From assembly GCF_014202295.1 (NCBI RefSeq), contig NZ_JACHGM010000002.1, forward strand, positions 223,039-287,038: a stretch of 64,000 nucleotides of DNA, given 5' to 3'. How positions within the stretch are numbered: the stretch's first letter is position 1; each line of letters opens with the position of its first letter. The position numbers and the translations under genes were made by a program. The stretch comes from Borreliella afzelii. GTDB taxonomy: Bacteria; Spirochaetota; Spirochaetia; Borreliales; Borreliaceae. The notes below the pieces were generated by a model. It searched no databases and was not told the DNA's origin. It worked only from the letters and a program-made list of their open reading frames with translations. Positions 1 through 64,000 of the stretch are shown here, piece after piece.

Positions 1-216
1 TATTGAATAGACCTTAGATTTAAGGTCTTCCAATTGCTGTATTTTATTAGCTTGAGCTAAAGTTTTAGAGGCATAGGCATCATTGGGATTGGTTATCAAG
101 AATTCATTTAGATCTTTAATAGCTTGTTGACGTGTTTTTGAGTTTTCAAGATCACCAGGTTTTATTGAATAGACCTTAGATTTAAGGTCTTCTAAGTGGT
201 GTATTCTATTGTCTTC
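1..216 (-). repeat. 162-bp tandem repeat inside lmp1 (54 residues per unit)
   Basis: The run tattgaatagaccttagatt occurs at 1 and again at 163, exactly 162 bp apart and in frame. One whole unit lies at about 31-192, and flanking partial units begin or end at the window edge and near 216. Each unit encodes a helical, Lys/Gln-rich 54-residue block. The total copy number cannot be counted because the array leaves the window. Confidence 0.85.
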
Positions 217-1335
217 TTTTTCTTTATTTAATTGAAAAATGTCTTTTTTGTAAGGATATTTTGGTATATCAATTAAATTTGGCTCAATGTCTTTTTTTAT
301 TAAGGTTAATAGTAAATTGGAGGCTTCTTTAGTTTTTAAGCTTTCAATCAACTCATTCACTTTTTGAAATTTATTGCTTAAACCCTTTTTAATTAATTCT
401 TTTAATCTGTTTTTTCCAAGTGTGACTCTACCAGTATTAATATCGTCTAATATTTCGTAAAGCTCTTTTTTTATTAAGTAACTATATGGCCTATGAATTT
501 TTCCTATTATTGTTTGGCTGGGTGGAGAAAGGTCACTTTCTTCTTTAGAATTTGAAGGCATCTCTTTTAAAGATATAGCATTATTATTGTTTAAATATTT
601 ATTGTTGTCTAAGGTTTTTAAAATATGTTCTGAATTTTTTTCTTTGGGTAAATTTGTGTTTTGCGTATTATTTTCTATTTTTTGGGGGTTGTTTAAAATA
701 TTTTCATTGTTTGAGTTTTCACTTAATTTTTTTTTTAATTTTTCCAAAGAAAATAAATTTTTTTGATCATTAACATTTAATTTGGGATTTGGATGTTGTA
801 TTGTTTGATCTTCTTTTTTTGGTTGTGTATTTTGATTTATTTTTTCTGGGATTTTGCTTTTTTTAAATTCAGATATGTCTTCATCTTCAATACCAACGTC
901 ATCGTTTCTGTCAGAGTAGTTTTCTGTTATTGTGCTGTCTTTAATGTATCTATTATTAAATGCGATATCAAAATTTTCGTTTACATTTGTTTTTACATTG
1001 CCTTGACCTTTGATCTTATCTAAGATTTGATTTGCAGAATCTCTTTGTAAGTCGTTTGATTCAAAAGGGCTACTGTTGGCGATTTCTGCTAATGTATTTG
1101 TAAGCATTGCAATGTCTTCATTTTGCGGGTATTTATCTTGCAGAAGTTTTGCAACAGAATATGCTTTTTTATAGTTTCGATCTATTACACTGTTTTTAAC
1201 TTCGTTTAGCATTATTTCTCGATTTTTGTCATTTAATTTGCTTTGATATATATAGTATCCAAAGCCTCCAAATGATAAGATAAGTAAGAAAATTAAAAGC
1301 AATAATACCGAAAAATTTGTACGTTTTTTATTCAT
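1..1335 (-). CDS. lmp1: Surface-located membrane protein Lmp1, N-terminal part (runs off window)
   Basis: The reading frame is open from an ATG at 1335 to the left window edge, so the C-terminal part is missing. Residues about 7-30 form a hydrophobic membrane or signal segment after MNKKR. A long hydrophilic Asn/Lys-rich stretch follows, and then the frame enters 54-residue tandem repeats beginning DLKSKVYSIKPGD. This layout (N-terminal region, repeat region, C-terminal TPR region) is known for Borrelia Lmp1, a large surface protein reported to aid survival in the host. The TPR part is not in the window. The gene overlaps the end of the upstream TPR gene by 8 bp, so the two are probably co-transcribed. 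Identity rests on the repeats and the gene order. Confidence 0.85.
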   Translation of the reverse strand, partial: MNKKRTNFSVLLLLIFLLILSFGGFGYYIYQSKLNDKNREIMLNEVKNSVIDRNYKKAYSVAKLLQDKYPQNEDIAMLTNTLAEIANSSPFESNDLQRDSANQILDKIKGQGNVKTNVNENFDIAFNNRYIKDSTITENYSDRNDDVGIEDEDISEFKKSKIPEKINQNTQPKKEDQTIQHPNPKLNVNDQKNLFSLEKLKKKLSENSNNENILNNPQKIENNTQNTNLPKEKNSEHILKTLDNNKYLNNNNAISLKEMPSNSKEESDLSPPSQTIIGKIHRPYSYLIKKELYEILDDINTGRVTLGKNRLKELIKKGLSNKFQKVNELIESLKTKEASNLLLTLIKKDIEPNLIDIPKYPYKKDIFQLNKEKEDNRIHHLEDLKSKVYSIKPGDLENSKTRQQAIKDLNEFLITNPNDAYASKTLAQANKIQQLEDLKSKVYSI

Positions 1336-2095
1336 CTATGTATAACTCCTCTTGCCAATTAAGTTTTTCTAGCTCAATTAAAGAATTCGTTTCTAGATTG
1401 TCTTTAAAACTATCTTTAAGTATTTGATTTTTATCTTCTTTTGCGTATACAATATGTTCGGTCCGTCCCTTTAAACTTTTGTCAAGTTTTTCAAGATTAA
1501 TTTTTTCATTTCTTAAATAGCTTATTATAAGCAAAATACTGTCTTTTTTTTCTGTTTTTGATCTAAGAGTAATAAATTGTGAGTAGTCGTGAATAGCCAT
1601 AGTATATGAGTCCCAAGCCTTTTGGTATTCTTTTTCTTTAGATGTTATTTTGCCCTGTTGTACATAGGCATTAGCTCTGTTTAGCAGTGCGCTGTCATAA
1701 TTGGGCTTGTTTTTAATAGAATTGGAATAATATTTTATTGCTAGAGGATAGTAACCTTCTCCTCTGTTAAACATTATGTTTCCTAATTCATAATATAGTA
1801 TGTAATCTATCTCACCTCCTACTGCAATTCCATCGAGCAAGGCTCCTTCTGCTTCTGTTAGTTGGTTATTTTCTCTGTATGCTATTGATAAAAAGTAATA
1901 ACCGTGTTGTACTTTTGGATATTTTTTAATAGCATCGCTTAGTGTTTCGATTGCTTGAATATAATTTTTATTTTTCATTTCTTCTTTGCCGATTCTAATT
2001 AGTCTTTGAGAATATGCTAATTTTGAATTAAATATTAAAATTAAAAATAAAATAAAAATTTTACAATTTTTATTTAATAATAAATAAATCTTCAT
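1328..2095 (-). CDS. Exported TPR-repeat protein
   Basis: The product has 255 residues. The first ~29 form a typical export signal: Lys-containing start, hydrophobic core, then LAYSQ. No lipobox cysteine is seen, so it is probably periplasmic or membrane-associated. Residues ~35-170 hold TPR-like helix pairs (for example NKNYIQAIETLSDAIKKYP and YPLAIKYYSNSIKNKPN). The C-terminal third is charged and unrecognised. The ATG at 2095 has a GGGA-type ribosome site. The 3' end overlaps the lmp1 start by 8 bp, which suggests translational coupling and perhaps a shared envelope role. No precise function can be assigned. Confidence 0.75.
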   Translation of the reverse strand: MKIYLLLNKNCKIFILFLILIFNSKLAYSQRLIRIGKEEMKNKNYIQAIETLSDAIKKYPKVQHGYYFLSIAYRENNQLTEAEGALLDGIAVGGEIDYILYYELGNIMFNRGEGYYPLAIKYYSNSIKNKPNYDSALLNRANAYVQQGKITSKEKEYQKAWDSYTMAIHDYSQFITLRSKTEKKDSILLIISYLRNEKINLEKLDKSLKGRTEHIVYAKEDKNQILKDSFKDNLETNSLIELEKLNWQEELYIDE

Positions 2096-2131
2096 TTTTT
2101 TCCCATTATAATTAATTTAGATTAAATGCCT

Positions 2132-3871
2132 TTAGACTTCATAAGCTCTTTTTATAAAATTTATTTTTTGCTTCAATTTTGCTTTGAAAAAAGAAATAAA
2201 TTCTAATAAACCACTTTTTTCATTAGATTTTATCTTTTTATTGTTTTTTAATTCTACCAAATTCTCACAATATATTAAATAGTATAATGCAGGTAATAAT
2301 TTTTTATCATTTTCATCTTCTAGTTTTTCAATAAGATTAAATCTTATATTTTTGAGAATAATTTTTAAAATTCTTGATCTTGTTTTTAGTGATTTTATTA
2401 AAAGATATGATCTTTGATAATCTAGTTGGTTGGGACTTATTTTTTGCATTTTTATTATTTTTTTAGGTATTGTAATTTTATTTTCGTCAAGGTAAAGCAG
2501 TATATCTGATATAAACTTGAAATGTTTATTTTCAATATTGGGATAAAAAGATAGAAAATATACAAATATTTGATTTTGTATTTCAAAGGGTTTTTTTTTA
2601 AAAAATTCTTTTATGTATTGACAATAAATTTTTTTATCCTTATTGTCAGCATAAATATAGAATGCAATCCATCCATAAGTTTCTATATTCTGAGAATTTT
2701 TTTCTACATAGCTCATAATACTTTGTATAAATACATTTTTAATGTATTTATCTTTAAATAAGATTGAGCTTTCGTAAGGGTTAAAATTTGTTTTGTCAAA
2801 AGATGTAAAAAAATCTTCTGTTTGGAATTTTGCGGTTATAATTTCTTTGATTTTTTCTTTTATGTTGATTAATTTGTGTTTTTCAATGTATTCAAGTGCA
2901 TATAGGAAAGATTCCCAATTATTCGATACTTTGTCTTTGAAAAACCAAGTTAAATATTTTTTTGTTATTGTTTTTTCAACTATAAATAAATAACACTTTA
3001 ATGTGTCTTGAAAATCCTTTGGGGTGTATTGTGTAAAATCGCTGAAAAAATAATTAAAGTTAATATTTTTACTCGAACCTTTGTAAAAAATTTCATTAAG
3101 ACTTAAAGTTTTTATTGCGCGTAAATAGTTTAAAATTTCATTGTATTTTAGCGCTAAAATTTCTTCTTCCAAGTATTTGTAATGTTTTATTAAAATTTTT
3201 ATAAAAATATTTTTACTTAAACATCCAACTGGCCAATATATAAGTATTAGGATTCTTTTTAATTTTATTAGTCTACTTTCTTTATTAATTAAGCTTGATT
3301 TAAAAACTTTTTGGTTTTCTTTTTGATTTTTTAAGTTGTTATTTAAAATATTTAATATTTTAAATTTATTTTTGTTTCTTACAGCTACTAGAATATCTAT
3401 TGTTTGTTCTAAGTTGTCAATGTTAATATTGCTAGAAAAATTCAATATAATTTGTTTGTAAATGTCTTTTTTTTCTTGAGAATAATAAGGGTTATTTTGT
3501 ATTTCAATTAGTTTTAAAAAATTGTTAGATTTTAGTTTATATGTTATTCCTAGTTTTTTGGTGTTAAAGTTGGCTTCTTTGCTTATTTGAGTGAAGTTTT
3601 TATTTCTTACTATTTCTAATATCCATTTTTTAATTATTTCATTTTGAGTTTTTTTGTAGTAGTATTCTTCAAGCGAAGAATTTGATACATTTTTTTCCTT
3701 TTCATAATCATTGCTAATTTTTATAAGTTCAATTATTTCAGGTTTTTTTAATTTGTAAAGTTGGGAAGAAATGCTATACTTTAAAACCTTTTCTTCTATA
3801 TATTTGATTATGTATTTTTTTAATGTAGCAAGGGAATTATAAAATTCTGGATCTTTTTTAATCGTTTTCAT
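2132..3871 (-). CDS. Uncharacterised Lys/Asn-rich helical protein
   Basis: A 579-residue protein with no signal peptide, no membrane segment and no motif I recognise. It is very rich in Lys, Ile, Asn and Phe and looks helical throughout, with no obvious repeat. The start at 3871 has an AAGGA site 4 bp upstream and overlaps the last 14 bp of galU, so it is translated from the galU transcript. It is followed by the TPR gene after 36 bp. It is probably cytoplasmic and Borrelia-specific. Confidence 0.7.
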   Translation of the reverse strand: MKTIKKDPEFYNSLATLKKYIIKYIEEKVLKYSISSQLYKLKKPEIIELIKISNDYEKEKNVSNSSLEEYYYKKTQNEIIKKWILEIVRNKNFTQISKEANFNTKKLGITYKLKSNNFLKLIEIQNNPYYSQEKKDIYKQIILNFSSNINIDNLEQTIDILVAVRNKNKFKILNILNNNLKNQKENQKVFKSSLINKESRLIKLKRILILIYWPVGCLSKNIFIKILIKHYKYLEEEILALKYNEILNYLRAIKTLSLNEIFYKGSSKNINFNYFFSDFTQYTPKDFQDTLKCYLFIVEKTITKKYLTWFFKDKVSNNWESFLYALEYIEKHKLINIKEKIKEIITAKFQTEDFFTSFDKTNFNPYESSILFKDKYIKNVFIQSIMSYVEKNSQNIETYGWIAFYIYADNKDKKIYCQYIKEFFKKKPFEIQNQIFVYFLSFYPNIENKHFKFISDILLYLDENKITIPKKIIKMQKISPNQLDYQRSYLLIKSLKTRSRILKIILKNIRFNLIEKLEDENDKKLLPALYYLIYCENLVELKNNKKIKSNEKSGLLEFISFFKAKLKQKINFIKRAYEV

Positions 3872-4694
3872 TTATTCCTTTTTTTATAATTTCCATTAAA
3901 TTTTTATCTTTTTTTGCAAAATTTATTATTGCCTCTAAATAGCCCTCAAAAGTTCCTATATCAATTCTTTTTCCCTTAATATTTTTATATAATACTTTTT
4001 TTTGATCCATCAGCTTTTTTAAAGCATAAATGTGATAATATTCACCTTTTTGATGTAGTTTAAATCCTTCTTCTAAATGTTCAAAAAATTCATAGTTGTA
4101 CAAAAATCTTCCAATAGATGCTTTATTGCTAGGCTCACTTCCAATTTTTGGTTTTTCAACAATGTTTTTTACATGGATTTCGTCTTTGTAGAGTTCTATT
4201 ACTCCATATCTGTTTATATTTTCTGGATTTTCAATGATAGATATTATACTCTTTCCAGTTTTTTCATGAAGTTTTATCAATTGTAAGCTTAATGGTGGAT
4301 TTCCGATATGCAGATCGTCAGGGTAGGCCACAATTACAGGTTCTCTATTTATCCAGGGCTTTGCATAAAGTAGTGCATTTCCCGTTCCCATCATTTCTTT
4401 TTGCCTTATGAAGCTTATGTTAATTTTTTTGTCTTTAATCTTTTCTAATTCATTTTCTTTATTTTCTTTTAAGAAAATGTTTTCAAGTTCAATTTCTCTG
4501 TCAAAATAATCTTCAAGAACTTTTTTCCGTCTTGAGCTTATTAATAAAATGTCTTTTATTCCTGAATCTATAAATTCTTGGATAATATAATCTATGGCTG
4601 GTTTGTTTAAAATTGGTAACATTTCTTTTGGAATTGTTTTTGTTATTGGTAAAAATCTTGTTCCATACCCAGCTGCCAGAATAATACCTTTCAT
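3858..4694 (-). CDS. galU: UTP--glucose-1-phosphate uridylyltransferase
   Basis: Makes UDP-glucose from UTP and glucose-1-phosphate, the sugar donor for glycolipids. The 278-residue protein starts with the nucleotidyltransferase signature MKGIILAAGYGTRFLPITKT, followed by PKEMLPILNKPAI, VAYPDDL and VEKP, all typical of GalU. The frame is open further upstream to 5009, but that extension lacks family similarity and covers rsmD on the other strand. The ATG at 4694 has an AAGAGAG site and gives the normal length. An extended -10 promoter lies just upstream. In Borrelia a UDP-sugar supply would feed membrane glycolipids, which is family knowledge and not visible here. Confidence 0.93.
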   Translation of the reverse strand: MKGIILAAGYGTRFLPITKTIPKEMLPILNKPAIDYIIQEFIDSGIKDILLISSRRKKVLEDYFDREIELENIFLKENKENELEKIKDKKINISFIRQKEMMGTGNALLYAKPWINREPVIVAYPDDLHIGNPPLSLQLIKLHEKTGKSIISIIENPENINRYGVIELYKDEIHVKNIVEKPKIGSEPSNKASIGRFLYNYEFFEHLEEGFKLHQKGEYYHIYALKKLMDQKKVLYKNIKGKRIDIGTFEGYLEAIINFAKKDKNLMEIIKKGINEND

Positions 4695-4715
4695 ACTTTT
4701 CTCTCTTAAAATAAG

Positions 4716-4724
4716 ATTATAGCA
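4716..4724 (-). promoter_or_regulatory. Extended -10 promoter for galU
   Basis: On the minus strand the sequence reads TGCTATAAT, a perfect extended -10. Transcription would begin near 4709, about 15 nt before the galU ATG. The best -35 (TTGAAT) sits about 20 bp upstream, which is too far, so the TG extension probably compensates. Confidence 0.6.
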
Positions 4725-4779
4725 AAAATTTAATTTTATATATTCAATGTTTTTTAAAATTGTTTTAAAATCTTTACTT

Positions 4780-5316
4780 ATGTATGTAAGTTCGGGTAAA
4801 TATAAAGGTAGAAAAATTTTATTTCCCAAGACCGGTGCTATTCGTCCCGTGATGTCTCTTGTCAGAGAAGCCTTTTTTTCTATTATTTTTAAAGATATTA
4901 TTAACTCAAAATTTTTGGATGTTTTTGCGGGGACTGGAATAATGTCTATTGAGGCTCTTAGCAGGGGAGCAAGTCTTGCCCATCTTGTTGAATGTAATAA
5001 AAAAACCAAAAGTACATTAGTGAAAAATTTTAGCTTTGTTGAGGAATTTTATAAGTTTTTTTTTCAAAGAGCAGAGGATTTTTTGAGTAAAAAAGATCTT
5101 TTTTATGATTTTATTTATCTTGATCCTCCTTTTAATTATAAAGATAAGATTAATTTGCTTGAGATTATTTTAAAAGGTAAAATTTTAAATGATAAAGTTA
5201 ATATCATTATGCATTGTCCTTTCGGTGAAGATTTAGACATAAATACATCAAAATTTTCAGTTTATAATTTTAAAAGGTATGGGGGATCAAAACTTATTTT
5301 TTTGAAAATATTGTAG
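4780..5316 (+). CDS. rsmD: 16S rRNA (guanine-N2) methyltransferase, RsmD family
   Basis: An AdoMet-dependent methylase that, in the RsmD family, modifies G966 of 16S rRNA. Visible motifs: SSGKYKGRKI at the N-terminus, RPVMSLVREAFFSI, the AdoMet-binding LDVFAGTGIMSIEALSRGA, and catalytic DPPF within YLDPPFNY. The frame opens at an ATG at 4747, but family members begin with a residue or two before SGKYKGR, so the ATG at 4780 (178 residues) is preferred. Neither start has a good ribosome site. The gene diverges from galU and ends 4 bp from the convergent gene to its right. Confidence 0.85.
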   Translation: MYVSSGKYKGRKILFPKTGAIRPVMSLVREAFFSIIFKDIINSKFLDVFAGTGIMSIEALSRGASLAHLVECNKKTKSTLVKNFSFVEEFYKFFFQRAEDFLSKKDLFYDFIYLDPPFNYKDKINLLEIILKGKILNDKVNIIMHCPFGEDLDINTSKFSVYNFKRYGGSKLIFLKIL

Positions 5317-5320
5317 GATT

Positions 5321-6871
5321 TCATTTTCTTTCATGATTAAAGAGAATGAGTTGAATTTCGTTTTTATTTAATTCTGGAATGTTGTTTTGTATTGCGAAAT
5401 CGTCCACATTTTTTAATGGATTTTTTTTGTAATTCCCATTTGTATCTTTTATTAAAATTTCCTTCTTTTCAAGATCCATTATTATTTCTTCTATTTTGTA
5501 AGTCTGGTTTTTTTTGTTTATTATGGATAAATTTGGCATGATGCTCATTTTGTATTCAATAACAGCAGCTTGAAAAAGATTTTCATTATTATTTTTTTTG
5601 TTTATGCTTACTATTTGCCCATAATCAAAAGGTGCAAGTATTGTTAAAAAATTTTCTAACATCTTAATGTCAAATTTTTTGTTTTTTGTTTGCTCGTTTG
5701 ACTCTTTTCTGCTCCAATAGTATTTCCCACTATTTTCTGTTAGGAACTTAACAGTCTCTAATGGATTGGCGCTTTCTTTTATTATTATTGGGTTTACCAA
5801 TTCATCGTAAGTATCTATTATGCAGAAAATTCTAACAAGTTCATGAATAAATTTGTTGTTTTTTAGTTGTGGATATCCAGTAGCATCAAGGTAATCTTTT
5901 TGTCCATTGATTATCATTTTTGTAATAGCCGAAATATCTTCTCTTATTCTAAATAAATTCTTAGCAATGTTAATACTTTTTTCTAAGTGTTCTATTTTTA
6001 ATTTGTGATGTTCTTTTAAATTTTTATCTTTAAGGCTTATTTTGTTTCCTATATTTTCTAATATTGTTATATGCATTAATCCTATTGAGTGCAATAATGA
6101 TCCAAGTGCAGCTTGTAGTATCATATCTTCTGCATAAAAAAATTCTGTAAATTCGGTATATTCAGTTTTATCAAGAAAAAATTTCATAGTTGAGCGAGGC
6201 GCATTTTGTAAAGATCTTATTTTGTTCAAATTTGCAATTGTAATTAGAAAATAAATTGTTGTGTCTACTGAGTGTAGCAGTATTGAATCGCCTTCTGTTT
6301 TAATTTTTCCTTTAAAAAATTCATAATCTCTTCTAGCAGAATATAAATATAATTTTTTTAAAGTTTTTTTATCTTTAAGGTTTTCTTTTGTTCTAAGCTT
6401 TTGAGTATCAAAATAGTGATATATTTCTAATAAAATTTTTTGCAAAGATATTATCTTGTGTCTTGGAAGTATTTTAAAGCTTCCTTCCAATATTTCCTTC
6501 CAATAAATTTGATTGGGCTCAACCTCCATTAATGTATTTATTTTCATGGTCGGTTTTTTCCCTTTGGTAATAAATATTGGGTCGTCTTCTCTAAAGGGTT
6601 TGTATACGTCTTTTAGATTATCTATTAGTTTTTCTCTTAAATAGTTGAGATCATCATTAAAAATTTCTTCATTTATTTTTTTTATTAGGTCTTCATATGA
6701 TACATTTTCTTCTTTTTTAAGTACAGGAATGTACGGTGTATTACCTTTATCAAGTATTTTAATAATTTTTTCATTTACTCTTGTACCAAGTTTTGATAAA
6801 TTTCCTATTCTTGCAAAAATTACGTCTTGTTCATTTAGATCTTTTATTTGTTTTATTTCTTTAAGTATCAC
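5321..6871 (-). CDS. Degenerate HD-GYP domain protein
   Basis: A 516-residue cytoplasmic protein. The C-terminal half aligns by eye with HD-GYP cyclic-di-GMP phosphodiesterases: LLHSVDTTIYFL for the first histidine helix, LLHSIGLMHI where the family has LLHDIGK, and DATGYPQL (Gly332-Tyr333-Pro334) for the GYP motif. The HD aspartate is Ser262, and the HHE stretch before the GYP motif is replaced by NGQKDYL, so most metal ligands are missing. It may bind a nucleotide or a partner without catalysis. The start is a GTG with an AAGGAT site; no in-frame ATG is better placed. It lies 29 bp downstream of two tRNA-Phe genes with no visible terminator between. Confidence 0.7.
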   Translation of the reverse strand: MILKEIKQIKDLNEQDVIFARIGNLSKLGTRVNEKIIKILDKGNTPYIPVLKKEENVSYEDLIKKINEEIFNDDLNYLREKLIDNLKDVYKPFREDDPIFITKGKKPTMKINTLMEVEPNQIYWKEILEGSFKILPRHKIISLQKILLEIYHYFDTQKLRTKENLKDKKTLKKLYLYSARRDYEFFKGKIKTEGDSILLHSVDTTIYFLITIANLNKIRSLQNAPRSTMKFFLDKTEYTEFTEFFYAEDMILQAALGSLLHSIGLMHITILENIGNKISLKDKNLKEHHKLKIEHLEKSINIAKNLFRIREDISAITKMIINGQKDYLDATGYPQLKNNKFIHELVRIFCIIDTYDELVNPIIIKESANPLETVKFLTENSGKYYWSRKESNEQTKNKKFDIKMLENFLTILAPFDYGQIVSINKKNNNENLFQAAVIEYKMSIMPNLSIINKKNQTYKIEEIIMDLEKKEILIKDTNGNYKKNPLKNVDDFAIQNNIPELNKNEIQLILFNHERK

Positions 6872-6899
6872 TTTGAGATCCTTTTAATCTTTAAATAAA

Positions 6900-6972
6900 T
6901 GTCGCCGAGGAGAATCGAACTCCTGACACAAGGATTTTCAGTCCTATGCTCTACCAACTGAGCTACAGCGAC
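6900..6972 (-). tRNA. tRNA-Phe(GAA), second of tandem pair
   Basis: A 73-nt cloverleaf read on the minus strand. The acceptor stem is GTCGCTG/CGGCGAC, the D arm GCTC..GAGC, the anticodon loop CTGAAAA with GAA, the T arm AGGAG-TTCGATT-CTCCT, and the discriminator A at 6900. CCA is not encoded. It is identical to its upstream neighbour except for four bases in the acceptor stem. Confidence 0.95.
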
Positions 6973-6991
6973 AATTGCAATTTAATGAACA

Positions 6992-7064
6992 TGCTGCCGA
7001 GGAGAATCGAACTCCTGACACAAGGATTTTCAGTCCTATGCTCTACCAACTGAGCTACAGCAGC
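6992..7064 (-). tRNA. tRNA-Phe(GAA), first of tandem pair
   Basis: A 73-nt cloverleaf on the minus strand with acceptor stem GCTGCTG/CGGCAGC, anticodon GAA and discriminator A at 6992. It lies 19 bp upstream of the second copy. All differences between the copies are two base pairs of the acceptor stem (positions 2-71 and 3-70), each preserved as a Watson-Crick pair. Confidence 0.95.
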
Positions 7065-7084
7065 GTTTTGATTCTAATACCTTA

Positions 7085-7113
7085 ATTTTTTCATAAGTAT
7101 ATATGTTTGTCAA
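7085..7113 (-). promoter_or_regulatory. Candidate promoter of the tRNA-Phe pair
   Basis: On the minus strand a perfect -35 TTGACA (7108-7113) is followed after 17 bp by AAAAAT (7085-7090), a four-of-six match to TATAAT. Transcription would start about 14 nt before the first tRNA. The rest of the 266-bp gap up to hflC (7065-7330) shows no gene. Confidence 0.45.
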
Positions 7114-7287
7114 CTCTTTTTAAATTTTAGCTTTTGAATGTAGTGCTAAAAAAATGATTTATAGCTAGATTTTGGCTTTAAAATAAGCAATTTAGAAAAT
7201 TTAATTAACCTTTTAAAGGTTGTAGTAATATATTATTGCTAAATAAAGGCTTCAATTACTATTTATAATAACAGTACTTTAGGATTT

Positions 7288-7326
7288 CTATTTTATAGAT
7301 TTTAAAGAAAAAAAACTATAAAATAG
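7288..7326. terminator. 11-bp inverted repeat after hflC
   Basis: The arms ctattttatag (7288-7298) and ctataaaatag (7316-7326) are perfect inverted repeats around a 17-nt A-rich loop. They start 4 bp beyond the hflC stop codon, where a terminator is expected. The stem is AT-rich and there is no clean T run after it, so its strength as a terminator is doubtful. Confidence 0.4.
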
Positions 7327-7330
7327 ATTT

Positions 7331-8302
7331 TCAATCTCTTTTGTGAAGATATTTAAAGAAATCCATATCTGTTGAGAAAATTTTTCTTTTATCTTTTAAT
7401 ACTGCTTTATAGCTTTCTAATGCCTGCCAAAATTTGTAAAATTCAATATTTTTGCTATATGTATTTGAATAAATTCTTGCGGCTTCTTGGTCCCCTTCAG
7501 CTTTTATTTTTGCAGCAGTTGCTTTTGCTTCACTTAATAGGCTTAACTTTTCTTTTTCTATGCTTCCAAGAATTTCTGTTTTTTCAGCCAATCCTATGCT
7601 TCTTTGTTCTTCTGCGATTTGTTGTCTTTCTGAAATCATTCTATTGTTTACAGATTCAATAAGGCTTGGATCATAAGTAACTTTTCTTATTAGTACATCT
7701 ACAATTTCAATTCCAATATCTTTGGTATTGTTGTTTGCTATATTAATTATTTCTTTTTCGATTATTTTTCGCCCTTTTGTTATTTTGTAAATACCATTAA
7801 TTTTTGTTTCTTGCGGGGTGAGTACTCCATTAGACAAACGTTGAATTGGATCGTTTGAGCTTCTTATAATTTCAAGCAAAGGATATTTTGCGATAACTCC
7901 TCTAACAGCGGGTTCAATTGCCGCATCAATTCTAACGTAAGCTCTATTCATTGTTTTTATTGTTGTATAAAATTTATTTATGTCTGCAATTTTCCATCTA
8001 GCTGTTGTATCAATCCATATTAATTGCTTTTCTTCTCCCCCTGTTGGGATTCTTTGAGGCTCTCCATCCCATCTGAGAATAATTTTGGGAAATATTTGTA
8101 CATTTTCAATTAATGGAATTTTATATTTAAGCCCAGCTAAGCTTTCGGTTCTTTGTATCTTTCCAAGTCTAGTGGTTATTGAAATTTCATTTTCTTTTAA
8201 AATATAAATTGGTTGAAAAATAGACAAAATGGTTAAGCAAACTATTATTGTAAAGGTTATGATTTTTATAGTAGATAATAAAAGATTTATTATAAATTTC
8301 AT
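7331..8302 (-). CDS. hflC: HflC, SPFH-family membrane protein
   Basis: With HflK this forms a membrane complex that, in other bacteria, encloses and modulates the FtsH protease. The 323-residue protein has one N-terminal membrane anchor (about residues 7-30) followed by the SPFH/prohibitin domain (SITTRLGKIQRT, GLKYKIPLIENVQ, RWKIAD) and a helical stretch with ERQQIAEEQRSIG and AKATAAKIKAEGDQEAARIY, typical of HflC. The ATG abuts the hflK stop codon, with a GAGGT site inside hflK. The FtsH partner is not in this window. Confidence 0.9.
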   Translation of the reverse strand: MKFIINLLLSTIKIITFTIIVCLTILSIFQPIYILKENEISITTRLGKIQRTESLAGLKYKIPLIENVQIFPKIILRWDGEPQRIPTGGEEKQLIWIDTTARWKIADINKFYTTIKTMNRAYVRIDAAIEPAVRGVIAKYPLLEIIRSSNDPIQRLSNGVLTPQETKINGIYKITKGRKIIEKEIINIANNNTKDIGIEIVDVLIRKVTYDPSLIESVNNRMISERQQIAEEQRSIGLAEKTEILGSIEKEKLSLLSEAKATAAKIKAEGDQEAARIYSNTYSKNIEFYKFWQALESYKAVLKDKRKIFSTDMDFFKYLHKRD

Positions 8303-9238
8303 TTATTTTACCTCTTTAAATGGTAGAAAATTTTTTAAGTTTTTGTCAATTAATTCAATATTATCTTTGTTTTCAAGTATTTCTTTCATAGTTTCATTGT
8401 AAAGTCTTTCTTTTGTAATGTCGGGATTTTTTAAGTAAGCATCTAGTATGGCATTAAAAATTTCTGTGTCTGCTAATGCATTGTTTATTCTGCTTTCTTT
8501 GTATCCTCTGGCTTCTTCAATAACTTTTAATGCTTCCCCTTTAATTTTAGGAACTATTTGATTAAATTCTTTTCTCCCTTCGTTTATGTATTTATTTTTG
8601 TCTTGAATGGCAATGTTTACATCTTCAAAAGCTTCGTAAACTTTTCCTTTTGGGGGCAAGGCATTTCTAATTTGTACTTGAACCACATCAATGCCTAGAT
8701 TATAATTATCTATTATTTCATTCATAGAAGATTTCACGCCTTCTGTAACTCCTACTCGGTTGTCATTTATTATTTCAAAAATGGTATTGTCTCCAATTAA
8801 TCTATTCATTGATGACTTTGCAATATCTTTAATTGTTGTCTCAGGGTCTTCTACTTTGAATTTAAATGAGTAAGGATCTCTTATTTTATATTGTACTAAC
8901 CATTCAATATTTATGATATTTAAATCTCCAGTGATAATCATGCTTTCATCGCTTGTATTGTTATTTTCTCTAATATCGTTTGGAGATATTATAAATCCAA
9001 ATTTAATTTCCTGGACTATTTTTACAGGTACAATAAATTTTTCCTCAATTAATGGAATCTTCAAATGTATTCCTGAATCAAGAGTCCTGTTAAGCTTGCC
9101 AAGACGAAGCACAATTGCTTCTTCTGATGGCCCGACTATGAATACATTTGCAATAACTATTATTAATATTAGTATTAAAGTAATAATAATTATTAAATAT
9201 TCGTAAGTTTTATTAAAAATTTGTTTTATGTTAAACAT
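8303..9238 (-). CDS. hflK: HflK, SPFH-family membrane protein
   Basis: Partner of HflC. The 311-residue product has an N-terminal membrane segment (about residues 15-35), then the SPFH start GPSEEAIVLRLGKLNRTL and SGIHLKIPLIEE, and a helical C-terminal region (KGEALKVIEEARGYKESRI). It lacks the long Gly-rich N-terminus of the enterobacterial HflK. A GGGAG site precedes the ATG. It follows the CBS/DUF21 gene by 52 bp on the same strand and is directly coupled to hflC. Confidence 0.9.
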   Translation of the reverse strand: MFNIKQIFNKTYEYLIIIITLILILIIVIANVFIVGPSEEAIVLRLGKLNRTLDSGIHLKIPLIEEKFIVPVKIVQEIKFGFIISPNDIRENNNTSDESMIITGDLNIINIEWLVQYKIRDPYSFKFKVEDPETTIKDIAKSSMNRLIGDNTIFEIINDNRVGVTEGVKSSMNEIIDNYNLGIDVVQVQIRNALPPKGKVYEAFEDVNIAIQDKNKYINEGRKEFNQIVPKIKGEALKVIEEARGYKESRINNALADTEIFNAILDAYLKNPDITKERLYNETMKEILENKDNIELIDKNLKNFLPFKEVK

Positions 9239-9290
9239 TTGATTCTCCCAATGTTTTTAATTATTTTTATTTTGTAATCCAATTTTATTG

Positions 9291-10529
9291 TTACTTTTTA
9301 GCCTTGATAAAAGTTATTGTTTCGATTTTATTATTCTGAATTTCCTTAATAAAATATTCTCCATCAGTTGTTTTTACGGTTTCGTCTTTTTTGGGTATTT
9401 TATCAAGTAAATCTATTAAGTATCCTCCAATTGTATTTGTATACTCTTTATGTTTGATAGATATTCCAACTATCTCTTCAATCTCGTCAAAAGTAGTTTC
9501 TCCAAGTATTGAGTAAGTATTGTCGTTGATTTGTGTAATCAGAGGCTTTTCCTCTTTAATGTCGTACTCGTCAGATATTGCTCCAAAAATTTTTTCTACT
9601 ATGTCTTCTATTGTAAGTATTCCTGAAAAACCACCATACTCGTCAATTACGATTGCCATTATTTTTTGCTTTTTCCTCATAATATCTAATATGTCTTTTA
9701 TTCTTTTGTTTTGTTGTACAAATACAGCCGGTTTAATAAATTGAGAAATGTTTTTATTCATATCCTTTTTATTTATCTCTATAAGGTCTTTAGCTATTAA
9801 AATTCCAATTATCTGTTCCCTGCTTTGCCTTTTGTATATAGGAATTCTAGAGTATCCTTCTTCTTTGATCAATTTGATTACATCTTTTAGCTTTGATGAG
9901 CTTGAGAGTGAAAAAACCTCTGTTCTGTGAGTCATAATCTCAGAAGCTCTTACTTGATCTATGTCTAACATTTTTTGCATAAATATTCTAGAGTCGTTTT
10001 TTAAAATTCCTAAATTTCCTGCTAAAGAAAGCATATTTTTTATGCTTTCTTTAGTCATTTTATGACTTGTTTTAATTTTAAAGATTGTTAATATTTTTTT
10101 TATTATCTTGTTTATTATGTATATTAGTGGAGTAAATATAAAAATTAATGGCTTTAAAAAAAATGAAGTAGATAAAGCAATGATTTCATTATTTAGAATT
10201 GCAATTTGTTTTGGAAGTATTTCTGCAAAAATTAGAACTATTATTGTTATTAGGCCTGTTGATATTGCAAGAGCGTTATTTCCATATTTTTCAAGTACAA
10301 ATTTTGTTGTAAGTGTACTTGCTACAATATTTGATATATTGTTGCCGATAAGAATAGTAGTGATTAATTTTGAAGGAGATTGAACCAAGTTATACACCGA
10401 TATTCCTGATTTTCCTTTTTTTCTTATATCTTGTATCTGAATCATGCTTAAAGAAGTGTAAGCTGTCTCAGATGCCGAGAAAATAGCAGATAATATTATA
10501 AATAGTAATATCAAGATTAATTCTAACAT
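9291..10529 (-). CDS. DUF21/CNNM-CBS-CorC membrane protein (TlyC/HlyC-like)
   Basis: A 412-residue protein with four hydrophobic segments in the first ~150 residues (DUF21/CNNM domain; note IILSAIFSASETAYTSL), two CBS domains (ASEIMTHRTEVFSL to ~270, and a second with AIVIDEYGGFSGILTIEDIVE), and a C-terminal CorC/HlyC transporter-associated domain. Members are often labelled haemolysins, but current knowledge favours magnesium or other cation transport or its regulation, with the CBS pair sensing nucleotides. The haemolysin label should not be taken as function. It lies upstream of hflKC in the same direction. Confidence 0.88.
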   Translation of the reverse strand: MLELILILLFIILSAIFSASETAYTSLSMIQIQDIRKKGKSGISVYNLVQSPSKLITTILIGNNISNIVASTLTTKFVLEKYGNNALAISTGLITIIVLIFAEILPKQIAILNNEIIALSTSFFLKPLIFIFTPLIYIINKIIKKILTIFKIKTSHKMTKESIKNMLSLAGNLGILKNDSRIFMQKMLDIDQVRASEIMTHRTEVFSLSSSSKLKDVIKLIKEEGYSRIPIYKRQSREQIIGILIAKDLIEINKKDMNKNISQFIKPAVFVQQNKRIKDILDIMRKKQKIMAIVIDEYGGFSGILTIEDIVEKIFGAISDEYDIKEEKPLITQINDNTYSILGETTFDEIEEIVGISIKHKEYTNTIGGYLIDLLDKIPKKDETVKTTDGEYFIKEIQNNKIETITFIKAKK

Positions 10530-10570
10530 ATATCTATTATTTTAATTTATCTTTAATAAAAATGCTTTAA

Positions 10571-10576
10571 ATTATA
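10571..10576 (-). promoter_or_regulatory. Possible -10 element for the DUF21/CBS gene
   Basis: A perfect TATAAT on the minus strand between tRNA-Cys and the DUF21/CBS gene, about 42 bp before its ATG. No good -35 is seen 17 bp upstream, so the assignment is tentative. Confidence 0.35.
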
Positions 10577-10614
10577 CTCTTAAACAATAAAAATATTTTT
10601 GATTTGACTTTAGA

Positions 10615-10687
10615 AGGCGCTGACCGGAATCGAACCGGCGAATCAAAGTTTTGCAGACTTCTCCCTTAGCCACTTGGGTACAGCGCC
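10615..10687 (-). tRNA. tRNA-Cys(GCA)
   Basis: A 73-nt tRNA on the minus strand. The acceptor stem is GGCGCTG/CAGCGCC, the anticodon loop contains TGCAAAA with anticodon GCA, the T arm is GCCGG-TTCGATT-CCGGT, and the discriminator is U at 10615, the usual base for cysteine tRNA. Confidence 0.95.
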
Positions 10688-10701
10688 TTGTAACATTGCT
10701 T

Positions 10702-10730
10702 AGTTTATTAAAAAAATAGAAAATTGTAAA
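10702..10730 (-). promoter_or_regulatory. Candidate promoter of tRNA-Cys
   Basis: On the minus strand TTTACA (10725-10730), a 17-bp spacer, then TAAACT (10702-10707). The predicted start near 10695 is about 8 nt before the mature tRNA end. Confidence 0.45.
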
Positions 10731-10801
10731 TATATTTTCTATTGAAGCATTATTTTGAATTTCTTAGCTATTTTTATTAGTTTTATGTAAAATTTTAATG
10801 T

Positions 10802-12319
10802 ATGAATAAAAAACTTAATGACGTTTTATTAAAATTGGATCAAGATTTAATAAAATATGTAAAAGGTTCTCTTGATTTAGAAATATCAGGAGTTACTTAT
10901 AGTTCTAAATTAGTTTTGCCTGGTTTTGTGTTTTTTGCTCTCCCAGGAATTCGTTTTGATGGACATGATTTTATTGAAATGGCAATTCAAAATGGCAGCA
11001 ATGTTATTGTGCATTCACGAGATATGGATTTTTACAGCCCCAATGTTACTTATATTAAAGTAGATGACTTTAGCATAAGAAAATTTATGTCTAATTTTTC
11101 AAATGTATTTTATGATGAGCCTTCAAAAAAATTAAAAGTTATTGGAGTCACTGGCACTGATGGTAAAAGTTCTGTTTGCTATTATATATACCTGCTTTTA
11201 AAAAAAAAGGGTGTTAAAGTAGGTTTTATATCGACGGTATTTTTTGATGATGGGAGTGGGAGCTTGATTAAAAATCCTTACAGACAATCAACCCCCGAGT
11301 CAACAGAAATACATGCATTTTTAAGCAATATGGTTAAAAATGGGGTTCAATATGCAATTCTTGAATCTACTTCCCATGGACTTGATCTTAAAACGGCAAG
11401 ACTTATTGATGTTAATTATTTTGCAGCTGTTTTTACTAATATTGGGCATGAGCATCTTGAATTTCATGGTACAATTCAAAATTATTTGAATGTAAAGTTA
11501 GGCCTTTTCCGATCTGTTAGTGATGATGCTGGTTTTGGTGTTATTAATCTTGACGACTTTTATTCTTCTGAGTTTAAAAATGCTGTTAAAAAATCTTTTA
11601 CTTATAGCTTAAAAAGTAGTCAAGCGGATTTTTTTGTCAGTTTTATTGATGAGAAAATAGATTCTACCAGGTTTGAATTTTATTACAAAGGGGTTAAATA
11701 TTTTGCTAATGTTAATCTGCTGGGAAGCTTTAATGTTGAGAATGTAATGGCCGCTCTTATTTTGGTTTCTCAAATTTTAAATAGCGATATTCAAGACATT
11801 GTTGACAAGCTTGTTTGCATTAAAAGTCTTGATGGGCGTATGGATAGCATTAATTTAGGGCAAAATTTTTCTGTAATAATTGATTATGCCCATACCCCCG
11901 GTGCTTTTTCTAAACTTTTTCCCATTTTTAAAAGATTTGCCACAAATAGATTAATTTCTGTTTTTGGCTCTGCAGGAGAAAGAGATGTTGCAAAAAGATT
12001 TTTGCAAGGACAAATTTCAGATATTTATTCTGATTTAATATTACTTTGCGATGAAGATCCAAGAGGCGAGAATAGTATGTGTATAATTAAAGATATTGCA
12101 AAAGGGATTGTGAATAAAGTTGTAAATCAGGATTTATTTTTTATTCCCGATAGAAAGCAGGCTATTGAAAAAGCAATAAGCCTTGCAAGGGCAGGAGATT
12201 TGGTTGTAGTTTTAGGCAAAGGTCATGAAAGCTCAATAATTTATAAAAATAGAGAAGTTTTTTGGAATGAACAAGAGGTAGTTAAAAATGCTATTTTAAG
12301 TTTAGAAAAGGAGAAGTGA
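10802..12319 (+). CDS. murE: UDP-MurNAc-tripeptide synthetase, MurE
   Basis: Adds the third, diamino residue to UDP-MurNAc-L-Ala-D-Glu. The 505-residue protein shows the Mur ligase order: N-terminal UDP-binding domain (GVTYSSKLVLPGFVFFALPG), the ATP loop GVTGTDGKSS (about residue 115), ESTSHGLD, NIGHEHLEFHG, and the C-terminal domain with YAHTPG and GKGHE. At the specificity site it has Asp417-Glu-Asp-Pro-Arg421 where DAP-adding enzymes have DNPR. Borrelia peptidoglycan is known to contain L-ornithine, so ornithine is the likely substrate. No ribosome site is visible before the ATG, and another, out-of-frame ATG lies 4 bp upstream. The stop is 1 bp before the ddl start. Confidence 0.93.
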   Translation: MNKKLNDVLLKLDQDLIKYVKGSLDLEISGVTYSSKLVLPGFVFFALPGIRFDGHDFIEMAIQNGSNVIVHSRDMDFYSPNVTYIKVDDFSIRKFMSNFSNVFYDEPSKKLKVIGVTGTDGKSSVCYYIYLLLKKKGVKVGFISTVFFDDGSGSLIKNPYRQSTPESTEIHAFLSNMVKNGVQYAILESTSHGLDLKTARLIDVNYFAAVFTNIGHEHLEFHGTIQNYLNVKLGLFRSVSDDAGFGVINLDDFYSSEFKNAVKKSFTYSLKSSQADFFVSFIDEKIDSTRFEFYYKGVKYFANVNLLGSFNVENVMAALILVSQILNSDIQDIVDKLVCIKSLDGRMDSINLGQNFSVIIDYAHTPGAFSKLFPIFKRFATNRLISVFGSAGERDVAKRFLQGQISDIYSDLILLCDEDPRGENSMCIIKDIAKGIVNKVVNQDLFFIPDRKQAIEKAISLARAGDLVVVLGKGHESSIIYKNREVFWNEQEVVKNAILSLEKEK

Positions 12320-12320
12320 T

Positions 12321-13406
12321 GTGAAAAAAAATCTTATGTTAATATTTGGCGGTGTTTCTTTTGAACATGAAATTTCTTGCAAATCTGCTTATAGCGTTTA
12401 TTTAGCCCTTTTAGATTTAAATAAATACAATATTTATTCTGCTTATATTGATAAGTGTACAGGTATTTGGTATTTGTTAGATTCTGTTTCTGATCCCCCA
12501 AAGCCTATTGATACAGATGTTTTACCTATTGTCAGTTTATTACCAGGTTTTGGAATTTTTTCAAATAACAAAAATCTTGAGATTGATGTTGTTTTTCCTG
12601 TTGTTCATGGTAGAACCGGTGAAGATGGTGCTATTCAAGGAGTTTTAAAAGTCATGGACATTCCATGTGTTGGTGCTGGTATTATAGGGAGTGCTATTTC
12701 TAGTAATAAGTATTTTTGTAAACTTTTGCTTAAAAGTTTTAATATCCCCATAGTACCTTTTATTGGGTTTAGGCAATATGATTATTCTTTAGATAAAGAG
12801 GAAATAAAAAGAAATGTAAAGGAGGTTTTAGGCTATCCTGTTATTGTTAAGCCTGCAGTATTAGGGTCTTCGATTGGAATAAATGTAGCTTATAGTGAAA
12901 ATCAGATTGAATCTTGTATTGAGGAGGCTTTAAAGTATGACCTTACTATTGTAATAGAGAAATTTATTGAGGCTAGAGAGATCGAATGTTCTATTATTGG
13001 TAATGAAAAGATGAAAATATTTTCTCCTGGGGAAGTTGTTGTACAGGATTTTATATTTTATGATTATGATGCTAAATATTCTGTTATTCCTGGAAATTCT
13101 ATTATCTTTAATATCCCTGCACATCTTGAGACAAATCAGTTGTTAAGCATTAAGGAATATGCTTTTCTTGTTTATAAGAATTTAGAACTCAGGGGTATGG
13201 CAAGAGTTGATTTTTTTGTTGAAAAAAAATCAGGAACAATTTATCTTAATGAAATAAATACTATTCCAGGATTTACTGATATATCTATGTTTTCTAAAAT
13301 GTGTAGCCATGATGGTCTTCAGTTTAAGGACTTGATAGATAATTTAATTGATTATGCTTTTCAAAGTTATATTAATAGGAAAAAAAGGATTAATTTTAAA
13401 GATTAA
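12321..13406 (+). CDS. ddl: D-alanine--D-alanine ligase
   Basis: An ATP-grasp ligase making D-Ala-D-Ala for the peptidoglycan stem. The 361-residue protein has the N-terminal signature GGVSFEHEIS, the family motif FPVVHGRTGEDGAIQG, and the ATP-grasp residues PVIVKPAVLGSSIGI and NEINTIPGFT. The start is a GTG with a GGAGAAG site lying inside the murE end, which implies tight coupling with murE. Its 3' end overlaps the convergent membrane gene by 4 bp. Alanine racemase, which supplies D-Ala, lies at 52-53 kb in this window. Confidence 0.93.
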   Translation: MKKNLMLIFGGVSFEHEISCKSAYSVYLALLDLNKYNIYSAYIDKCTGIWYLLDSVSDPPKPIDTDVLPIVSLLPGFGIFSNNKNLEIDVVFPVVHGRTGEDGAIQGVLKVMDIPCVGAGIIGSAISSNKYFCKLLLKSFNIPIVPFIGFRQYDYSLDKEEIKRNVKEVLGYPVIVKPAVLGSSIGINVAYSENQIESCIEEALKYDLTIVIEKFIEAREIECSIIGNEKMKIFSPGEVVVQDFIFYDYDAKYSVIPGNSIIFNIPAHLETNQLLSIKEYAFLVYKNLELRGMARVDFFVEKKSGTIYLNEINTIPGFTDISMFSKMCSHDGLQFKDLIDNLIDYAFQSYINRKKRINFKD

Positions 13407-15664
13407 TTTAGTTTTAAAGTTTTTAGATTTTCAATATCTTTATCATTTTTTAGCTTGAAGTATTCAAGATTTTTATATTTTTCTGCTTTAGGCAATATTC
13501 CTAAATATTTTATTTTGTAAGAGTAATTTATTTTTATATTTTTTTCTTCTGTATTATTGGTTTTATTGTAAATTTTAACTTGATTTTTTTTAATATGAAG
13601 ATTTGCAAATGCTTCATATACTATGTCCTCTTGAGATTTAAGAGTAAATGCAATTGTTGTTTTTTTAGAGTTAATGTTTTTAAGTGAAAAGATAATTTTA
13701 TTAGCCAATATTTTATAAGGAGTATTGCTTTGATAAATTATTAGTTTAGATGCGTTTTTAAAATGTAGCTCGATTTGATTTGCAATTTTTTGAGTGACCA
13801 AATCGATGCTATAAACAGCTCTTTCTGCTATATCTATTTTTTTAAAATCAATATTCATTAGCTCGTCATCGGCTTTAATGCTAGTTTTTAATGTTTTTTC
13901 GTTTGCTTGTAAAGTTAAGTTAAAGTCGTTTGAAATTATTTGGATAGGATTTTTATTGTTTTTTAGGTATTCAATTTTTATTTTGTTTATTTTTTCTGGA
14001 AAGCTAACCGTTTGTTCTATTTGTATTACATGCTCTTCTTTATCAATATTACTAGATATTATGATTGTGATTATTAAAAAAAAAGTTACAAGACCAAGTT
14101 TTTTAGCTTTTTTTAAATTTTGTTTAATTTTTGGGAGTTTAGATTTTAAATGCTCTGAGATATTAATAAATATGGTAGAAAAAAGACAAATTGAGATTAG
14201 ATAGCTTAGTGTAAGTGTATTTTTAATTGATGTAGTATTTTGTATTAATGTTATTAATACAAAATTAATTATCCAAATAATTGTTACTATTATTTTTTGA
14301 ATAATAGTATTTTTATTTGGTTTTATTAATAGTAGGATGTTTTTTATGATAATTATTAAGATAAATTCTATTTTAATAAACATTAATATTATTAGTTCAA
14401 CAATAGAGGTTGATATTGCCAAGTATTTAAGTTGTCTGTAGTTTAAATATATTGTGAAATTATATGTAAAAAGAGATAAAAGATTATATATTAGTAAAGT
14501 TGCAAAAAAAGTTATTAAATATTTGGGATTTGTTATGCTGTAAGCCGTTGCATTTTCATAGCTTACAAATATTTTATTTGTAATTAATAAGGATAGGTAC
14601 GTGCTTAAAAATAAGGTAAAAAACAATCTTACTAATTTGTAGTAATTATTTTTTACTTTTTTCATGACCAACCCAGCTTCTTTGAATTTTCTAATAAATA
14701 CAATTATAATTAAGTTATAACAAATGTAAATTAATGCTATTAAAGCAATTTCATTGATTATTATTTTTTTAAAGGGTGTATCAATTACAATATAGTGTAT
14801 TTCATCAGTATTTTTACTTTTATATTGGTTAGTTAATACTTCTTCGATTGATTTGTAAATTTCAAAAATAGTATTTTTATTTTGAGTTAATATAGGATTT
14901 AAATTGTTATTTATTATTAAAAAGGGTATAGATTCATCCCAATATAGATTGTATAAACTGTTTAATTTTTTTTCAGTTATTTTTGATGTATTAAAATCAA
15001 GTTTATTCTTTTCAAAGGGTTTTATAATAGCTTTTAAAAATTCCAAATTTGTTTTTGAATTTGTTATTAAAGATTCATTTTCTAAGTAAATTTTATTTTT
15101 TATTCTATTTTCGTTTAGCATTAAGTAAATCGTATTTGTATTTTTCCTCAAATACTTATTGCTAAGTAAAATTCTGCTGCTAATTATTGTATTTTGCTCA
15201 AGAGAATCATCTTCAACAAAAAAAAAATTTACATTGTTTTCAGGGTTAGTATTTTTAAGTTTTCTCAAAAGTTCAATAGCAATACCAATTGCTAAATTAT
15301 TTTCAAAATTATTTTGTATTTTAATGGGAATGATTATATTGTAGATATTTGCGCTTTTCCCTTTGATTTTGGAATGTATTATTTTTTGAGAATACCCAAT
15401 AAATCCAATTTCTTGTAAAGAATATTCCATATATTTGATTTCATTTGTATTAAAATATTTTTTTATATAATTAAAGGTGTTTATTATTTTTTCTTGAGGT
15501 TTTTTTGGTTGATAAATTTTTTCAATATGCGCTTTTATGTTCTTTTCGGTTTCTATGTTTGCAATTTTATTGCTTGAATTGGATACATTTTTTTCTATTT
15601 TATTTGGCACAATAGGGGCGCTTGTTGAGTTAATTAATAATAACAACAATATCTTAATTATCAT
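13403..15664 (-). CDS. Multi-spanning membrane protein with a degenerate M28-like extracytoplasmic domain
   Basis: A 753-residue protein. A short signal-like segment is followed by a soluble region to about residue 300, then about eight or nine hydrophobic segments (residues ~305-560) and a C-terminal soluble domain. In the soluble part, FENNLAIGIAIELLRKL and NFFFVEDDSLEQNTI resemble the aminopeptidase M28 elements that normally read DN-S-G and FFDGEE-GL-GS, but the metal-ligand Asp and Glu residues are not clearly kept. The architecture recalls M28-like membrane proteins without peptidase activity. This is inference from pattern only. It overlaps the rel 3' end by 11 bp and is probably the last gene of the prfA-prmC-rel transcript. 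Confidence 0.6.
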   Translation of the reverse strand: MIIKILLLLLINSTSAPIVPNKIEKNVSNSSNKIANIETEKNIKAHIEKIYQPKKPQEKIINTFNYIKKYFNTNEIKYMEYSLQEIGFIGYSQKIIHSKIKGKSANIYNIIIPIKIQNNFENNLAIGIAIELLRKLKNTNPENNVNFFFVEDDSLEQNTIISSRILLSNKYLRKNTNTIYLMLNENRIKNKIYLENESLITNSKTNLEFLKAIIKPFEKNKLDFNTSKITEKKLNSLYNLYWDESIPFLIINNNLNPILTQNKNTIFEIYKSIEEVLTNQYKSKNTDEIHYIVIDTPFKKIIINEIALIALIYICYNLIIIVFIRKFKEAGLVMKKVKNNYYKLVRLFFTLFLSTYLSLLITNKIFVSYENATAYSITNPKYLITFFATLLIYNLLSLFTYNFTIYLNYRQLKYLAISTSIVELIILMFIKIEFILIIIIKNILLLIKPNKNTIIQKIIVTIIWIINFVLITLIQNTTSIKNTLTLSYLISICLFSTIFINISEHLKSKLPKIKQNLKKAKKLGLVTFFLIITIIISSNIDKEEHVIQIEQTVSFPEKINKIKIEYLKNNKNPIQIISNDFNLTLQANEKTLKTSIKADDELMNIDFKKIDIAERAVYSIDLVTQKIANQIELHFKNASKLIIYQSNTPYKILANKIIFSLKNINSKKTTIAFTLKSQEDIVYEAFANLHIKKNQVKIYNKTNNTEEKNIKINYSYKIKYLGILPKAEKYKNLEYFKLKNDKDIENLKTLKLN

Positions 15665-17657
15665 AATTTTTAATATCTTCTTCTACTTGCATTATTTGCA
15701 AGATATTTGGGTTTTCTTTTAAAGCAGAAATAATTTTTGCTATATTTTTAGCATTTGATGAGACTATTATATTTGTTATTCCATGACCATTGCCACAGTC
15801 TTCTATTTTTTCGCTAATAAGTCTTACGTCATTTATTGTGAAAATGTTTTCAAGATAACTAAATATTCCTTTTAATTCTTTTAAAAGCAAAATAATGTGA
15901 TGCACTTTTCTAGTTGGTGTTGCTTCCCACTCAACTTCAATTAATTGATTTTTTTTATAGTATTTGAGCTTTTGACAATTTTCATTATGCACTATTATCT
16001 CATCTTTATGTATTATCCCAACAATATCTTCGCCTGTTGTGGGATTGCATTCAGAGTCTATTGTAATTCTTTTTATTTTAGTTTTTGTATAAGCTTTGAA
16101 TAAGCTGAAAAGTTTTCTTTGTTCTTTGTTTGCTCCAACAAGATACGCAATAATATTATTATCTACAAAAATTGTGTTGTCATTTTTATTAAGCCATGAT
16201 CTGATTTTTGATCGGGCTTTTTTTGTTCTTACGCTGTTTAGCCATATTACATCTGGTTTTGAGTCTTTTGATGTGAATATTTCAACAATTTGTTCGTTTT
16301 TAAGTGGCTTTGTGATTGAACTTATTTTTCCATTTATTTTTGCATAAAGAGCTTGGTCTCCAATATCTGTGTGTATTATATATGCAAAATCAATTGAATT
16401 TGAACCGAAAGGAAGCTCTACAACTTCTCCTTCTGGAGTGTAAACATATATGAATGTATTTAACAACTCTTTGTGTATATCATTCATTGAATATTGACTT
16501 TTGTTAGCAGATTCTTGTTGCCATTTTTTTATTCGGTTTATAAATGAAAGATCATCAGCTTTGAGTGCGATTTGTTCTTTATATATCCAGTGGGCTGCAA
16601 CTCCATAATTAGCAATTCTATCCATTTCTTCTGTTCGAATTTGTATTTCAATAAGCTGGTTATCCTCAGGTATTCTTACGGTAGTATGTAGTGATTGATA
16701 TTTATTTTCTTTTGGGCTTGCAATATAGTCTTTAAGTCTTCCTGGGATTGGTTTCCACACTCTGTGAACAATTTCTAATATTTCATAGCATTCTTTTTGT
16801 TTTTTGCAAATTATTCTTATTCCTAAGGTATCAAAAATTTGAGTCAGCTTGTTTGTTCTTGTTTGCATTTTTCTAAATATTGAATAAAAGTGTTTTGATC
16901 TTACTGTAATTTCTGCTTCAATTCCGCTTTTTTGAAGTTCTTTTTCTATTGATAATTTGCCTTTGTATAATTTTTTTTCTCTTTCTATTTTTGTTTCAGA
17001 TAAAAAATTTTTTATCTCTTTATAATCTTTGGGATAAAGATGCTTGAATGAAAGATCTTCAAGATATGTTTTAAGAGATGAGATTCCAAGGCGTTCTGCT
17101 ATTGGAACGTAAGTTGAAAGGCAATCTTTTGCAATTCTATCTTGTCTGTTTTTAGGCAAATAGGAGAGAGTTGTCATATTATGAAGTTTGTCTGCCAGTT
17201 TTATTATTATTATTCTAATGTCGTGTGTCATTGCAAAAAACATTTTTGAAATAGTATTAGCTTCTTTTATGCTTCTTGTTTTATTATGCAAATCATGAAT
17301 TTTAGTTACACCATCGATTAAGCTTAAAATTTCCTCGTCAAATTCTTTTACTATTTCTTCTTTTTCAATATTTGTATCTTCAAGTACGTCATGGAGTAGT
17401 CCGGCAATAGTTGCTTTAAAGTCTAGTTGAAATTTAGCAAGAAATAATGAAACCATTATTGGATGAATAATGTAAGGCTCTCCGCTTTCTCTGTATTGGC
17501 CATAGTGGAGCTGTTCTGCTATTTCTAGAGCTTTAAATATGTTTTTCCGTTCAAATTCATCTTTGTAAGTATTCTCAATAGTTTTTTTAAAAATACTTTT
17601 AGCTTTTTCAAGATCATTTATTTTTATTAAGTGCGCAATCTCATATGCTTGTATCAT
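15654..17657 (-). CDS. rel: Bifunctional (p)ppGpp synthetase/hydrolase, Rel/SpoT type
   Basis: Makes and degrades the stringent-response alarmone. The 667-residue long-form protein has an intact HD hydrolase domain (HYGQYRESGEPYIIHP, LLHDVLEDT, KLADKLHNM), the synthetase domain (RIICKK, YQSLHTTV), a TGS domain (VYTPEGEVVELPFGSNSIDF), a Cys-containing region (SECNPTTGEDIVG) and a C-terminal ACT domain. All key hydrolase and synthetase residues I can check are present. No second Rel-like gene is seen here. The ATG overlaps the prmC stop by 4 bp. DksA, a partner of ppGpp at RNA polymerase, is at 42.2 kb. Confidence 0.93.
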   Translation of the reverse strand: MIQAYEIAHLIKINDLEKAKSIFKKTIENTYKDEFERKNIFKALEIAEQLHYGQYRESGEPYIIHPIMVSLFLAKFQLDFKATIAGLLHDVLEDTNIEKEEIVKEFDEEILSLIDGVTKIHDLHNKTRSIKEANTISKMFFAMTHDIRIIIIKLADKLHNMTTLSYLPKNRQDRIAKDCLSTYVPIAERLGISSLKTYLEDLSFKHLYPKDYKEIKNFLSETKIEREKKLYKGKLSIEKELQKSGIEAEITVRSKHFYSIFRKMQTRTNKLTQIFDTLGIRIICKKQKECYEILEIVHRVWKPIPGRLKDYIASPKENKYQSLHTTVRIPEDNQLIEIQIRTEEMDRIANYGVAAHWIYKEQIALKADDLSFINRIKKWQQESANKSQYSMNDIHKELLNTFIYVYTPEGEVVELPFGSNSIDFAYIIHTDIGDQALYAKINGKISSITKPLKNEQIVEIFTSKDSKPDVIWLNSVRTKKARSKIRSWLNKNDNTIFVDNNIIAYLVGANKEQRKLFSLFKAYTKTKIKRITIDSECNPTTGEDIVGIIHKDEIIVHNENCQKLKYYKKNQLIEVEWEATPTRKVHHIILLLKELKGIFSYLENIFTINDVRLISEKIEDCGNGHGITNIIVSSNAKNIAKIISALKENPNILQIMQVEEDIKNYDN

Positions 17658-18475
17658 GCTCTTTGTCCTAATACCAACGCTCTTGCTCTTTTTTCAAGAT
17701 CATAAATGGTTTTTAAATGTGAAAACCCTTTTTTGATTGCAAAATCTTTCAAACTTTTTATTTGCCAAGGAGCCGATTCTATTATTATGAGTCCATTTGG
17801 GTTAAGTTTTTCTTTTGCTTGGCTTAATATTTTTCTGGAAATATTAAGCCCATCTTTTCCGAATCCTAATAGAGCTTTTGCGGGTTCTTTTTTTATTTTA
17901 TTTTTGATTTCTAATTCTTCTTTGTTTAAATAAGGAGGATTTGTAATGATTATATCAATCCTTCCTTTTATACATTTTAGCAAATTAGAGTGGATTATTT
18001 CTACAAATTTTTCAAGTTTGAGCTTTTTTGTATTTTTTTCAACTATTTGTAAAGCTTTTATTGAAATATCTGAGAGCATTACTTTTTTTTTCATGTAATA
18101 GGCAATGGAAATTCCTATGCATCCGCTTCCACAGCATAAGTCCAATATTTTTTTAAAGCCATTTTGTTGGATTTGAATTAATGCTTCTTCTACTAAACAT
18201 TCTGTATCAAATCTTGGGATTAAGACATGCTTGTTTAGAGTAAATTCAATACCCATAAATTCCTTTTTTTTTAGTATGTAGTGAATAGGAGTTCCTTTTT
18301 CTATTTTATCTATGTGATCAAAAAAAAGGTTTTTTTCTTTTTTTGTTAAGCTTTTTTTTATATTTGCAATTATTAACTCTTTTCTGGTTTTTAAAATTAA
18401 TTCAAGTATTAGAAGCGCTTCTATTGTATCTAAATTTTTACTTTTAGCATAATTTATAACTTCGTTTACATTCAT
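17654..18475 (-). CDS. prmC: Release factor glutamine methyltransferase, PrmC/HemK
   Basis: Methylates the glutamine of the GGQ motif in class I release factors. The 273-residue protein has the HemK N-terminal helical domain (to about residue 70), the AdoMet site LDLCCGSGCIGISIAYYMK and the catalytic motif ITNPPYLNKEE. It lies 2 bp downstream of its substrate gene prfA and overlaps rel by 4 bp, a substrate-enzyme pairing seen in many bacteria. Confidence 0.93.
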   Translation of the reverse strand: MNVNEVINYAKSKNLDTIEALLILELILKTRKELIIANIKKSLTKKEKNLFFDHIDKIEKGTPIHYILKKKEFMGIEFTLNKHVLIPRFDTECLVEEALIQIQQNGFKKILDLCCGSGCIGISIAYYMKKKVMLSDISIKALQIVEKNTKKLKLEKFVEIIHSNLLKCIKGRIDIIITNPPYLNKEELEIKNKIKKEPAKALLGFGKDGLNISRKILSQAKEKLNPNGLIIIESAPWQIKSLKDFAIKKGFSHLKTIYDLEKRARALVLGQRA

Positions 18476-18477
18476 TG

Positions 18478-19551
18478 CTATATATTGTTGCTTTTTAATG
18501 TTTGTTCTTGAAGTTCTATTGTCAAGGGGTCAAGAAGTTGATCAAGTTCTCCTTGCATAAATTCTTCTAATTTATAAAGAGTGATGTTTGCTCTGTGATC
18601 TGTTATTCTATTTTGAGGGAAATTATAGGTTCTAATTCTTTCAGATCTATCTCCTGAGCCGACTTGTTGTTTTCTATTGTTTGATCTTTGTTCTTGTTTT
18701 TTGGAATCTTCAAATTCATAAAGTCTTGCTCTTAATATTTTCATTGCTTGATCTTTGTTTTTATGTTGACTTCTTTCATTTTGACACTGTACAACAATTC
18801 CTGTTGGCAGGTGTGTTATTCTTACTGCAGAATCAGTTGTATTAACGTGTTGTCCACCAGCCCCAGATGATCTGTAAACATCAATTCTTAAATCTTTTTC
18901 ATTAATATCAATTTCAGTTTCTTCAATATTAGGTAGTACTGCTACAGTAGCAGCTGAGGTTTGAAGTCTTCCGTTAGACTCTGTTATAGGAATTCTTTGC
19001 ACTCTGTGAACACCACTTTCGTATTTTAATTTTTTAAATACATCTTTTCCTTTAATTTCAAAGATTATTTCTTTAAATCCCCCAAGTTCTGTTTCATTGA
19101 AGTTTATGATTTCTGTTTTCCATTTTTTTTTCTCTGAATATTTTATATACATGCTATAAAGATTATTTGCAAAAAGAGCAGCTTCTTCTCCACCTGTTCC
19201 AGCTCTAATTTCAATTATTATATTTTTACTATCATTTTCATCTTGAGGTAAAAGTAATATTTTTATTTCATGTTCAAGATTTTCCTTTTTTTTATCTAGA
19301 TCAATTAGTTCTTGCTTTATTAGCTCTTTCATTTCTTGTTGCTCTTCTTTTTCCAAGATGGTTTTGTTATCATTAATTTGATTTAGTATGTTTTCGTATT
19401 CAATCTTTTTAGTATTTATTTTTTCTAAGTATGTATATTCTTTTATTATTTTTGAATATTTTTTTTGATTTTTAATTAGATTTATGTCTTGCAATTTTTC
19501 TTCTATCGACTTAATTCTGCTTGTTGCTGAATTTAATTTTTCTAAAAACAT
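18478..19551 (-). CDS. prfA: Peptide chain release factor 1
   Basis: Terminates translation at UAA and UAG. The 357-residue protein carries the catalytic [20 protein letters not shown], upstream family motifs [16 protein letters not shown] and [10 protein letters not shown], and the conserved end [21 protein letters not shown] ribosome site lies 7 nt before the ATG. Length and lack of a programmed frameshift mark it as RF1 and not RF2. It is the first gene of the prfA-prmC-rel run. Confidence 0.95.
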
Positions 19552-19888
19552 TATGATTTCTCCTGAAAGATAGTAATAGTTTATATTAATTTTAGGTTTT
19601 TTTGTTAGACTTTTTAGTAAATTTAGTGTTAAAATGCCCGTTTTTATGTTTTATTTTAATATTCTTTTTTAAAAACTGCTTTTCTAAAATAAATAGAATA
19701 AGCCTGAATAAAAAAATCAATTATATTTTTTTATGTTTTTTTATATAATGAATGTTATTAAGTTGGATATTAAAGTTAGATTAGGTTTTATTGTATTTAT
19801 ATATAGATTGAGCTTTGCGTATTATTTATGGTTGTGTTCAAAGTAGTTAAAGTTATGTCTTTGATAAACCGATTTAAAAGGGGTATTT
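19552..19888. other. 337-bp divergent intergenic region, no convincing gene
   Basis: Very AT-rich spacer between divergent prfA and the TPR gene; it must hold both promoters. A TATAAT at 19744-19749 (+ strand) is the clearest -10-like sequence, without a good -35. A 32-codon frame starting ATG at 19748 overlaps that element, lacks a ribosome site and is not called. I see no hairpin or tRNA. Confidence 0.6.
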
Positions 19889-21028
19889 ATGTTAAATGAA
19901 AAAATTTTGGATGCTTTAGAGGATCTCTCAAAGATTTCTGATGATCAACTTCTTGATGTTACTGAAAAATCAAAAAGAGGATATCAGTTGATTAAAGAAG
20001 AAAGACTTTCTGAAGCAGAAAGTTTGTTTTCTAACATCCTTGAAAAGGACAATGAGAACAATTATGCTCTTGTTGGGCTTGGGGATATTGAAAGGAAAAA
20101 GAATAATTACGATAAAGCAATAGTTTATTATCAAAGATGCCTTATAAAGCATCCAAACAATAATTATGCTCTTTTTGGACTTGGAGATTGTTACAGAAAT
20201 TTGGATAATTATAAAAAAGCTACAGACATATGGGAAGAGTATTTAAAATATGATCCTGAGAATATAACGGTTTTAACAAGAGTTGCGTCGTCTTACAGGA
20301 AATTAAAAAATTTTCAAAAATCCAAGCAAACGTATCTTAAAGTAATGGAATTAATGCCTGAGAATGATTATGCGCTTGTAGGGATTGGCCATTTGTATTA
20401 CGACTTTAAAGAATATAAAGAGGCTTTAAAGTATTGGCTTAAAATGTATGAATTAAATCAATCCAAGGTTGATGTTAGAGTATTAACTTCAATTGGCAAT
20501 TGTTATCGTAAGCTAAGGGAATTTACCAGAGGGATTTATTTTTTTAAAAAAGCCTTAGAAATTTCACCCAGCAATTTTTATGCTATTTTTGGACTTGCTG
20601 ATTGTTATAGGGGAAATAAGGAGTATAAAGAGGCTTTAAAATATTGGCTTGATATTATCGAAAAAGATCCAAAAAATAATTTGGTTCTCACAAGAGTAGG
20701 AGATGCTTATCGCTATTTGAATGATTATGAAAATGCTCAAATTTATTATAAAAAGGCCCTTGATGTTGATTTTGATATGTTTGCTATACTTGGACTTGCT
20801 CTTATTCAAAAGGAGCAAGGTAAATATGAAGAAGCATTAATAGCGATTAAAAGCTTAATAAAAAACAATCCCAAAAATTCAGCATTATATGTGAGTGCTG
20901 CTGAATGTTATGAAGCATTGGGTCAGATTGGAAATGCTGTTGATATTTTATCAAGCTTTTTACATCTTGGCATGAAAAATATTATTGTTATTGACTACCT
21001 TACAGCTCTTAGGAAAAAAATGGAATGA
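19889..21028 (+). CDS. Cytoplasmic TPR-repeat protein
   Basis: A 379-residue protein built almost entirely of tetratricopeptide repeats, roughly nine from residue ~30 onward, with clear 34-residue periodicity (NNYALVGLGDIERKKNNYDK, NNYALFGLGDCYRNLDNYKK, NDYALVGIGHLYYDFKEYKE). There is no signal peptide or membrane segment. TPR arrays are protein-binding scaffolds, and the partner cannot be read from sequence. A strong AAAAGGGG site precedes the ATG. The stop codon overlaps the tatD start, so the two genes are coupled. Confidence 0.8.
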   Translation: MLNEKILDALEDLSKISDDQLLDVTEKSKRGYQLIKEERLSEAESLFSNILEKDNENNYALVGLGDIERKKNNYDKAIVYYQRCLIKHPNNNYALFGLGDCYRNLDNYKKATDIWEEYLKYDPENITVLTRVASSYRKLKNFQKSKQTYLKVMELMPENDYALVGIGHLYYDFKEYKEALKYWLKMYELNQSKVDVRVLTSIGNCYRKLREFTRGIYFFKKALEISPSNFYAIFGLADCYRGNKEYKEALKYWLDIIEKDPKNNLVLTRVGDAYRYLNDYENAQIYYKKALDVDFDMFAILGLALIQKEQGKYEEALIAIKSLIKNNPKNSALYVSAAECYEALGQIGNAVDILSSFLHLGMKNIIVIDYLTALRKKME

Positions 21029-21834
21029 TGAACTGTGTACTTGAAACTGAAAAATCTATTTTTTTTGATAAATTAATAGATACTCATGTTCATTTTTATG
21101 AATTAAAGAAAAGATCTTTAGATGTCAATTATATTATTAATGAATGTTTTAAAAACGGCTTTTCTTATTTTCTTGACGTTGGTTTACATCCCGATGATTT
21201 TAATAGTAGAAAAGATCTTTTAAGCTCATATTCTAATGTGTTTTTAACAGCAGGTATTCATCCTTTAAATTTAGGTGATAATTTTAAAGATGATATCAAA
21301 CAGCTTGAAAAGATTTTAATTAGTGAAAATGTTGTTGCCGTTGGCGAGATAGGTCTTGATTATTTTAAGGCAGATAACAAGAGATTGCAAATCAAAGTTT
21401 TTGAAGAGCAATTATATTTGGCTGGTAGATATAAAAAGCCAGTTATTTTACATATAAGAGATGCTTATGATGATGCCTATAATATTGTAAAGTCTTTAAA
21501 TTTTTTAAATAGGGGTATATTACATTGTTATTCAGGAAGTTATGAGCATGCTAAAAAATTTATTGATTTGGGATTTAAAGTTTCTTTTTCAGGTAATATA
21601 ACTTTTAAAAATGCAGAACCTTTAAGGATTGTTGTTGGAAAATTAAATGCTAACGATCTTTTAATAGAAACGGATAGTCCTTTTTTAGCCCCAGTGCCGT
21701 TAAGAGGTAAAATAAATTCCCCCTTGTTTTTAGGATATGTATGTCTTGAGATTGCAAGGATTAAGAATTGCTCTGCTAATGATATTGCTATTGCCGTATA
21801 CAATAGCTTTAAAGATCTTTTATTGTTACATTAA
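21025..21834 (+). CDS. tatD: TatD-family metal-dependent DNase
   Basis: A TIM-barrel hydrolase of the TatD family (3'-5' DNA exonuclease and related activities). The 269-residue protein has the metal-binding DTHVHF near the N-terminus, AGIHP, VAVGEIGLDYF, PVILHIRDA, LHCYSGS and the terminal ligand ETDSPFLAP. These cover the usual His, Glu and Asp ligands. A second ATG lies one codon downstream, so the exact start is uncertain by one residue. It is followed by a convergent lipoprotein gene after 55 bp. Confidence 0.9.
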   Translation: MMNCVLETEKSIFFDKLIDTHVHFYELKKRSLDVNYIINECFKNGFSYFLDVGLHPDDFNSRKDLLSSYSNVFLTAGIHPLNLGDNFKDDIKQLEKILISENVVAVGEIGLDYFKADNKRLQIKVFEEQLYLAGRYKKPVILHIRDAYDDAYNIVKSLNFLNRGILHCYSGSYEHAKKFIDLGFKVSFSGNITFKNAEPLRIVVGKLNANDLLIETDSPFLAPVPLRGKINSPLFLGYVCLEIARIKNCSANDIAIAVYNSFKDLLLLH

Positions 21835-21889
21835 ATTGCTTATTTATAACTATTTGCGTGCATATTATTGGTTGCAAATTTAATCATTT

Positions 21890-22630
21890 TTATTGTTTAT
21901 AAATATTAAATTCATATTGAAAATTTTTTTCAACTTCTTTTACTATTCTCATTAAATCAGATTCTTTAAGGGTGATTAAATATTTTAGCTTAATAATTTT
22001 TAAGTCTTTTCTTGTATTGCCAATTAATACAAATTTTATATTTTTGAAAAAAGGCGAATTTGATATCTTTTTTAAAATAATATTATTATCTCTTAAAGAG
22101 AACAATATTATTGTTTGTATTTGGGGAGTAATAAATGTTTTTATATAGGATATGTTTGCTTCGTTTATTAGGGTAATATTAATATTTTTTTCTTGGCTTT
22201 TTTTTTCCAAGTATTCAAGATCTTCGTTATTTAGAGATTTGTCTCTAAATAGTAATGTTTTTTGCAAGTCTATTGATTTTCCGTTAAGTAAGAGATCAAT
22301 AGACTTTTTGAGAGAAAATTTTATTTTTGATAGATGAAAAATTTTCTCTTTTAGAATTTCGTTATTTAGTATTTCAGTGGTTGATTTGTGGGTTAATAGT
22401 ATTTTTTTTGTTGTTTTAAGCTTGTCTTTTGTAATTTCTAAATTTTTATCATTTATAAATAATATTTTGTTTTTTATGAATGGAGTTTTTTGAATTTCAA
22501 AAAAATATTCGGTTGCATCCGAGAAAATTATTGCATAATCAAATTGTTTTTCAATAATGGAATATTTTTTGCATCCTTGTGTTAAAATTGCTAAGATCGC
22601 AATTACAACGAGTGTTTTTGGGCCAGTCAT
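21890..22630 (-). CDS. Lipoprotein of unknown function
   Basis: An approximately 246-residue protein with a short lipoprotein signal (MTGPKTLVVIAILAILTQGC), the cysteine following LTQG. The body has alternating short beta-like and charged segments without a recognised motif. The frame also opens at an ATG five codons earlier (22645), which would overlap the upstream gene by 14 bp; the internal ATG gives a more normal signal peptide and a 1-bp gap. No strong ribosome site separates the two. It is probably co-transcribed with the upstream membrane protein. Confidence 0.7.
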   Translation of the reverse strand: MTGPKTLVVIAILAILTQGCKKYSIIEKQFDYAIIFSDATEYFFEIQKTPFIKNKILFINDKNLEITKDKLKTTKKILLTHKSTTEILNNEILKEKIFHLSKIKFSLKKSIDLLLNGKSIDLQKTLLFRDKSLNNEDLEYLEKKSQEKNINITLINEANISYIKTFITPQIQTIILFSLRDNNIILKKISNSPFFKNIKFVLIGNTRKDLKIIKLKYLITLKESDLMRIVKEVEKNFQYEFNIYKQ

Positions 22631-22631
22631 T

Positions 22632-23285
22632 TTATTTTCTAACATACTTATTATTAATTGCTATGAGTATTAAAACTAATGCAAATATTGTTAAGGCATA
22701 GATGCGCATATTAGTTAGAATTAATGTTTTTAAGGTTGTAATAAATAATCCTAAGAATAGAATAGGAGAAAGAATGATTTTGTATTCTTTTACTGAGTAT
22801 TTTTGGCATTTTTTAATTTTCTTTTCAAAGATTATTGCTGAAAATATTAACTCTATTGCATTAAGTATTGGTAATTCAATATATTCATAGATTCCAAAAA
22901 CTTTGCTATTTAGGATTGCTATTTCTAGGTTTTTAGAAAATATTAGTCCGAATGCGAAATATATAAGAATTGTTAAATTTACTCTAAATGAAGAATTTTC
23001 ATTTAGAGTAAAAAAAAATATAAATATTAATAGTGGGAATATATAGTAGTATAAGTGTTCTTTGATAAATATGGAAATTCCTAGGCCTATTATTGATGTA
23101 TAATTTAATTCAAATGGTCTGTATAAAATAAATTCTTGAGTTAAATAAAGAAAAGAAAAAAATGTTATTGCAAAAAATATTGCTAAAACATGTGCTTGGG
23201 TATTTTTTGCTTTATTTTGTTTTAACTGGATATTCATATAAATTTTTAACATTAGTGGTAGACTTGTTAATAAAAATAAATTCAT
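22632..23285 (-). CDS. Polytopic membrane protein, unknown function
   Basis: A 217-residue hydrophobic protein with about six predicted membrane segments, for example HVLAIFFAITFFSFLYL, LYYYIFPLLIFIFFF and IILSPILFLGLFITT. No transporter signature is recognised. It sits immediately upstream of the lipoprotein gene on the same strand. The ribosome site is weak. Confidence 0.7.
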   Translation of the reverse strand: MNLFLLTSLPLMLKIYMNIQLKQNKAKNTQAHVLAIFFAITFFSFLYLTQEFILYRPFELNYTSIIGLGISIFIKEHLYYYIFPLLIFIFFFTLNENSSFRVNLTILIYFAFGLIFSKNLEIAILNSKVFGIYEYIELPILNAIELIFSAIIFEKKIKKCQKYSVKEYKIILSPILFLGLFITTLKTLILTNMRIYALTIFALVLILIAINNKYVRK

Positions 23286-23478
23286 TGTAAGTACAATTCT
23301 ACTTTTAAACGTTTTTTAAATCAATCGATTGACTAAAAACTTGTGTGATTTGGATATTTATTTTTTATTAATGTTATTAATTTTATTACTTTTTGCAAAC
23401 ATTATTCTTAGAATTTACTTTTTAGTGAATGTATATTAAAATTAAGTATTAATTGATTTAGGAGTATATATTTTTTAG

Positions 23479-24039
23479 ATGATAAATAGAAATGCCAATA
23501 GAGATAGGGATAGGTCCAGATCAAATGACAAGGAATTGAAAATTAATTACAGAATTAAGGCTCGTGAGGTAAGAGTTATTTTTGAAAATGGAACACAAGA
23601 GGTTTTGTCGATTGAAGATGCTATTAAAAAAGCAAAAGAAGCTGGGCTTGATTTGGTTGAGGTTTCTCCCAATGTGTCTCCTCCGGTTTGTAAAATTATT
23701 GATTATGGAAAATATAAATTCCATCAAGAAAAGCGTCAAAAAGAGCAAAAAAAGAATCAAAAAGTAATTAAGCTTAAGGAAGTCAGAATGCAACCCAAGA
23801 TAGATACTCATGACCTTGATTTTAAATCAAAAAACATTTTGAGTTTTCTCAAAGACGGCAATAAGGTTAAAGTTACAATAAGATTTAGAGGTCGTGAACT
23901 TGCTCATACATATTTAGGATATGGTATTTTAAATAGTATCCTTGAAAAAGTAGGGGATGTGAATTATGTTTTGGAGTCTGCAGCTAAAATGGAAGGGAAG
24001 ACAATGTTTTTGATTGTAGCGCCTAAGTTTAAAAAATAA
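23479..24039 (+). CDS. infC: Translation initiation factor IF-3
   Basis: A 186-residue IF3 with an unusually charged N-terminal extension ([12 protein letters not shown]) before the family core [34 protein letters not shown] and [11 protein letters not shown], and C-terminal domain RFRGRELAH. The in-frame stop TAG directly precedes the ATG, so the start cannot lie further upstream, yet the GGAG site (23461-23464) is 14 nt from the ATG, an unusually long spacing. It heads the conserved infC-rpmI-rplT operon. The 193-bp leader upstream shows no clear L20-type regulatory structure. Confidence 0.93.
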
Positions 24040-24061
24040 GTATTAAATTAAAGGGGATGAA

Positions 24062-24262
24062 ATGGCAAATAAGATGAAAACACGTAAAAGTGCAAAAAAA
24101 AGGTATTCTTTTACTGTAAATGGTAAGGTTAAGTATAAAAAACAAAATTTAAGGCATATTTTGACAAAAAAATCTTCTAAGCGTAAGAGAAATTTAAGAA
24201 AATCGGGCAATCTTTCTTGTTTTGAAGTTAAAAGAATTAAAACTTTATTACCTTATGATTAA
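24062..24262 (+). CDS. rpmI: 50S ribosomal protein L35
   Basis: A 66-residue basic protein with the L35 signature [21 protein letters not shown] and [16 protein letters not shown]. An AGGGGAT ribosome site precedes the ATG. It lies between infC (22 bp) and rplT (20 bp), the standard order. Confidence 0.95.
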
Positions 24263-24282
24263 AATAATTTTAGGAGATAGAT

Positions 24283-24630
24283 ATGGCTAGAGCTAAAAAC
24301 GGTACAGTGCACGTTGCAAGGCGTAAGCGAATTTTAAAAAAGACAAAAGGGTTTTGGGGTACAAAAAAGAGCAATTATAAAAAAGCTAAGGATACCTTGA
24401 GAAAGGGTATGATGTATGCTACAAGGGATAGAAAAACTAGAAAAAGAGATTTTAGACGCTTATGGATTTCAAGAATTTCAGCTGCTTTAAGTGATACTGG
24501 GGTTAGCTATTCAAGATTTATTGAGGGGTTGTTGAAGTCTAATATAAAAATTAATAGGAAAATTTTGTCTAATTTGGCAATTGAAGATATTGAAGCTTTT
24601 AAAAAAATTGTTTTAGAAATAAGAAGGTAA
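24283..24630 (+). CDS. rplT: 50S ribosomal protein L20
   Basis: A 115-residue L20 needed for early 50S assembly. Signature regions are RAKNGTVHVARRKRILKKTK, GFWGTKKSNYKKAK, RDRKTRKRDFRRLWI and GVSYSRFIEGLL. The ribosome site is TAGGAGA. It ends the infC-rpmI-rplT run. Confidence 0.96.
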   Translation: MARAKNGTVHVARRKRILKKTKGFWGTKKSNYKKAKDTLRKGMMYATRDRKTRKRDFRRLWISRISAALSDTGVSYSRFIEGLLKSNIKINRKILSNLAIEDIEAFKKIVLEIRR

Positions 24631-24723
24631 AGAATCAAAACTCCTGGGAGGTTTAATTTTAAGAATTAGAGTTATTTTTTTGCGACATCTCATTAAATTT
24701 AGGGATTTGAGTATTTTTAGTCG

Positions 24724-24789
24724 ATGACAGCTAAAAGCAATTCAAAGATTAAGGATAAAAATTCCGCCTTGAAAAATAGCGCTAAATAA
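24724..24789 (+). CDS. Possible 21-residue mini-ORF after rplT
   Basis: ATG to TAA encodes 21 residues rich in Lys, Ser, Asn and Ala (MTAKSNSKIKDKNSALKNSA then K). The composition is polar and unlike random AT-rich translation, but there is no clear ribosome site and a stop lies two codons upstream. It could be a small basic peptide, a remnant, or chance. Confidence 0.2.
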   Translation: MTAKSNSKIKDKNSALKNSAK

Positions 24790-24844
24790 AAACATTCTTA
24801 TGTTGGCTTTTTGGGAGTTTAATTTATATTTAAGGATTATTATT

Positions 24845-25105
24845 GTGCAGCTTATTTCTCTTAATAATATTGAAAAGCAAGAGAGTTTTATTTATTATAG
24901 AAATGTATATTTTGCTGATGTTATTTATAAATATAACGATGTCCTAGAGATCAAAAAAGTAAAGTTTGTAATTGAGGTCACGCCCTTAGGAGAAAAGCAT
25001 GTCACTATTGATTTTATAGATTTTTTAAATTATCCTGTTTTAAAGTTAATGGTTGCAATTAAAAGGCGTATAATTGATTTGGAATTTAAAGGTAAGCTTC
25101 CTTGA
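24845..25105 (+). CDS. Small conserved-looking protein upstream of tsaE
   Basis: An 86-residue protein of unknown function. The frame opens at an ATG at 24800, but that has no ribosome site and adds an odd hydrophobic tail. The GTG at 24845 is preceded by AAGGAT at a 9-nt spacing and is preferred. The body (YYRNVYFADVIYKYND, EVTPLGEKHVTIDFIDF) is mixed alpha/beta with no known motif. The stop overlaps the TTG start of tsaE, so it is translated as part of a tsaE-tsaB operon. Confidence 0.65.
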   Translation: MQLISLNNIEKQESFIYYRNVYFADVIYKYNDVLEIKKVKFVIEVTPLGEKHVTIDFIDFLNYPVLKLMVAIKRRIIDLEFKGKLP

Positions 25106-25515
25106 TTTTAGAATTTAAATCAGAAAAAAAAATGATAAATTTTTCCAAATCTTTTTTTTATCCTTTACCAATTGGTAAAATATTTGTTTTAAGCGGTGAT
25201 ATGGGATCTGGGAAAACCAGTTTTTTAAAGGGGCTTGCTCTTAACCTTGGAATTTCTTATTTTACAAGTCCAACTTATAATATTATTAATGTTTATGATT
25301 TTATAGATTTCAAGTTTTATCATGTTGATTTATATCGGGTGTTTTCTTTGGAAGAATTTGAGCTTATTGGAGGATTGGAAATGCTTGTGGATCTTGACTC
25401 AATTATTGCTATTGAATGGCCACAAATTGCTTTAAGTATTCTTCCAAAAGACAGATTATTTTCTTTGGCTTTTAAAATAGTCGGTTCAGGTAGGGTTATA
25501 GAATTTAATGGTTAA
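25102..25515 (+). CDS. tsaE: tRNA threonylcarbamoyladenosine biosynthesis ATPase TsaE
   Basis: The ATPase that drives the TsaB-TsaD-TsaE complex making t6A37 in ANN-decoding tRNAs. The 137-residue protein has the P-loop SGDMGSGKTSFLKGLA, SPTYNIINVY, FYHVDLYR and IAIEWPQ, all TsaE hallmarks. The start is a TTG overlapping the previous stop, with GGTAAG upstream; it retains the N-terminal strand LEFKSEK of the family. An ATG at 25132 would cut that strand. It overlaps tsaB by 8 bp. Confidence 0.9.
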   Translation: MILEFKSEKKMINFSKSFFYPLPIGKIFVLSGDMGSGKTSFLKGLALNLGISYFTSPTYNIINVYDFIDFKFYHVDLYRVFSLEEFELIGGLEMLVDLDSIIAIEWPQIALSILPKDRLFSLAFKIVGSGRVIEFNG

Positions 25516-26161
25516 TGCGCTTGCATTTGAATATTCATATAAAGCATTGATAGTTTATTGTAGAATTAACAATAAGAATTTTTCATTAGTTGAGCTTAAA
25601 TCAAATTTTAATTTCAGTATTCCAAAAATTTTCAATAATTTTGTAATTAAAAATGACATTGATCTTAATCAAATTAAATTAATTATAAATTCTTGTGGTC
25701 CTGGTTCTTTTACTGGTCTTAGAGTTAGTTTGAGTTTTGTAAAAGGCCTTGCTTTAGGTCTTTCTATTCCTTTTGTCAATATTTCTACATTGGATGTTTT
25801 TGCAAATTTATTTAAAGATAGTTCTAGTGTAATTGTATTAACTTTTACTGCTGGCAAATATTTTCTTGGGCATTATAAAAATCTCGAATTGGTAGGTAAG
25901 ATTTTGTGTTTTTCTAAGGAAGATTTGTTTGAATATCTAGGGCAGATTGATTCAAATTCAGTGCTTACTGGTTACAATCTTGAGAATGTTTGTAAGGAAT
26001 TTAATTATAAATTTAAAATCATTGAAAATTTGAGTTCGTTTGGAAGAATTTTAACAGAACTTGGGATAGCTAAATACTTAAAAAATCGTAAAAGTGATGA
26101 TATTTTATCGGGACCTCTTTACATAAGACAAAGTGATGCAGAGATTAATTTTCATTCTTAA
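25508..26161 (+). CDS. tsaB: tRNA threonylcarbamoyladenosine biosynthesis protein TsaB
   Basis: A non-catalytic, ASKHA-fold partner of TsaD in t6A synthesis. The 217-residue protein carries the hallmark [20 protein letters not shown] and ISTLDVFA. The first residues ([14 protein letters not shown]) correspond to the usual LAIDTS strand but lack its Asp-Thr-Ser, as is seen in divergent TsaB. It is coupled to tsaE by an 8-bp overlap. Its 3' end overlaps csrA on the other strand by 17 bp. Confidence 0.88.
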
Positions 26162-26390
26162 AATAATGATTGAATAGACTTTTAATTTTGCCTATATTGT
26201 GTTTGTCTTTTAGTATTGATTTTTTATTTTCTTCTATAATAAATTCATAAATTTCAGATCTAAATATTTTAATGTTTTCAGGAGCTTTAATTGCGATTTT
26301 AACAGTATCTTTTTTTATCTCTAATATTAAAACCTCAATATTAGAGTTTATTTTAATACTTTCATTTACTTTTCTTGACAATACTAGCAT
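26145..26390 (-). CDS. csrA: Carbon storage regulator CsrA
   Basis: An RNA-binding translational repressor, 81 residues, starting [14 protein letters not shown] and continuing [18 protein letters not shown] with [10 protein letters not shown], the full CsrA fold plus a charged tail. In Borrelia it is known to act on the flagellin mRNA leader and to affect motility. It lies 2 bp downstream of fliW, its protein antagonist, with an AAGGA ribosome site. It is last in the flgN-flgK-flgL-fliW-csrA run. Confidence 0.95.
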
Positions 26391-26392
26391 CT

Positions 26393-26791
26393 TTATTCCT
26401 TGAAAACTTTATGGCGTAGGGAGTATTTTTCATTTGTGCATATAGCCTGTTTTCCAAGTAATTTTTTTTTGTTTATTATGATTGGTGCTTTTAGGTTAGC
26501 TGTAATGTCTTTGTAATCATTGACATGCATATTGATTATGCATAGTATAACTTTTTCATCTTCTGCTTTTGCATCAATGTCTGACCAATCTTTTTCCTCG
26601 ATATTTGGCAAGTATTCGTTTAAAAAATTAAAAGGAGATGTTACTAAAAAACTGACGTCTTTATTGATGGATTGCATAATAGAAAAAGGCTTATGCTTAG
26701 AGTCTTTTATTATAAATGTTTTAATGTTTTCAAATCCAAGTATTCCTTCAGGGAAATCGAATTCTATACCTATGCTGTTTTCATTTGTCAT
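26393..26791 (-). CDS. fliW: Flagellar assembly factor FliW
   Basis: A 132-residue protein that binds flagellin and CsrA in other bacteria, so that free flagellin releases FliW, which then inhibits CsrA. Family features visible are [25 protein letters not shown], and [19 protein letters not shown]. The start lies 1 bp after the flgL stop and the ribosome site is weak, so translation is probably coupled. Position between flgL and csrA fits the partner-switch role. Confidence 0.93.
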
Positions 26792-26792
26792 C

Positions 26793-28067
26793 CTATTTTA
26801 TAAAATCCAATAAAGTTGTTTGCATTATTTTAGCAGAAATCCCTAAAGATACTTGATAAGCCAAGCTTGCCATATTTAAATTAGTTATTGCTTTTGTTAC
26901 GTCAAGATCTGTATATTGAACCATATCTTCTTTCATGTCTGCAGTCTCCTTACTTATTCTTTCGTAGCTCCTATCAAGTCTATTTTCTTTTGCGCCAAGA
27001 TCTGCAACGGATATAAGTAATCTTTTTAAGCTCTCATCAATTTCTGCTAGGCTTCTACTCCCAACAAGCTCTTCTTTATTATTGTAAAGTGCATCTCTGA
27101 GCTCAATAAGCGCATCAAAAATAGATCTGCTTCTAACTTCTGTATTGCTAGCAAGGTTGTAAGGAGGTAGTTTGGTATCATTGTTTTTAGTAAGTATCCC
27201 AAGTGTTTGTAAAACATTTGATTCTTCTGCTTCTGTTATCCAAATTTGGTGTGGAGTTGTAGTTTTAATAGACAATGAGTTTAAAACGGGATCAATACTT
27301 GCTTCAACAGGCGCTGAAGATTCATTTATTTTTGCAACAATGTCAAGAGCAGTATCCCCTGTTGTTAGTCCTATTTCAATATTGTCAATATAAATTTTTG
27401 TATTTTCTTTTACGGTAAATCCATTAGTGTTTATTGATGAGATAATATTTTGGTTTTGTGAGAAAAATATTTTATTCCCAGGATAATTATTTGATATATA
27501 CACTTCATTGTATACTTCTGTTTTTTTTTCGGCTTGGTTGCCGTTATATTCTACTTTGATTATTTGAGGACCTTCACCTTCTTTGCTTATTTTGCTTACT
27601 TTATTCTCTCTAGTAACTTTAAATGCCTCGCTATCAATCTTGGTCCCCGAGAATATGCTGTATCCATTAGGCCCTTTAGCGTTTGCTATTGCAACAGTAT
27701 CTTCGAGTAAAGCATTTACTTCTTTTGATATCATTTTTTTGTCATCTGCTTCGTAAGTTCCGCTTGCTCCTTGAATGGCAATTTCTTTAGCTCGTGTTAA
27801 AATATTTGTAAGAGATTGTAAGTACCCTTCTGCATACCGTAGGTTACTTTTAGAAGTGTTAATATTTTTTGTATATACATTTAGCTTAAATATGTCGTTA
27901 TCTAGCCTTATTGTGTGAGTAACGCCTGTTGGATCGTTTCTTAGTTTTACAATCCTTTTGCCGCCTTTGTATAAGTTTTCTAAAAGTTTTGTAATTTTAG
28001 ACTCTTGCTCTGCTGCAGAGGTTTTTAAATTTTCATATGTTAATGGATGGCTTACTCTATTTATCAT
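26793..28067 (-). CDS. flgL: Flagellar hook-filament junction protein FlgL
   Basis: Forms the second junction ring between hook and periplasmic filament. The 424-residue protein has the flagellin-like N-terminus ([42 protein letters not shown]) and C-terminus ([40 protein letters not shown]). A GGGAG site precedes the ATG 2 bp after flgK. Exported through the flagellar type III system, so no signal peptide is expected or seen. Confidence 0.95.
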
Positions 28068-28069
28068 AC

Positions 28070-29953
28070 TTATACTCCCATTTTATTTATTACTGTGTCT
28101 ATTAGCTCAGCAGAAACAGTGATAAATTTACTTGCTGCAATAAAGGCTTGTTGAAATTCGATCATGTTTGCAAGTTCTTCATCCTTGTTTACTCCAGAAA
28201 TAGACATTCTTAGATCTGTCAAATCTTTTAATATTTGAGATTGGCTTTCTTTTGTGATTTCTGATATTTGTCCTTTTATCGCGATATTTGATGCTGTATT
28301 TGCAAAGTAATCATTTAATGTTAAATTTTTGCCAATCATAATCTGAGAATTTCCAAAAGAGGAGATTCTCAGTGCTGCTTGATTATCCCCAATAGATATT
28401 TCATTTGTTAGATTTTTGATTCCCGATGCTATTTTTGAAGGATCTGAGTCTATCGTGTCTGCAACTTTTATCCATGCTGCAGGATTTTTTAAAGGCGAGA
28501 TTGAATAAGTGGATTTGGGCGTTAATTTGTCTGTTGTGTCAATATTTTTATAATCATAAGCCCCCTCAGGTCCAGATTCATTTAATATTCCTGTATATTT
28601 TGTTAGAAATAATCCAGAATCTTCTATATGCTTGATTCTAAATGTTATGTTCTCATTTTCTTGTTCTTTAACTGCTTTGATTTCAAGCTTGCCTTCTGAG
28701 TTAATTCTTGCTGTAACTTGTGCATCGGAATTGTTTATTCTATTTATAACATCTTGAACCGTATCTGGAGCATTGTAAGGTATTTCTACAATCTCATTGC
28801 TATTTGTAGTCTCAAATTTAAGAGTTCCATAAAATCCCAATTTCTCTTCTGGGAATATTTCGTTTGTGCTATTAATTTTGAAAATATGAACGGAATCAAA
28901 TTGGCCATTTCCGTTAGTATCATATCGACCGCGATCGTCAGTTAGTTTGAGTTCTTGATAAAAAAAGCTTCTTCCGCTTTTTTTATCCATTCCATGCCCT
29001 GTCTCATGTATTTCGTTAACAAGCTCTATAATGTTGGCAGCTAGATTGTTCAGTTCATTGATTTCATTTTTAATCTCTTCATCTCTTATGTTAAGCAAAG
29101 CCCCTAGTTTTCCTGTTTTAAGGTGGACTTTGTCATTATTTGCCCATAAAATGTTCCATCTGGTTCTGGTAGGTCCGTTTGTAGCTTCTAGTTTAAATTC
29201 ATTAGCAATTGAACCTTGTACAAGGTGTCTTCCTTCTGAGTGAATTAAAAATTCATTGGGATTCTGTTTGTTTTCAATTGATAGGCTTATTAAATTGCCC
29301 AATTTTTCAACCATTAAATCTCTTGCATCCATTAAGTCATTTGGATTGTCTTTCATTGCTTGAGATTTTGAAATTTGTTTATTAAGATTTGCAATGTTTC
29401 TAATGTAATTGTTTGCCTCATCTGTTGTAATTTTTATTTCATCGTTTGCCATTATGTAAATTCTTTCAAGCGAATGGAATCTGCTTCTTATTCCCTCGCA
29501 AAAAGATTTGCCTCTTTCTAAGATTATCTTTCTTTCTGCCAAACCTTGTGGTTGATTTGCTAGATCATGCCAACTTTCCCAAAAATCATTTAATCTTTTT
29601 CTTATTGACTGATCTTCAGGTTCGTTATAAACATCTTCTAACATTGATGTAAATTTGTCTTGCGAAGTCCAGTATCCTAGTCGGTGTGATTCTTCAATGA
29701 TCCTTGTGTTAAGTAGTTCGTCTTTTACTCTGTCTATAGATTGAACTACGATTCCCTGACCCAATTGTCCTTGTTTTTTAGCTCTGTTTAGTTGTGGAGC
29801 ATAAAGAGGAATTGCGGTTTTTATTGTTACTCTTTGCCTTGAATATCCAGGTTTTGTAGCATTGGATAAGTTGTGACCAACTGTATTCATAGCATCTTTA
29901 TGTGCAAATAAACTTCTTTTGCCAATTTCTATTCCTGAGAATGTTGAATCCAC
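28070..29953 (-). CDS. flgK: Flagellar hook-associated protein FlgK
   Basis: First junction protein of the filament. The 627-residue product starts [20 protein letters not shown], followed by [19 protein letters not shown], the conserved rod-hook motif, and ends with [19 protein letters not shown] and [20 protein letters not shown], the matching C-terminal helix. The start codon is GTG with AAAGGAG upstream. It lies 11 bp downstream of the FlgN-like gene. Confidence 0.95.
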
Positions 29954-29964
29954 TCTAAACTCCT

Positions 29965-30459
29965 TTAAAGTTTTTTATTTATTAAAACGGAAGCTTCATT
30001 TGAGCGTCCAATTTTTGGCCCATAAGGGTTTTTGTAAGTTACATTTTCTACACTTTCTTGGATGTCTTGAAATATTATTGCCAACATATCAAGGGATGTG
30101 TTTACATAGTTTTGTATTATACAGTTTAAACTTTTGATATTCAGTATTCCAATTTTCAATTTGTGTAGATAGTCGTATATTTCTTTTTTGTAAATTGTAG
30201 TCAACTTTTCTACAGCTTCGTAAGTTGACTTAAAGTTTTCATTTTGGGTAAATTTTTTCCAAATTTCATCTCTTTTAATTTCAATTTCTTTAAAATTTTC
30301 AAGTGATATTTTTGTTTTGTTTGCAATCTCTTTAAGCCCAATTTCATTTTTATTGTCTATATTTTCTTTTATTTTTAAGTATGATTTATATATCTCGTTT
30401 ACCAAGAGAAGTTCTTTTTTTAAAACGTCTCTTAGTTCAATTTCAAGTTTTGCTTTCAT
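29965..30459 (-). CDS. flgN: FlgN-like flagellar export chaperone
   Basis: A 164-residue, nearly all-helical charged protein with coiled-coil character and a C-terminal segment [18 protein letters not shown] that resembles the end of FlgN proteins, which hold FlgK and FlgL before export. Direct position upstream of flgK and flgL supports the chaperone role. Similarity is by size, helicity and the C-terminal pattern only, so the symbol is tentative. No ribosome site is seen; a promoter -10 ends only 14 bp upstream of the ATG. Confidence 0.75.
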
Positions 30460-30472
30460 TTTTATAAGACTA

Positions 30473-30501
30473 ATTATAAGCTATTATAAATATATTTACA
30501 A
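30473..30501 (-). promoter_or_regulatory. Promoter of the flgN-flgK-flgL-fliW-csrA operon
   Basis: On the minus strand TTGTAA (30496-30501), a 17-bp spacer, then a perfect TATAAT (30473-30478). The predicted start near 30466 leaves only about 7 nt before the flgN ATG. It is a sigma70-type sequence, in line with Borrelia motility genes lacking sigma28 control. Confidence 0.6.
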
Positions 30502-30522
30502 ATCAACTTTGTCTTTTTATTA

Positions 30523-30531
30523 TGTTATAAT
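30523..30531 (+). promoter_or_regulatory. Extended -10 promoter of mnmE
   Basis: TGTTATAAT on the + strand is a perfect extended -10. Transcription would start near 30538, about 4 nt before the mnmE ATG at 30542. No ribosome site lies in that space, so the message is probably leaderless. Confidence 0.6.
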
Positions 30532-30541
30532 ACATTAAAGT

Positions 30542-31936
30542 ATGAGTAAGCTTTTTGAGAGAGATGATGATATTGTAGCTCTTGCAACCCCTTTTTTAAG
30601 TAGCGCTTTATGTGTGATTCGTAGCAGTGGTGCTTCTTCTATTTCTAAATTTTCTAAAATCTTTTCAAATCATTCAGCTCTTAATTCAGCGGCTGGAAAT
30701 ACGATTCATTATGGTTATATATTAGATAATGAGAATAATTGCAAGGTAGATGAAGTTGTTGTGTGTTTGTATCGAGCACCAAAAAGCTTTACAGGGCAAG
30801 ATGCTGTTGAGGTTATAGCTCATGGTTCTGTGATTGGGATTAAAAAGATTATAGATTTATTTTTAAAAAGTGGGTTTAGGATGGCTGAGCCTGGTGAATT
30901 TACTTTTCGTTCATTTCTTGCTAAAAAAATTGACCTTACAAAGGCAGAAGCAATTAATGAGATTATTTTTGCTAAGACCAACAAAGCTTATTCTCTTGCA
31001 GTTAATAAGCTTTCTGGAGCTTTATTTGTTAAAATAGATACAATAAAAAAATGTATTTTAAATTTTCTCTCAGCTGTTAGCGTTTATCTTGATTATGAGG
31101 TTGATGACCGTGAGATTGACATTCCTTTTGACTTGATTTTAAATAGCAAAGTTGAACTTAAAAAATTAATTAATTCTTATAAAGTTTATGAAAAAATCGA
31201 TCATGGTATTACTTTGGTTTTAGCAGGCTCTGTTAATGCTGGAAAGTCTTCTTTATTTAATTTGTTTCTCAAAAAAGATAGATCAATTGTCTCTTCATAT
31301 CCTGGTACTACAAGAGATTATATTGAAGCAAGTTTTGAGCTTGATGGTATTTTGTTTAATCTTTTTGATACAGCAGGTCTTAGAGATGCTGACAATTTTG
31401 TTGAGAGATTGGGTATTGAGAAAAGTAATTCTTTAATAAAGGAAGCTTCTTTAGTAATTTATGTGATTGATATTAGTTCAAATTTAACAAGAGATGATTT
31501 ATTATTTATTGATTCGAATAAATCCAATAGTAAGATATTATTTGTTTTAAATAAGATAGATTTAAAGATAAATAAATCTACCGAAGAATTTGTTCGTTCG
31601 AGTGTTTTAAATTCTTCAAATTTAATAATGATTAGCATTAAAAATTTAGAAGGAATAGATATTCTTTATGACAAAATAAGGACTTTAATCTCTTATGAGA
31701 GGGTAGAGATTGGACTTGATGATATAATAATATCGTCAAGTCGTCAAATACAACTTTTAGAGAAAGCTTATGCTTTGATTTTAGATTTATTGAGTAAAAT
31801 CGATCGTCAAGTAAGTTATGATATGTTAGCATTTGATGCTTATGAGATTATCAACTGTTTGGGTGAAATAACAGGAGAAGTTAGTAGTGAAGATGTTCTT
31901 GACAATATGTTTAAGAATTTTTGTTTGGGGAAATAA
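30542..31936 (+). CDS. mnmE: tRNA uridine-5-carboxymethylaminomethyl modification GTPase MnmE
   Basis: With MnmG it modifies U34 of certain tRNAs. The 464-residue protein has the N-terminal folate-binding domain ([31 protein letters not shown]), a G domain with P-loop [32 protein letters not shown] and NKID, and the conserved C-terminal end NFCLGK with its catalytic cysteine. The P-loop has Val where most have Pro. mnmG starts 2 bp after its stop. The ATG has no ribosome site. Confidence 0.94.
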
Positions 31937-31938
31937 AT

Positions 31939-33804
31939 ATGGATTTTGACGCAATTGTTATTGGAGGAGGGCATGCAGGGATTGAAGCTGCGCTTGCTAT
32001 TTCAAGGCTAAATTTTAAAACTTTAATGATTACTCAAAATTTAGATACAATCGGCAAGCTTTCTTGCAATCCTGCTATTGGTGGACTTGCTAAGGGCAAT
32101 ATGGTTAGGGAAATTGATGCTCTTGGCGGTGAAATGGGTCGCATTATTGACTTTAGCATGATTCAGTTTAGAGTTTTAAACAAAAGTCGTGGGCCTGCGG
32201 TCCAAGCTCCACGTGCTCAAGCTGATAAATTAATGTACCAAACCAAGGCGAAAGAAACTTTAGAGCGTCAAGATAATCTTGATCTTTTTCAAGATACAGT
32301 TGTTGATTTTCTTCTTAATTCTATGAGAAATGAAATTGAGGGTGTTGTTACAGAGCGAGGTAATAAGTTTAGATCAAGTGTTGTAGTACTTACAACAGGG
32401 ACATTTCTTCGAGGCAAAATATTTATTGGTGAATATAGAGCTAATATGGGTAGACTTGCTGAATTTTCTGCTTATGGACTTGATAAAACTTTACTTGGTC
32501 TTGGATTTGAAATGGGTAGGCTTAAAACGGGCACTCCGGCAAGAATTCATAGAAAAAGTGTGGATTTTTCAAAGACTGAGGTTCAATTTGGAGATTCAGA
32601 CATCATTCCCTTTTCTTTTTCAAATGGCAAGTTAGATAAATCTCAGCTTTCATGTTATGTGACCTACACTAATAAAAGAACTCACGAAATAATTAGTGAA
32701 AATATGCACTTGTCACCCCTTTATTCTGGTGAGATTGTGGGCAATGGTCCAAGATATTGTCCTTCTATTGAGGATAAAATAGTAAAATTTAAAGATAAAG
32801 ACAGGCATCAAATTTTTATTGAGCCTGAAGGGTTTAATACGGAAGAAATGTATCTTAATGGTCTTAGCTCTTCTTTGCCTGAAAATGTTCAGCAAAAATT
32901 GATTAATAGTATTGAAGGTCTTGAGCATGCTGTTATTACAAGGCCTGGTTATGCCGTTGAGTATGATTATATAAATCCAATTGAACTTTATCCAAGTCTT
33001 GAGAGCAAAAGAGTTAAAGGGCTTTTTATAGCAGGTCAGACCAATGGCTCTTCAGGATATGAGGAGGCAGCAGCTCAAGGGCTAATGGCAGGAATTAATG
33101 CTGCTCTTAGACTTCAAAATAAAAAGCCAATGATTCTAACAAGAACTAGTTCTTATATTGGAGTTCTTATTGATGATCTTGTTACTAAAGGTACTAAAGA
33201 GCCTTACAGAATGTTTACTTCTAGGGCTGAACATAGACTTAATTTAAGGCACGATACTAGTGATAAGCGTTTGATTAAGATTGGATATGATCTTGGACTT
33301 GTTGATGAGGAGAGATATTCAAAATATCTTTTTAAGAAAAGAAGAGTTGAAGAGATAAAGGAGCTTTTAAAGCAAAGGCGTCTTAGTTTAAAAGATATTG
33401 CTGATGAACAATTTAAAAAACATGTTAACAAAGATTTTTATCATATCTTAAAAGATCCTTCTATTAGTTTAGATAATTTAATAAAGATTGATCCAAGTTT
33501 GAGCGATTCAAAAGTAATTTTAGAACAAGTTGAGTTAGATATTAAATATGAAGGCTATATTAATAGACAAAAAGATTTGATTAAAAAACTTCATAATCTA
33601 GAACTTGTCAAGCTTCCATTTGATTTTAATTATGGAATTATTGAAGGTCTCTCAAGAGAAGCTAGAGAGAAATTTTCTAAGGTTCAACCAGCTACTCTTG
33701 CTCAAGCAAGTCGAATTCCTGGAATAAGAAATACGGATATTACTGTTTTGTTTATATATTTTTCAAATCCTAAAAATAAGGTAGTTTTAAATTTTTCTGT
33801 ATGA
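31939..33804 (+). CDS. mnmG: tRNA uridine-5-carboxymethylaminomethyl modification enzyme MnmG (GidA)
   Basis: FAD-dependent partner of MnmE. The protein has 621 residues from the ATG at 31939, with FAD motif [36 protein letters not shown], the GTFLRG motif, [11 protein letters not shown] and the C-terminal signature [14 protein letters not shown]. The frame is also open upstream to a TTG at 31921 inside mnmE, but the ATG has a GGGGA site and puts the FAD loop at the usual position. It overlaps rsmG by 4 bp. Confidence 0.95.
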
Positions 33805-34427
33805 TAAGTGACATTGAATTTGCTTTGGCAGAATGTAATTTTCAGTTTGCTTACAAAGATCTTCAGAAAATAAATTTATATATAAAAAGAATTTTACTTT
33901 TAAATACCAGATTTAATTTGATTTCAAATAGCAATAGCAACTTCAATTCCATTCTTAATCTACACGTTATAGATTCTCTTTTAGGATTGCCTACTATTAA
34001 AGAGGCCAATCCTTCTGAAATTCTTGATGTTGGAAGTGGTGCTGGATTTCCAGGTATTATTTTGGCTATTTTTGATTCTTCTAGAAAATATTATCTTTTA
34101 GAGAGAAGTAAAAAAAAATCTACTTTTTTGAAAATGATAAAATTAGAACTTGATTTAGAAAATGTAAAAATTTTAGAATATGAGATTGAAAGAGAAAAGA
34201 AGAAGTATGAATTTATTACAATTCGAGCCTTTAGAAGTATGAATGAATATGCGTTAGTTTTAAAGAATCTTTTAAAGAATGGGGGTTTGATTATGGCATA
34301 TAAGGGTAAATTTGATAGAATTAACCTTGAAGTCAATCAAATTAAAGATTTGTTTAGTAAAATAGAAGTAAAGTCTTTAAATTCAAAATTAAGCGCAGAG
34401 AGAAATTTAGTTTTGCTTTACAAATAA
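33801..34427 (+). CDS. rsmG: 16S rRNA (guanine-N7) methyltransferase RsmG (GidB)
   Basis: Methylates G527 of 16S rRNA, the position linked to streptomycin sensitivity. The 208-residue protein has [17 protein letters not shown], the AdoMet motif [29 protein letters not shown] and ITIRAFRSM, as in GidB proteins. The ATGA overlap with mnmG gives the usual mnmE-mnmG-rsmG arrangement. Confidence 0.93.
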
Positions 34428-34483
34428 TATTATTATCGTTTGGGTTTAATTTATATTTTAGAGTGATTTTGACTAGGAGTATT

Positions 34484-35476
34484 ATGAAGAGTAGTTTTCA
34501 GATAGATTCAGAAGTAGAGAATGCATTACATTTGATAAATAAATTTAGAAGAGAAGTTGCAAGCAGGGTTCTTGGTCAAAAAGAAATGATAGATGCTATT
34601 TTAATGGGACTTTTAACAGAGGGGCATGTTTTGCTTGAAGGAGTCCCAGGTCTTGCCAAAACCCTTGCAATTCAAACTGTATCTGATGTTCTTGATCTTG
34701 AGTTTAAGCGTATACAGTTTACCCCAGATCTTTTGCCGTCTGATCTTACAGGTAATATGGTTTATAAAAGTGCTACAGGGACTTTTAAGGTTAGAAAAGG
34801 TCCAGTATTTTCAAATGTTATTTTAGCAGATGAAATCAATAGGGCTCCTGCAAAAGTTCAGTCTGCTCTACTTGAGGCTATGGGAGAAAGGCAAGTAACT
34901 CTTGGAGACGAAACTCATAAGCTTCCAGATCCATTTTTTGTTCTTGCTACTCAAAATCCAATAGAGCAAGAGGGGACTTATAATTTACCAGAATCTCAGC
35001 TTGATAGATTTTTATTAAAAGTTAATGTTAATTATCCATCAGTGCAAGATGAAGTAAGGCTTTTGAAAATATTTTCAGTGGATGGACGTCTTGAAAATAT
35101 TAAAGTTGCAAAGGTGATGAATGCTTATTCGTTGGTTGACATTAAGAGAACTGTTGGTAGGGTAAAAGTTGATGACAAAATAATGCTTTATATTGTTACT
35201 TTAATCTCGGCATCTCGTGAGAAAGATAAAAAAACTTATCCTTTTGCCAAATATATTGAATTTGGTGCATCTCCTAGAGCTTCTCTTAGTTTATTAAAGT
35301 GTGCGCGTGTTAATGCTCTTTATGAGGGACGAATATTTGTTCTACCAGAAGATGTTAAAGCTGTGGCTTATAACGTGTTAAGACACAGAATTACGCCATC
35401 TTATGAGGCAGAAGTAGAGGAAATGAGTATTGATGATATTATTAAGATGCTTCTTTCTGCTGTAGCACTACCCTAG
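34484..35476 (+). CDS. MoxR-family AAA+ ATPase
   Basis: Chaperone-like AAA+ ATPase that works with von Willebrand factor A (VWA) partners. The protein has 330 residues: Walker A GVPGLAKTLA, LLPSDLTGNMVY, Walker B VILADEINRAPAKVQSALLEAMGE, sensor 1 ATQNPIEQEGTYNLPESQLDRF and sensor 2 PRASLSLLKCA. The Walker A has Ala in place of the usual Gly before Lys, as in other MoxR proteins. A GTG at 34463 also opens the frame, but the ATG at 34484 has a good AGGAG site. First gene of a seven-gene bat operon. Confidence 0.92.
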   Translation: MKSSFQIDSEVENALHLINKFRREVASRVLGQKEMIDAILMGLLTEGHVLLEGVPGLAKTLAIQTVSDVLDLEFKRIQFTPDLLPSDLTGNMVYKSATGTFKVRKGPVFSNVILADEINRAPAKVQSALLEAMGERQVTLGDETHKLPDPFFVLATQNPIEQEGTYNLPESQLDRFLLKVNVNYPSVQDEVRLLKIFSVDGRLENIKVAKVMNAYSLVDIKRTVGRVKVDDKIMLYIVTLISASREKDKKTYPFAKYIEFGASPRASLSLLKCARVNALYEGRIFVLPEDVKAVAYNVLRHRITPSYEAEVEEMSIDDIIKMLLSAVALP

Positions 35477-35489
35477 GAAATAATTTTAA

Positions 35490-36365
35490 ATGGTACAAGA
35501 TAACGAGATAAATAGTAGTGCTAAAGCTAGGATAAAAGCTTTAAAATTCTTTTCAAGAAAAATGCTTTCAGAGCTTAATTTTGGTGGGTATCGTTCAATT
35601 TTTAAAGGACTTGGTCTTGAATTTCATGAATTTAGACCTTATGAGGATTCTGATGATGCTAGATTTATTGATTGGAATGTAAGCTCAAAAGCCGATAGTA
35701 TTTTTTCAAAGGTTTTCAAAGAAGATAGGGGGATGAATCTGCATCTTCTTGTAGATAATTCACTTTCTATGAGCTTGGGAGACAAGGTAAATAAAAAGGA
35801 TGTTCAGGATTTATTGGTTTCTATTTTTGCACATATGGCATTTTTTAATAATGATAAAATAGGTGTTACTTTTTTTTCAAGTGGAACAGACAAATTTATA
35901 CCCTCTAGCAAAGGTCATTTGCATTTAGGATTGATATTAAGTGAAACGATCAATAGAAATCTTAAGCCGGGTAGTAGCTTAGCTTATATTTTTAAAAATA
36001 CGGCAGAATATTATAAAAAAAGATCTTTGATTATAATTATTTCTGATTTTAAGGCGAATTCTTATTTTAAATCTTTAAATGTTTTGAGCAAGAGACATAA
36101 TGTTGTTGCTATAAGAATTTCAGATTTTTTTGATGAAAATTTTCCTAAAGTTGGAACTTTGATTTGCGAAGATATTGAAACTGGGGAAAATTTTTTAGTC
36201 TCGGGGTTTAGCAAGTCGATATTAACTGGTTATAAAAATTATTGGACACTTGATAAAATAAAATGGAAAAAAGAGTGTATTAAAAAAAATATTAGTTTTA
36301 TTGAGATTGATACTAAAGAAGATGTTTTTAAAAAACTTAAAATTCTTTTTAAAAAGGGTCAATAA
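35490..36365 (+). CDS. DUF58/VWA-like protein of the bat operon
   Basis: A 291-residue cytoplasmic protein with the DUF58 motif EFHEFRPYEDSDDARFIDWN and a VWA-type MIDAS-like start HLLVDNSLSMSLG. Such proteins are regular neighbours of MoxR and Bat proteins. AGGAAA precedes the ATG at a long spacing. The gene starts 13 bp after moxR and ends 3 bp before the next. Confidence 0.9.
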   Translation: MVQDNEINSSAKARIKALKFFSRKMLSELNFGGYRSIFKGLGLEFHEFRPYEDSDDARFIDWNVSSKADSIFSKVFKEDRGMNLHLLVDNSLSMSLGDKVNKKDVQDLLVSIFAHMAFFNNDKIGVTFFSSGTDKFIPSSKGHLHLGLILSETINRNLKPGSSLAYIFKNTAEYYKKRSLIIIISDFKANSYFKSLNVLSKRHNVVAIRISDFFDENFPKVGTLICEDIETGENFLVSGFSKSILTGYKNYWTLDKIKWKKECIKKNISFIEIDTKEDVFKKLKILFKKGQ

Positions 36366-36368
36366 ATT

Positions 36369-37268
36369 TTGAAGGGAATTATTTCAAGCCTTTTTCTTTT
36401 TTTAGTTTTATTTTTACATTCTTATGAAATAAAGAATGAAATATTTATGCCGACTCGTTATTATGTAGGTGATTCTGTTGATTTTAAAGTTTCATTAATT
36501 TTAGATGATGGTGAAGAGTTTTTCCCTGTAGATTTTAAAGAGATTAAAGATGAATTTGTTGAAGTAAATTCGATTAGCTTTAATAACGCAACAAATGAAA
36601 TAATAGTTAATTTTGTTTCTTTTTATATTGGAAGTAGCTCTCTTCCTTCTATTTATATTGGAGATGTAATTAGCAATGGTAAGAAAAGCAAGGTTATTCT
36701 AGAAAATGTAAAAATTAATACAGATAAACTAGTATCTAATAATTCTGATTTTAAAATTAAAAATATAGAAGGCGTTTTATTTATTCCTGGAACAAGTACC
36801 TATTTGTTTTTATTTATTCTTGTTTTGTTTTTGATTCCTTATTTGATTATTAAGCTTTTAAAGCTTTTAAATCGACTTTTAATTTGCTTGATAGTTAAGC
36901 ATGGACTTAGAAAGCCTTATAAAGTATTGCAGAGGCAGTTTGTTATTTTGTCTAAATATGTTAGAGAAGGCGTAGATCAAGGTACATTTTATAATTTAAT
37001 AAATTCTTCTTTAAGAGTTTATTTATCTAAAAAAACAGGTTTCAATTTTAATGCGATTACCACAACAGAAATTTCTATAATTTTGCAAGATCTTAAGGTT
37101 CCTTATGAGATTCGCTCAACTTTTATTAATACGTTAAGGCTTTCTGATTTTAGTAAATTTAGTGGTGTTGATTTAGTATTTGATAGCTTGGCGTTTGTTT
37201 TAGAGGATTTAAGAACTGCAGCATCGAGTTTTGAAGAATTTAATAGAGGTACTAATGTTAACATTTAA
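36369..37268 (+). CDS. Bat-operon membrane protein with signal segment
   Basis: A 299-residue protein: N-terminal signal segment (GIISSLFLFLVLFLHSYE), an extracytoplasmic beta-rich region, one or two membrane segments around residues 140-180 (YLFLFILVLFLIPYLIIKLL), and a helical cytoplasmic end. The position between DUF58 and BatA matches the small membrane protein common in Bat loci. The start is a TTG at 36369 with AAGGG upstream; no ATG lies nearby. The 3' end overlaps batA by 14 bp. Confidence 0.75.
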   Translation: MKGIISSLFLFLVLFLHSYEIKNEIFMPTRYYVGDSVDFKVSLILDDGEEFFPVDFKEIKDEFVEVNSISFNNATNEIIVNFVSFYIGSSSLPSIYIGDVISNGKKSKVILENVKINTDKLVSNNSDFKIKNIEGVLFIPGTSTYLFLFILVLFLIPYLIIKLLKLLNRLLICLIVKHGLRKPYKVLQRQFVILSKYVREGVDQGTFYNLINSSLRVYLSKKTGFNFNAITTTEISIILQDLKVPYEIRSTFINTLRLSDFSKFSGVDLVFDSLAFVLEDLRTAASSFEEFNRGTNVNI

Positions 37269-38256
37269 TGAGCCTTTGTATTTGTTTTTATTAGTAATTT
37301 TCCCTATAACAATTTATTTTAATCATTTTTTTAAAAATAGAGGGGGCAAGATAAAGTTTCCAATATCGATTTATGGCAGCTTAAACTCTTTAAAACTTAA
37401 AGATTATAGATTAAATTTGATGTATTTTTTTACTTATTCTTTTTTATATTTAGCTGCAATGGTTATGGTGTTTGCTTTAGCAGGGCCTTCGGTTTCAAAA
37501 AAGAAGATGATACATCTTAGTGCTGGTGCTGACATTGTCATTGTTCTTGACATATCGCCTAGTATGGGGGCTGTTGAGTTTTCTTCTAAGAATAGACTTG
37601 AATTTTCAAAAGAATTGATTAAACGTTTTATTTCTCAACGTGAGAATGATAATATTGGTTTGGTAGCTTTTGCAAAAGATGCTTCAATAGTAGTGCCTAT
37701 AACAACAGATAGGGATTTTTTTAATAAAAAGTTAGATGATATTTATATTATGGATCTTGGAAATGGATCTGCTTTAGGATTAGGTATTTCTATTGCGCTA
37801 TCTCATTTAAAGCATTCTGAAGCTCTTAAAAGATCAATAGTGGTTTTAACAGATGGGGTTGTTAATTCAGATGAAATTTATAAAGATCAAGTGATTAACC
37901 TTGCTCAAGGTTTAAATGTCAGGATTTATTCTATTGGTATTGGAAGTTCTGAGGAATTTAGTGTTGAGTTTAAATTAAGATCTGGTAAGTTTTATCAAGG
38001 AAGTCTAAAAGAGGTTTATGATCCTAGTATGCTTGTTGAGATTTCAAATAAAACCGGAGGACTTTTTTATTCGGTTAATGATGATTTTTCTTTTCAATTT
38101 GCAATTCAAGATTTTTCAAAAAAGGAAAATTTGGAGAGAAAAATTAAAATAGCTGTGGACAATAAAGATATTTATAAAGAATTTTTAGTTTTAGCGTTGT
38201 GCTTATTACTTATTTATTTTATTTTTTCAAAAATTTTCTTAAAAGAGATACTATGA
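37255..38256 (+). CDS. batA: BatA-like VWA-domain membrane protein
   Basis: A 333-residue protein with an N-terminal membrane region (two hydrophobic segments), a VWA domain with intact MIDAS residues (IVIVLDISPSMGA, then TDGV), and a C-terminal membrane segment. Bat proteins were first tied to aerotolerance in Bacteroides, and their real role in the envelope is unsettled. The frame opens at TTG 37231, but ATG 37255 has an AGAGGT site. The stop overlaps the batB start by 4 bp. Confidence 0.88.
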   Translation: MLTFNEPLYLFLLVIFPITIYFNHFFKNRGGKIKFPISIYGSLNSLKLKDYRLNLMYFFTYSFLYLAAMVMVFALAGPSVSKKKMIHLSAGADIVIVLDISPSMGAVEFSSKNRLEFSKELIKRFISQRENDNIGLVAFAKDASIVVPITTDRDFFNKKLDDIYIMDLGNGSALGLGISIALSHLKHSEALKRSIVVLTDGVVNSDEIYKDQVINLAQGLNVRIYSIGIGSSEEFSVEFKLRSGKFYQGSLKEVYDPSMLVEISNKTGGLFYSVNDDFSFQFAIQDFSKKENLERKIKIAVDNKDIYKEFLVLALCLLLIYFIFSKIFLKEIL

Positions 38257-39239
38257 GTATAAATAATTATAGTGCTTTATACTTTTTTTTAATTTTAATG
38301 TGGATTTTTTTTGTATGTGTGCTTGATTTTAGGCGAAATATTCCATTTTTTAAAACCCTAAGCTTTATGTATGGAGACAATTCCTATATTCAAAATTACT
38401 ACATTAAAAAAGTTCTCATGACAATGTTTTTTATTTTTAGCTTGATTTTTCTAATTTTATCTATCTTGGATATTTCTTGGGGACAAAGAGCTGTTGAGGA
38501 TGAGAGAAGTAAATTGAGAATTTCTTTTATTTTTGATATTTCTCGTAGCATGTTGAGTGTAGATGAGGGTAAAATTATTAATAGGCTTGAGAGCGCTAAA
38601 AATATGATTAGTTTAATTTTAAGCAATTTTGAGAATGCTGAATATTCTCTTACTATTTTTAAAGGTAAGTCTTTATTGGTTTTACCTTTTTCTAAGGATA
38701 AAAACAGTTTAAACAAGATGTTAAATTATATAGAGCCTGATTTAATAAGCTCTCCTGGTAGTTTCTTAGGAGATGCTGTTTTTAGTGTAATCTCTAATGT
38801 ACAAGATGACCCTTATTATAATTTTTTAATTATTTTAACAGATGGTGATGATTGGGGAGAAAATAATTATTATAGGTTTTCTAAATTTGTCAATAATCTC
38901 AAGTTAGAAAGTTTTGTGGTTGGGATTGGAGGGAATAATCCCGTTTTATTTGATCATAACGCAATTATTAAAGATAAAAATGATAATCCTGTTAAAACTG
39001 TGATAAATGAAGAAAATTTACTTCTTCTTGCCTCTTCTCTTAAAGGATCATATTATAATTTGTATTTAAAAGGGATTAACTTTGTTGTCAATGATATAAG
39101 AAATGGTATAATAAGAAAAACGTCAAATGATATTATACTTGTTGATGTATCAAGGTATAAAATTTTTTTGGTTATTTCGTTATTGTTTATTTTTATGTAT
39201 TTATTTGTCAGGATGATAAAGTGGGACGAAACTTTTTAG
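38253..39239 (+). CDS. batB: BatB-like VWA-domain membrane protein
   Basis: A 328-residue paralogue of BatA: two N-terminal membrane segments, a VWA domain (ISFIFDISRSMLSVD, LTDGDDWGENNY), and a C-terminal membrane segment. The MIDAS residues Asp-x-Ser-x-Ser are in place. The ATG at 38253 (start MSINNYSALYF) is preceded by AAGAGA and overlaps the batA stop. The frame extends 54 bp further back inside batA without family support. Confidence 0.88.
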   Translation: MSINNYSALYFFLILMWIFFVCVLDFRRNIPFFKTLSFMYGDNSYIQNYYIKKVLMTMFFIFSLIFLILSILDISWGQRAVEDERSKLRISFIFDISRSMLSVDEGKIINRLESAKNMISLILSNFENAEYSLTIFKGKSLLVLPFSKDKNSLNKMLNYIEPDLISSPGSFLGDAVFSVISNVQDDPYYNFLIILTDGDDWGENNYYRFSKFVNNLKLESFVVGIGGNNPVLFDHNAIIKDKNDNPVKTVINEENLLLLASSLKGSYYNLYLKGINFVVNDIRNGIIRKTSNDIILVDVSRYKIFLVISLLFIFMYLFVRMIKWDETF

Positions 39240-39808
39240 CAGTTTTATATGCTTGCTTTTTGTGTTTAGGTTTTTTTTCTTGTTCAAATGTTAAGTCCAT
39301 GTCTTTGATGGCTATTGGCAATTATGAATATGTTAGAGGAAATTATCAAAATGCAATTTCCAATTATTACAATCTTGTAGAGGATAAAAAATATTCTGCT
39401 TGGGGATATTATAATCTTGGCATTGTATACTATTCTTTAGGTGAGTATGAAAGTTCTCTTAGAATATTCTCTTATGCAAAGAAAACCGATGATATTTTTT
39501 TAAATTTTAATGTCAATTATAACGAGGGAATAATATACTATAACCAAGGACTTTATCATAAGGCCGAAATGGCTTTTAAGGAGGCTTTAAAAATTAATCC
39601 CAGCAGTTATAATGCTAAATATAATCTTGAACTTGCAATAATAAAAAAACGAACAGTGCGCGATAGTTTAAATTCTTTAAGTGTAGAAAAAAGTAAAAAT
39701 TTTGTTGAAAATAATGAAAATTTTTTAAGGTATATTGAAAATCTTGAGAGGGTTGTATGGTTGAGAAAAATAGACGAGAGCCTAGTTGTTCCAAAAGAAG
39801 ATTGGTAA
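39221..39808 (+). CDS. TPR lipoprotein, BatC-like
   Basis: A 195-residue protein with GTG start and an upstream AGGAT. The signal ends FLCLGFFSC, consistent with a spirochaete lipobox and Cys-21. TPR units follow (YVRGNYQNAISNYYNLVE, NLGIVYYSLGEYESSLRIF, YHKAEMAFKEALKINPSS). In other Bat loci BatC is a small TPR protein at this place. It overlaps batB by 19 bp and the next gene by 52 bp. Confidence 0.8.
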   Translation: MGRNFLAVLYACFLCLGFFSCSNVKSMSLMAIGNYEYVRGNYQNAISNYYNLVEDKKYSAWGYYNLGIVYYSLGEYESSLRIFSYAKKTDDIFLNFNVNYNEGIIYYNQGLYHKAEMAFKEALKINPSSYNAKYNLELAIIKKRTVRDSLNSLSVEKSKNFVENNENFLRYIENLERVVWLRKIDESLVVPKEDW

Positions 39809-41808
39809 TATTTTTTATTTATTTTTTTTCAATCGCAAGACTTTATTCGCTTACGGGTATTGATTTTGTTAAAAATATCAAGGTTTTAAGGGGCGACAAA
39901 TTTATTCAGATCGTAAAGCTTAATAATCCTTTGCAAGATATTGATATAAGTTTATTAAAAGTTGAAATAAATAAAGAAGTTCAATCCAATTCTAATGTTT
40001 TGTCAATATCTAGGATAACCGATAGTAATAACTTTTCTTTTGTTGAAATTAAAGTTGAATACCTTTTTGAAGGTCTAGGATTTATTAAAATTCCCCCATT
40101 AAAAGTAATTTATAAAGGTGATTTCTATTTATCTTCAGAGGTTGAAGTTAGTGTGCTAAGAGCTGATGAAATAAATTCTTTTGGCCTGCCAGTTGATTTA
40201 TATTGGGACCTTGATAAAAGAGAGGTTTATGAATATCAAAGCATTGGCATTGTTTTGCGTTCAAATTGGCTTTCAGATAGCAATTCTAATGAAATGTCCG
40301 GATTTTTACCTGCTATTAAGGATGCAATGATTGAAAAGATGCCTATATTCGGGGACATTAAATATAGAACTTTTCATAATAAAGAAATTTTAGATGTACC
40401 TTTTTATAACTTTGTTTTAACTCCTCTTAAAGGTTCAAAAAATGTTTTGATTCCCAGTTTTTCTTTTAATATTGATTCTGGCCTTGTTAGGGAAACCCCT
40501 GAGCTTTTGTTAAAAGTTAAACCTATTCCTAAAGAGGTTAAATCTCTAGCGGTTGGAACTTTTAGAATTGATTATGAGACACCGACTTATTCGACAATTG
40601 ATCAAGGTATATTTACTATTTTAATAAAAATAACAGGGCAAGGGAATTTTCCACATTTTTACTTTCCAGAGATTGAAACTTATAATTCTAAAATTCTTAA
40701 TAAAAAGAAAACTTATAGTTTTAAGCCTTCTAAAAGTGGGTACAAGGGCAGTATTTCTCAAGTTTACACAGTTAAGCCGGGTACCAAAGGTAGTGTATTT
40801 TTAAATATTGGGGATTTTAATTATTTAAATCCCGATGATGGGACAGTTTATACTCTTAAAGGAAAAAAATTGAAGTACGAATATTCGGGAGAGTTTGACA
40901 GTATAAATAAAATACAAAATAATGTAGATTCTGATTTTGAGCTTTTATCTTATGCTGATATTTTGAATTACAAAAATAAAACTTTTTTATTTTTTGTTCC
41001 ATACTATTATCTACTTTTGATTCCAGGATTTTTATTATCTTTAGCTATTTTAATTAACTATAAAAAATTTTTTGCAGCATCAAGTTTTGGTTTGGTTATT
41101 TTAATATTGGCTGTTGGCATTAGTTTAAATGCTGTAAATGATAGTTTATTGTCAGAAAAAAATATAAATGATTTGATTGAAAGCTATAATTCTAAAAATT
41201 ATGATGCGGCGCTTATCAAGATTGATAATATTCTTAAAAAATATCCAAATTATTCAGGACTTTGGCTAAACAGAGCTCTTGTGTTAAATAAAATGGATAG
41301 GGATTTTGATGCTATTTGTTCAGCTTATAAGGCATTTTTAGCTTCTCCAAATAATGAAACCCCATATAAGGTTATTGATTTGATTGAAGCTAAAAATGGA
41401 GTTACAGACAGTATTCGTAACAATAGTTTTATCTTTTCTAATATTTTTTTTATTATTAGCTTATTTTTGATAAATTTTTTAGTCGTATCTATTTCTTATA
41501 GATTTTTGGCAAAAAATTTAAAAAAAATAATTATATTTTTACTTTTTTCTGCGGTTTGTTTTACTGTGTTTGAAACATATTATTTTTATTCTGAGCAACA
41601 ATCTGAAGTGGGAATAATTAGGGGGGATTTAGTCTCTCTTTACAAAGTTCCTGATAACTTTTCAAGAAGTTGGAGATTTTTAAAAGGAAATGCAAGTGTT
41701 TATATCCTTGACAGCAAAGATGATTTTGTTCTTATTGAAACAAGTTACGGACTTCAAGGCTGGATTCACAAGAATTTTGTTGTATCCTTAAAAGATAATT
41801 TGATTTAA
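39757..41808 (+). CDS. batD: BatD-like protein with BatE-like TPR and SH3b C-terminus
   Basis: A 683-residue protein. The order is an N-terminal signal anchor (RRLVIFFIYFFSIARLYSL) after a 14-residue polar start, a long beta-rich BatD region (about 35-410, with FLFEGLGFIKIPPLKVIYKG type strands), two membrane segments near 410-460, a TPR-like stretch (SKNYDAALIKIDNILKKYPN), another membrane segment pair and an SH3b-like end (GNASVYILDSKDDFVLIE, GLQGWIHKNFV). BatE in other bacteria has TPR plus SH3, so this looks like a BatD-BatE fusion. The ATG has a strong GAGAGGG site within the previous gene. Confidence 0.85.
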   Translation: MVEKNRREPSCSKRRLVIFFIYFFSIARLYSLTGIDFVKNIKVLRGDKFIQIVKLNNPLQDIDISLLKVEINKEVQSNSNVLSISRITDSNNFSFVEIKVEYLFEGLGFIKIPPLKVIYKGDFYLSSEVEVSVLRADEINSFGLPVDLYWDLDKREVYEYQSIGIVLRSNWLSDSNSNEMSGFLPAIKDAMIEKMPIFGDIKYRTFHNKEILDVPFYNFVLTPLKGSKNVLIPSFSFNIDSGLVRETPELLLKVKPIPKEVKSLAVGTFRIDYETPTYSTIDQGIFTILIKITGQGNFPHFYFPEIETYNSKILNKKKTYSFKPSKSGYKGSISQVYTVKPGTKGSVFLNIGDFNYLNPDDGTVYTLKGKKLKYEYSGEFDSINKIQNNVDSDFELLSYADILNYKNKTFLFFVPYYYLLLIPGFLLSLAILINYKKFFAASSFGLVILILAVGISLNAVNDSLLSEKNINDLIESYNSKNYDAALIKIDNILKKYPNYSGLWLNRALVLNKMDRDFDAICSAYKAFLASPNNETPYKVIDLIEAKNGVTDSIRNNSFIFSNIFFIISLFLINFLVVSISYRFLAKNLKKIIIFLLFSAVCFTVFETYYFYSEQQSEVGIIRGDLVSLYKVPDNFSRSWRFLKGNASVYILDSKDDFVLIETSYGLQGWIHKNFVVSLKDNLI

Positions 41809-41855
41809 AAAACAAATACTTACAATACTTGAAAATATTTTAAAAGGGTTTAATT

Positions 41856-42077
41856 TTATTTTTCCCTGTATACTATTCTACCTTTTGTAAGATCATAAGG
41901 AGAAAGTTCAACTTTTACTTTATCACCAGGAACTATTTTTATGAAATGTTTTCGCATTTTTCCAGATAGATGGGCAAGCACAATGTGTTTGTTTTTAAGT
42001 TCTACTCTAAACATGGTATTTGGAAGGGATTCTTTTACAATTCCTTCAGTTTCAATAGCTTCTTCTTTAATGTCCAA
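41856..42077 (-). CDS. infA: Translation initiation factor IF-1
   Basis: A 73-residue S1-fold protein with the full IF1 pattern: [58 protein letters not shown]. The frame is open up to an ATG at 42128, which would add 17 residues not found in IF1. A TTG at 42077 has GGAGG five nt upstream and yields exactly the expected start (D-I-K-E-E-A-I-E), so I call TTG. The gene stands alone, convergent with the bat operon and divergent from dksA. Confidence 0.9.
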
Positions 42078-42172
42078 GACAACCTCCGAATTTTTCTCTA
42101 ATAGGATAAATTTTACACGATTAAACATATCATTTCAATTCTTATTTTTAATAAGAAAAGCATTATTGTTTG

Positions 42173-42201
42173 TTTACATTATAAGAAATTGTGTATATAA
42201 T
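42173..42201 (+). promoter_or_regulatory. Promoter of dksA
   Basis: TTTACA (42173-42178), a 17-bp spacer, TATAAT (42196-42201). The predicted start near 42208 gives a ~35-nt leader carrying the TGGAGG ribosome site of dksA. Confidence 0.65.
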
Positions 42202-42242
42202 TACACGAAGTTTTTTAAAAATGTAATTTATATGGAGGTATC

Positions 42243-42620
42243 ATGCAAAAAGCTAGTTCTGAGCATGAGTTTATTGAAGAGATAAAAAAATTTCTTTCAG
42301 CTGAAAAAAAAGAGATATTGGATTCTATCAAGTCTGTAGAAAATAGCAAAAAGGAAATAATTAATAATGATATGTATCCGAAGGATGTTGTTGATATTGC
42401 TTTTGATAATATGGATGGAAATAATCTTGAAGCATTAGGTTTTGTTGAAAAGAGAAAGTTGAATTTAATAAATCAAGCTCTTTATAGAATTTCTCAAAAT
42501 TCTTATGGGAAGTGTTTGGCTTGTGAAAAAGAGATTGCTAGAGAGAGACTTTTAGCAATTCCTTATGCCTTTTTATGTATTAGCTGTCAAACAAAAAAAG
42601 AAAAAAAGAGCAAAAGATGA
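42243..42620 (+). CDS. dksA: RNA polymerase-binding transcription factor DksA
   Basis: A secondary-channel factor that works with ppGpp; in Borrelia it is known to affect stress and infection gene expression. The 125-residue protein has a long N-terminal coiled coil (residues ~5-85, with DVVDIAFDNMDGNN at the tip, carrying the Asp pair) and a C-terminal zinc finger with both CxxC pairs, CLACEKEI and CISC. The ribosome site TGGAGG is strong. It is convergent with the OmpA-family gene, 10 bp apart. Confidence 0.93.
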   Translation: MQKASSEHEFIEEIKKFLSAEKKEILDSIKSVENSKKEIINNDMYPKDVVDIAFDNMDGNNLEALGFVEKRKLNLINQALYRISQNSYGKCLACEKEIARERLLAIPYAFLCISCQTKKEKKSKR

Positions 42621-42630
42621 TAATCTTAAG

Positions 42631-43800
42631 CTAGTTATTTAATATTGTAATTTCTACTCGTCTATTTTTAGCCTTTAATGGGGACGATTTAGGATATTTT
42701 GGTTTTTGAGATCCCCATCCTTTAAATAGTATTTGGTCTTTGTTTTTTATTTTCATTTTTATCAAATAATTTCCAATTGCACGAGCTCTTTTTTCAGAGA
42801 GCTCGTGCATCTCTTCTTCTAATCCGAATTGTTCAGTATGTCCTTCTATTAGTATGTTATTTTTTTTAAATTTTTCAAGAAGTTTAGCTATAAGGTCAAG
42901 TTTTTTGTATTCTTTTTGCAGTATTTGAAATGAGTCAGGATAAAATTCAATATCTAAGCTTAAATTAATGCCTTTAGTATTTTTTTCAACGCTAATAGCT
43001 TTTATTTTTTTTTCTTGGATATAATTTTCAACTTCAGTTTCAATAAAATTATCATTCGGAAGTTCAATTGAAACTACTTTGCCAAGAGAGTTTCCAGTCA
43101 TTTTAAAATGTTGATTATTGTTCTGCTTTATTTCAAATATATATTCATCGTTGTATTTATATGTGTTTCCAATTTCATTGTCAAAATAAATTTTTTGGTT
43201 TACTTTTTGATAGAAAGAGATGTTTTTTATATTGTATTGTGATTCATAATTCGAAAGAATTATATGGTAATATTTGCCGTTGTGTTCTTCTTTGCCTTTA
43301 TATTCGTAGTTAACATTAAATTTTACAATGAAATCTTTTATACTTCTATCTATTTTTGAAGCTTCTATATATTCTTCTGCAGGATATGTCCATTTTTCAT
43401 TTATTTTGATAGGTGTTTTTGGAAATCTTGGAATGCCTCTAACAGAGGGTCTTTTTTGATTTGCTCCTATTATATATTCTCCTTGCTTATTTACGCTGAA
43501 GGTTTCTTCAAACTCTTCATTTAATAGGTAAGGTTCATGAATATTTTCTCTTTTTAAGATTCTAAAAAAAGCTTTAATGTTTACGAATTCTTCTTTTGTG
43601 TCTTTTATCTCACTTGAAATTTGAATATTGGTTGTAGAACTTGAATTAAAATGGTTGTTGAAATATATTTTTTGATTATCTGTACCTTCTAATCTAAATT
43701 TTGTGCCTTTAATGTATTTGAATTCAAAAATTTCAGCAGACAAAGCTAAGTTTTGAACTAAAAATAATAGCAACAATAGTATGGTTGCTTTGGTACCCAT
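42631..43800 (-). CDS. OmpA-family outer-membrane/periplasmic protein (Tpn50-like)
   Basis: A 389-residue protein with a signal peptide (ILLLLLFLVQNLALSA), a beta-rich central region and a C-terminal OmpA peptidoglycan-binding domain (NILIEGHTEQFGLEEEMHEL, SEKRARAIGNYLIKM, NRRVEITIL). The key Arg of NRRVEI is kept. It corresponds to the spirochaete family named for the Treponema 50-kDa antigen. Part of the C-terminal domain is encoded by a perfect 12-bp hairpin. Confidence 0.88.
   Translation of the reverse strand: MGTKATILLLLLFLVQNLALSAEIFEFKYIKGTKFRLEGTDNQKIYFNNHFNSSSTTNIQISSEIKDTKEEFVNIKAFFRILKRENIHEPYLLNEEFEETFSVNKQGEYIIGANQKRPSVRGIPRFPKTPIKINEKWTYPAEEYIEASKIDRSIKDFIVKFNVNYEYKGKEEHNGKYYHIILSNYESQYNIKNISFYQKVNQKIYFDNEIGNTYKYNDEYIFEIKQNNNQHFKMTGNSLGKVVSIELPNDNFIETEVENYIQEKKIKAISVEKNTKGINLSLDIEFYPDSFQILQKEYKKLDLIAKLLEKFKKNNILIEGHTEQFGLEEEMHELSEKRARAIGNYLIKMKIKNKDQILFKGWGSQKPKYPKSSPLKAKNRRVEITILNN
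42778..42809. repeat. Perfect 12-bp inverted repeat inside the OmpA-family gene
   Basis: The arms tgcacgagctct (42778-42789) and agagctcgtgca (42798-42809) with an 8-nt loop. The stem is 50 percent GC in a very AT-rich genome, so it would be a stable hairpin. It lies within the codons for MHELSEKRARAIG, about 150 bp before the stop codon. Confidence 0.8.
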
Positions 43801-43884
43801 TAATAGATTTTATCATAAAAGTATTTAATTTTTAAATTTTTCTTAAAAACGCTATTTAATGTTTTGTTCTGATCTGATATTTAT

Positions 43885-43890
43885 TATAAT
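43885..43890 (+). promoter_or_regulatory. Possible -10 element of malQ
   Basis: A TATAAT lies 50 bp before the malQ ATG, inside a 140-bp divergent spacer. The sequence 17 bp upstream (TTTTGT) is a weak -35. Confidence 0.4.
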
Positions 43891-43940
43891 TTATAACACA
43901 GTGGGTAATAATTTAAATTATTAATTAATAGGGGTTTTAT

Positions 43941-45461
43941 ATGAAGTATGAAAAAATAAGAATTAATTTAAACTTAAAAAGAAAAAGTGGTATTTTACTT
44001 AACATAAGTTCTTTGCCATCTAAATACGGTATTGGAGATTTGGGCAAAGGGGCTTATAAATTTATAGATTTTTTATTTGCATCCTCGCAAAGTTATTGGC
44101 AAATGTTTGCTTATTCTCCTATTGATTTTACAAGATCTCCCCCTTATTCAATTTTTTCTGCCTTTGCCGGTAATGTTTATTATATTGATCTAGAAGCTCT
44201 TGATAAATTTATAGATTCGGATTTAAACATTTTAAAGGAAAATGAAAGCAGGCACTCTGATTTTAAAAAATTAAGTTTTAAAGATAAATTTCTTAAAGAA
44301 GCTGCTTTAAATTTTATTAATAGAGCTTCGGTTGATGAGGTTAGAAGCTTTGAAAAATTTAAAAAAAAGTCTTATTATTGGCTTTTAGATTTTGCAAGTT
44401 TTGTTGCATTTAAAGAATATTCTTTAAAAGAATCAAAGGACGCTTTTAATGTTCTTTTTGATAGAGGAATTCTTAAAAGAAATGAACAAGACTTATTTAA
44501 ATTGAGAAATATTCTCTCAAAAGAGATTAAAGTGCAAGAGGTGTTGCAGTATTTCTTTTTTTCACAGTTTCAAGCTTTAAAGCGCTATGCAAATGGCAAG
44601 GGAATTGAGCTAGTTATGAATGTACCGCTTTTTATAGCGTATGATTCTGCTGATGTTTGGGCACATCAAAAATATTTTAAGTTGAGATTTGACGCAAGCA
44701 AAGATAAGGTTGCAGGAATTTCTCCAGATTATTTTTTAGAACAAGAGCAAGCTTGGGATAGTCCAGCTTATAGTTGGAATGTTTTAAAGAAAGTTAATTA
44801 TGAATGGTGGGCAAAAAGGATCGAGATTTTAAAAAAGTATGTAGATGTAATTAAAATTGATCATTTTAGAGGTTTTGTTTCTACCTGGGAAGTTAGTGCT
44901 GGTGAGACCTATGCTTTTAATGGGTTGTGGGTAAAATCACCAGGACGAGATTTTTTTAATTTTATTTTAAATGAAATTAAAGATTTAAAAATTTGGGTTG
45001 AAGATTTTGAAAATGATCTTGAAGATGTTTCAAGGTTAAGAGATTTTTTTAATTTTCCAGGAATGAGAATAATGAAGCTTGCCTTTGATTTTGATTCGGG
45101 CAATCAGAATCTTCCTCATAATTATATTAAAAATTGTATAGTTTACACAGGAATTAGTGATAATGATACAATACTAGAATTTATTAACTCTTTAGATGAT
45201 TTGCATAAAAAGTATATTTTTGATTATTTAAATACAAATGAAGATTTTGTTGTTTGGGACATGATAAGAAGCGCTATGAGCAGTGTTTCTGACAATGTAA
45301 TAATACCAATGCAAGATTATATTAGTTTAGGAGATAAATTTAGGGCAAATGTTCCAAAAAATACTCTAGATAATTGGATTTTTAGATTATTAGAAAGTGA
45401 TTTAGATACTACTTTGAGTAAAAATATAAGTTTTATTACAAGGCTTTACGGTAGGGCTTAA
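43941..45461 (+). CDS. malQ: 4-alpha-glucanotransferase (amylomaltase, GH77)
   Basis: Transfers alpha-1,4-glucan segments. The 506-residue protein shows GH77 landmarks: SLPSKYGIGDLGKGAYKFIDF, NVPLFIAYDSADVWAHQ, the nucleophile region IDHFRGF with Asp307, acid/base Glu354 in WVEDFE, and the third carboxylate Asp407 in YTGISDND. Two usually fixed neighbours differ: the Arg two residues before the nucleophile is Lys305, and the His before Asp407 is Ser406. The Arg-to-Lys change is known for Borrelia GH77. The catalytic triad is intact, so activity is likely. The ribosome site is AGGGG. Single-gene unit. Confidence 0.93.
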   Translation: MKYEKIRINLNLKRKSGILLNISSLPSKYGIGDLGKGAYKFIDFLFASSQSYWQMFAYSPIDFTRSPPYSIFSAFAGNVYYIDLEALDKFIDSDLNILKENESRHSDFKKLSFKDKFLKEAALNFINRASVDEVRSFEKFKKKSYYWLLDFASFVAFKEYSLKESKDAFNVLFDRGILKRNEQDLFKLRNILSKEIKVQEVLQYFFFSQFQALKRYANGKGIELVMNVPLFIAYDSADVWAHQKYFKLRFDASKDKVAGISPDYFLEQEQAWDSPAYSWNVLKKVNYEWWAKRIEILKKYVDVIKIDHFRGFVSTWEVSAGETYAFNGLWVKSPGRDFFNFILNEIKDLKIWVEDFENDLEDVSRLRDFFNFPGMRIMKLAFDFDSGNQNLPHNYIKNCIVYTGISDNDTILEFINSLDDLHKKYIFDYLNTNEDFVVWDMIRSAMSSVSDNVIIPMQDYISLGDKFRANVPKNTLDNWIFRLLESDLDTTLSKNISFITRLYGRA

Positions 45462-45580
45462 GATTTTTAAGAAGAAATTTGTTATAAAATTCTAATATTT
45501 TTGAATTTAAATTAGATCCAATTAATCAAATAAAAATAGTTGTTATTTAATATTTTTTGATTTGCAAGTATTATGTATTA

Positions 45581-47425
45581 ATGTGTATGAAAATTTTTAT
45601 CTATTGGATAGTTATTTTCTTCTTTTTTGTTTTTAAAATTTTCAGTATATATTCACTAACTGATGAAGAATTTTTTAAAAAATATAGTTTATTTTTTGTT
45701 CATAAAGGATTTTTGAGTAAAAATGTTAATGGAAAAATAACTAAAGTTAAAGTTAATGGGATAGATTCCAGGTGGGTTTATCCTTTTCATAAGCTTATTC
45801 CTAGTCGAATTACCTCTATTTATGAAGATGTTTATTCTTCAAATTCATTTTTAACTACAAGCAATAATCTTTACGTTTCTTATGATTATTCAAAAAATTT
45901 TAGAAAATTAGTGGGAATTAATAAATTTAACAGTAGTGCGTATATTACATCGAGTGCCTTTTCTCAAGGAGAGTATAAGCGTATTGCTATTGGAACTGCG
46001 ATTCACGGCATTTATCTTAGTGATAATGGAGCTGTTAGTTTTAAAAATTTAAATCGCTTAATTCCTCAGATTTATCTGGGTGCAGGGTATTACGACATTA
46101 TTAGTGCTATTGAATTTTCAAAAGGAGATTCAAATAATTTATATTTTTCTTCTGGAGTTTATGGAGATATTTTTTTAATTAGTCAGAAAAGTGGACTTAT
46201 TAAAAAAATTTCTTTTCCTTTTAAAAAGCAAATAATACGTATTTTAGATTTATCTAGCAAGAATGTGGAAAAAATTTTGGTGAGAACATATGACAATCAT
46301 TTTTATTCTTATTTTAATGGGCAATGGGTATTTATTGGAAAATTGTCTTTGCAGGATCAGAATTTTATTGAAAAATCCCAAAGGATGCAACTTGCTAAGA
46401 ATAAAGGATCTATTTATTTAACAGCATATACATTGCGCAATAATAGGCTAGTTGATGAAAGATTTAAATTTATTAAAGATTCGGGCATGAATGCTGTTGT
46501 AATTGATTTTAAAGATGATAGTGGTAATTTAACTTATTCTAGTAAGCTTTTTTTGCCGAATAAGTTGAGTTCTGTTAAAAACCTGATTGATGTTTCTTAT
46601 ATTCTTAAAAAAGCTAGAGAACTTGGAATTTATGTTATTGCTAGATGTGTTGTATTTAAAGATGCAAAATTGTATTATTATAATAATTTTAAGCATGCTC
46701 TTTGGAATAAAAGAACCAATAAGCCTTGGGCTCATTTTATTAAAAAAGTTGATTCTAGTGGGCTTGTGAAATATGTGCAAGTAGAGCATTGGGTAGATAT
46801 TTTTTCTCCTGCTACTTGGGACTATAATATATCTATTGCAAAAGAAATACAATCTTTTGGAGTTGATGAAATACAGTTTGACTATATTAGATTTCCATCA
46901 GATGGTCCTGTATCTCTTGCAACTTCAAGAATGAATAAGTATGAGATGCAGCCTGTTGATGCTCTTGAATCTTTTTTGATTATGGCAAGAGAACAGCTTT
47001 ATATTCCTATTTCTGTTGATATTTATGGGTACAATGGTTGGTTTCCTACTAATAGTATTGGGCAAAATATTGCAATGTTATCAGATTATGTTGATGTCAT
47101 ATCTCCTATGTTTTATCCTTCACACTATACTAATGATTTTTTGCCAAGCAATTCTTATTATACAAAAAGAGCTTATAAGATTTATAAAGAGGGGAGTGAT
47201 AGAGCACTTATGTTTTCTTTAGATCGGGTTGTCATTAGGCCTTATGTTCAGGCTTTTTTATTAGGAAAGGAAAGGTTTGTGGATGATGAGATTTATTTGA
47301 AGTATTTAAAGTTTCAGCTTAAAGGGGTCAAGGAGTCATTTGGTAGTGGTTTTAGTCTTTGGAACGCATCTAATGTTTATTATATGGTTAAGGGGAGTTT
47401 AAAAGAATATTTAGATTCTTTTTAA
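45581..47425 (+). CDS. Secreted glycoside-hydrolase-like protein (DUF4015 type)
   Basis: About 614 residues. A signal segment (MKIFIYWIVIFFFFVFKIF) is followed by an N-terminal half that looks like a beta-propeller-type region, then a TIM-barrel domain from about residue 290 (MNAVVIDFKDDSGNL, ARELGIYVIARCVVFKD, GVDEIQFDYIRFPSDG, SVDIYGYNGW, DVISPMFYPSHY). This matches the putative glycosyl hydrolase domain DUF4015, with conserved Asp and Tyr of FDYIRFP. The substrate is unknown, perhaps peptidoglycan or a surface glycan. The start is ambiguous: ATG 45581 or 45587, neither with a ribosome site. Confidence 0.75.
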   Translation: MCMKIFIYWIVIFFFFVFKIFSIYSLTDEEFFKKYSLFFVHKGFLSKNVNGKITKVKVNGIDSRWVYPFHKLIPSRITSIYEDVYSSNSFLTTSNNLYVSYDYSKNFRKLVGINKFNSSAYITSSAFSQGEYKRIAIGTAIHGIYLSDNGAVSFKNLNRLIPQIYLGAGYYDIISAIEFSKGDSNNLYFSSGVYGDIFLISQKSGLIKKISFPFKKQIIRILDLSSKNVEKILVRTYDNHFYSYFNGQWVFIGKLSLQDQNFIEKSQRMQLAKNKGSIYLTAYTLRNNRLVDERFKFIKDSGMNAVVIDFKDDSGNLTYSSKLFLPNKLSSVKNLIDVSYILKKARELGIYVIARCVVFKDAKLYYYNNFKHALWNKRTNKPWAHFIKKVDSSGLVKYVQVEHWVDIFSPATWDYNISIAKEIQSFGVDEIQFDYIRFPSDGPVSLATSRMNKYEMQPVDALESFLIMAREQLYIPISVDIYGYNGWFPTNSIGQNIAMLSDYVDVISPMFYPSHYTNDFLPSNSYYTKRAYKIYKEGSDRALMFSLDRVVIRPYVQAFLLGKERFVDDEIYLKYLKFQLKGVKESFGSGFSLWNASNVYYMVKGSLKEYLDSF

Positions 47426-47452
47426 TTATTGTTTCTTGTAAAGGAGATTTAT

Positions 47453-48439
47453 TTGGAACATTTAATTCAATTTTTTTATGTAGGATTTGGTATTTTTTTA
47501 TTGTATCTTGGTGGTAATTTGCTTTTAAAAAGTTCAGTTGGCATTGCTACCTATTTAAAAGTTCCAACACTTTTAATAGGAGTTACAATAGTATCTTTTT
47601 CAACAAGCGCTCCAGAGCTTTTTACAAGTTTAGTAGCGGCTTTTAAGGGTAAAAACGAAATTGTTGTTTCTAATGTTATTGGTAGCAATATTATTAATAT
47701 GTTACTTGCTCTGCCTTTAGCAGGATTCTTTTTAAGAATTAAGGCAGATTTTAAAAGACTTAAGCTTTCTTTTATGTTTCTGTTTTTATTAATGTTTCTT
47801 CTTTTGTTGCTTTCATTTGATTTGAGATCTTTCTCTTTTTTTGCGGCACCTTATAATCGTTTAAGCTCATTTAGTATCTTAATTCTTTTTTTATTCTATC
47901 TGTTCTTCTTTTATAAAGAAGAAAAAGCAAATTTTAGCTTGGAAAATTCTTCTCAAGAAGGTGTAAGTAATTTAAATCAGAGTTTAAATTTTATATTTTT
48001 AAATACGTTAAGCTTTTTTATTAGCATGTATTTTCTTTATTTGGGATCAAAATTATTGGTGGATGGAGCTCTTTATATTGCCAATAATGTTTTTAATGTT
48101 AGTGAAAAGTTGATTGGAATTATAGTTGTAGCTTTTGGGACAAGTGTTCCCGAGCTTGTTGTATCTCTTTTTGCAATAATTAGAAAAGAATCAGACATTG
48201 CATTTGGGAACATTATCGGTAGCAATATTTTTAATATCGGGTTTATTTTAGCTAGTAGTAGTTTTTTCAGACCTATCTTGTTACAAGATATTTATATTTT
48301 AGATTTTAGTATAATGGTGTTTATAACTTTAGTTTTATTTTTAGTGGTTAAATTTAAAGGAGTTTTTGGTAGAGGTATTTCTTTAATTTTTTTGCTTTTA
48401 TATATTTTGTATAATTTAATGTTATTTAATTTTTATTGA
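47453..48439 (+). CDS. Ca2+/cation antiporter (CaCA, YrbG-like)
   Basis: An inner-membrane cation/calcium exchanger, 328 residues, with about ten membrane segments in two inverted halves. Each half holds an alpha-repeat: VSFSTSAPELFTSLVAA with SNVIGSNIINM, and VAFGTSVPELVVSLFAI with GNIIGSNIFNI, including the key Glu residues. The frame opens at TTG 47429, but TTG 47453 has AAGGAG at a 6-nt spacing and gives a sensible start, so it is chosen. It follows the glycoside-hydrolase-like gene by 27 bp. Confidence 0.88.
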   Translation: MEHLIQFFYVGFGIFLLYLGGNLLLKSSVGIATYLKVPTLLIGVTIVSFSTSAPELFTSLVAAFKGKNEIVVSNVIGSNIINMLLALPLAGFFLRIKADFKRLKLSFMFLFLLMFLLLLLSFDLRSFSFFAAPYNRLSSFSILILFLFYLFFFYKEEKANFSLENSSQEGVSNLNQSLNFIFLNTLSFFISMYFLYLGSKLLVDGALYIANNVFNVSEKLIGIIVVAFGTSVPELVVSLFAIIRKESDIAFGNIIGSNIFNIGFILASSSFFRPILLQDIYILDFSIMVFITLVLFLVVKFKGVFGRGISLIFLLLYILYNLMLFNFY

Positions 48440-48518
48440 TTATATGATCTTAATTTTGGCTTGTTAATATATTTTTATGTAATAAGCTTTATTATTTTAA
48501 TGTAATATAAGGAACAAT

Positions 48519-50267
48519 ATGAAAAAATTACCAGAAATTTTTTATATGAGTAGCAAAGAAGTAGATATTTTGATTTCTCAACTGGGAATATCTTCTGATG
48601 CCCAAAAATCAATTTTGAAAATGATTTTGTCTTATAAAAAGGATGCCATAGATTATTCTTCTTTTATAGAAGAGCATTCTGTAAAAATACGAGGTTTAAA
48701 AGGGGAGCTTGATTTTTTATTTCGCAAACTCTATGAAGTTAAAAGGGGAATAGTTACTAATAAAATAGCAATAGATGGAGAATTGTTGCCAGATGAGATA
48801 ATTTTGACCGATGAAGCCAGTTATGATTTTTATTATTATTCTATTGACGATTTATTTTTGAAAACTTATATAGGAATAGAGCTTTTTAGTTCTTTGCTTA
48901 CTGTTAAGAATGTAGAATCTAGTTTGTTGGTTTTCCAGAATGAATTTATAACTATTACAGATTCAGATATTAACTACAAATTTTTTGAAACAAAATCACA
49001 ACTGAAAGAAATATTGGTTTGGAAATCATTAATAATTCCATCTAGTAGGGCTTTATATTTTATTGAGTTTGTTAAAAAAATATTTTTTAATATTGCTTCT
49101 AATAATATTGTAAAAGATGTTTTCGTTAGAGTAAAAGGATTAAAGCTTAGTGATTATGAGAGAGCTTTAGAAGAGGGTAAGAATATTATTGCTGCTATTT
49201 CCAAGATTCTCTCTGGCATTATTGAAATTAAGGATGAAGTTCTTGGCAAGAAAGGAATCACTTTTTCAAAAAATTATTTTATTTTTTTGGATTTTCTTAA
49301 TCTTTTTATTAAAAATGAAAAAGACTTGGAAGAGCTTAAGGCTATAGAAGCTATTAAAATCGATGAATCTTTAAAAGCAATTGAAAAGACTTTGGAATTT
49401 AAAAAAGGTGCAATTGATAGGGGAGATTTTTCTAGTATCCTAAAAGTTTATTCTGAAGGCCTAAACGATCCTGAAAATTTTTTATTAGTTGCTAATATGT
49501 ATTTTTTTGAATCTAAAATTCATGATATTTTGCCAAAAATATTTCAAGTAAAAGAAAATTTTTATTTGTACAAACCTTTTGCATATGAGGTTTTTCTAGA
49601 AGAATATGAAAAGGTTTTACAATTTCTTAATAGTGAATTGAGGGCTAGTATATTTAAAATTCTTAGTTTTGGGGATGATCCCTCTTCTATTTTTACAGAA
49701 GAAGGTTTAGAAGAAGTTATCAATAGATTGGTATCTAAATATATTATGAATGAGTATTGCTTGAAAAATAAAGTCAAATTTCTTGACCTTATTGTTTCTC
49801 ATTATAGAAGAATTTATAAAACACAAAGTGTTCAAGTCCATCTTAAAGATTTAATTAAAGTCGAAGCAGCTAAATATTTTAAGAGTAGTAACGAACTATT
49901 GCCTTTATATAAAATATATAAACTTGATTTGTATTCTCTTTTGAATGCTGCTTATAAAGATTTAAGTTTGTTTAAAAGAATTGTTTTGTTTTTGACAGGC
50001 AAGCATCAAAGCTATAAAGAGGCTTTGTCCAGATTGGATTTTAGAGCTGGTTTGAATAAAAGTGGAAGTGGTCTTTTTGATTCAAACGAAAGAGTTAAAA
50101 GACAATTGGAAAAAATTAGAAGGCAAAGAGAGGAAATAAAAGCGCAAGTTAGAAATTCTTTTCCCAAAAAGGGTTCAACTTCTAAGCAGGCAGTAAATAA
50201 GAACTATACAAAACAAGAACAAGACGAAGCATGGGTTAAATTTGGTGATAGGATACAAAAAAAATAA
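48519..50267 (+). CDS. Uncharacterised 582-residue cytoplasmic protein
   Basis: No motif is recognised. There is no signal peptide or membrane segment. The body is mainly helical, with charged helices, and the last ~70 residues form a basic coiled-coil-like tail (RVKRQLEKIRRQREEIKAQV) ending in Lys. AAGGA precedes the ATG. It is a single-gene unit followed by a hairpin and by a convergent small gene. It is likely spirochaete-specific. Confidence 0.7.
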   Translation: MKKLPEIFYMSSKEVDILISQLGISSDAQKSILKMILSYKKDAIDYSSFIEEHSVKIRGLKGELDFLFRKLYEVKRGIVTNKIAIDGELLPDEIILTDEASYDFYYYSIDDLFLKTYIGIELFSSLLTVKNVESSLLVFQNEFITITDSDINYKFFETKSQLKEILVWKSLIIPSSRALYFIEFVKKIFFNIASNNIVKDVFVRVKGLKLSDYERALEEGKNIIAAISKILSGIIEIKDEVLGKKGITFSKNYFIFLDFLNLFIKNEKDLEELKAIEAIKIDESLKAIEKTLEFKKGAIDRGDFSSILKVYSEGLNDPENFLLVANMYFFESKIHDILPKIFQVKENFYLYKPFAYEVFLEEYEKVLQFLNSELRASIFKILSFGDDPSSIFTEEGLEEVINRLVSKYIMNEYCLKNKVKFLDLIVSHYRRIYKTQSVQVHLKDLIKVEAAKYFKSSNELLPLYKIYKLDLYSLLNAAYKDLSLFKRIVLFLTGKHQSYKEALSRLDFRAGLNKSGSGLFDSNERVKRQLEKIRRQREEIKAQVRNSFPKKGSTSKQAVNKNYTKQEQDEAWVKFGDRIQKK

Positions 50268-50283
50268 AGTTTGCAAGTTAAGC

Positions 50284-50307
50284 GGATTTATTTGTTAAAA
50301 TAAATCC
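50284..50307. terminator. 9-bp hairpin between convergent genes
   Basis: The arms ggatttatt (50284-50292) and aataaatcc (50299-50307) with a 6-nt loop, perfectly paired. It lies 17 bp after the 582-residue gene and overlaps the stop of the small convergent gene, so it could serve both directions. T runs are modest. Confidence 0.5.
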
Positions 50308-50462
50308 CTTGGCTTTCTTGCTGTATTTTTTGAAGTTTGGCATTCTGCATAATGCTTTATTTTTCCATTTTCAAATTTTGATTTCATTATAATTTTCCCT
50401 CCCCATCGACTTATTAATTCTTTCGAACCCGATCTTTGAGCGTTTTTAGAAATTTTTGCCAT
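50295..50462 (-). CDS. Small basic protein of 55 residues
   Basis: An ATG at 50462 with a near-perfect AGGAGCT ribosome site opens a 55-residue frame ending at TAA 50295. The peptide starts MAKISKNAQRSGSKELISRW and contains GGKIIMKSKFENGKIKHYAE, one Cys, and ends RKPRDLF. It is strongly basic, soluble and has no signal. It looks like a nucleic-acid or ribosome-associated protein, but I recognise no family. It is divergent from the repeat-rich secreted protein gene (75-bp gap) and convergent with the 582-residue gene. The strong start signal and coherent composition support a real gene. Confidence 0.75.
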   Translation of the reverse strand: MAKISKNAQRSGSKELISRWGGKIIMKSKFENGKIKHYAECQTSKNTARKPRDLF

Positions 50463-50537
50463 TTAAAGCTCCTATTGATAGATTTATTGTATAATAAAAT
50501 TTATCAAAATAAGATTGATTTATCAAGGAATTTATTC

Positions 50538-52139
50538 ATGTTATTTATAATATTTTTTATTAGTTCTTCTCTTTTTTCAAAAGAAGTTTATTATAGATTT
50601 GCAGATTATTCTGTTAATTACAACATAGTAGGTAAATATGAGATTACAAAAGAAGAGTCTGAGGAAGAGTATGGATATAAATTTACTTATGATCGTAATA
50701 ATAATCTTATTTTAGTTGATTATATTGGTAAGCTTAGCATTTTAATGCCTTCTTTTTTTAATGCAAACCAAATTAAAATAGAAAGGTCTAAACACAGTGA
50801 AAGGCGCATATTTCTAAATAGGGGACTTGCTTTTAAGAATAATAATGGTGTTTACATTGAGCATATAGAGTATATGAGTGATGGTAGGATTAAAAATATT
50901 TTTAATTATAATAGATCTAATGAAATGGTTAGGGATAGATACGATGTTTCTTATTATCATTTTTTATACGATAATGAGAGAGAGTTTAGTGTTTACAGAT
51001 TTAATGAATCGGGAATTCAAATCAAAGATTCAAATAATGTGTATTTTGCAAAGATCAGTTATGATCATGCCAAATTTGTTAAAACTGTTTTATATTACGA
51101 TGAAAATGGTTATATTGTAAGATCAAAAAATGGTACTTGTGGGTTTAGATTAACTTATGATGCCAATCATAATCTTATTAAAGAAGAATATCTTGATAAA
51201 TCAGCTTACACCGTTTCAAATCCATTTTCTGTAGCTACTAAAATATATCATTATGATGTTGATGGAAAAGTTATTGAGATTTTAAATTATGATATTAATA
51301 ACAATTTAACTCCTGATGAAAATAATGTAGCAATTTATCGTTATGAATATTATTTTAAAGATAAAGATTGTTATTACAAAGAATATAATTATGACAATAA
51401 TAATAATTTAACAATCAGTCAAAATGGTTATGCCATGAAGAAGACTATTTTTTATATCCAAAATAATGAAAAAAGGATAATAAACTATAGTAATAAAATC
51501 AATAAAAATTATAATAGGGATATTCCAACTGTTTATGAAGAAAAGTATGAAATAATGGATAATTTTAAAGGCATTGCTATTTATAGTTATAAATATGATG
51601 ACAAGTTTTATCTAATAGAAAATATTTTTTTTGATAAAAATTTTAATTTAATAGCCGATGTCAAAGGTGTAATGATTTACAGATATTCTTACGACAAAGA
51701 AGGATTTTTGATTGCTCAAGAACATTTTGGTGGAGATTTTGTTAATCCAATAGATAATTTTGAAGGAGTTTCAAAGTATAAATTTAGTTACGACTCTAAT
51801 GGCAATATGGTTTCAAAGAAAAATTATTCTAAGGATGGGGTTTTGGTTGCTGATTGTAATTTTGTTTTTGAATATTTATATGAATATGATAAGCAAAATA
51901 GGCTTATTTCTCAAAAAAATTTTGGCAGCTTAGGACAATTGCAGGACGATATTCATGGAGTTAGTGTTTATAAATATGAATACAATAAATTTGGGAAAAT
52001 ATCAAAGCAGTCAAATCATGGTCCGGATTTGAGATTAAGAGATGATGTTGGGGGATTTTCAATTTATAAGTGGATTTATGATGCTAGAGGTAATTTAATA
52101 GATTTCCAAAAATTTGATTCTTTGGGTAACTTAATCTAA
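50538..52139 (+). CDS. Secreted tyrosine-rich repeat protein (YD/Rhs-like repeats)
   Basis: A 533-residue protein from ATG 50538 (AAGGA site) with signal segment LFIIFFISSSLFSKE. The rest is built of irregular ~35-residue units with the pattern Tyr-x-Tyr-x-x-Asp/Asn...Gly/Asn-Asn-Leu...Asp-x-x-Gly/Asn-Val (YKFTYDRNNNLILVDYIG, FRLTYDANHNLIKEEYLD, YKFSYDSNGNMVSKKNYS, YLYEYDKQNRLISQKNFG, YKWIYDARGNLIDFQKFD). This resembles YD repeats of Rhs/teneurin-type surface proteins, without any toxin or core domain. The frame extends upstream to 50436, but that part overlaps the small gene and lacks a ribosome site. Confidence 0.75.
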   Translation: MLFIIFFISSSLFSKEVYYRFADYSVNYNIVGKYEITKEESEEEYGYKFTYDRNNNLILVDYIGKLSILMPSFFNANQIKIERSKHSERRIFLNRGLAFKNNNGVYIEHIEYMSDGRIKNIFNYNRSNEMVRDRYDVSYYHFLYDNEREFSVYRFNESGIQIKDSNNVYFAKISYDHAKFVKTVLYYDENGYIVRSKNGTCGFRLTYDANHNLIKEEYLDKSAYTVSNPFSVATKIYHYDVDGKVIEILNYDINNNLTPDENNVAIYRYEYYFKDKDCYYKEYNYDNNNNLTISQNGYAMKKTIFYIQNNEKRIINYSNKINKNYNRDIPTVYEEKYEIMDNFKGIAIYSYKYDDKFYLIENIFFDKNFNLIADVKGVMIYRYSYDKEGFLIAQEHFGGDFVNPIDNFEGVSKYKFSYDSNGNMVSKKNYSKDGVLVADCNFVFEYLYEYDKQNRLISQKNFGSLGQLQDDIHGVSVYKYEYNKFGKISKQSNHGPDLRLRDDVGGFSIYKWIYDARGNLIDFQKFDSLGNLI

Positions 52140-53231
52140 ATATTTTCTGTTTTCATATTTTCCTATATTACATAGTAATTCATAATGACTTCTTTTAGAA
52201 AATTTACTCATTTCATTTATGCTTAATTTTTCTGATACAATTTCCACTTTTGAACCCGTTTCAACTTTTAAGTCTTTAGGAATTTCTACTATTGTTAGAT
52301 TCATGCAAACCTTTCCCCTTATTTTACATTTTTTATTGTTTATTAAAAAATAAAAATTATTGTTTATATTTTGAGGTATTCCATCAAAATATCCGATTGG
52401 AATAATTCCTATTTTCATATCCTCTTTGGCTTGAAATGTACCTGAATATGAGATTTTTTCACCTTTTTTCACATTTTTGATAAATACTACTTTTGAAAAT
52501 AAATTTAATACAGGTTTAAAATTTAGAGTAGTTTTTTTGTTTTTTAGTGTTGGACAATAACCATAAAGAATAAGACCCGGTCTTACCATATTAAATTGGG
52601 GATTTAGTTTGTAGTTAATAATGTGTCCCGAATTAGAAATATGGACAAATTTTGGATTTATATTTTTTTGTTTAAGCGTTTCCAAAAAAAATAAGAATTG
52701 CTCTATTTGTTTTTGTGTGATTTTAAAGTTTTCTGTTGTTGGGAGATGCGAGCAGACCCCTTCTAGTTCTAGAAATTTTGAATTTTGAATATATGTGGCT
52801 ATTTCAAGAGCGCTATCTATTTTTATTCCATATCTATTCATGCCAACATCAATTTTTAAGTGGACTTTTATTTTCTTTTTTTGCAATGCACATTCTTTTT
52901 CTATTAAAAATAGATATTCAAAATCAGCAACAAATGGTAATAATTCAAGTTTAATCAAATTTTTAATTTCTTTTTTATCTACTTTAATGTACATCAATAT
53001 TTTTGTACTTTTATCAATTTTTTTAAGTGTTTTGGCATCTTCAATATTGGAAAGTCCAAAATAATTTATTTTTTTTGCTTTAAAAAATTTAAAGATATTT
53101 ATAAGTCCGTGACCATATGCGTCGCCTTTTAAGGTAGCTACTATTTCTTTTTCACCAATTTTATTTTTAATTAAGTTTAAGTTATGCTCCAAATTATTTA
53201 AATTTATTATTATTGTTTTGTTACTACTCAT
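52131..53231 (-). CDS. alr: Alanine racemase
   Basis: A PLP enzyme giving D-alanine for peptidoglycan. The 366-residue protein has the PLP lysine motif VATLKGDAYGHG, then LKIDVGMNRYGI, SNSGHI, MVRPGLILYGY, and the C-terminal domain with ISYSGTF and GYFDGIP, including the catalytic Tyr of SYSGTF. The 3' end overlaps the convergent repeat-protein gene by 9 bp. No ribosome site is evident before the ATG. Downstream users are ddl (12.3 kb) and the Mur pathway. Confidence 0.94.
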   Translation of the reverse strand: MSSNKTIIINLNNLEHNLNLIKNKIGEKEIVATLKGDAYGHGLINIFKFFKAKKINYFGLSNIEDAKTLKKIDKSTKILMYIKVDKKEIKNLIKLELLPFVADFEYLFLIEKECALQKKKIKVHLKIDVGMNRYGIKIDSALEIATYIQNSKFLELEGVCSHLPTTENFKITQKQIEQFLFFLETLKQKNINPKFVHISNSGHIINYKLNPQFNMVRPGLILYGYCPTLKNKKTTLNFKPVLNLFSKVVFIKNVKKGEKISYSGTFQAKEDMKIGIIPIGYFDGIPQNINNNFYFLINNKKCKIRGKVCMNLTIVEIPKDLKVETGSKVEIVSEKLSINEMSKFSKRSHYELLCNIGKYENRKYLD

Positions 53232-53254
53232 GGTTTTATTATTATATATTTTGC

Positions 53255-53287
53255 TCTCTTAGAAAAGTAAAAATCTTTTCTAAGAGA
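53255..53287. terminator. Perfect 13-bp hairpin after the secreted-paralogue gene
   Basis: The arms tctcttagaaaag (53255-53267) and cttttctaagaga (53275-53287) with a 7-nt A-rich loop. It starts 8 bp beyond the stop codon of the upstream (minus strand) gene at 53296, and ends before alr. This placement fits a terminator for the lipoprotein/paralogue operon, although the following T run is poor. Confidence 0.6.
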
Positions 53288-53295
53288 TTTGTGAC

Positions 53296-53970
53296 CTATT
53301 CTATAATGGGTATTGGGAATTTTTTTACTTGGTTGCTTCTAAAATATAATCTCAATTTTTTTTGAAAATCATTATATATTTTAGGGTTAATTCTAATTTC
53401 ATATCTTTTAGTTTCTTTATTTATATTATTTTCTACTGTTATTGCTGCCAAAATATAATGCCAGTTGTTGTTCTTGTAATATTCTGCAATCGTTTTTGAG
53501 AGAGATTCAGTTTTTAATGTCCCAAATGAATAAGCGTCTTTTGCAAGCTCTTTTTTTGATTGTTGCTTTCCACTGGTGAGACTGCTAAGATTATTAATAA
53601 AGCTGCCTTTATCTGGACTTAAAAATTCTAATTTTGTGATTTTATATTTTCCAGAAGCTTCATTTGATAGGTCAAACGAAATAATAGCAGAAGATCCAAT
53701 TTTTGAAAATACATTTATAAATGAATAGCTAATTCCAATAAGTTCTTTTATTGGGTCTCCATTCCAATCTGCTAATTCCATGTAAGGCTGACTAACGGCA
53801 ATATCAACAGATGTAAGTAAAAAACTTTGTTTTAGTTTTTTAATTCTTGTTTTTATATTTTCTTTTACAATATAATTGTTATTTTCGAAGATATTAATTT
53901 CGTTTTCAGAAAAAATATTTTTAGCTAGAAAAAGAATTATTACAGTTGAAATAAATTTTTTAAGTCGCAT
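53296..53970 (-). CDS. Secreted paralogue of the adjacent lipoprotein
   Basis: A 224-residue protein with a cleavable-type signal (FISTVIILFLAKNIFSEN) and no lipobox. The C-terminal ~130 residues align with the upstream gene product: YKITKLEFLSP, DAYSFGTL, YYKNNNWHYILAAITVENNI, YEIRINPKIYNDF against YEIEDIKLITA, TAYPFGIL, TYQNGHWNYMLANLTVKNKI, YTISLNSKLIIDF. So this is a tandem duplicate that lost (or never had) a lipid anchor. Function unknown. AAGGAAG precedes the ATG, 26 bp after its paralogue. Confidence 0.78.
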   Translation of the reverse strand: MRLKKFISTVIILFLAKNIFSENEINIFENNNYIVKENIKTRIKKLKQSFLLTSVDIAVSQPYMELADWNGDPIKELIGISYSFINVFSKIGSSAIISFDLSNEASGKYKITKLEFLSPDKGSFINNLSSLTSGKQQSKKELAKDAYSFGTLKTESLSKTIAEYYKNNNWHYILAAITVENNINKETKRYEIRINPKIYNDFQKKLRLYFRSNQVKKFPIPIIE

Positions 53971-53996
53971 AAAATACTTCCTTTTGTTTATATTTA

Positions 53997-54731
53997 TTAT
54001 ATATCTTCAAATAGATCTCCATTTGTCTCTTTTAAGATGGGATTTTCTTTTAATACTTCTTTTACAAAGTCAATAATTAATTTTGAATTAAGAGAAATTG
54101 TATAAATTTCAGTTTTTTGAGTAATCTTGTTTTTAACGGTTAAATTTGCAAGCATATAATTCCAATGACCATTTTGATATGTTAATTGAAAAGCTTTTCT
54201 AAGTTCTTCGTCCATCAAGATTCCAAATGGGTATGCAGTAACATATCCTTCTTCTTGTGATTTTTCAGCAATTAGAAGAGAATGTTTAAGTTCTAGGTTG
54301 GAACCAGCTGTTATAAGTTTAATATCTTCAATTTCATATTCTTTATCTCCATTTTCAGTTGTTTCAAAAAGTATTAATAGCGATGTGTAACTACTATATT
54401 CATCATTCATTTTTATAGGGGATAGTATATAAGAATATCCAAATTTGTTTTTGAATTCTGGCATTGCTTGTCCATCTTTATCTAAGATTGCCATTGCCTT
54501 TGTTTTTATCCAAGTTACGTCATGATTTTCATTTACGACTGGCAATTTTTTATTCAAAATTTTTCCTGATATTAAATGTAATTTTCCATCGTTTAAAGGC
54601 AATTCATCCCTTATTGGGTTTCCAATAGCTCCGTTTTGTTGTGCAGTTTGTGGCTTTTTAAAAAAAGCGCAACTCAACATTAACATAAGTATTGCTATTA
54701 ATTTTAAATGCTTATATGTTCTAAATATCAT
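53997..54731 (-). CDS. Lipoprotein, S2-antigen-like
   Basis: A 244-residue lipoprotein with signal HLKLIAILMLMLSC (Cys at residue 21). The body contains beta-type segments and the conserved block listed for its neighbour. By gene order I take it as the family called S2 lipoprotein in B. burgdorferi. The ribosome site AAGGAAG lies 8 nt before the ATG. A good sigma70 promoter sits about 75 bp upstream, so this gene and its paralogue form an operon. Confidence 0.75.
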   Translation of the reverse strand: MIFRTYKHLKLIAILMLMLSCAFFKKPQTAQQNGAIGNPIRDELPLNDGKLHLISGKILNKKLPVVNENHDVTWIKTKAMAILDKDGQAMPEFKNKFGYSYILSPIKMNDEYSSYTSLLILFETTENGDKEYEIEDIKLITAGSNLELKHSLLIAEKSQEEGYVTAYPFGILMDEELRKAFQLTYQNGHWNYMLANLTVKNKITQKTEIYTISLNSKLIIDFVKEVLKENPILKETNGDLFEDI

Positions 54732-54771
54732 TTTATCTTCTTCCTTTATACCATTTTATGGCTTTTATTGA

Positions 54772-54787
54772 GCGGCAATTAAAACCG
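54772..54787 (-). promoter_or_regulatory. Small leader hairpin upstream of the S2-like lipoprotein
   Basis: gcgg (54772-54775) and ccgc (54784-54787) can pair around an AT loop, giving a short GC stem within the predicted 5' leader. It might affect message stability or translation, or be chance. Confidence 0.25.
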
Positions 54788-54801
54788 CACTGAATCCTAC
54801 T

Positions 54802-54830
54802 AATAATATAGAATACTTATGTCAAAGTCA
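54802..54830 (-). promoter_or_regulatory. Promoter of the lipoprotein/paralogue operon
   Basis: On the minus strand TTGACT (54825-54830), a 17-bp spacer, TATTAT (54802-54807). A second TTGACA overlaps the spacer. Predicted start near 54795, leader about 64 nt. Confidence 0.65.
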
Positions 54831-54882
54831 AGTTGCTTTTTGGTAGTTTATTCTCTTGAAAATCGAATCTTTATTTTTAATC

Positions 54883-55299
54883 TTACAATAAAGGTATTTC
54901 TGCTGCTAAAAAATGAATTATTCCTATAATGATTGCTATAACCCCAATTAACTGCTGATTATTTTCAAGTATTGATTGAAATTTTCCATATTTTTTATTA
55001 TTTTGAACTTCTGTTGGTAATTTTTGTTTTAAAAACAAGATAAATCCAATTAAAAATAAACTTATAGCTGGAATCAAATTCCCAATTATTGGCAATTTAT
55101 AGGGCTTGATTATTTCAAGAGTACTAGTTATTAAAAATAATAATCCGAAAATGCTTTTTACCTTTTTGTTATCGTTTATTAAATTTACAAAATCTTCAAA
55201 AATTTTAAAAAATTTTATTTTTTCTATTAATATTGGGAAGGCAAGTATTATTCCCCCTAAGATGTTAAGCGAAACAGACATGAAGTATATTTGCATCAT
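54883..55299 (-). CDS. Small polytopic membrane protein
   Basis: A 138-residue protein with four hydrophobic segments (LNILGGIILAFPILI, SIFGLLFLITSTL, LIPAISLFLIGFILFL, LIGVIAIIIGIIHFL) and no recognised motif. An AGAGGAT site inside the end of the upstream gene precedes the ATG; the genes are 3 bp apart. It is the last gene of a three-gene minus-strand run before the S2-like operon. Confidence 0.7.
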   Translation of the reverse strand: MMQIYFMSVSLNILGGIILAFPILIEKIKFFKIFEDFVNLINDNKKVKSIFGLLFLITSTLEIIKPYKLPIIGNLIPAISLFLIGFILFLKQKLPTEVQNNKKYGKFQSILENNQQLIGVIAIIIGIIHFLAAEIPLL

Positions 55300-55302
55300 A
55301 TT

Positions 55303-55731
55303 TTATCCTCTAGATTTTATTCTTTTACTATAAAAAACATTATTATTATCATTACTCCTTAGTATTATACTTAATAAGCTTTCATTTTTATAGATTATGT
55401 TAGCATATGTTGTAAAGTTTTTATTGCTTATATAAAGCATATTGCTTTCAATTAATTTATTGTCCAAATAAATATCCAGCTTGGCTTTTCCCAGGTTAGA
55501 GAATTTTTTTGCTTGTATGTTTATTTTTAGTGATAATCTGCTTTTGTCTTGTTTATAGCTTATTATCATTTTGATATTGTTTTTATTTTTTTCAAGATTT
55601 TGAATTCTGGGAATTAGTAAAATTTTAAAAAATAAAAGAATTATAACAAAGATTATTCCAATAATGATATGTTTTTTCATTTTTTTTTGGTATTCAATTG
55701 CTAGTTGTTGATTACAATTAATCTTTTTCAT
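55303..55731 (-). CDS. Single-pass membrane protein, unknown function
   Basis: A 142-residue protein with one membrane segment (about residues 21-41, HIIIGIIFVIILLFFKILLI), a short basic cytoplasmic start and a ~100-residue extracytoplasmic domain of probable beta structure. A second Met at residue 18 directly before the membrane segment is a possible alternative start. Neither has a good ribosome site. It is 28 bp downstream of the propeller-like lipoprotein gene. Confidence 0.65.
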   Translation of the reverse strand: MKKINCNQQLAIEYQKKMKKHIIIGIIFVIILLFFKILLIPRIQNLEKNKNNIKMIISYKQDKSRLSLKINIQAKKFSNLGKAKLDIYLDNKLIESNMLYISNKNFTTYANIIYKNESLLSIILRSNDNNNVFYSKRIKSRG

Positions 55732-55759
55732 TACATTTGCAAATTTAACTTTTTTATAA

Positions 55760-56896
55760 TTATAATTTCAATAAGACATTTAAATTCCACCAGTAAACAC
55801 TAACCCCAGTTTTTCCGCCATAAAGTATGCTAAGTATTCCATCTTTAGATAAGCTTTCAGAAAGAAATGTTAAATTTGGAGGTTCAATTAAAGCTATTTG
55901 GTCTTTAATTAAGCCTTTGTTGTCTAATTTCCATATTAAATTGTTAGATAAATTTTTCATATTAGTAGAGGCTATTATTTTGTCTTTTTGTATTTTTATT
56001 ATATTAATAAAGCTTTCCTGTTTATCGTCTAGCAAGTTTTTAGGAAGGGCGATTTTACTTATTACTTCGAATTCTTTTGTTTTTTTTAAACGCATCTTAT
56101 AGACATATTGATCTTTAATTTTAATTCCAAGATCGTTTATATTTTCATTATCGTCAATGTTTTCATAGTAGGTGATTTTTACATAAAGAGTTTTTTTGTT
56201 AACTTCAAAAAAAACCTTGTCTATTGAAATATTGTAGTTTTTCTTTTGGTCATCTATTGTTTTTAGTAGGTTTTTATTGACGTAAATTTTATAAAGCGGA
56301 GAAAATTCTTTATCATAAGAATATATTATATAGCCTTCGCTATATATTGATATTATTGCAATGTTGCCGTTTTCATCAACGTTGACATCGTAAATTTGTG
56401 GAAATGGTGTTCCGTTTAAACCTTCTTGACCTAAAATTTCTACAGACGAGTTTTTGTTTAGTATTAGTATTCTCATAAAGTAAGCAATATTTTCTTTTTG
56501 ATTGAATTTTGCTTTTTTATTATCTAATTTGTCTGCAACAATAATGAAATCTTTTAACGGATATATTGATTGAATTCCTTCAAAATCTATTTTTTTTATT
56601 TTTAAATCAGGGTTTGTTTTAAATATTCCATTTTGATAAGTTTGTATTAGTTTTCCGTATGAGTTAAAAATCATCAATTTATTTGTTTTTATTTCTGCAA
56701 TGTATACTAACCCATTATACGTTTTGATATCAAATTTTGAATTTGTAAATTTGTTATCCAAGGGCATTATTGCACCAGGCAGTGTCCCGAATGGTATTTT
56801 AAATTGTTCTTCTCCTAATTCGTTTAAAGTTTTAGTATTACATGATATAATTGCAAAAAGTAAGCTTAATGTAAAAATTTTATAGTGTTTTTTCAT
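55760..56896 (-). CDS. Propeller-like lipoprotein
   Basis: A 378-residue lipoprotein with signal HYKIFTLSLLFAIISC. The body repeats beta-blade patterns typical of NHL or related propellers (NGLVYIAEIKTNKLMIFNSY, YDVNVDENGNIAIISIYSEG, GYIIYSYDKEFSPLYKIYV). Such proteins are often surface or periplasmic binding platforms, and the ligand is unknown. It is divergent from secA (69-bp gap) and first of three co-directional small envelope genes. Confidence 0.72.
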   Translation of the reverse strand: MKKHYKIFTLSLLFAIISCNTKTLNELGEEQFKIPFGTLPGAIMPLDNKFTNSKFDIKTYNGLVYIAEIKTNKLMIFNSYGKLIQTYQNGIFKTNPDLKIKKIDFEGIQSIYPLKDFIIVADKLDNKKAKFNQKENIAYFMRILILNKNSSVEILGQEGLNGTPFPQIYDVNVDENGNIAIISIYSEGYIIYSYDKEFSPLYKIYVNKNLLKTIDDQKKNYNISIDKVFFEVNKKTLYVKITYYENIDDNENINDLGIKIKDQYVYKMRLKKTKEFEVISKIALPKNLLDDKQESFINIIKIQKDKIIASTNMKNLSNNLIWKLDNKGLIKDQIALIEPPNLTFLSESLSKDGILSILYGGKTGVSVYWWNLNVLLKL

Positions 56897-56965
56897 ATTT
56901 TTTATTTTATCATTTAAAATGAAAAATGACTTTAAGTCAATTATTTAGGAGAATTAATACCTACC

Positions 56966-59665
56966 ATGTTAAAAGCAGTACTTGAGAGAACCATTGGCTC
57001 AAAAAGTAAAAGAGATTTAAAAGATTATCTTCCAACTTTAAGAAATATTAATAAGCTTGAGCGTTGGGCATTGTTATTATCAGATGAAGATTTTTCAAAA
57101 GAGACGGAAAAGCTTAAAGATGAATTAAAATCGGGCAACTCTTTAGAGAGTATTTTAGAGCGAGCTTTTACTCTGTCTAGAGAAGCTGCTAGAAGGCGTC
57201 TTAAGGAAAGGCCTTATGATGTGCAAATCATTGCGGGGCTTGCTCTTCACAAAGGCAAAATAATAGAGATGAAGACAGGAGAAGGAAAAACCCTCTCGTC
57301 AGTTCAAGCGGCTTATTTGAATAGTTTAACAGGAGATGGGGTTATTATTGTTACTGTTAATGACTATCTTGCAGAGCGTGATTCCAATTGGATGAAGCCA
57401 GTTTTTGATCTTTTGGGTGTTAGCGTGGGGGTTGTTCTATCTAATATGGATTATGAGCTAAGAAAAGCTCAATATGCCAAAGATATTACTTATGTTACAA
57501 ACAATGAACTTGGATTTGATTACTTAAGAGATAATATGCGTTATGACTTGAATGAAAAATCTTTAAGAAAGTTTAATTATTGTATTATTGATGAGATCGA
57601 TTCTATTTTGATTGATGAAGCAAGAACCCCTTTGATTATTTCAGGACCTACTGAAGGCAATACCAATGCTTATCTTGAAGTTAATTCTCTTGTATCTTTT
57701 TTAAAAGAGTGTTCCAAGGATTCCAAAACAGGTGATTATCCTTTAGAAATAGACGACCTTGATGGCGATTACACTGTTGATGAGAAAGCCAAAAGAATTT
57801 CTTTTACTGCTAAAGGACTTAATAATCTTGAGCAGCTTTTAGTTTCTAAAGGCATTATTAGTGGATCTATGTATACTGATTCAAATTTTAATTATGTTCA
57901 TTATATGACACAAGCCTTGAAAGCGCATTTGCTTTTTTTAAAAAATAGAGAATATATTGTTGGTGATTCTGGAGTTGAGATTGTAGATGAATTTACCGGT
58001 AGAGTTTTAACAGGACGAAGATATTCTGATGGACTTCATCAAGCTATTGAGGCTAAAGAAGGAGTTAGAGTTGCTAATGAAAATAAGACCATGGCAACCA
58101 TTACTTTCCAAAATTTATTTAGAATGTTTAATAAAATTTCTGGCATGACGGGTACAGCTGATACAGAAGCTAAGGAATTCCACAGAATATATAATCTTGA
58201 TGTAGTTGTAGTTCCAACAAATAGATTGTTAGCGCGAATAGATGAAGATGATACTATTTATTATACGGAAGAATTTAAGTTTAATGCGATTACAGATGAG
58301 GTTTATAAAACTTATAAGAAGGGGCAACCGGTTTTAGTGGGAACTGTTTCTATTGAAAAATCTGAGATTTTATCAGCTATGTTTAAAAGTAGAGGAATTA
58401 AGCACGAAGTTCTTAATGCAAAAAATCATTCTCGAGAAGCATTTATTATTGCTGAAGCTGGAGCAAAACATGCGGTTACAATTGCAACAAATATGGCTGG
58501 TCGTGGTACTGATATTAAACTTGGAGGCAATATTGAGCACAGGGTTAGAAAAAAAATTGGAACTAATGTAAGCCTTGAAGAATTTCAAGAGGCTGTTAAA
58601 AATGAGAGAGAAGATTACCTAAAAGATTATAATGAGGTTAAAAGTCTTGGTGGGCTTTATGTTATTGGTAGTGAACGTCACGAATCAAGGCGAATAGACA
58701 ATCAGCTTCGTGGGCGTAGCGGAAGACAAGGCGACCCTGGGCGTTCAAGATTTTATGTGTCGCTTGAAGATGATTTAATGCGCCTTTTTGCTGGAGACAA
58801 CCTGAGGTCATTAATGGGTAAGCTTGGAATGGCAACGGGAGAGCCTATTACACATTCTCTTTTAACCAAATCTTTGATTAATGCCCAAAAAAGAGTAGAA
58901 GACAGAAATTTTGAAATTAGAAAGCATTTATTGGAGTATGACGATGTTATTACAAAGCAGAGAGATTTTATTTATGCCCAGAGAAATTCTATTCTTGAAG
59001 ATACAGCTATTAAGGATCGTATTCTTATTGCTTTAGAGGAATATCTTACTTTTTTGCTTGAGGGAGCAAAAAGTAGCACAGTTTCAAATGTTTTTTTAAA
59101 TGAAGTAAATTTAATTTTTGCCTACATGCTTGAAGGTCTTGGTTCTATTGAAAATATTAATTCTCTTGATTTAAAGGCCAAGTTAATGCAAATAGCAAAG
59201 GCAAATTTAGATGAGAAGGAGAATTCGATCGGCAGAGATCTTTTTAATGGATTTTTAAGATACGAATATTTGAGAAATATTGATTCTAAATTTCAAGAGC
59301 ATCTTGCAAATTTAGATTCTTTAAGAGAGGCTGTTTATCTAAGGTCTTATGCTAATAAAAATCCAATTACAGAGTACAAGGAAGAGGGGTTTTTAATATT
59401 TAGCGAGCTTATTAAGGATATTAAAGTGTCTACCATAAGGCGTGTTCTTCAGTTGAAATTGGATAGCAATTCTTCCAATTTTAAGTCAGTAAAGAAATCT
59501 AAAAATGTTAATTCAATCCATAAAGAACTTTCAGGAATTGTTATTAATGAAAATAAAAGCGTTTCTAATGTTCAAGTAGTTAGAAGTTCTCCCAAAATAG
59601 GTAGAAATGAGCCTTGTTATTGTGGAAGTGGGAAGAAATATAAAAATTGTCATGGTAAAAGTTAG
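56966..59665 (+). CDS. secA: Preprotein translocase ATPase SecA
   Basis: The motor of Sec-dependent export. The 899-residue protein has Walker [90 protein letters not shown] and the C-terminal zinc motif [14 protein letters not shown]. All DEAD-motor motifs look intact. The GGAG site lies 14 nt before the ATG, an unusual spacing; an in-frame ATA sits at the usual distance. sodA follows after 14 bp. Confidence 0.96.
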
Positions 59666-59679
59666 AACAGGAGGTTATT

Positions 59680-60291
59680 ATGTTTAAATTGCCAGAACTT
59701 GGTTACAATTATGATGCTGTTGAGCCTTATATTGATGCCAAAACTATGGAAATTCATCATAGCAAACATCATAATGGTTTTGTAATAAATTTGAATTCTA
59801 TTTTAGAAAAAATGGGCAAAAGTCATTTAGAAGACGTTTCAAACATATTAATAAATATTCATGATTTTCCAGATGAATTTCAAACCCCAATTAGAAATAA
59901 TGCTGGAGGGTATTCTAACCATACTCTATATTTTAGAACTTTAAAACCAGGAAACAAGAGTAATCTTTTGGAAAAGTTTGAAAATGATATTAATGTAACT
60001 TTTGGAAGTCTAGATGTTCTTAAGGCCAGCTTGAAAGATACCGCAATGAAAATTTTTGGAAGTGGTTGGGCATGGTTAGTATTGTGTCCTGATAGTGGGC
60101 TTAAAGTGATTTCAATGCCTAATCAGGATAGTCCTTTAATGAAGTCTTATAAACCGGTTTTAGGTATTGATGTTTGGGAGCATGCTTATTATCTTAAATA
60201 TCAAAATAGAAGAATTGAATATGTCGATGCATTTTTAAAGGCTTTAAATTGGGAAGAAGTTTCAAAAATTTACAATGAAGCTCACAATTAG
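59680..60291 (+). CDS. sodA: Superoxide dismutase, Mn type
   Basis: Converts superoxide to hydrogen peroxide and oxygen. The 203-residue protein has the metal ligands His26 (EIHHSKHH), the His of YSNHTLYF, and the Asp and His of DVWEHAYY. The AGGYSNH and NQDSPL segments favour Mn over Fe. In Borrelia, which uses manganese in place of iron, SodA is known to be Mn-dependent. Two usual second-sphere residues differ: Tyr34 is Phe and the His of GGH-NH is Tyr. A GGAGG site precedes the ATG 14 bp after secA, so it may share the secA transcript. Confidence 0.94.
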
Positions 60292-60353
60292 TTTTTATTT
60301 TATAAAGATTTGTAATTTTAGAGTTAGTATTTTATTTTAAAATTTTAAGTAAT

Positions 60354-61160
60354 TTATTTTAAGTCATTATTAAAGTTTTTTCTTTCTATGTCATTAAAGT
60401 ACTCTACTGTTCCGACTTTTAATTCGTAAGTTGCATTTTTGTCAGATACTATGATTGCATTTTTATGCAATTGAAGTGCGCTAATTGTCCACATATGATT
60501 AATGCCTTTTTCAATGGCATGCTTTAATGCTCTTGCTTTGTTATGTCCGTTTACTATTATTAAAATTTCTTGCGAATCCATAATTGTTCCAATTCCAACA
60601 GTTAGAGCGCTTTTGGGAACTTTGTTCACATTTCCTTCAAAAAATCTTGAATTAGCAATGATTGTATCTTGGGTTAAAGTTTTAATTCTTGTTCTTGATG
60701 TTAAGGAGGAGCCCGGTTCGTTAAAAGCAATGTGGCCATCAGGTCCGATTCCACCTACAAAAAGCATGATTCCTCCGAAAGATTTGATTTTTTTTTCATA
60801 CTCTTCACATTCTTTTTCGAGATTTAAAGCATTTCCATTTAATATATTTATGTTTTCTTTTTTAATATCAATATGAGAAAAAAAATTTTTCCACATAAAT
60901 GAATGGTAACTTTCAGGATGATTTTGTTCGATTCCTATGTATTCATCCATGTTAAAAGTTATGACATTTTGAAATGAAATTTTTCCACTTTTATTTAATT
61001 CAATTAAATTCTTGTACATACCGATTGGAGAGCTTCCTGTTGGAAGTCCAAGGATAAATGGCTTTTTTTTTGTTGGAGAAAATTCTTTAATTTTTTGTGC
61101 TACGTGATTGGCTGCCCACTTTGATACGTCTTCATGCGTAGGTCTGATTATTAATCTCAT
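60354..61160 (-). CDS. nagB: Glucosamine-6-phosphate deaminase
   Basis: Converts glucosamine-6-phosphate to fructose-6-phosphate and ammonia. The 268-residue protein has [61 protein letters not shown] and [10 protein letters not shown], as in long-form NagB. AAGGAG precedes the ATG. It follows nagA by 26 bp. In Borrelia this pathway handles tick-derived chitobiose and N-acetylglucosamine. Confidence 0.95.
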
Positions 61161-61186
61161 TGTGATCTCCTTAAAATAGGTTAAAG

Positions 61187-62392
61187 TTAGAGATTGTTAA
61201 AAATTATTTTAGATTCTATCATTGTTAATTTTAGATTAAAATCTTTATCTAAGACATTGATGTTTGCATCGTATCCATGGCATATTAACCCCTTTTTGTC
61301 AATATTAAGAATTCTTGTTGGATTGTAAGAGCTTGCTTGAACAGCATCGCTCAAACTGTAGCCGAATTCTATTAAATTTTTAAGACCTTGTATCATTGTA
61401 AGTGTTGATCCAGCTATTGTGTTGCTTTTTACGCTGTGGAATAATCCATCTTCTGCAATATAAACTTCATCTCCGTTTGCAATTAGTTTTCCAGAAGTTT
61501 GAAAATTTGGAGTAAGTCCATCAGTTACAAGTACTATTTTACTTATATCTTTAAGCTTTCTAAGCATTAAAACTAATTTTGGGTGTATATGATGACCATC
61601 TGCAATAATTTCACAAGAAACGTCACCGTGTATTAATACTGCTCCTATTGCGTTTGGATTTCTGTGGTCAAGTTTTGACATTGCGTTGAAAAAATGGGTT
61701 GTGTGAAGTATTCCAACTTGAAATCCTTCGATCATATTTTCATATTTTGCGTTTGTGTGTCCTGCTTGAAGGTTTATATTATTTTCAAGGCAAAATATTG
61801 CAAGTTCTCTCATTCCTTTAAGCTCGGGAGCAACAGTCATTGTTTTTATGTGTGTTTTTCTTTTGCCGTTTGATCCTGTAAATATCCCGCCAGCAGCATC
61901 TATTAGTTTTTGCATAACTTTAATGCTAGGCTCATGAAGATAAGAAACAGGGTGCGCTCCTCTTTTTTCAGGGGAAAAAAATGGCCCTTCAAGGTGAAGT
62001 CCTAGAATTTTAGCTCCCTTTTCTTTACCAATTGCTGCTGTACAAGCTTTTATTATTTGAATCATTTCATCTATTGGTCTTGGATAAAGAGTTGGTAAAA
62101 ATCCTACTACGCCATATTGTGCTAAATGCTCTGACATTTTAAGTATTGATTCTGTTGAACACTGGTCTGTTCCATAACCGTGAAATCCATGAATATGGCT
62201 GTCGTAAAGTCCGGGAGTTATATAGTTGCCTTTTGTATCAATCATTTGATATTCTCTAAGATCCATTTTTTTAAGCCTATCAGATGTTACAATATCAAAA
62301 ATTTTATTATCTTTAATTAGGACCGCTGAATTATCTAGTTTGTCATTTCCAGTTAAAACGGATTTTGAGTTGAATAAACAAAAATTTAGCAT
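61187..62392 (-). CDS. nagA: N-acetylglucosamine-6-phosphate deacetylase
   Basis: Feeds NagB by removing acetate. The 401-residue protein has [34 protein letters not shown] (catalytic Glu), [25 protein letters not shown] and LVTDGL. An ATG two codons earlier (62398) is only 2 nt from the AAGGA site, whereas the ATG at 62392 has an 8-nt spacing, so the latter is chosen. Confidence 0.94.
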
Positions 62393-62545
62393 TTTCATGT
62401 TCCTTTTAATTTATTTTACTATAAACATTAATCTTTTTTAAAGTTTTTGTTTTTTATATTTTTTTATTTTAAAGTATTTAGATGCTTAAGGGTTGAATTT
62501 TTTAAATTTATTAAAATTATTATATTTTATTTTCAATTTTATTAA

Positions 62546-62554
62546 TGATATAAT
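62546..62554 (+). promoter_or_regulatory. Extended -10 promoter of fliD
   Basis: TGATATAAT is a perfect extended -10 just upstream of the GGAGGG site of fliD. There is no clear -35. The predicted start near 62561 would leave a leader of about 14 nt. Sigma70 type, as for other Borrelia flagellar genes. Confidence 0.6.
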
Positions 62555-62574
62555 GTGTTTTGGAGGGCATTGTT

Positions 62575-64000
62575 ATGGTATCAGGATTTTTTGTTCCTGG
62601 ACTTGAGAGCAAATATAATACTAAAGAAATTCGTGAATCCATGCTTAAGCCCGATAAAGCCAAAATTGATTCTTCTTTTAAGAAACTTGAATCTTTAGAG
62701 CAAGAGAAAAGTGCTTGGCAGTTAATTAATAGAAAAATCTCTACTTTAAATTCTCTTGCAAAAGAATTGACCTCACTTAACAGTCCTTTTAATTTAATGT
62801 CAGGAAATTCTAGTAATAGTGAAGTTTTGACCCTGTCTACTCGATATGGATCTAAGAATGAGACTCACAAGTTAATTGTTGATCAAATAGCGTCAGCCGA
62901 TGTTTTTTTGTCTTCAAACTTTGATCCTAAAAAAGTTACAATTCCAGAAGGAGAATATGTATTTTTAGTTGGCAAGAAAGAAATTAATGTAAAAAGTAAT
63001 GGTAACATTGATTTACTTGTAAGGGATATTAATAACAAGGGAAAAGGCTTTTTGTCTGCAAAAATAGTAAAAAGTGATAAAAACGGGAATAGTCGTTTTA
63101 TTTTGCAATCCTTAAAGGAAGGTAAAGAAAATAAACTTATTATAAAAGGGGAAGGATTAGCTTTTGCTAAGCAAATTGGCATTTTAAGCGAATTGAAAAC
63201 CAATTTTAATCCCAACCTTTCAGATATTGTTGTAAATCAATCTAGTAGTAATAATAGACTTGCTTTTGAAAATAATAATCTTGTTTTAAATCCACTTTCA
63301 GAGGTGTCGATTGAAATCCCTGAAGATATTGAAATTACATCTAGGAGTAAAATTAAATTTGAAGTTAAGTATTTTGATACAGGTTTAGAAGAGTCTGATA
63401 GTAAAATTATTTTTAATCCTGGAGAAGCTACATTTAAGGATGCAAAAGTCGACAGTGAAGATAGTGTGGTTGATCTTGGATCTGATTTAAAAACTCCTTT
63501 GGAAAAAAAATATATTCAAATGAATATGGTTAAAATATCTAGCAAGGAAGGTTCCTTGGAGCTTCCTTTAATAAATATTTCAAATAATTTTGAAGAAGTT
63601 GAAGTTGATATTGGAGCTCTTTCTAATTTAGAAGAAATAAATATTGAAAATAAAGCGAATAATAAAGTAGTTGTGATTAGTAATGTCGAAGTTTTTGATC
63701 CAAAAAATAGAGATGGTTATTTGCCAATAAATGCTAAAAGTTTTGCTGAGAATGCAAAAATTAAATTTGATGGAGTAGATGTTGAGAGAGATTCAAATGT
63801 TATTAATGATTTAGTTCCAAATGTGACATTAAGTTTAAAAAAAGCTTCAAGCGATATGGTTGAGGCTAAGGTTGAGCCCGATTATGAGGGGATTAAGAGA
63901 ATTCTTTTAGATTTTATTGGTGCCTATAATGAGGTTCTTGCTGAGATTAATATTGTAAGTTCCAACGAAGATCAACTTGGTAATCAAAAGTCTAGTATAG
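62575..64000 (+). CDS. fliD: Flagellar filament cap protein FliD, N-terminal part (runs off window)
   Basis: The cap at the filament tip that folds flagellin subunits. The frame is open from ATG 62575 (GGAGGG upstream) to the window end, 475 residues. The N-terminus VPGLESKYNTKEIRESMLK, KLESLEQEKSAWQLINRKIS and LSTRYGSKNETHKL fit FliD. It has the usual lack of a signal peptide, and the C-terminal coiled coil would follow beyond the window. It is divergent from nagA. Confidence 0.93.
   Translation, partial: MVSGFFVPGLESKYNTKEIRESMLKPDKAKIDSSFKKLESLEQEKSAWQLINRKISTLNSLAKELTSLNSPFNLMSGNSSNSEVLTLSTRYGSKNETHKLIVDQIASADVFLSSNFDPKKVTIPEGEYVFLVGKKEINVKSNGNIDLLVRDINNKGKGFLSAKIVKSDKNGNSRFILQSLKEGKENKLIIKGEGLAFAKQIGILSELKTNFNPNLSDIVVNQSSSNNRLAFENNNLVLNPLSEVSIEIPEDIEITSRSKIKFEVKYFDTGLEESDSKIIFNPGEATFKDAKVDSEDSVVDLGSDLKTPLEKKYIQMNMVKISSKEGSLELPLINISNNFEEVEVDIGALSNLEEINIENKANNKVVVISNVEVFDPKNRDGYLPINAKSFAENAKIKFDGVDVERDSNVINDLVPNVTLSLKKASSDMVEAKVEPDYEGIKRILLDFIGAYNEVLAEINIVSSNEDQLGNQKSSI

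Follow-up and report, generated by a model that had tools for sequence, protein, structure and literature searches.

A conserved spirochaete family of HD-GYP-fold proteins, including the bb0205 product of Borreliaceae, predicted to lack the canonical metal site

The reference for catalysis by HD-GYP proteins used here is PmGH, in which three irons are bound by eight residues (E185, H189, H221, D222, H250, H276, H277, and D305); alanine at six of these eight ligands abolishes activity, and D183, K225, and D308 matter too (PMC4159591). In the same protein, R314 and K317 contact guanine and Y285 contacts phosphate, and the R314A and K317A variants still hydrolyse c-di-GMP (PMC4159591). Degenerate HD-GYP proteins are already known. 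DvhD of Desulfovibrio vulgaris (PDB 9rbz, 9rc0), a membrane PAS/dCache receptor, has SQ in place of HD and MN in place of HH and binds c-di-GMP (Kd ~99 nM) without hydrolysis; its phosphate contacts are R650 and K582/Y621, the base is clamped by Y652, and the R650A and Y652A/R653A variants are less stabilised by c-di-GMP (PMC13090378). Bd1817 of Bdellovibrio bacteriovorus (PDB 3tm8), likewise inactive, departs from the canonical GYP motif; its HD dyad is retained, as is a di-iron centre (PMC4159591). The degenerate HD-GYPs LIC_10122, LIC_10138, and LIC_10139 of Leptospira interrogans have a predicted loss of both metal-binding and c-di-GMP-binding residues (PMC12943098). In Borrelia, the c-di-GMP network is very small: PdeB (BB0374) was published as an active c-di-GMP phosphodiesterase, no further phosphodiesterase activity was reported in the lysate of a pdeA pdeB double mutant (PMC4013479), and another receptor in addition to PlzA has been postulated but not found.

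The gene studied here was located in the window (the whole stretch of 64,000 nucleotides analysed, from a Borreliaceae genome of 1.33 Mb) between hflC and rsmD. The locus tags of hflK/hflC and RsmD have been published (PMC4850261 and PMC9108270, respectively), and the gene between bb0204 and bb0206 is therefore the bb0205 orthologue; full-text literature searches revealed no open-access paper under the bb0205 locus tag. The locus comprised the following elements:

4747–5316, forward strand: rsmD (bb0206), convergent neighbour, also present beside two distant spirochaete relatives
5321–6871, reverse strand: bb0205 orthologue, 516 aa, HD-GYP-fold protein predicted to lack the canonical metal site (open reading frame and conserved start codon)
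6899–6973, reverse strand: tRNA-Phe (GAA), second copy, 27 bases before the bb0205 start codon
6992–7064, reverse strand: tRNA-Phe (GAA), first copy
7085–7113, reverse strand: promoter-like TTGACA-17-AAAAAT, 20 bases before the first tRNA-Phe (consensus match only)
7331–8302, reverse strand: hflC (bb0204; numbering from PMC4850261)

The bb0205 orthologue begins with GTG at 6871, and its relatives use ATG or GTG at the aligned codon. It should be noted that, in a mutant carrying an lp17 intergenic deletion, the convergent bb_0206, lying 4 bases from the bb0205 orthologue, is reported to be about 4.6-fold down, with plzA also down (PMC9108270, Table 5).

The two tRNA genes directly upstream, which the sequence-only reading had regarded as an odd context for a signalling protein, are real, and both encode tRNA-Phe. 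No terminator-like site was found between the promoter-like site and the bb0205 gene, so co-transcription of the tRNA genes with bb0205 is possible. At the 36 orthologous Borreliaceae loci, two tRNA-Phe copies were present in the Lyme group (three at locus L011) and one in nearly all relapsing-fever species (two at locus L019), whereas none of the 13 distant family loci carried tRNA genes. As a functional clue this neighbourhood was consequently rejected, given its absence from the distant loci and the tandem copies being mainly those of the Lyme group; the tRNA context is a Borreliaceae arrangement incidental to the function of the protein.

The HD-GYP layout proposed for the C-terminal half of the protein was borne out by Pfam HD_5, by profile comparison against shuffled controls, and by AlphaFold with Foldseek. 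Two regions were delimited:

5747–6289, reverse strand: HD-GYP-like core, residues 195–375 (Pfam HD_5, hhalign, helices in the model)
5387–5626, reverse strand: C-terminal beta-rich region, residues 416–495 (model)

Pfam HD_5 matched residues 255–385 (E = 5 × 10−6, 26.8 bits, slightly under the curated 27.2), and 18 of 25 family members matched it at E ≤ 0.01; for HDOD there was no match at E ≤ 10 in the bb0205 orthologue and none at E ≤ 0.01 in the 25 members. The family profile of the HD core scored 49.7 against ten spirochaete HD-GYPs (hhalign) and 41.8 against seven PdeB-type HD-GYPs in a profile–profile comparison; 15 column-shuffled controls reached at most 17.4 against the ten spirochaete HD-GYPs and at most 18.6 over both comparisons. 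The full-length AlphaFold2 model, built from an alignment of 25 family members, had a pLDDT of 84 and a pTM of 0.89, and a Foldseek search with it found the chains of Bd1817 as the only PDB matches with E ≤ 0.001. The core-only model was poorer (pLDDT 75) and had DvhD as its top fold match, with a probability of 1.00 but E = 0.05. Thus, the closest folds, Bd1817 and, weakly, DvhD, both belong to inactive HD-GYPs; the assignment of the HD-GYP fold is sound, and the finer ranking of folds is weak. Querying the PDB by sequence, whether with the bb0205 orthologue alone or with the family profile, returned chance-level matches only, and the NCBIfam NosR model matched 17 of the 25 members with 27 bits against a cut-off of 400, a match that therefore reflects the HD core only. 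The likeness of the N- and C-terminal parts to PdeB-type proteins, good in a full-length alignment, did not exceed that of shuffled columns when assessed region by region, and the similarity of residues 416–495 to the PdeB C-terminal region was not significant on its own.

The positions corresponding to the catalytic and ligand-binding residues of the described proteins were assigned as follows:

6272–6274, reverse strand: His200 at the PmGH H189 position, start of the first core helix (motif spacing and helix 195–220 of the model)
6086–6091, reverse strand: His261-Ser262 instead of the HD dyad
5894–5902, reverse strand: Gln324-Lys325-Asp326 instead of His-His-Glu (alignment)
5870–5887, reverse strand: DATGYP, remnant of D-G-T-G-Y-P
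5831–5845, reverse strand: His343-Glu344-x-x-Arg347, outside the canonical HD-GYP signature (invariant in 49 of 49 members)
5777–5815, reverse strand: D353-x-Y355-D356 ... N360-P361-I-I-I-K365, last core helix (alignment; roles from PMC4159591 and PMC13090378)

The computed alignment supplied the HD and HHE positions and those after them; S196 and H200 were placed by motif spacing, an insertion in that region causing the automatic alignment to slip. At the eight PmGH ligand positions, the bb0205 orthologue has S196, H200, H261, S262, S299, Q324, K325, and D353, i.e., three of the eight ligands remain; the K225 and D308 positions are L265 and D356. The His-Ser dyad and the replacement of the HHE stretch by NGQKDYL were thus as the sequence-only reading had described them, this heptapeptide occupying residues 322–328 immediately before DATGYP (329–334) and the exact HHE equivalents being Gln324-Lys325-Asp326. 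Among 49 family members (36 from Borreliaceae and 13 distant spirochaete sequences, two of which, L077 and L079, are partial), the Asp of HD was never Asp: it was S in 18 of 18 Lyme-group and P in 18 of 18 relapsing-fever species, and A, N, K, S, E, or G elsewhere; two distant members also had Ser for the His of HD. Neither His position of HHE was occupied by His in any member. His200 was invariant in Borreliaceae and replaced by Gln in 4 of 12 distant members. GYP was kept in 11 of 18 Lyme-group species, the other seven having GHP, and lost in the relapsing-fever group, where the Tyr was gone from most species. As judged from the alignment, the canonical metal site is gone in the bb0205 orthologue and, at the Asp of HD and both His of HHE, in all 49 members, and after this shared loss GYP was further lost in the relapsing-fever group only. 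The family has instead its own invariant positions, namely, H343, E344, R347, F349, Y355, D356, and P361.

The residues that contact c-di-GMP in the described proteins were replaced as well. The R314/R650 and Y652 positions are Ile362 and Ile364 in the bb0205 orthologue and were never Arg or Tyr in the 49 members, and the K582 position is Leu265, with Lys in none of the 49. The K317/R653 position (365) was Lys or Arg in all Borreliaceae (Lys in most) but in just 7 of the 13 other members. In the same alignment, the control motif R-x-[YF]-[RK] was kept in 14 of 14 other spirochaete HD-GYPs, and three PdeB sequences keep K-x-Y-K. The aligned residues thus indicate a family lacking both the metal ligands and the usual c-di-GMP-contacting Arg and Tyr. 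The loss of Arg and Tyr in 49 of 49 members makes a canonical c-di-GMP receptor less likely; since PmGH R314A and K317A still hydrolyse c-di-GMP, it is evidence against canonical binding and not proof. Of the proposal of a catalysis-free receptor, therefore, the part concerning the metal site was upheld, and the idea of a c-di-GMP receptor was weakened.

Comparison with the described systems places the family as follows. Like DvhD, the bb0205 orthologue has an HD-GYP fold in which other residues stand in for the HD and HH metal motifs, but DvhD keeps the c-di-GMP-contacting Lys, Arg, and Tyr that are all lost in the bb0205 family. Bd1817 is the closest full-length fold, but the bb0205 family cannot have its form with a retained HD dyad and di-iron centre. 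The L. interrogans degenerate HD-GYPs resemble the family in their predicted dual loss of residues. PdeB, the other HD_5 protein of the window's genome, also has an atypical dyad (HK for HD), with Tyr for PmGH H250, Lys for H277, and Ser for D305 and D308, but differs from the bb0205 family in having preserved GYP, K-x-Y-K, and, of HHE, the Glu together with one His. By motif, PdeB (L037: 1231–2367, reverse strand; G000: C2, about 51900–52400) groups with the spirochaete HD-GYP type having HEIGM for HDIGK.

The gene was found in 36 of 36 Borreliaceae searched, at a single location, intact and with no internal stops. Profile searches of 393 genomes in the phylum revealed six further relatives of full or nearly full length. 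Scanning GTDB genome contigs revealed more, among them Candidatus Marispirochaeta associata and several MAGs of Spirochaetales; no full-length relatives beyond these were found in the sampled phylum. The hypothesis of a Borrelia-specific loss of the metal site was rejected, as the distant spirochaete members share the loss. Convergent rsmD is also the next gene in Candidatus Marispirochaeta (L078) and at a MAG locus (L073), and a third distant relative (L067) lies about 5 kb from hflKC; these common neighbours support orthology. The third relative (L067: 908–6772, G130) is situated near hflC, hflK, a TPR protein, and hisB/hisG/hisZ-like genes, and the TPR-his block also occurs in Marispirochaeta (L078); in Borrelia, his genes are absent at the bb0205 place, so that hflKC beside bb0205 may be what is left of this gene order. 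Pairwise dN/dS against other Lyme-group species was approximately 0.07–0.14. Constraint was highest in the HD core (0.05–0.08) and lower in the N- and C-terminal parts (0.13–0.25); values against relapsing-fever species are rough because synonymous sites are near saturation. The bb0205 gene is thus under purifying selection, strongest in the degenerate HD core. Its presence in all Borreliaceae, this selection, and the common rsmD neighbour therefore indicate an old, maintained family.

These data are best explained by the bb0205 orthologue being a non-catalytic HD-GYP-fold protein that acts by binding a partner or a non-canonical ligand (probability of about 0.6). It would be an old spirochaete paralogue that had already lost its metal centre when Borreliaceae emerged and that has been retained for what the fold itself does. 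The target bound may be a protein or a ligand (c-di-GMP in its canonical binding mode excepted), and the putative contact surface is the face of the former active site, now remodelled, with the invariant residues H343-E344-x-x-R347 ... Y355-D356 ... P361; the protein is probably a regulator or scaffold rather than an enzyme. The absence of residual activity in the pdeA pdeB mutant fits a non-catalytic bb0205 protein. Against such a protein stands PdeB, in which several ligands are missing and which is yet reported as active, and a catalytic role is conceivable for the invariant His and Glu adjacent to the former pocket. The premise that active HD-GYPs need the classical residues also has an exception in this genus, since PdeB was published as active although it has HK for HD, Lys for the second His of HHE, and Ser for the Asp ligand of the last core helix. 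Less probable is a spirochaete-specific HD-GYP-derived family in which the metal centre and the c-di-GMP grip would have been swapped for a new conserved site (HExxRxF...YDE..NP) that binds a ligand or partner or performs a different reaction.

A DvhD-type receptor, whose core would bind c-di-GMP without metal and switch conformation, is unlikely: such binding is a property of DvhD itself, which is also the top match of the core model; the presence in B. burgdorferi of a receptor additional to PlzA has been considered possible in a review (PMC4013479), and Lys365 is kept in most Borreliaceae, but the positions of DvhD R650, Y652, and K582 are never Arg, Tyr, or Lys in the 49 members, and the GYP Tyr is missing in most relapsing-fever species. 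Rather less probable would be a metalloenzyme acting on another substrate with a rebuilt centre composed, for example, of H200, H261, H267, Q324, D326, H343, E344, and D353. All 49 members have H343 and E344, and H261, H267, and H200 do not vary within Borreliaceae, but in distant members H200 is Gln in four, H261 is Ser in two, and H267 is Gln in three, and D353 is A, K, H, or E in six members; only H343 and E344 are therefore constant. The retention by PdeB of only part of the PmGH ligands lends some plausibility to weak phosphodiesterase activity on c-di-GMP or pGpG at an atypical site; this is nonetheless very improbable, as the bb0205 orthologue has neither the His and Glu of HHE nor the substrate motif kept by PdeB, and the double mutant was reported without residual activity. 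The progressive loss of GYP in the relapsing-fever group might suggest a decaying pseudogene or neutral relic, which is effectively excluded by the intact reading frames in 36 of 36 Borreliaceae and the low dN/dS (~0.1, lowest in the core).

What is new in comparison with the described degenerate HD-GYPs is a conserved family with its own signature and a predicted dual loss of metal and nucleotide residues, found in every Borreliaceae genome searched. In so small a network, the core-genome HD-GYP-fold protein bb0205 is a concrete candidate node, for which the residues predict that metal and hydrolysis are absent and that c-di-GMP is bound in the canonical way weakly or not at all. If the preferred non-catalytic reading is true, an enzyme fold was converted long ago, and the conversion would be traceable from free-living spirochaetes to tick-borne pathogens. 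One of the sequences sampled lies on a cave-metagenome contig titled Borreliella garinii (DYOB01000178.1, locus L079), which belongs to a genome of about 3.4 Mb; the bb0205-family copy there resembles the distant group rather than Borrelia, and the species label looks wrong.
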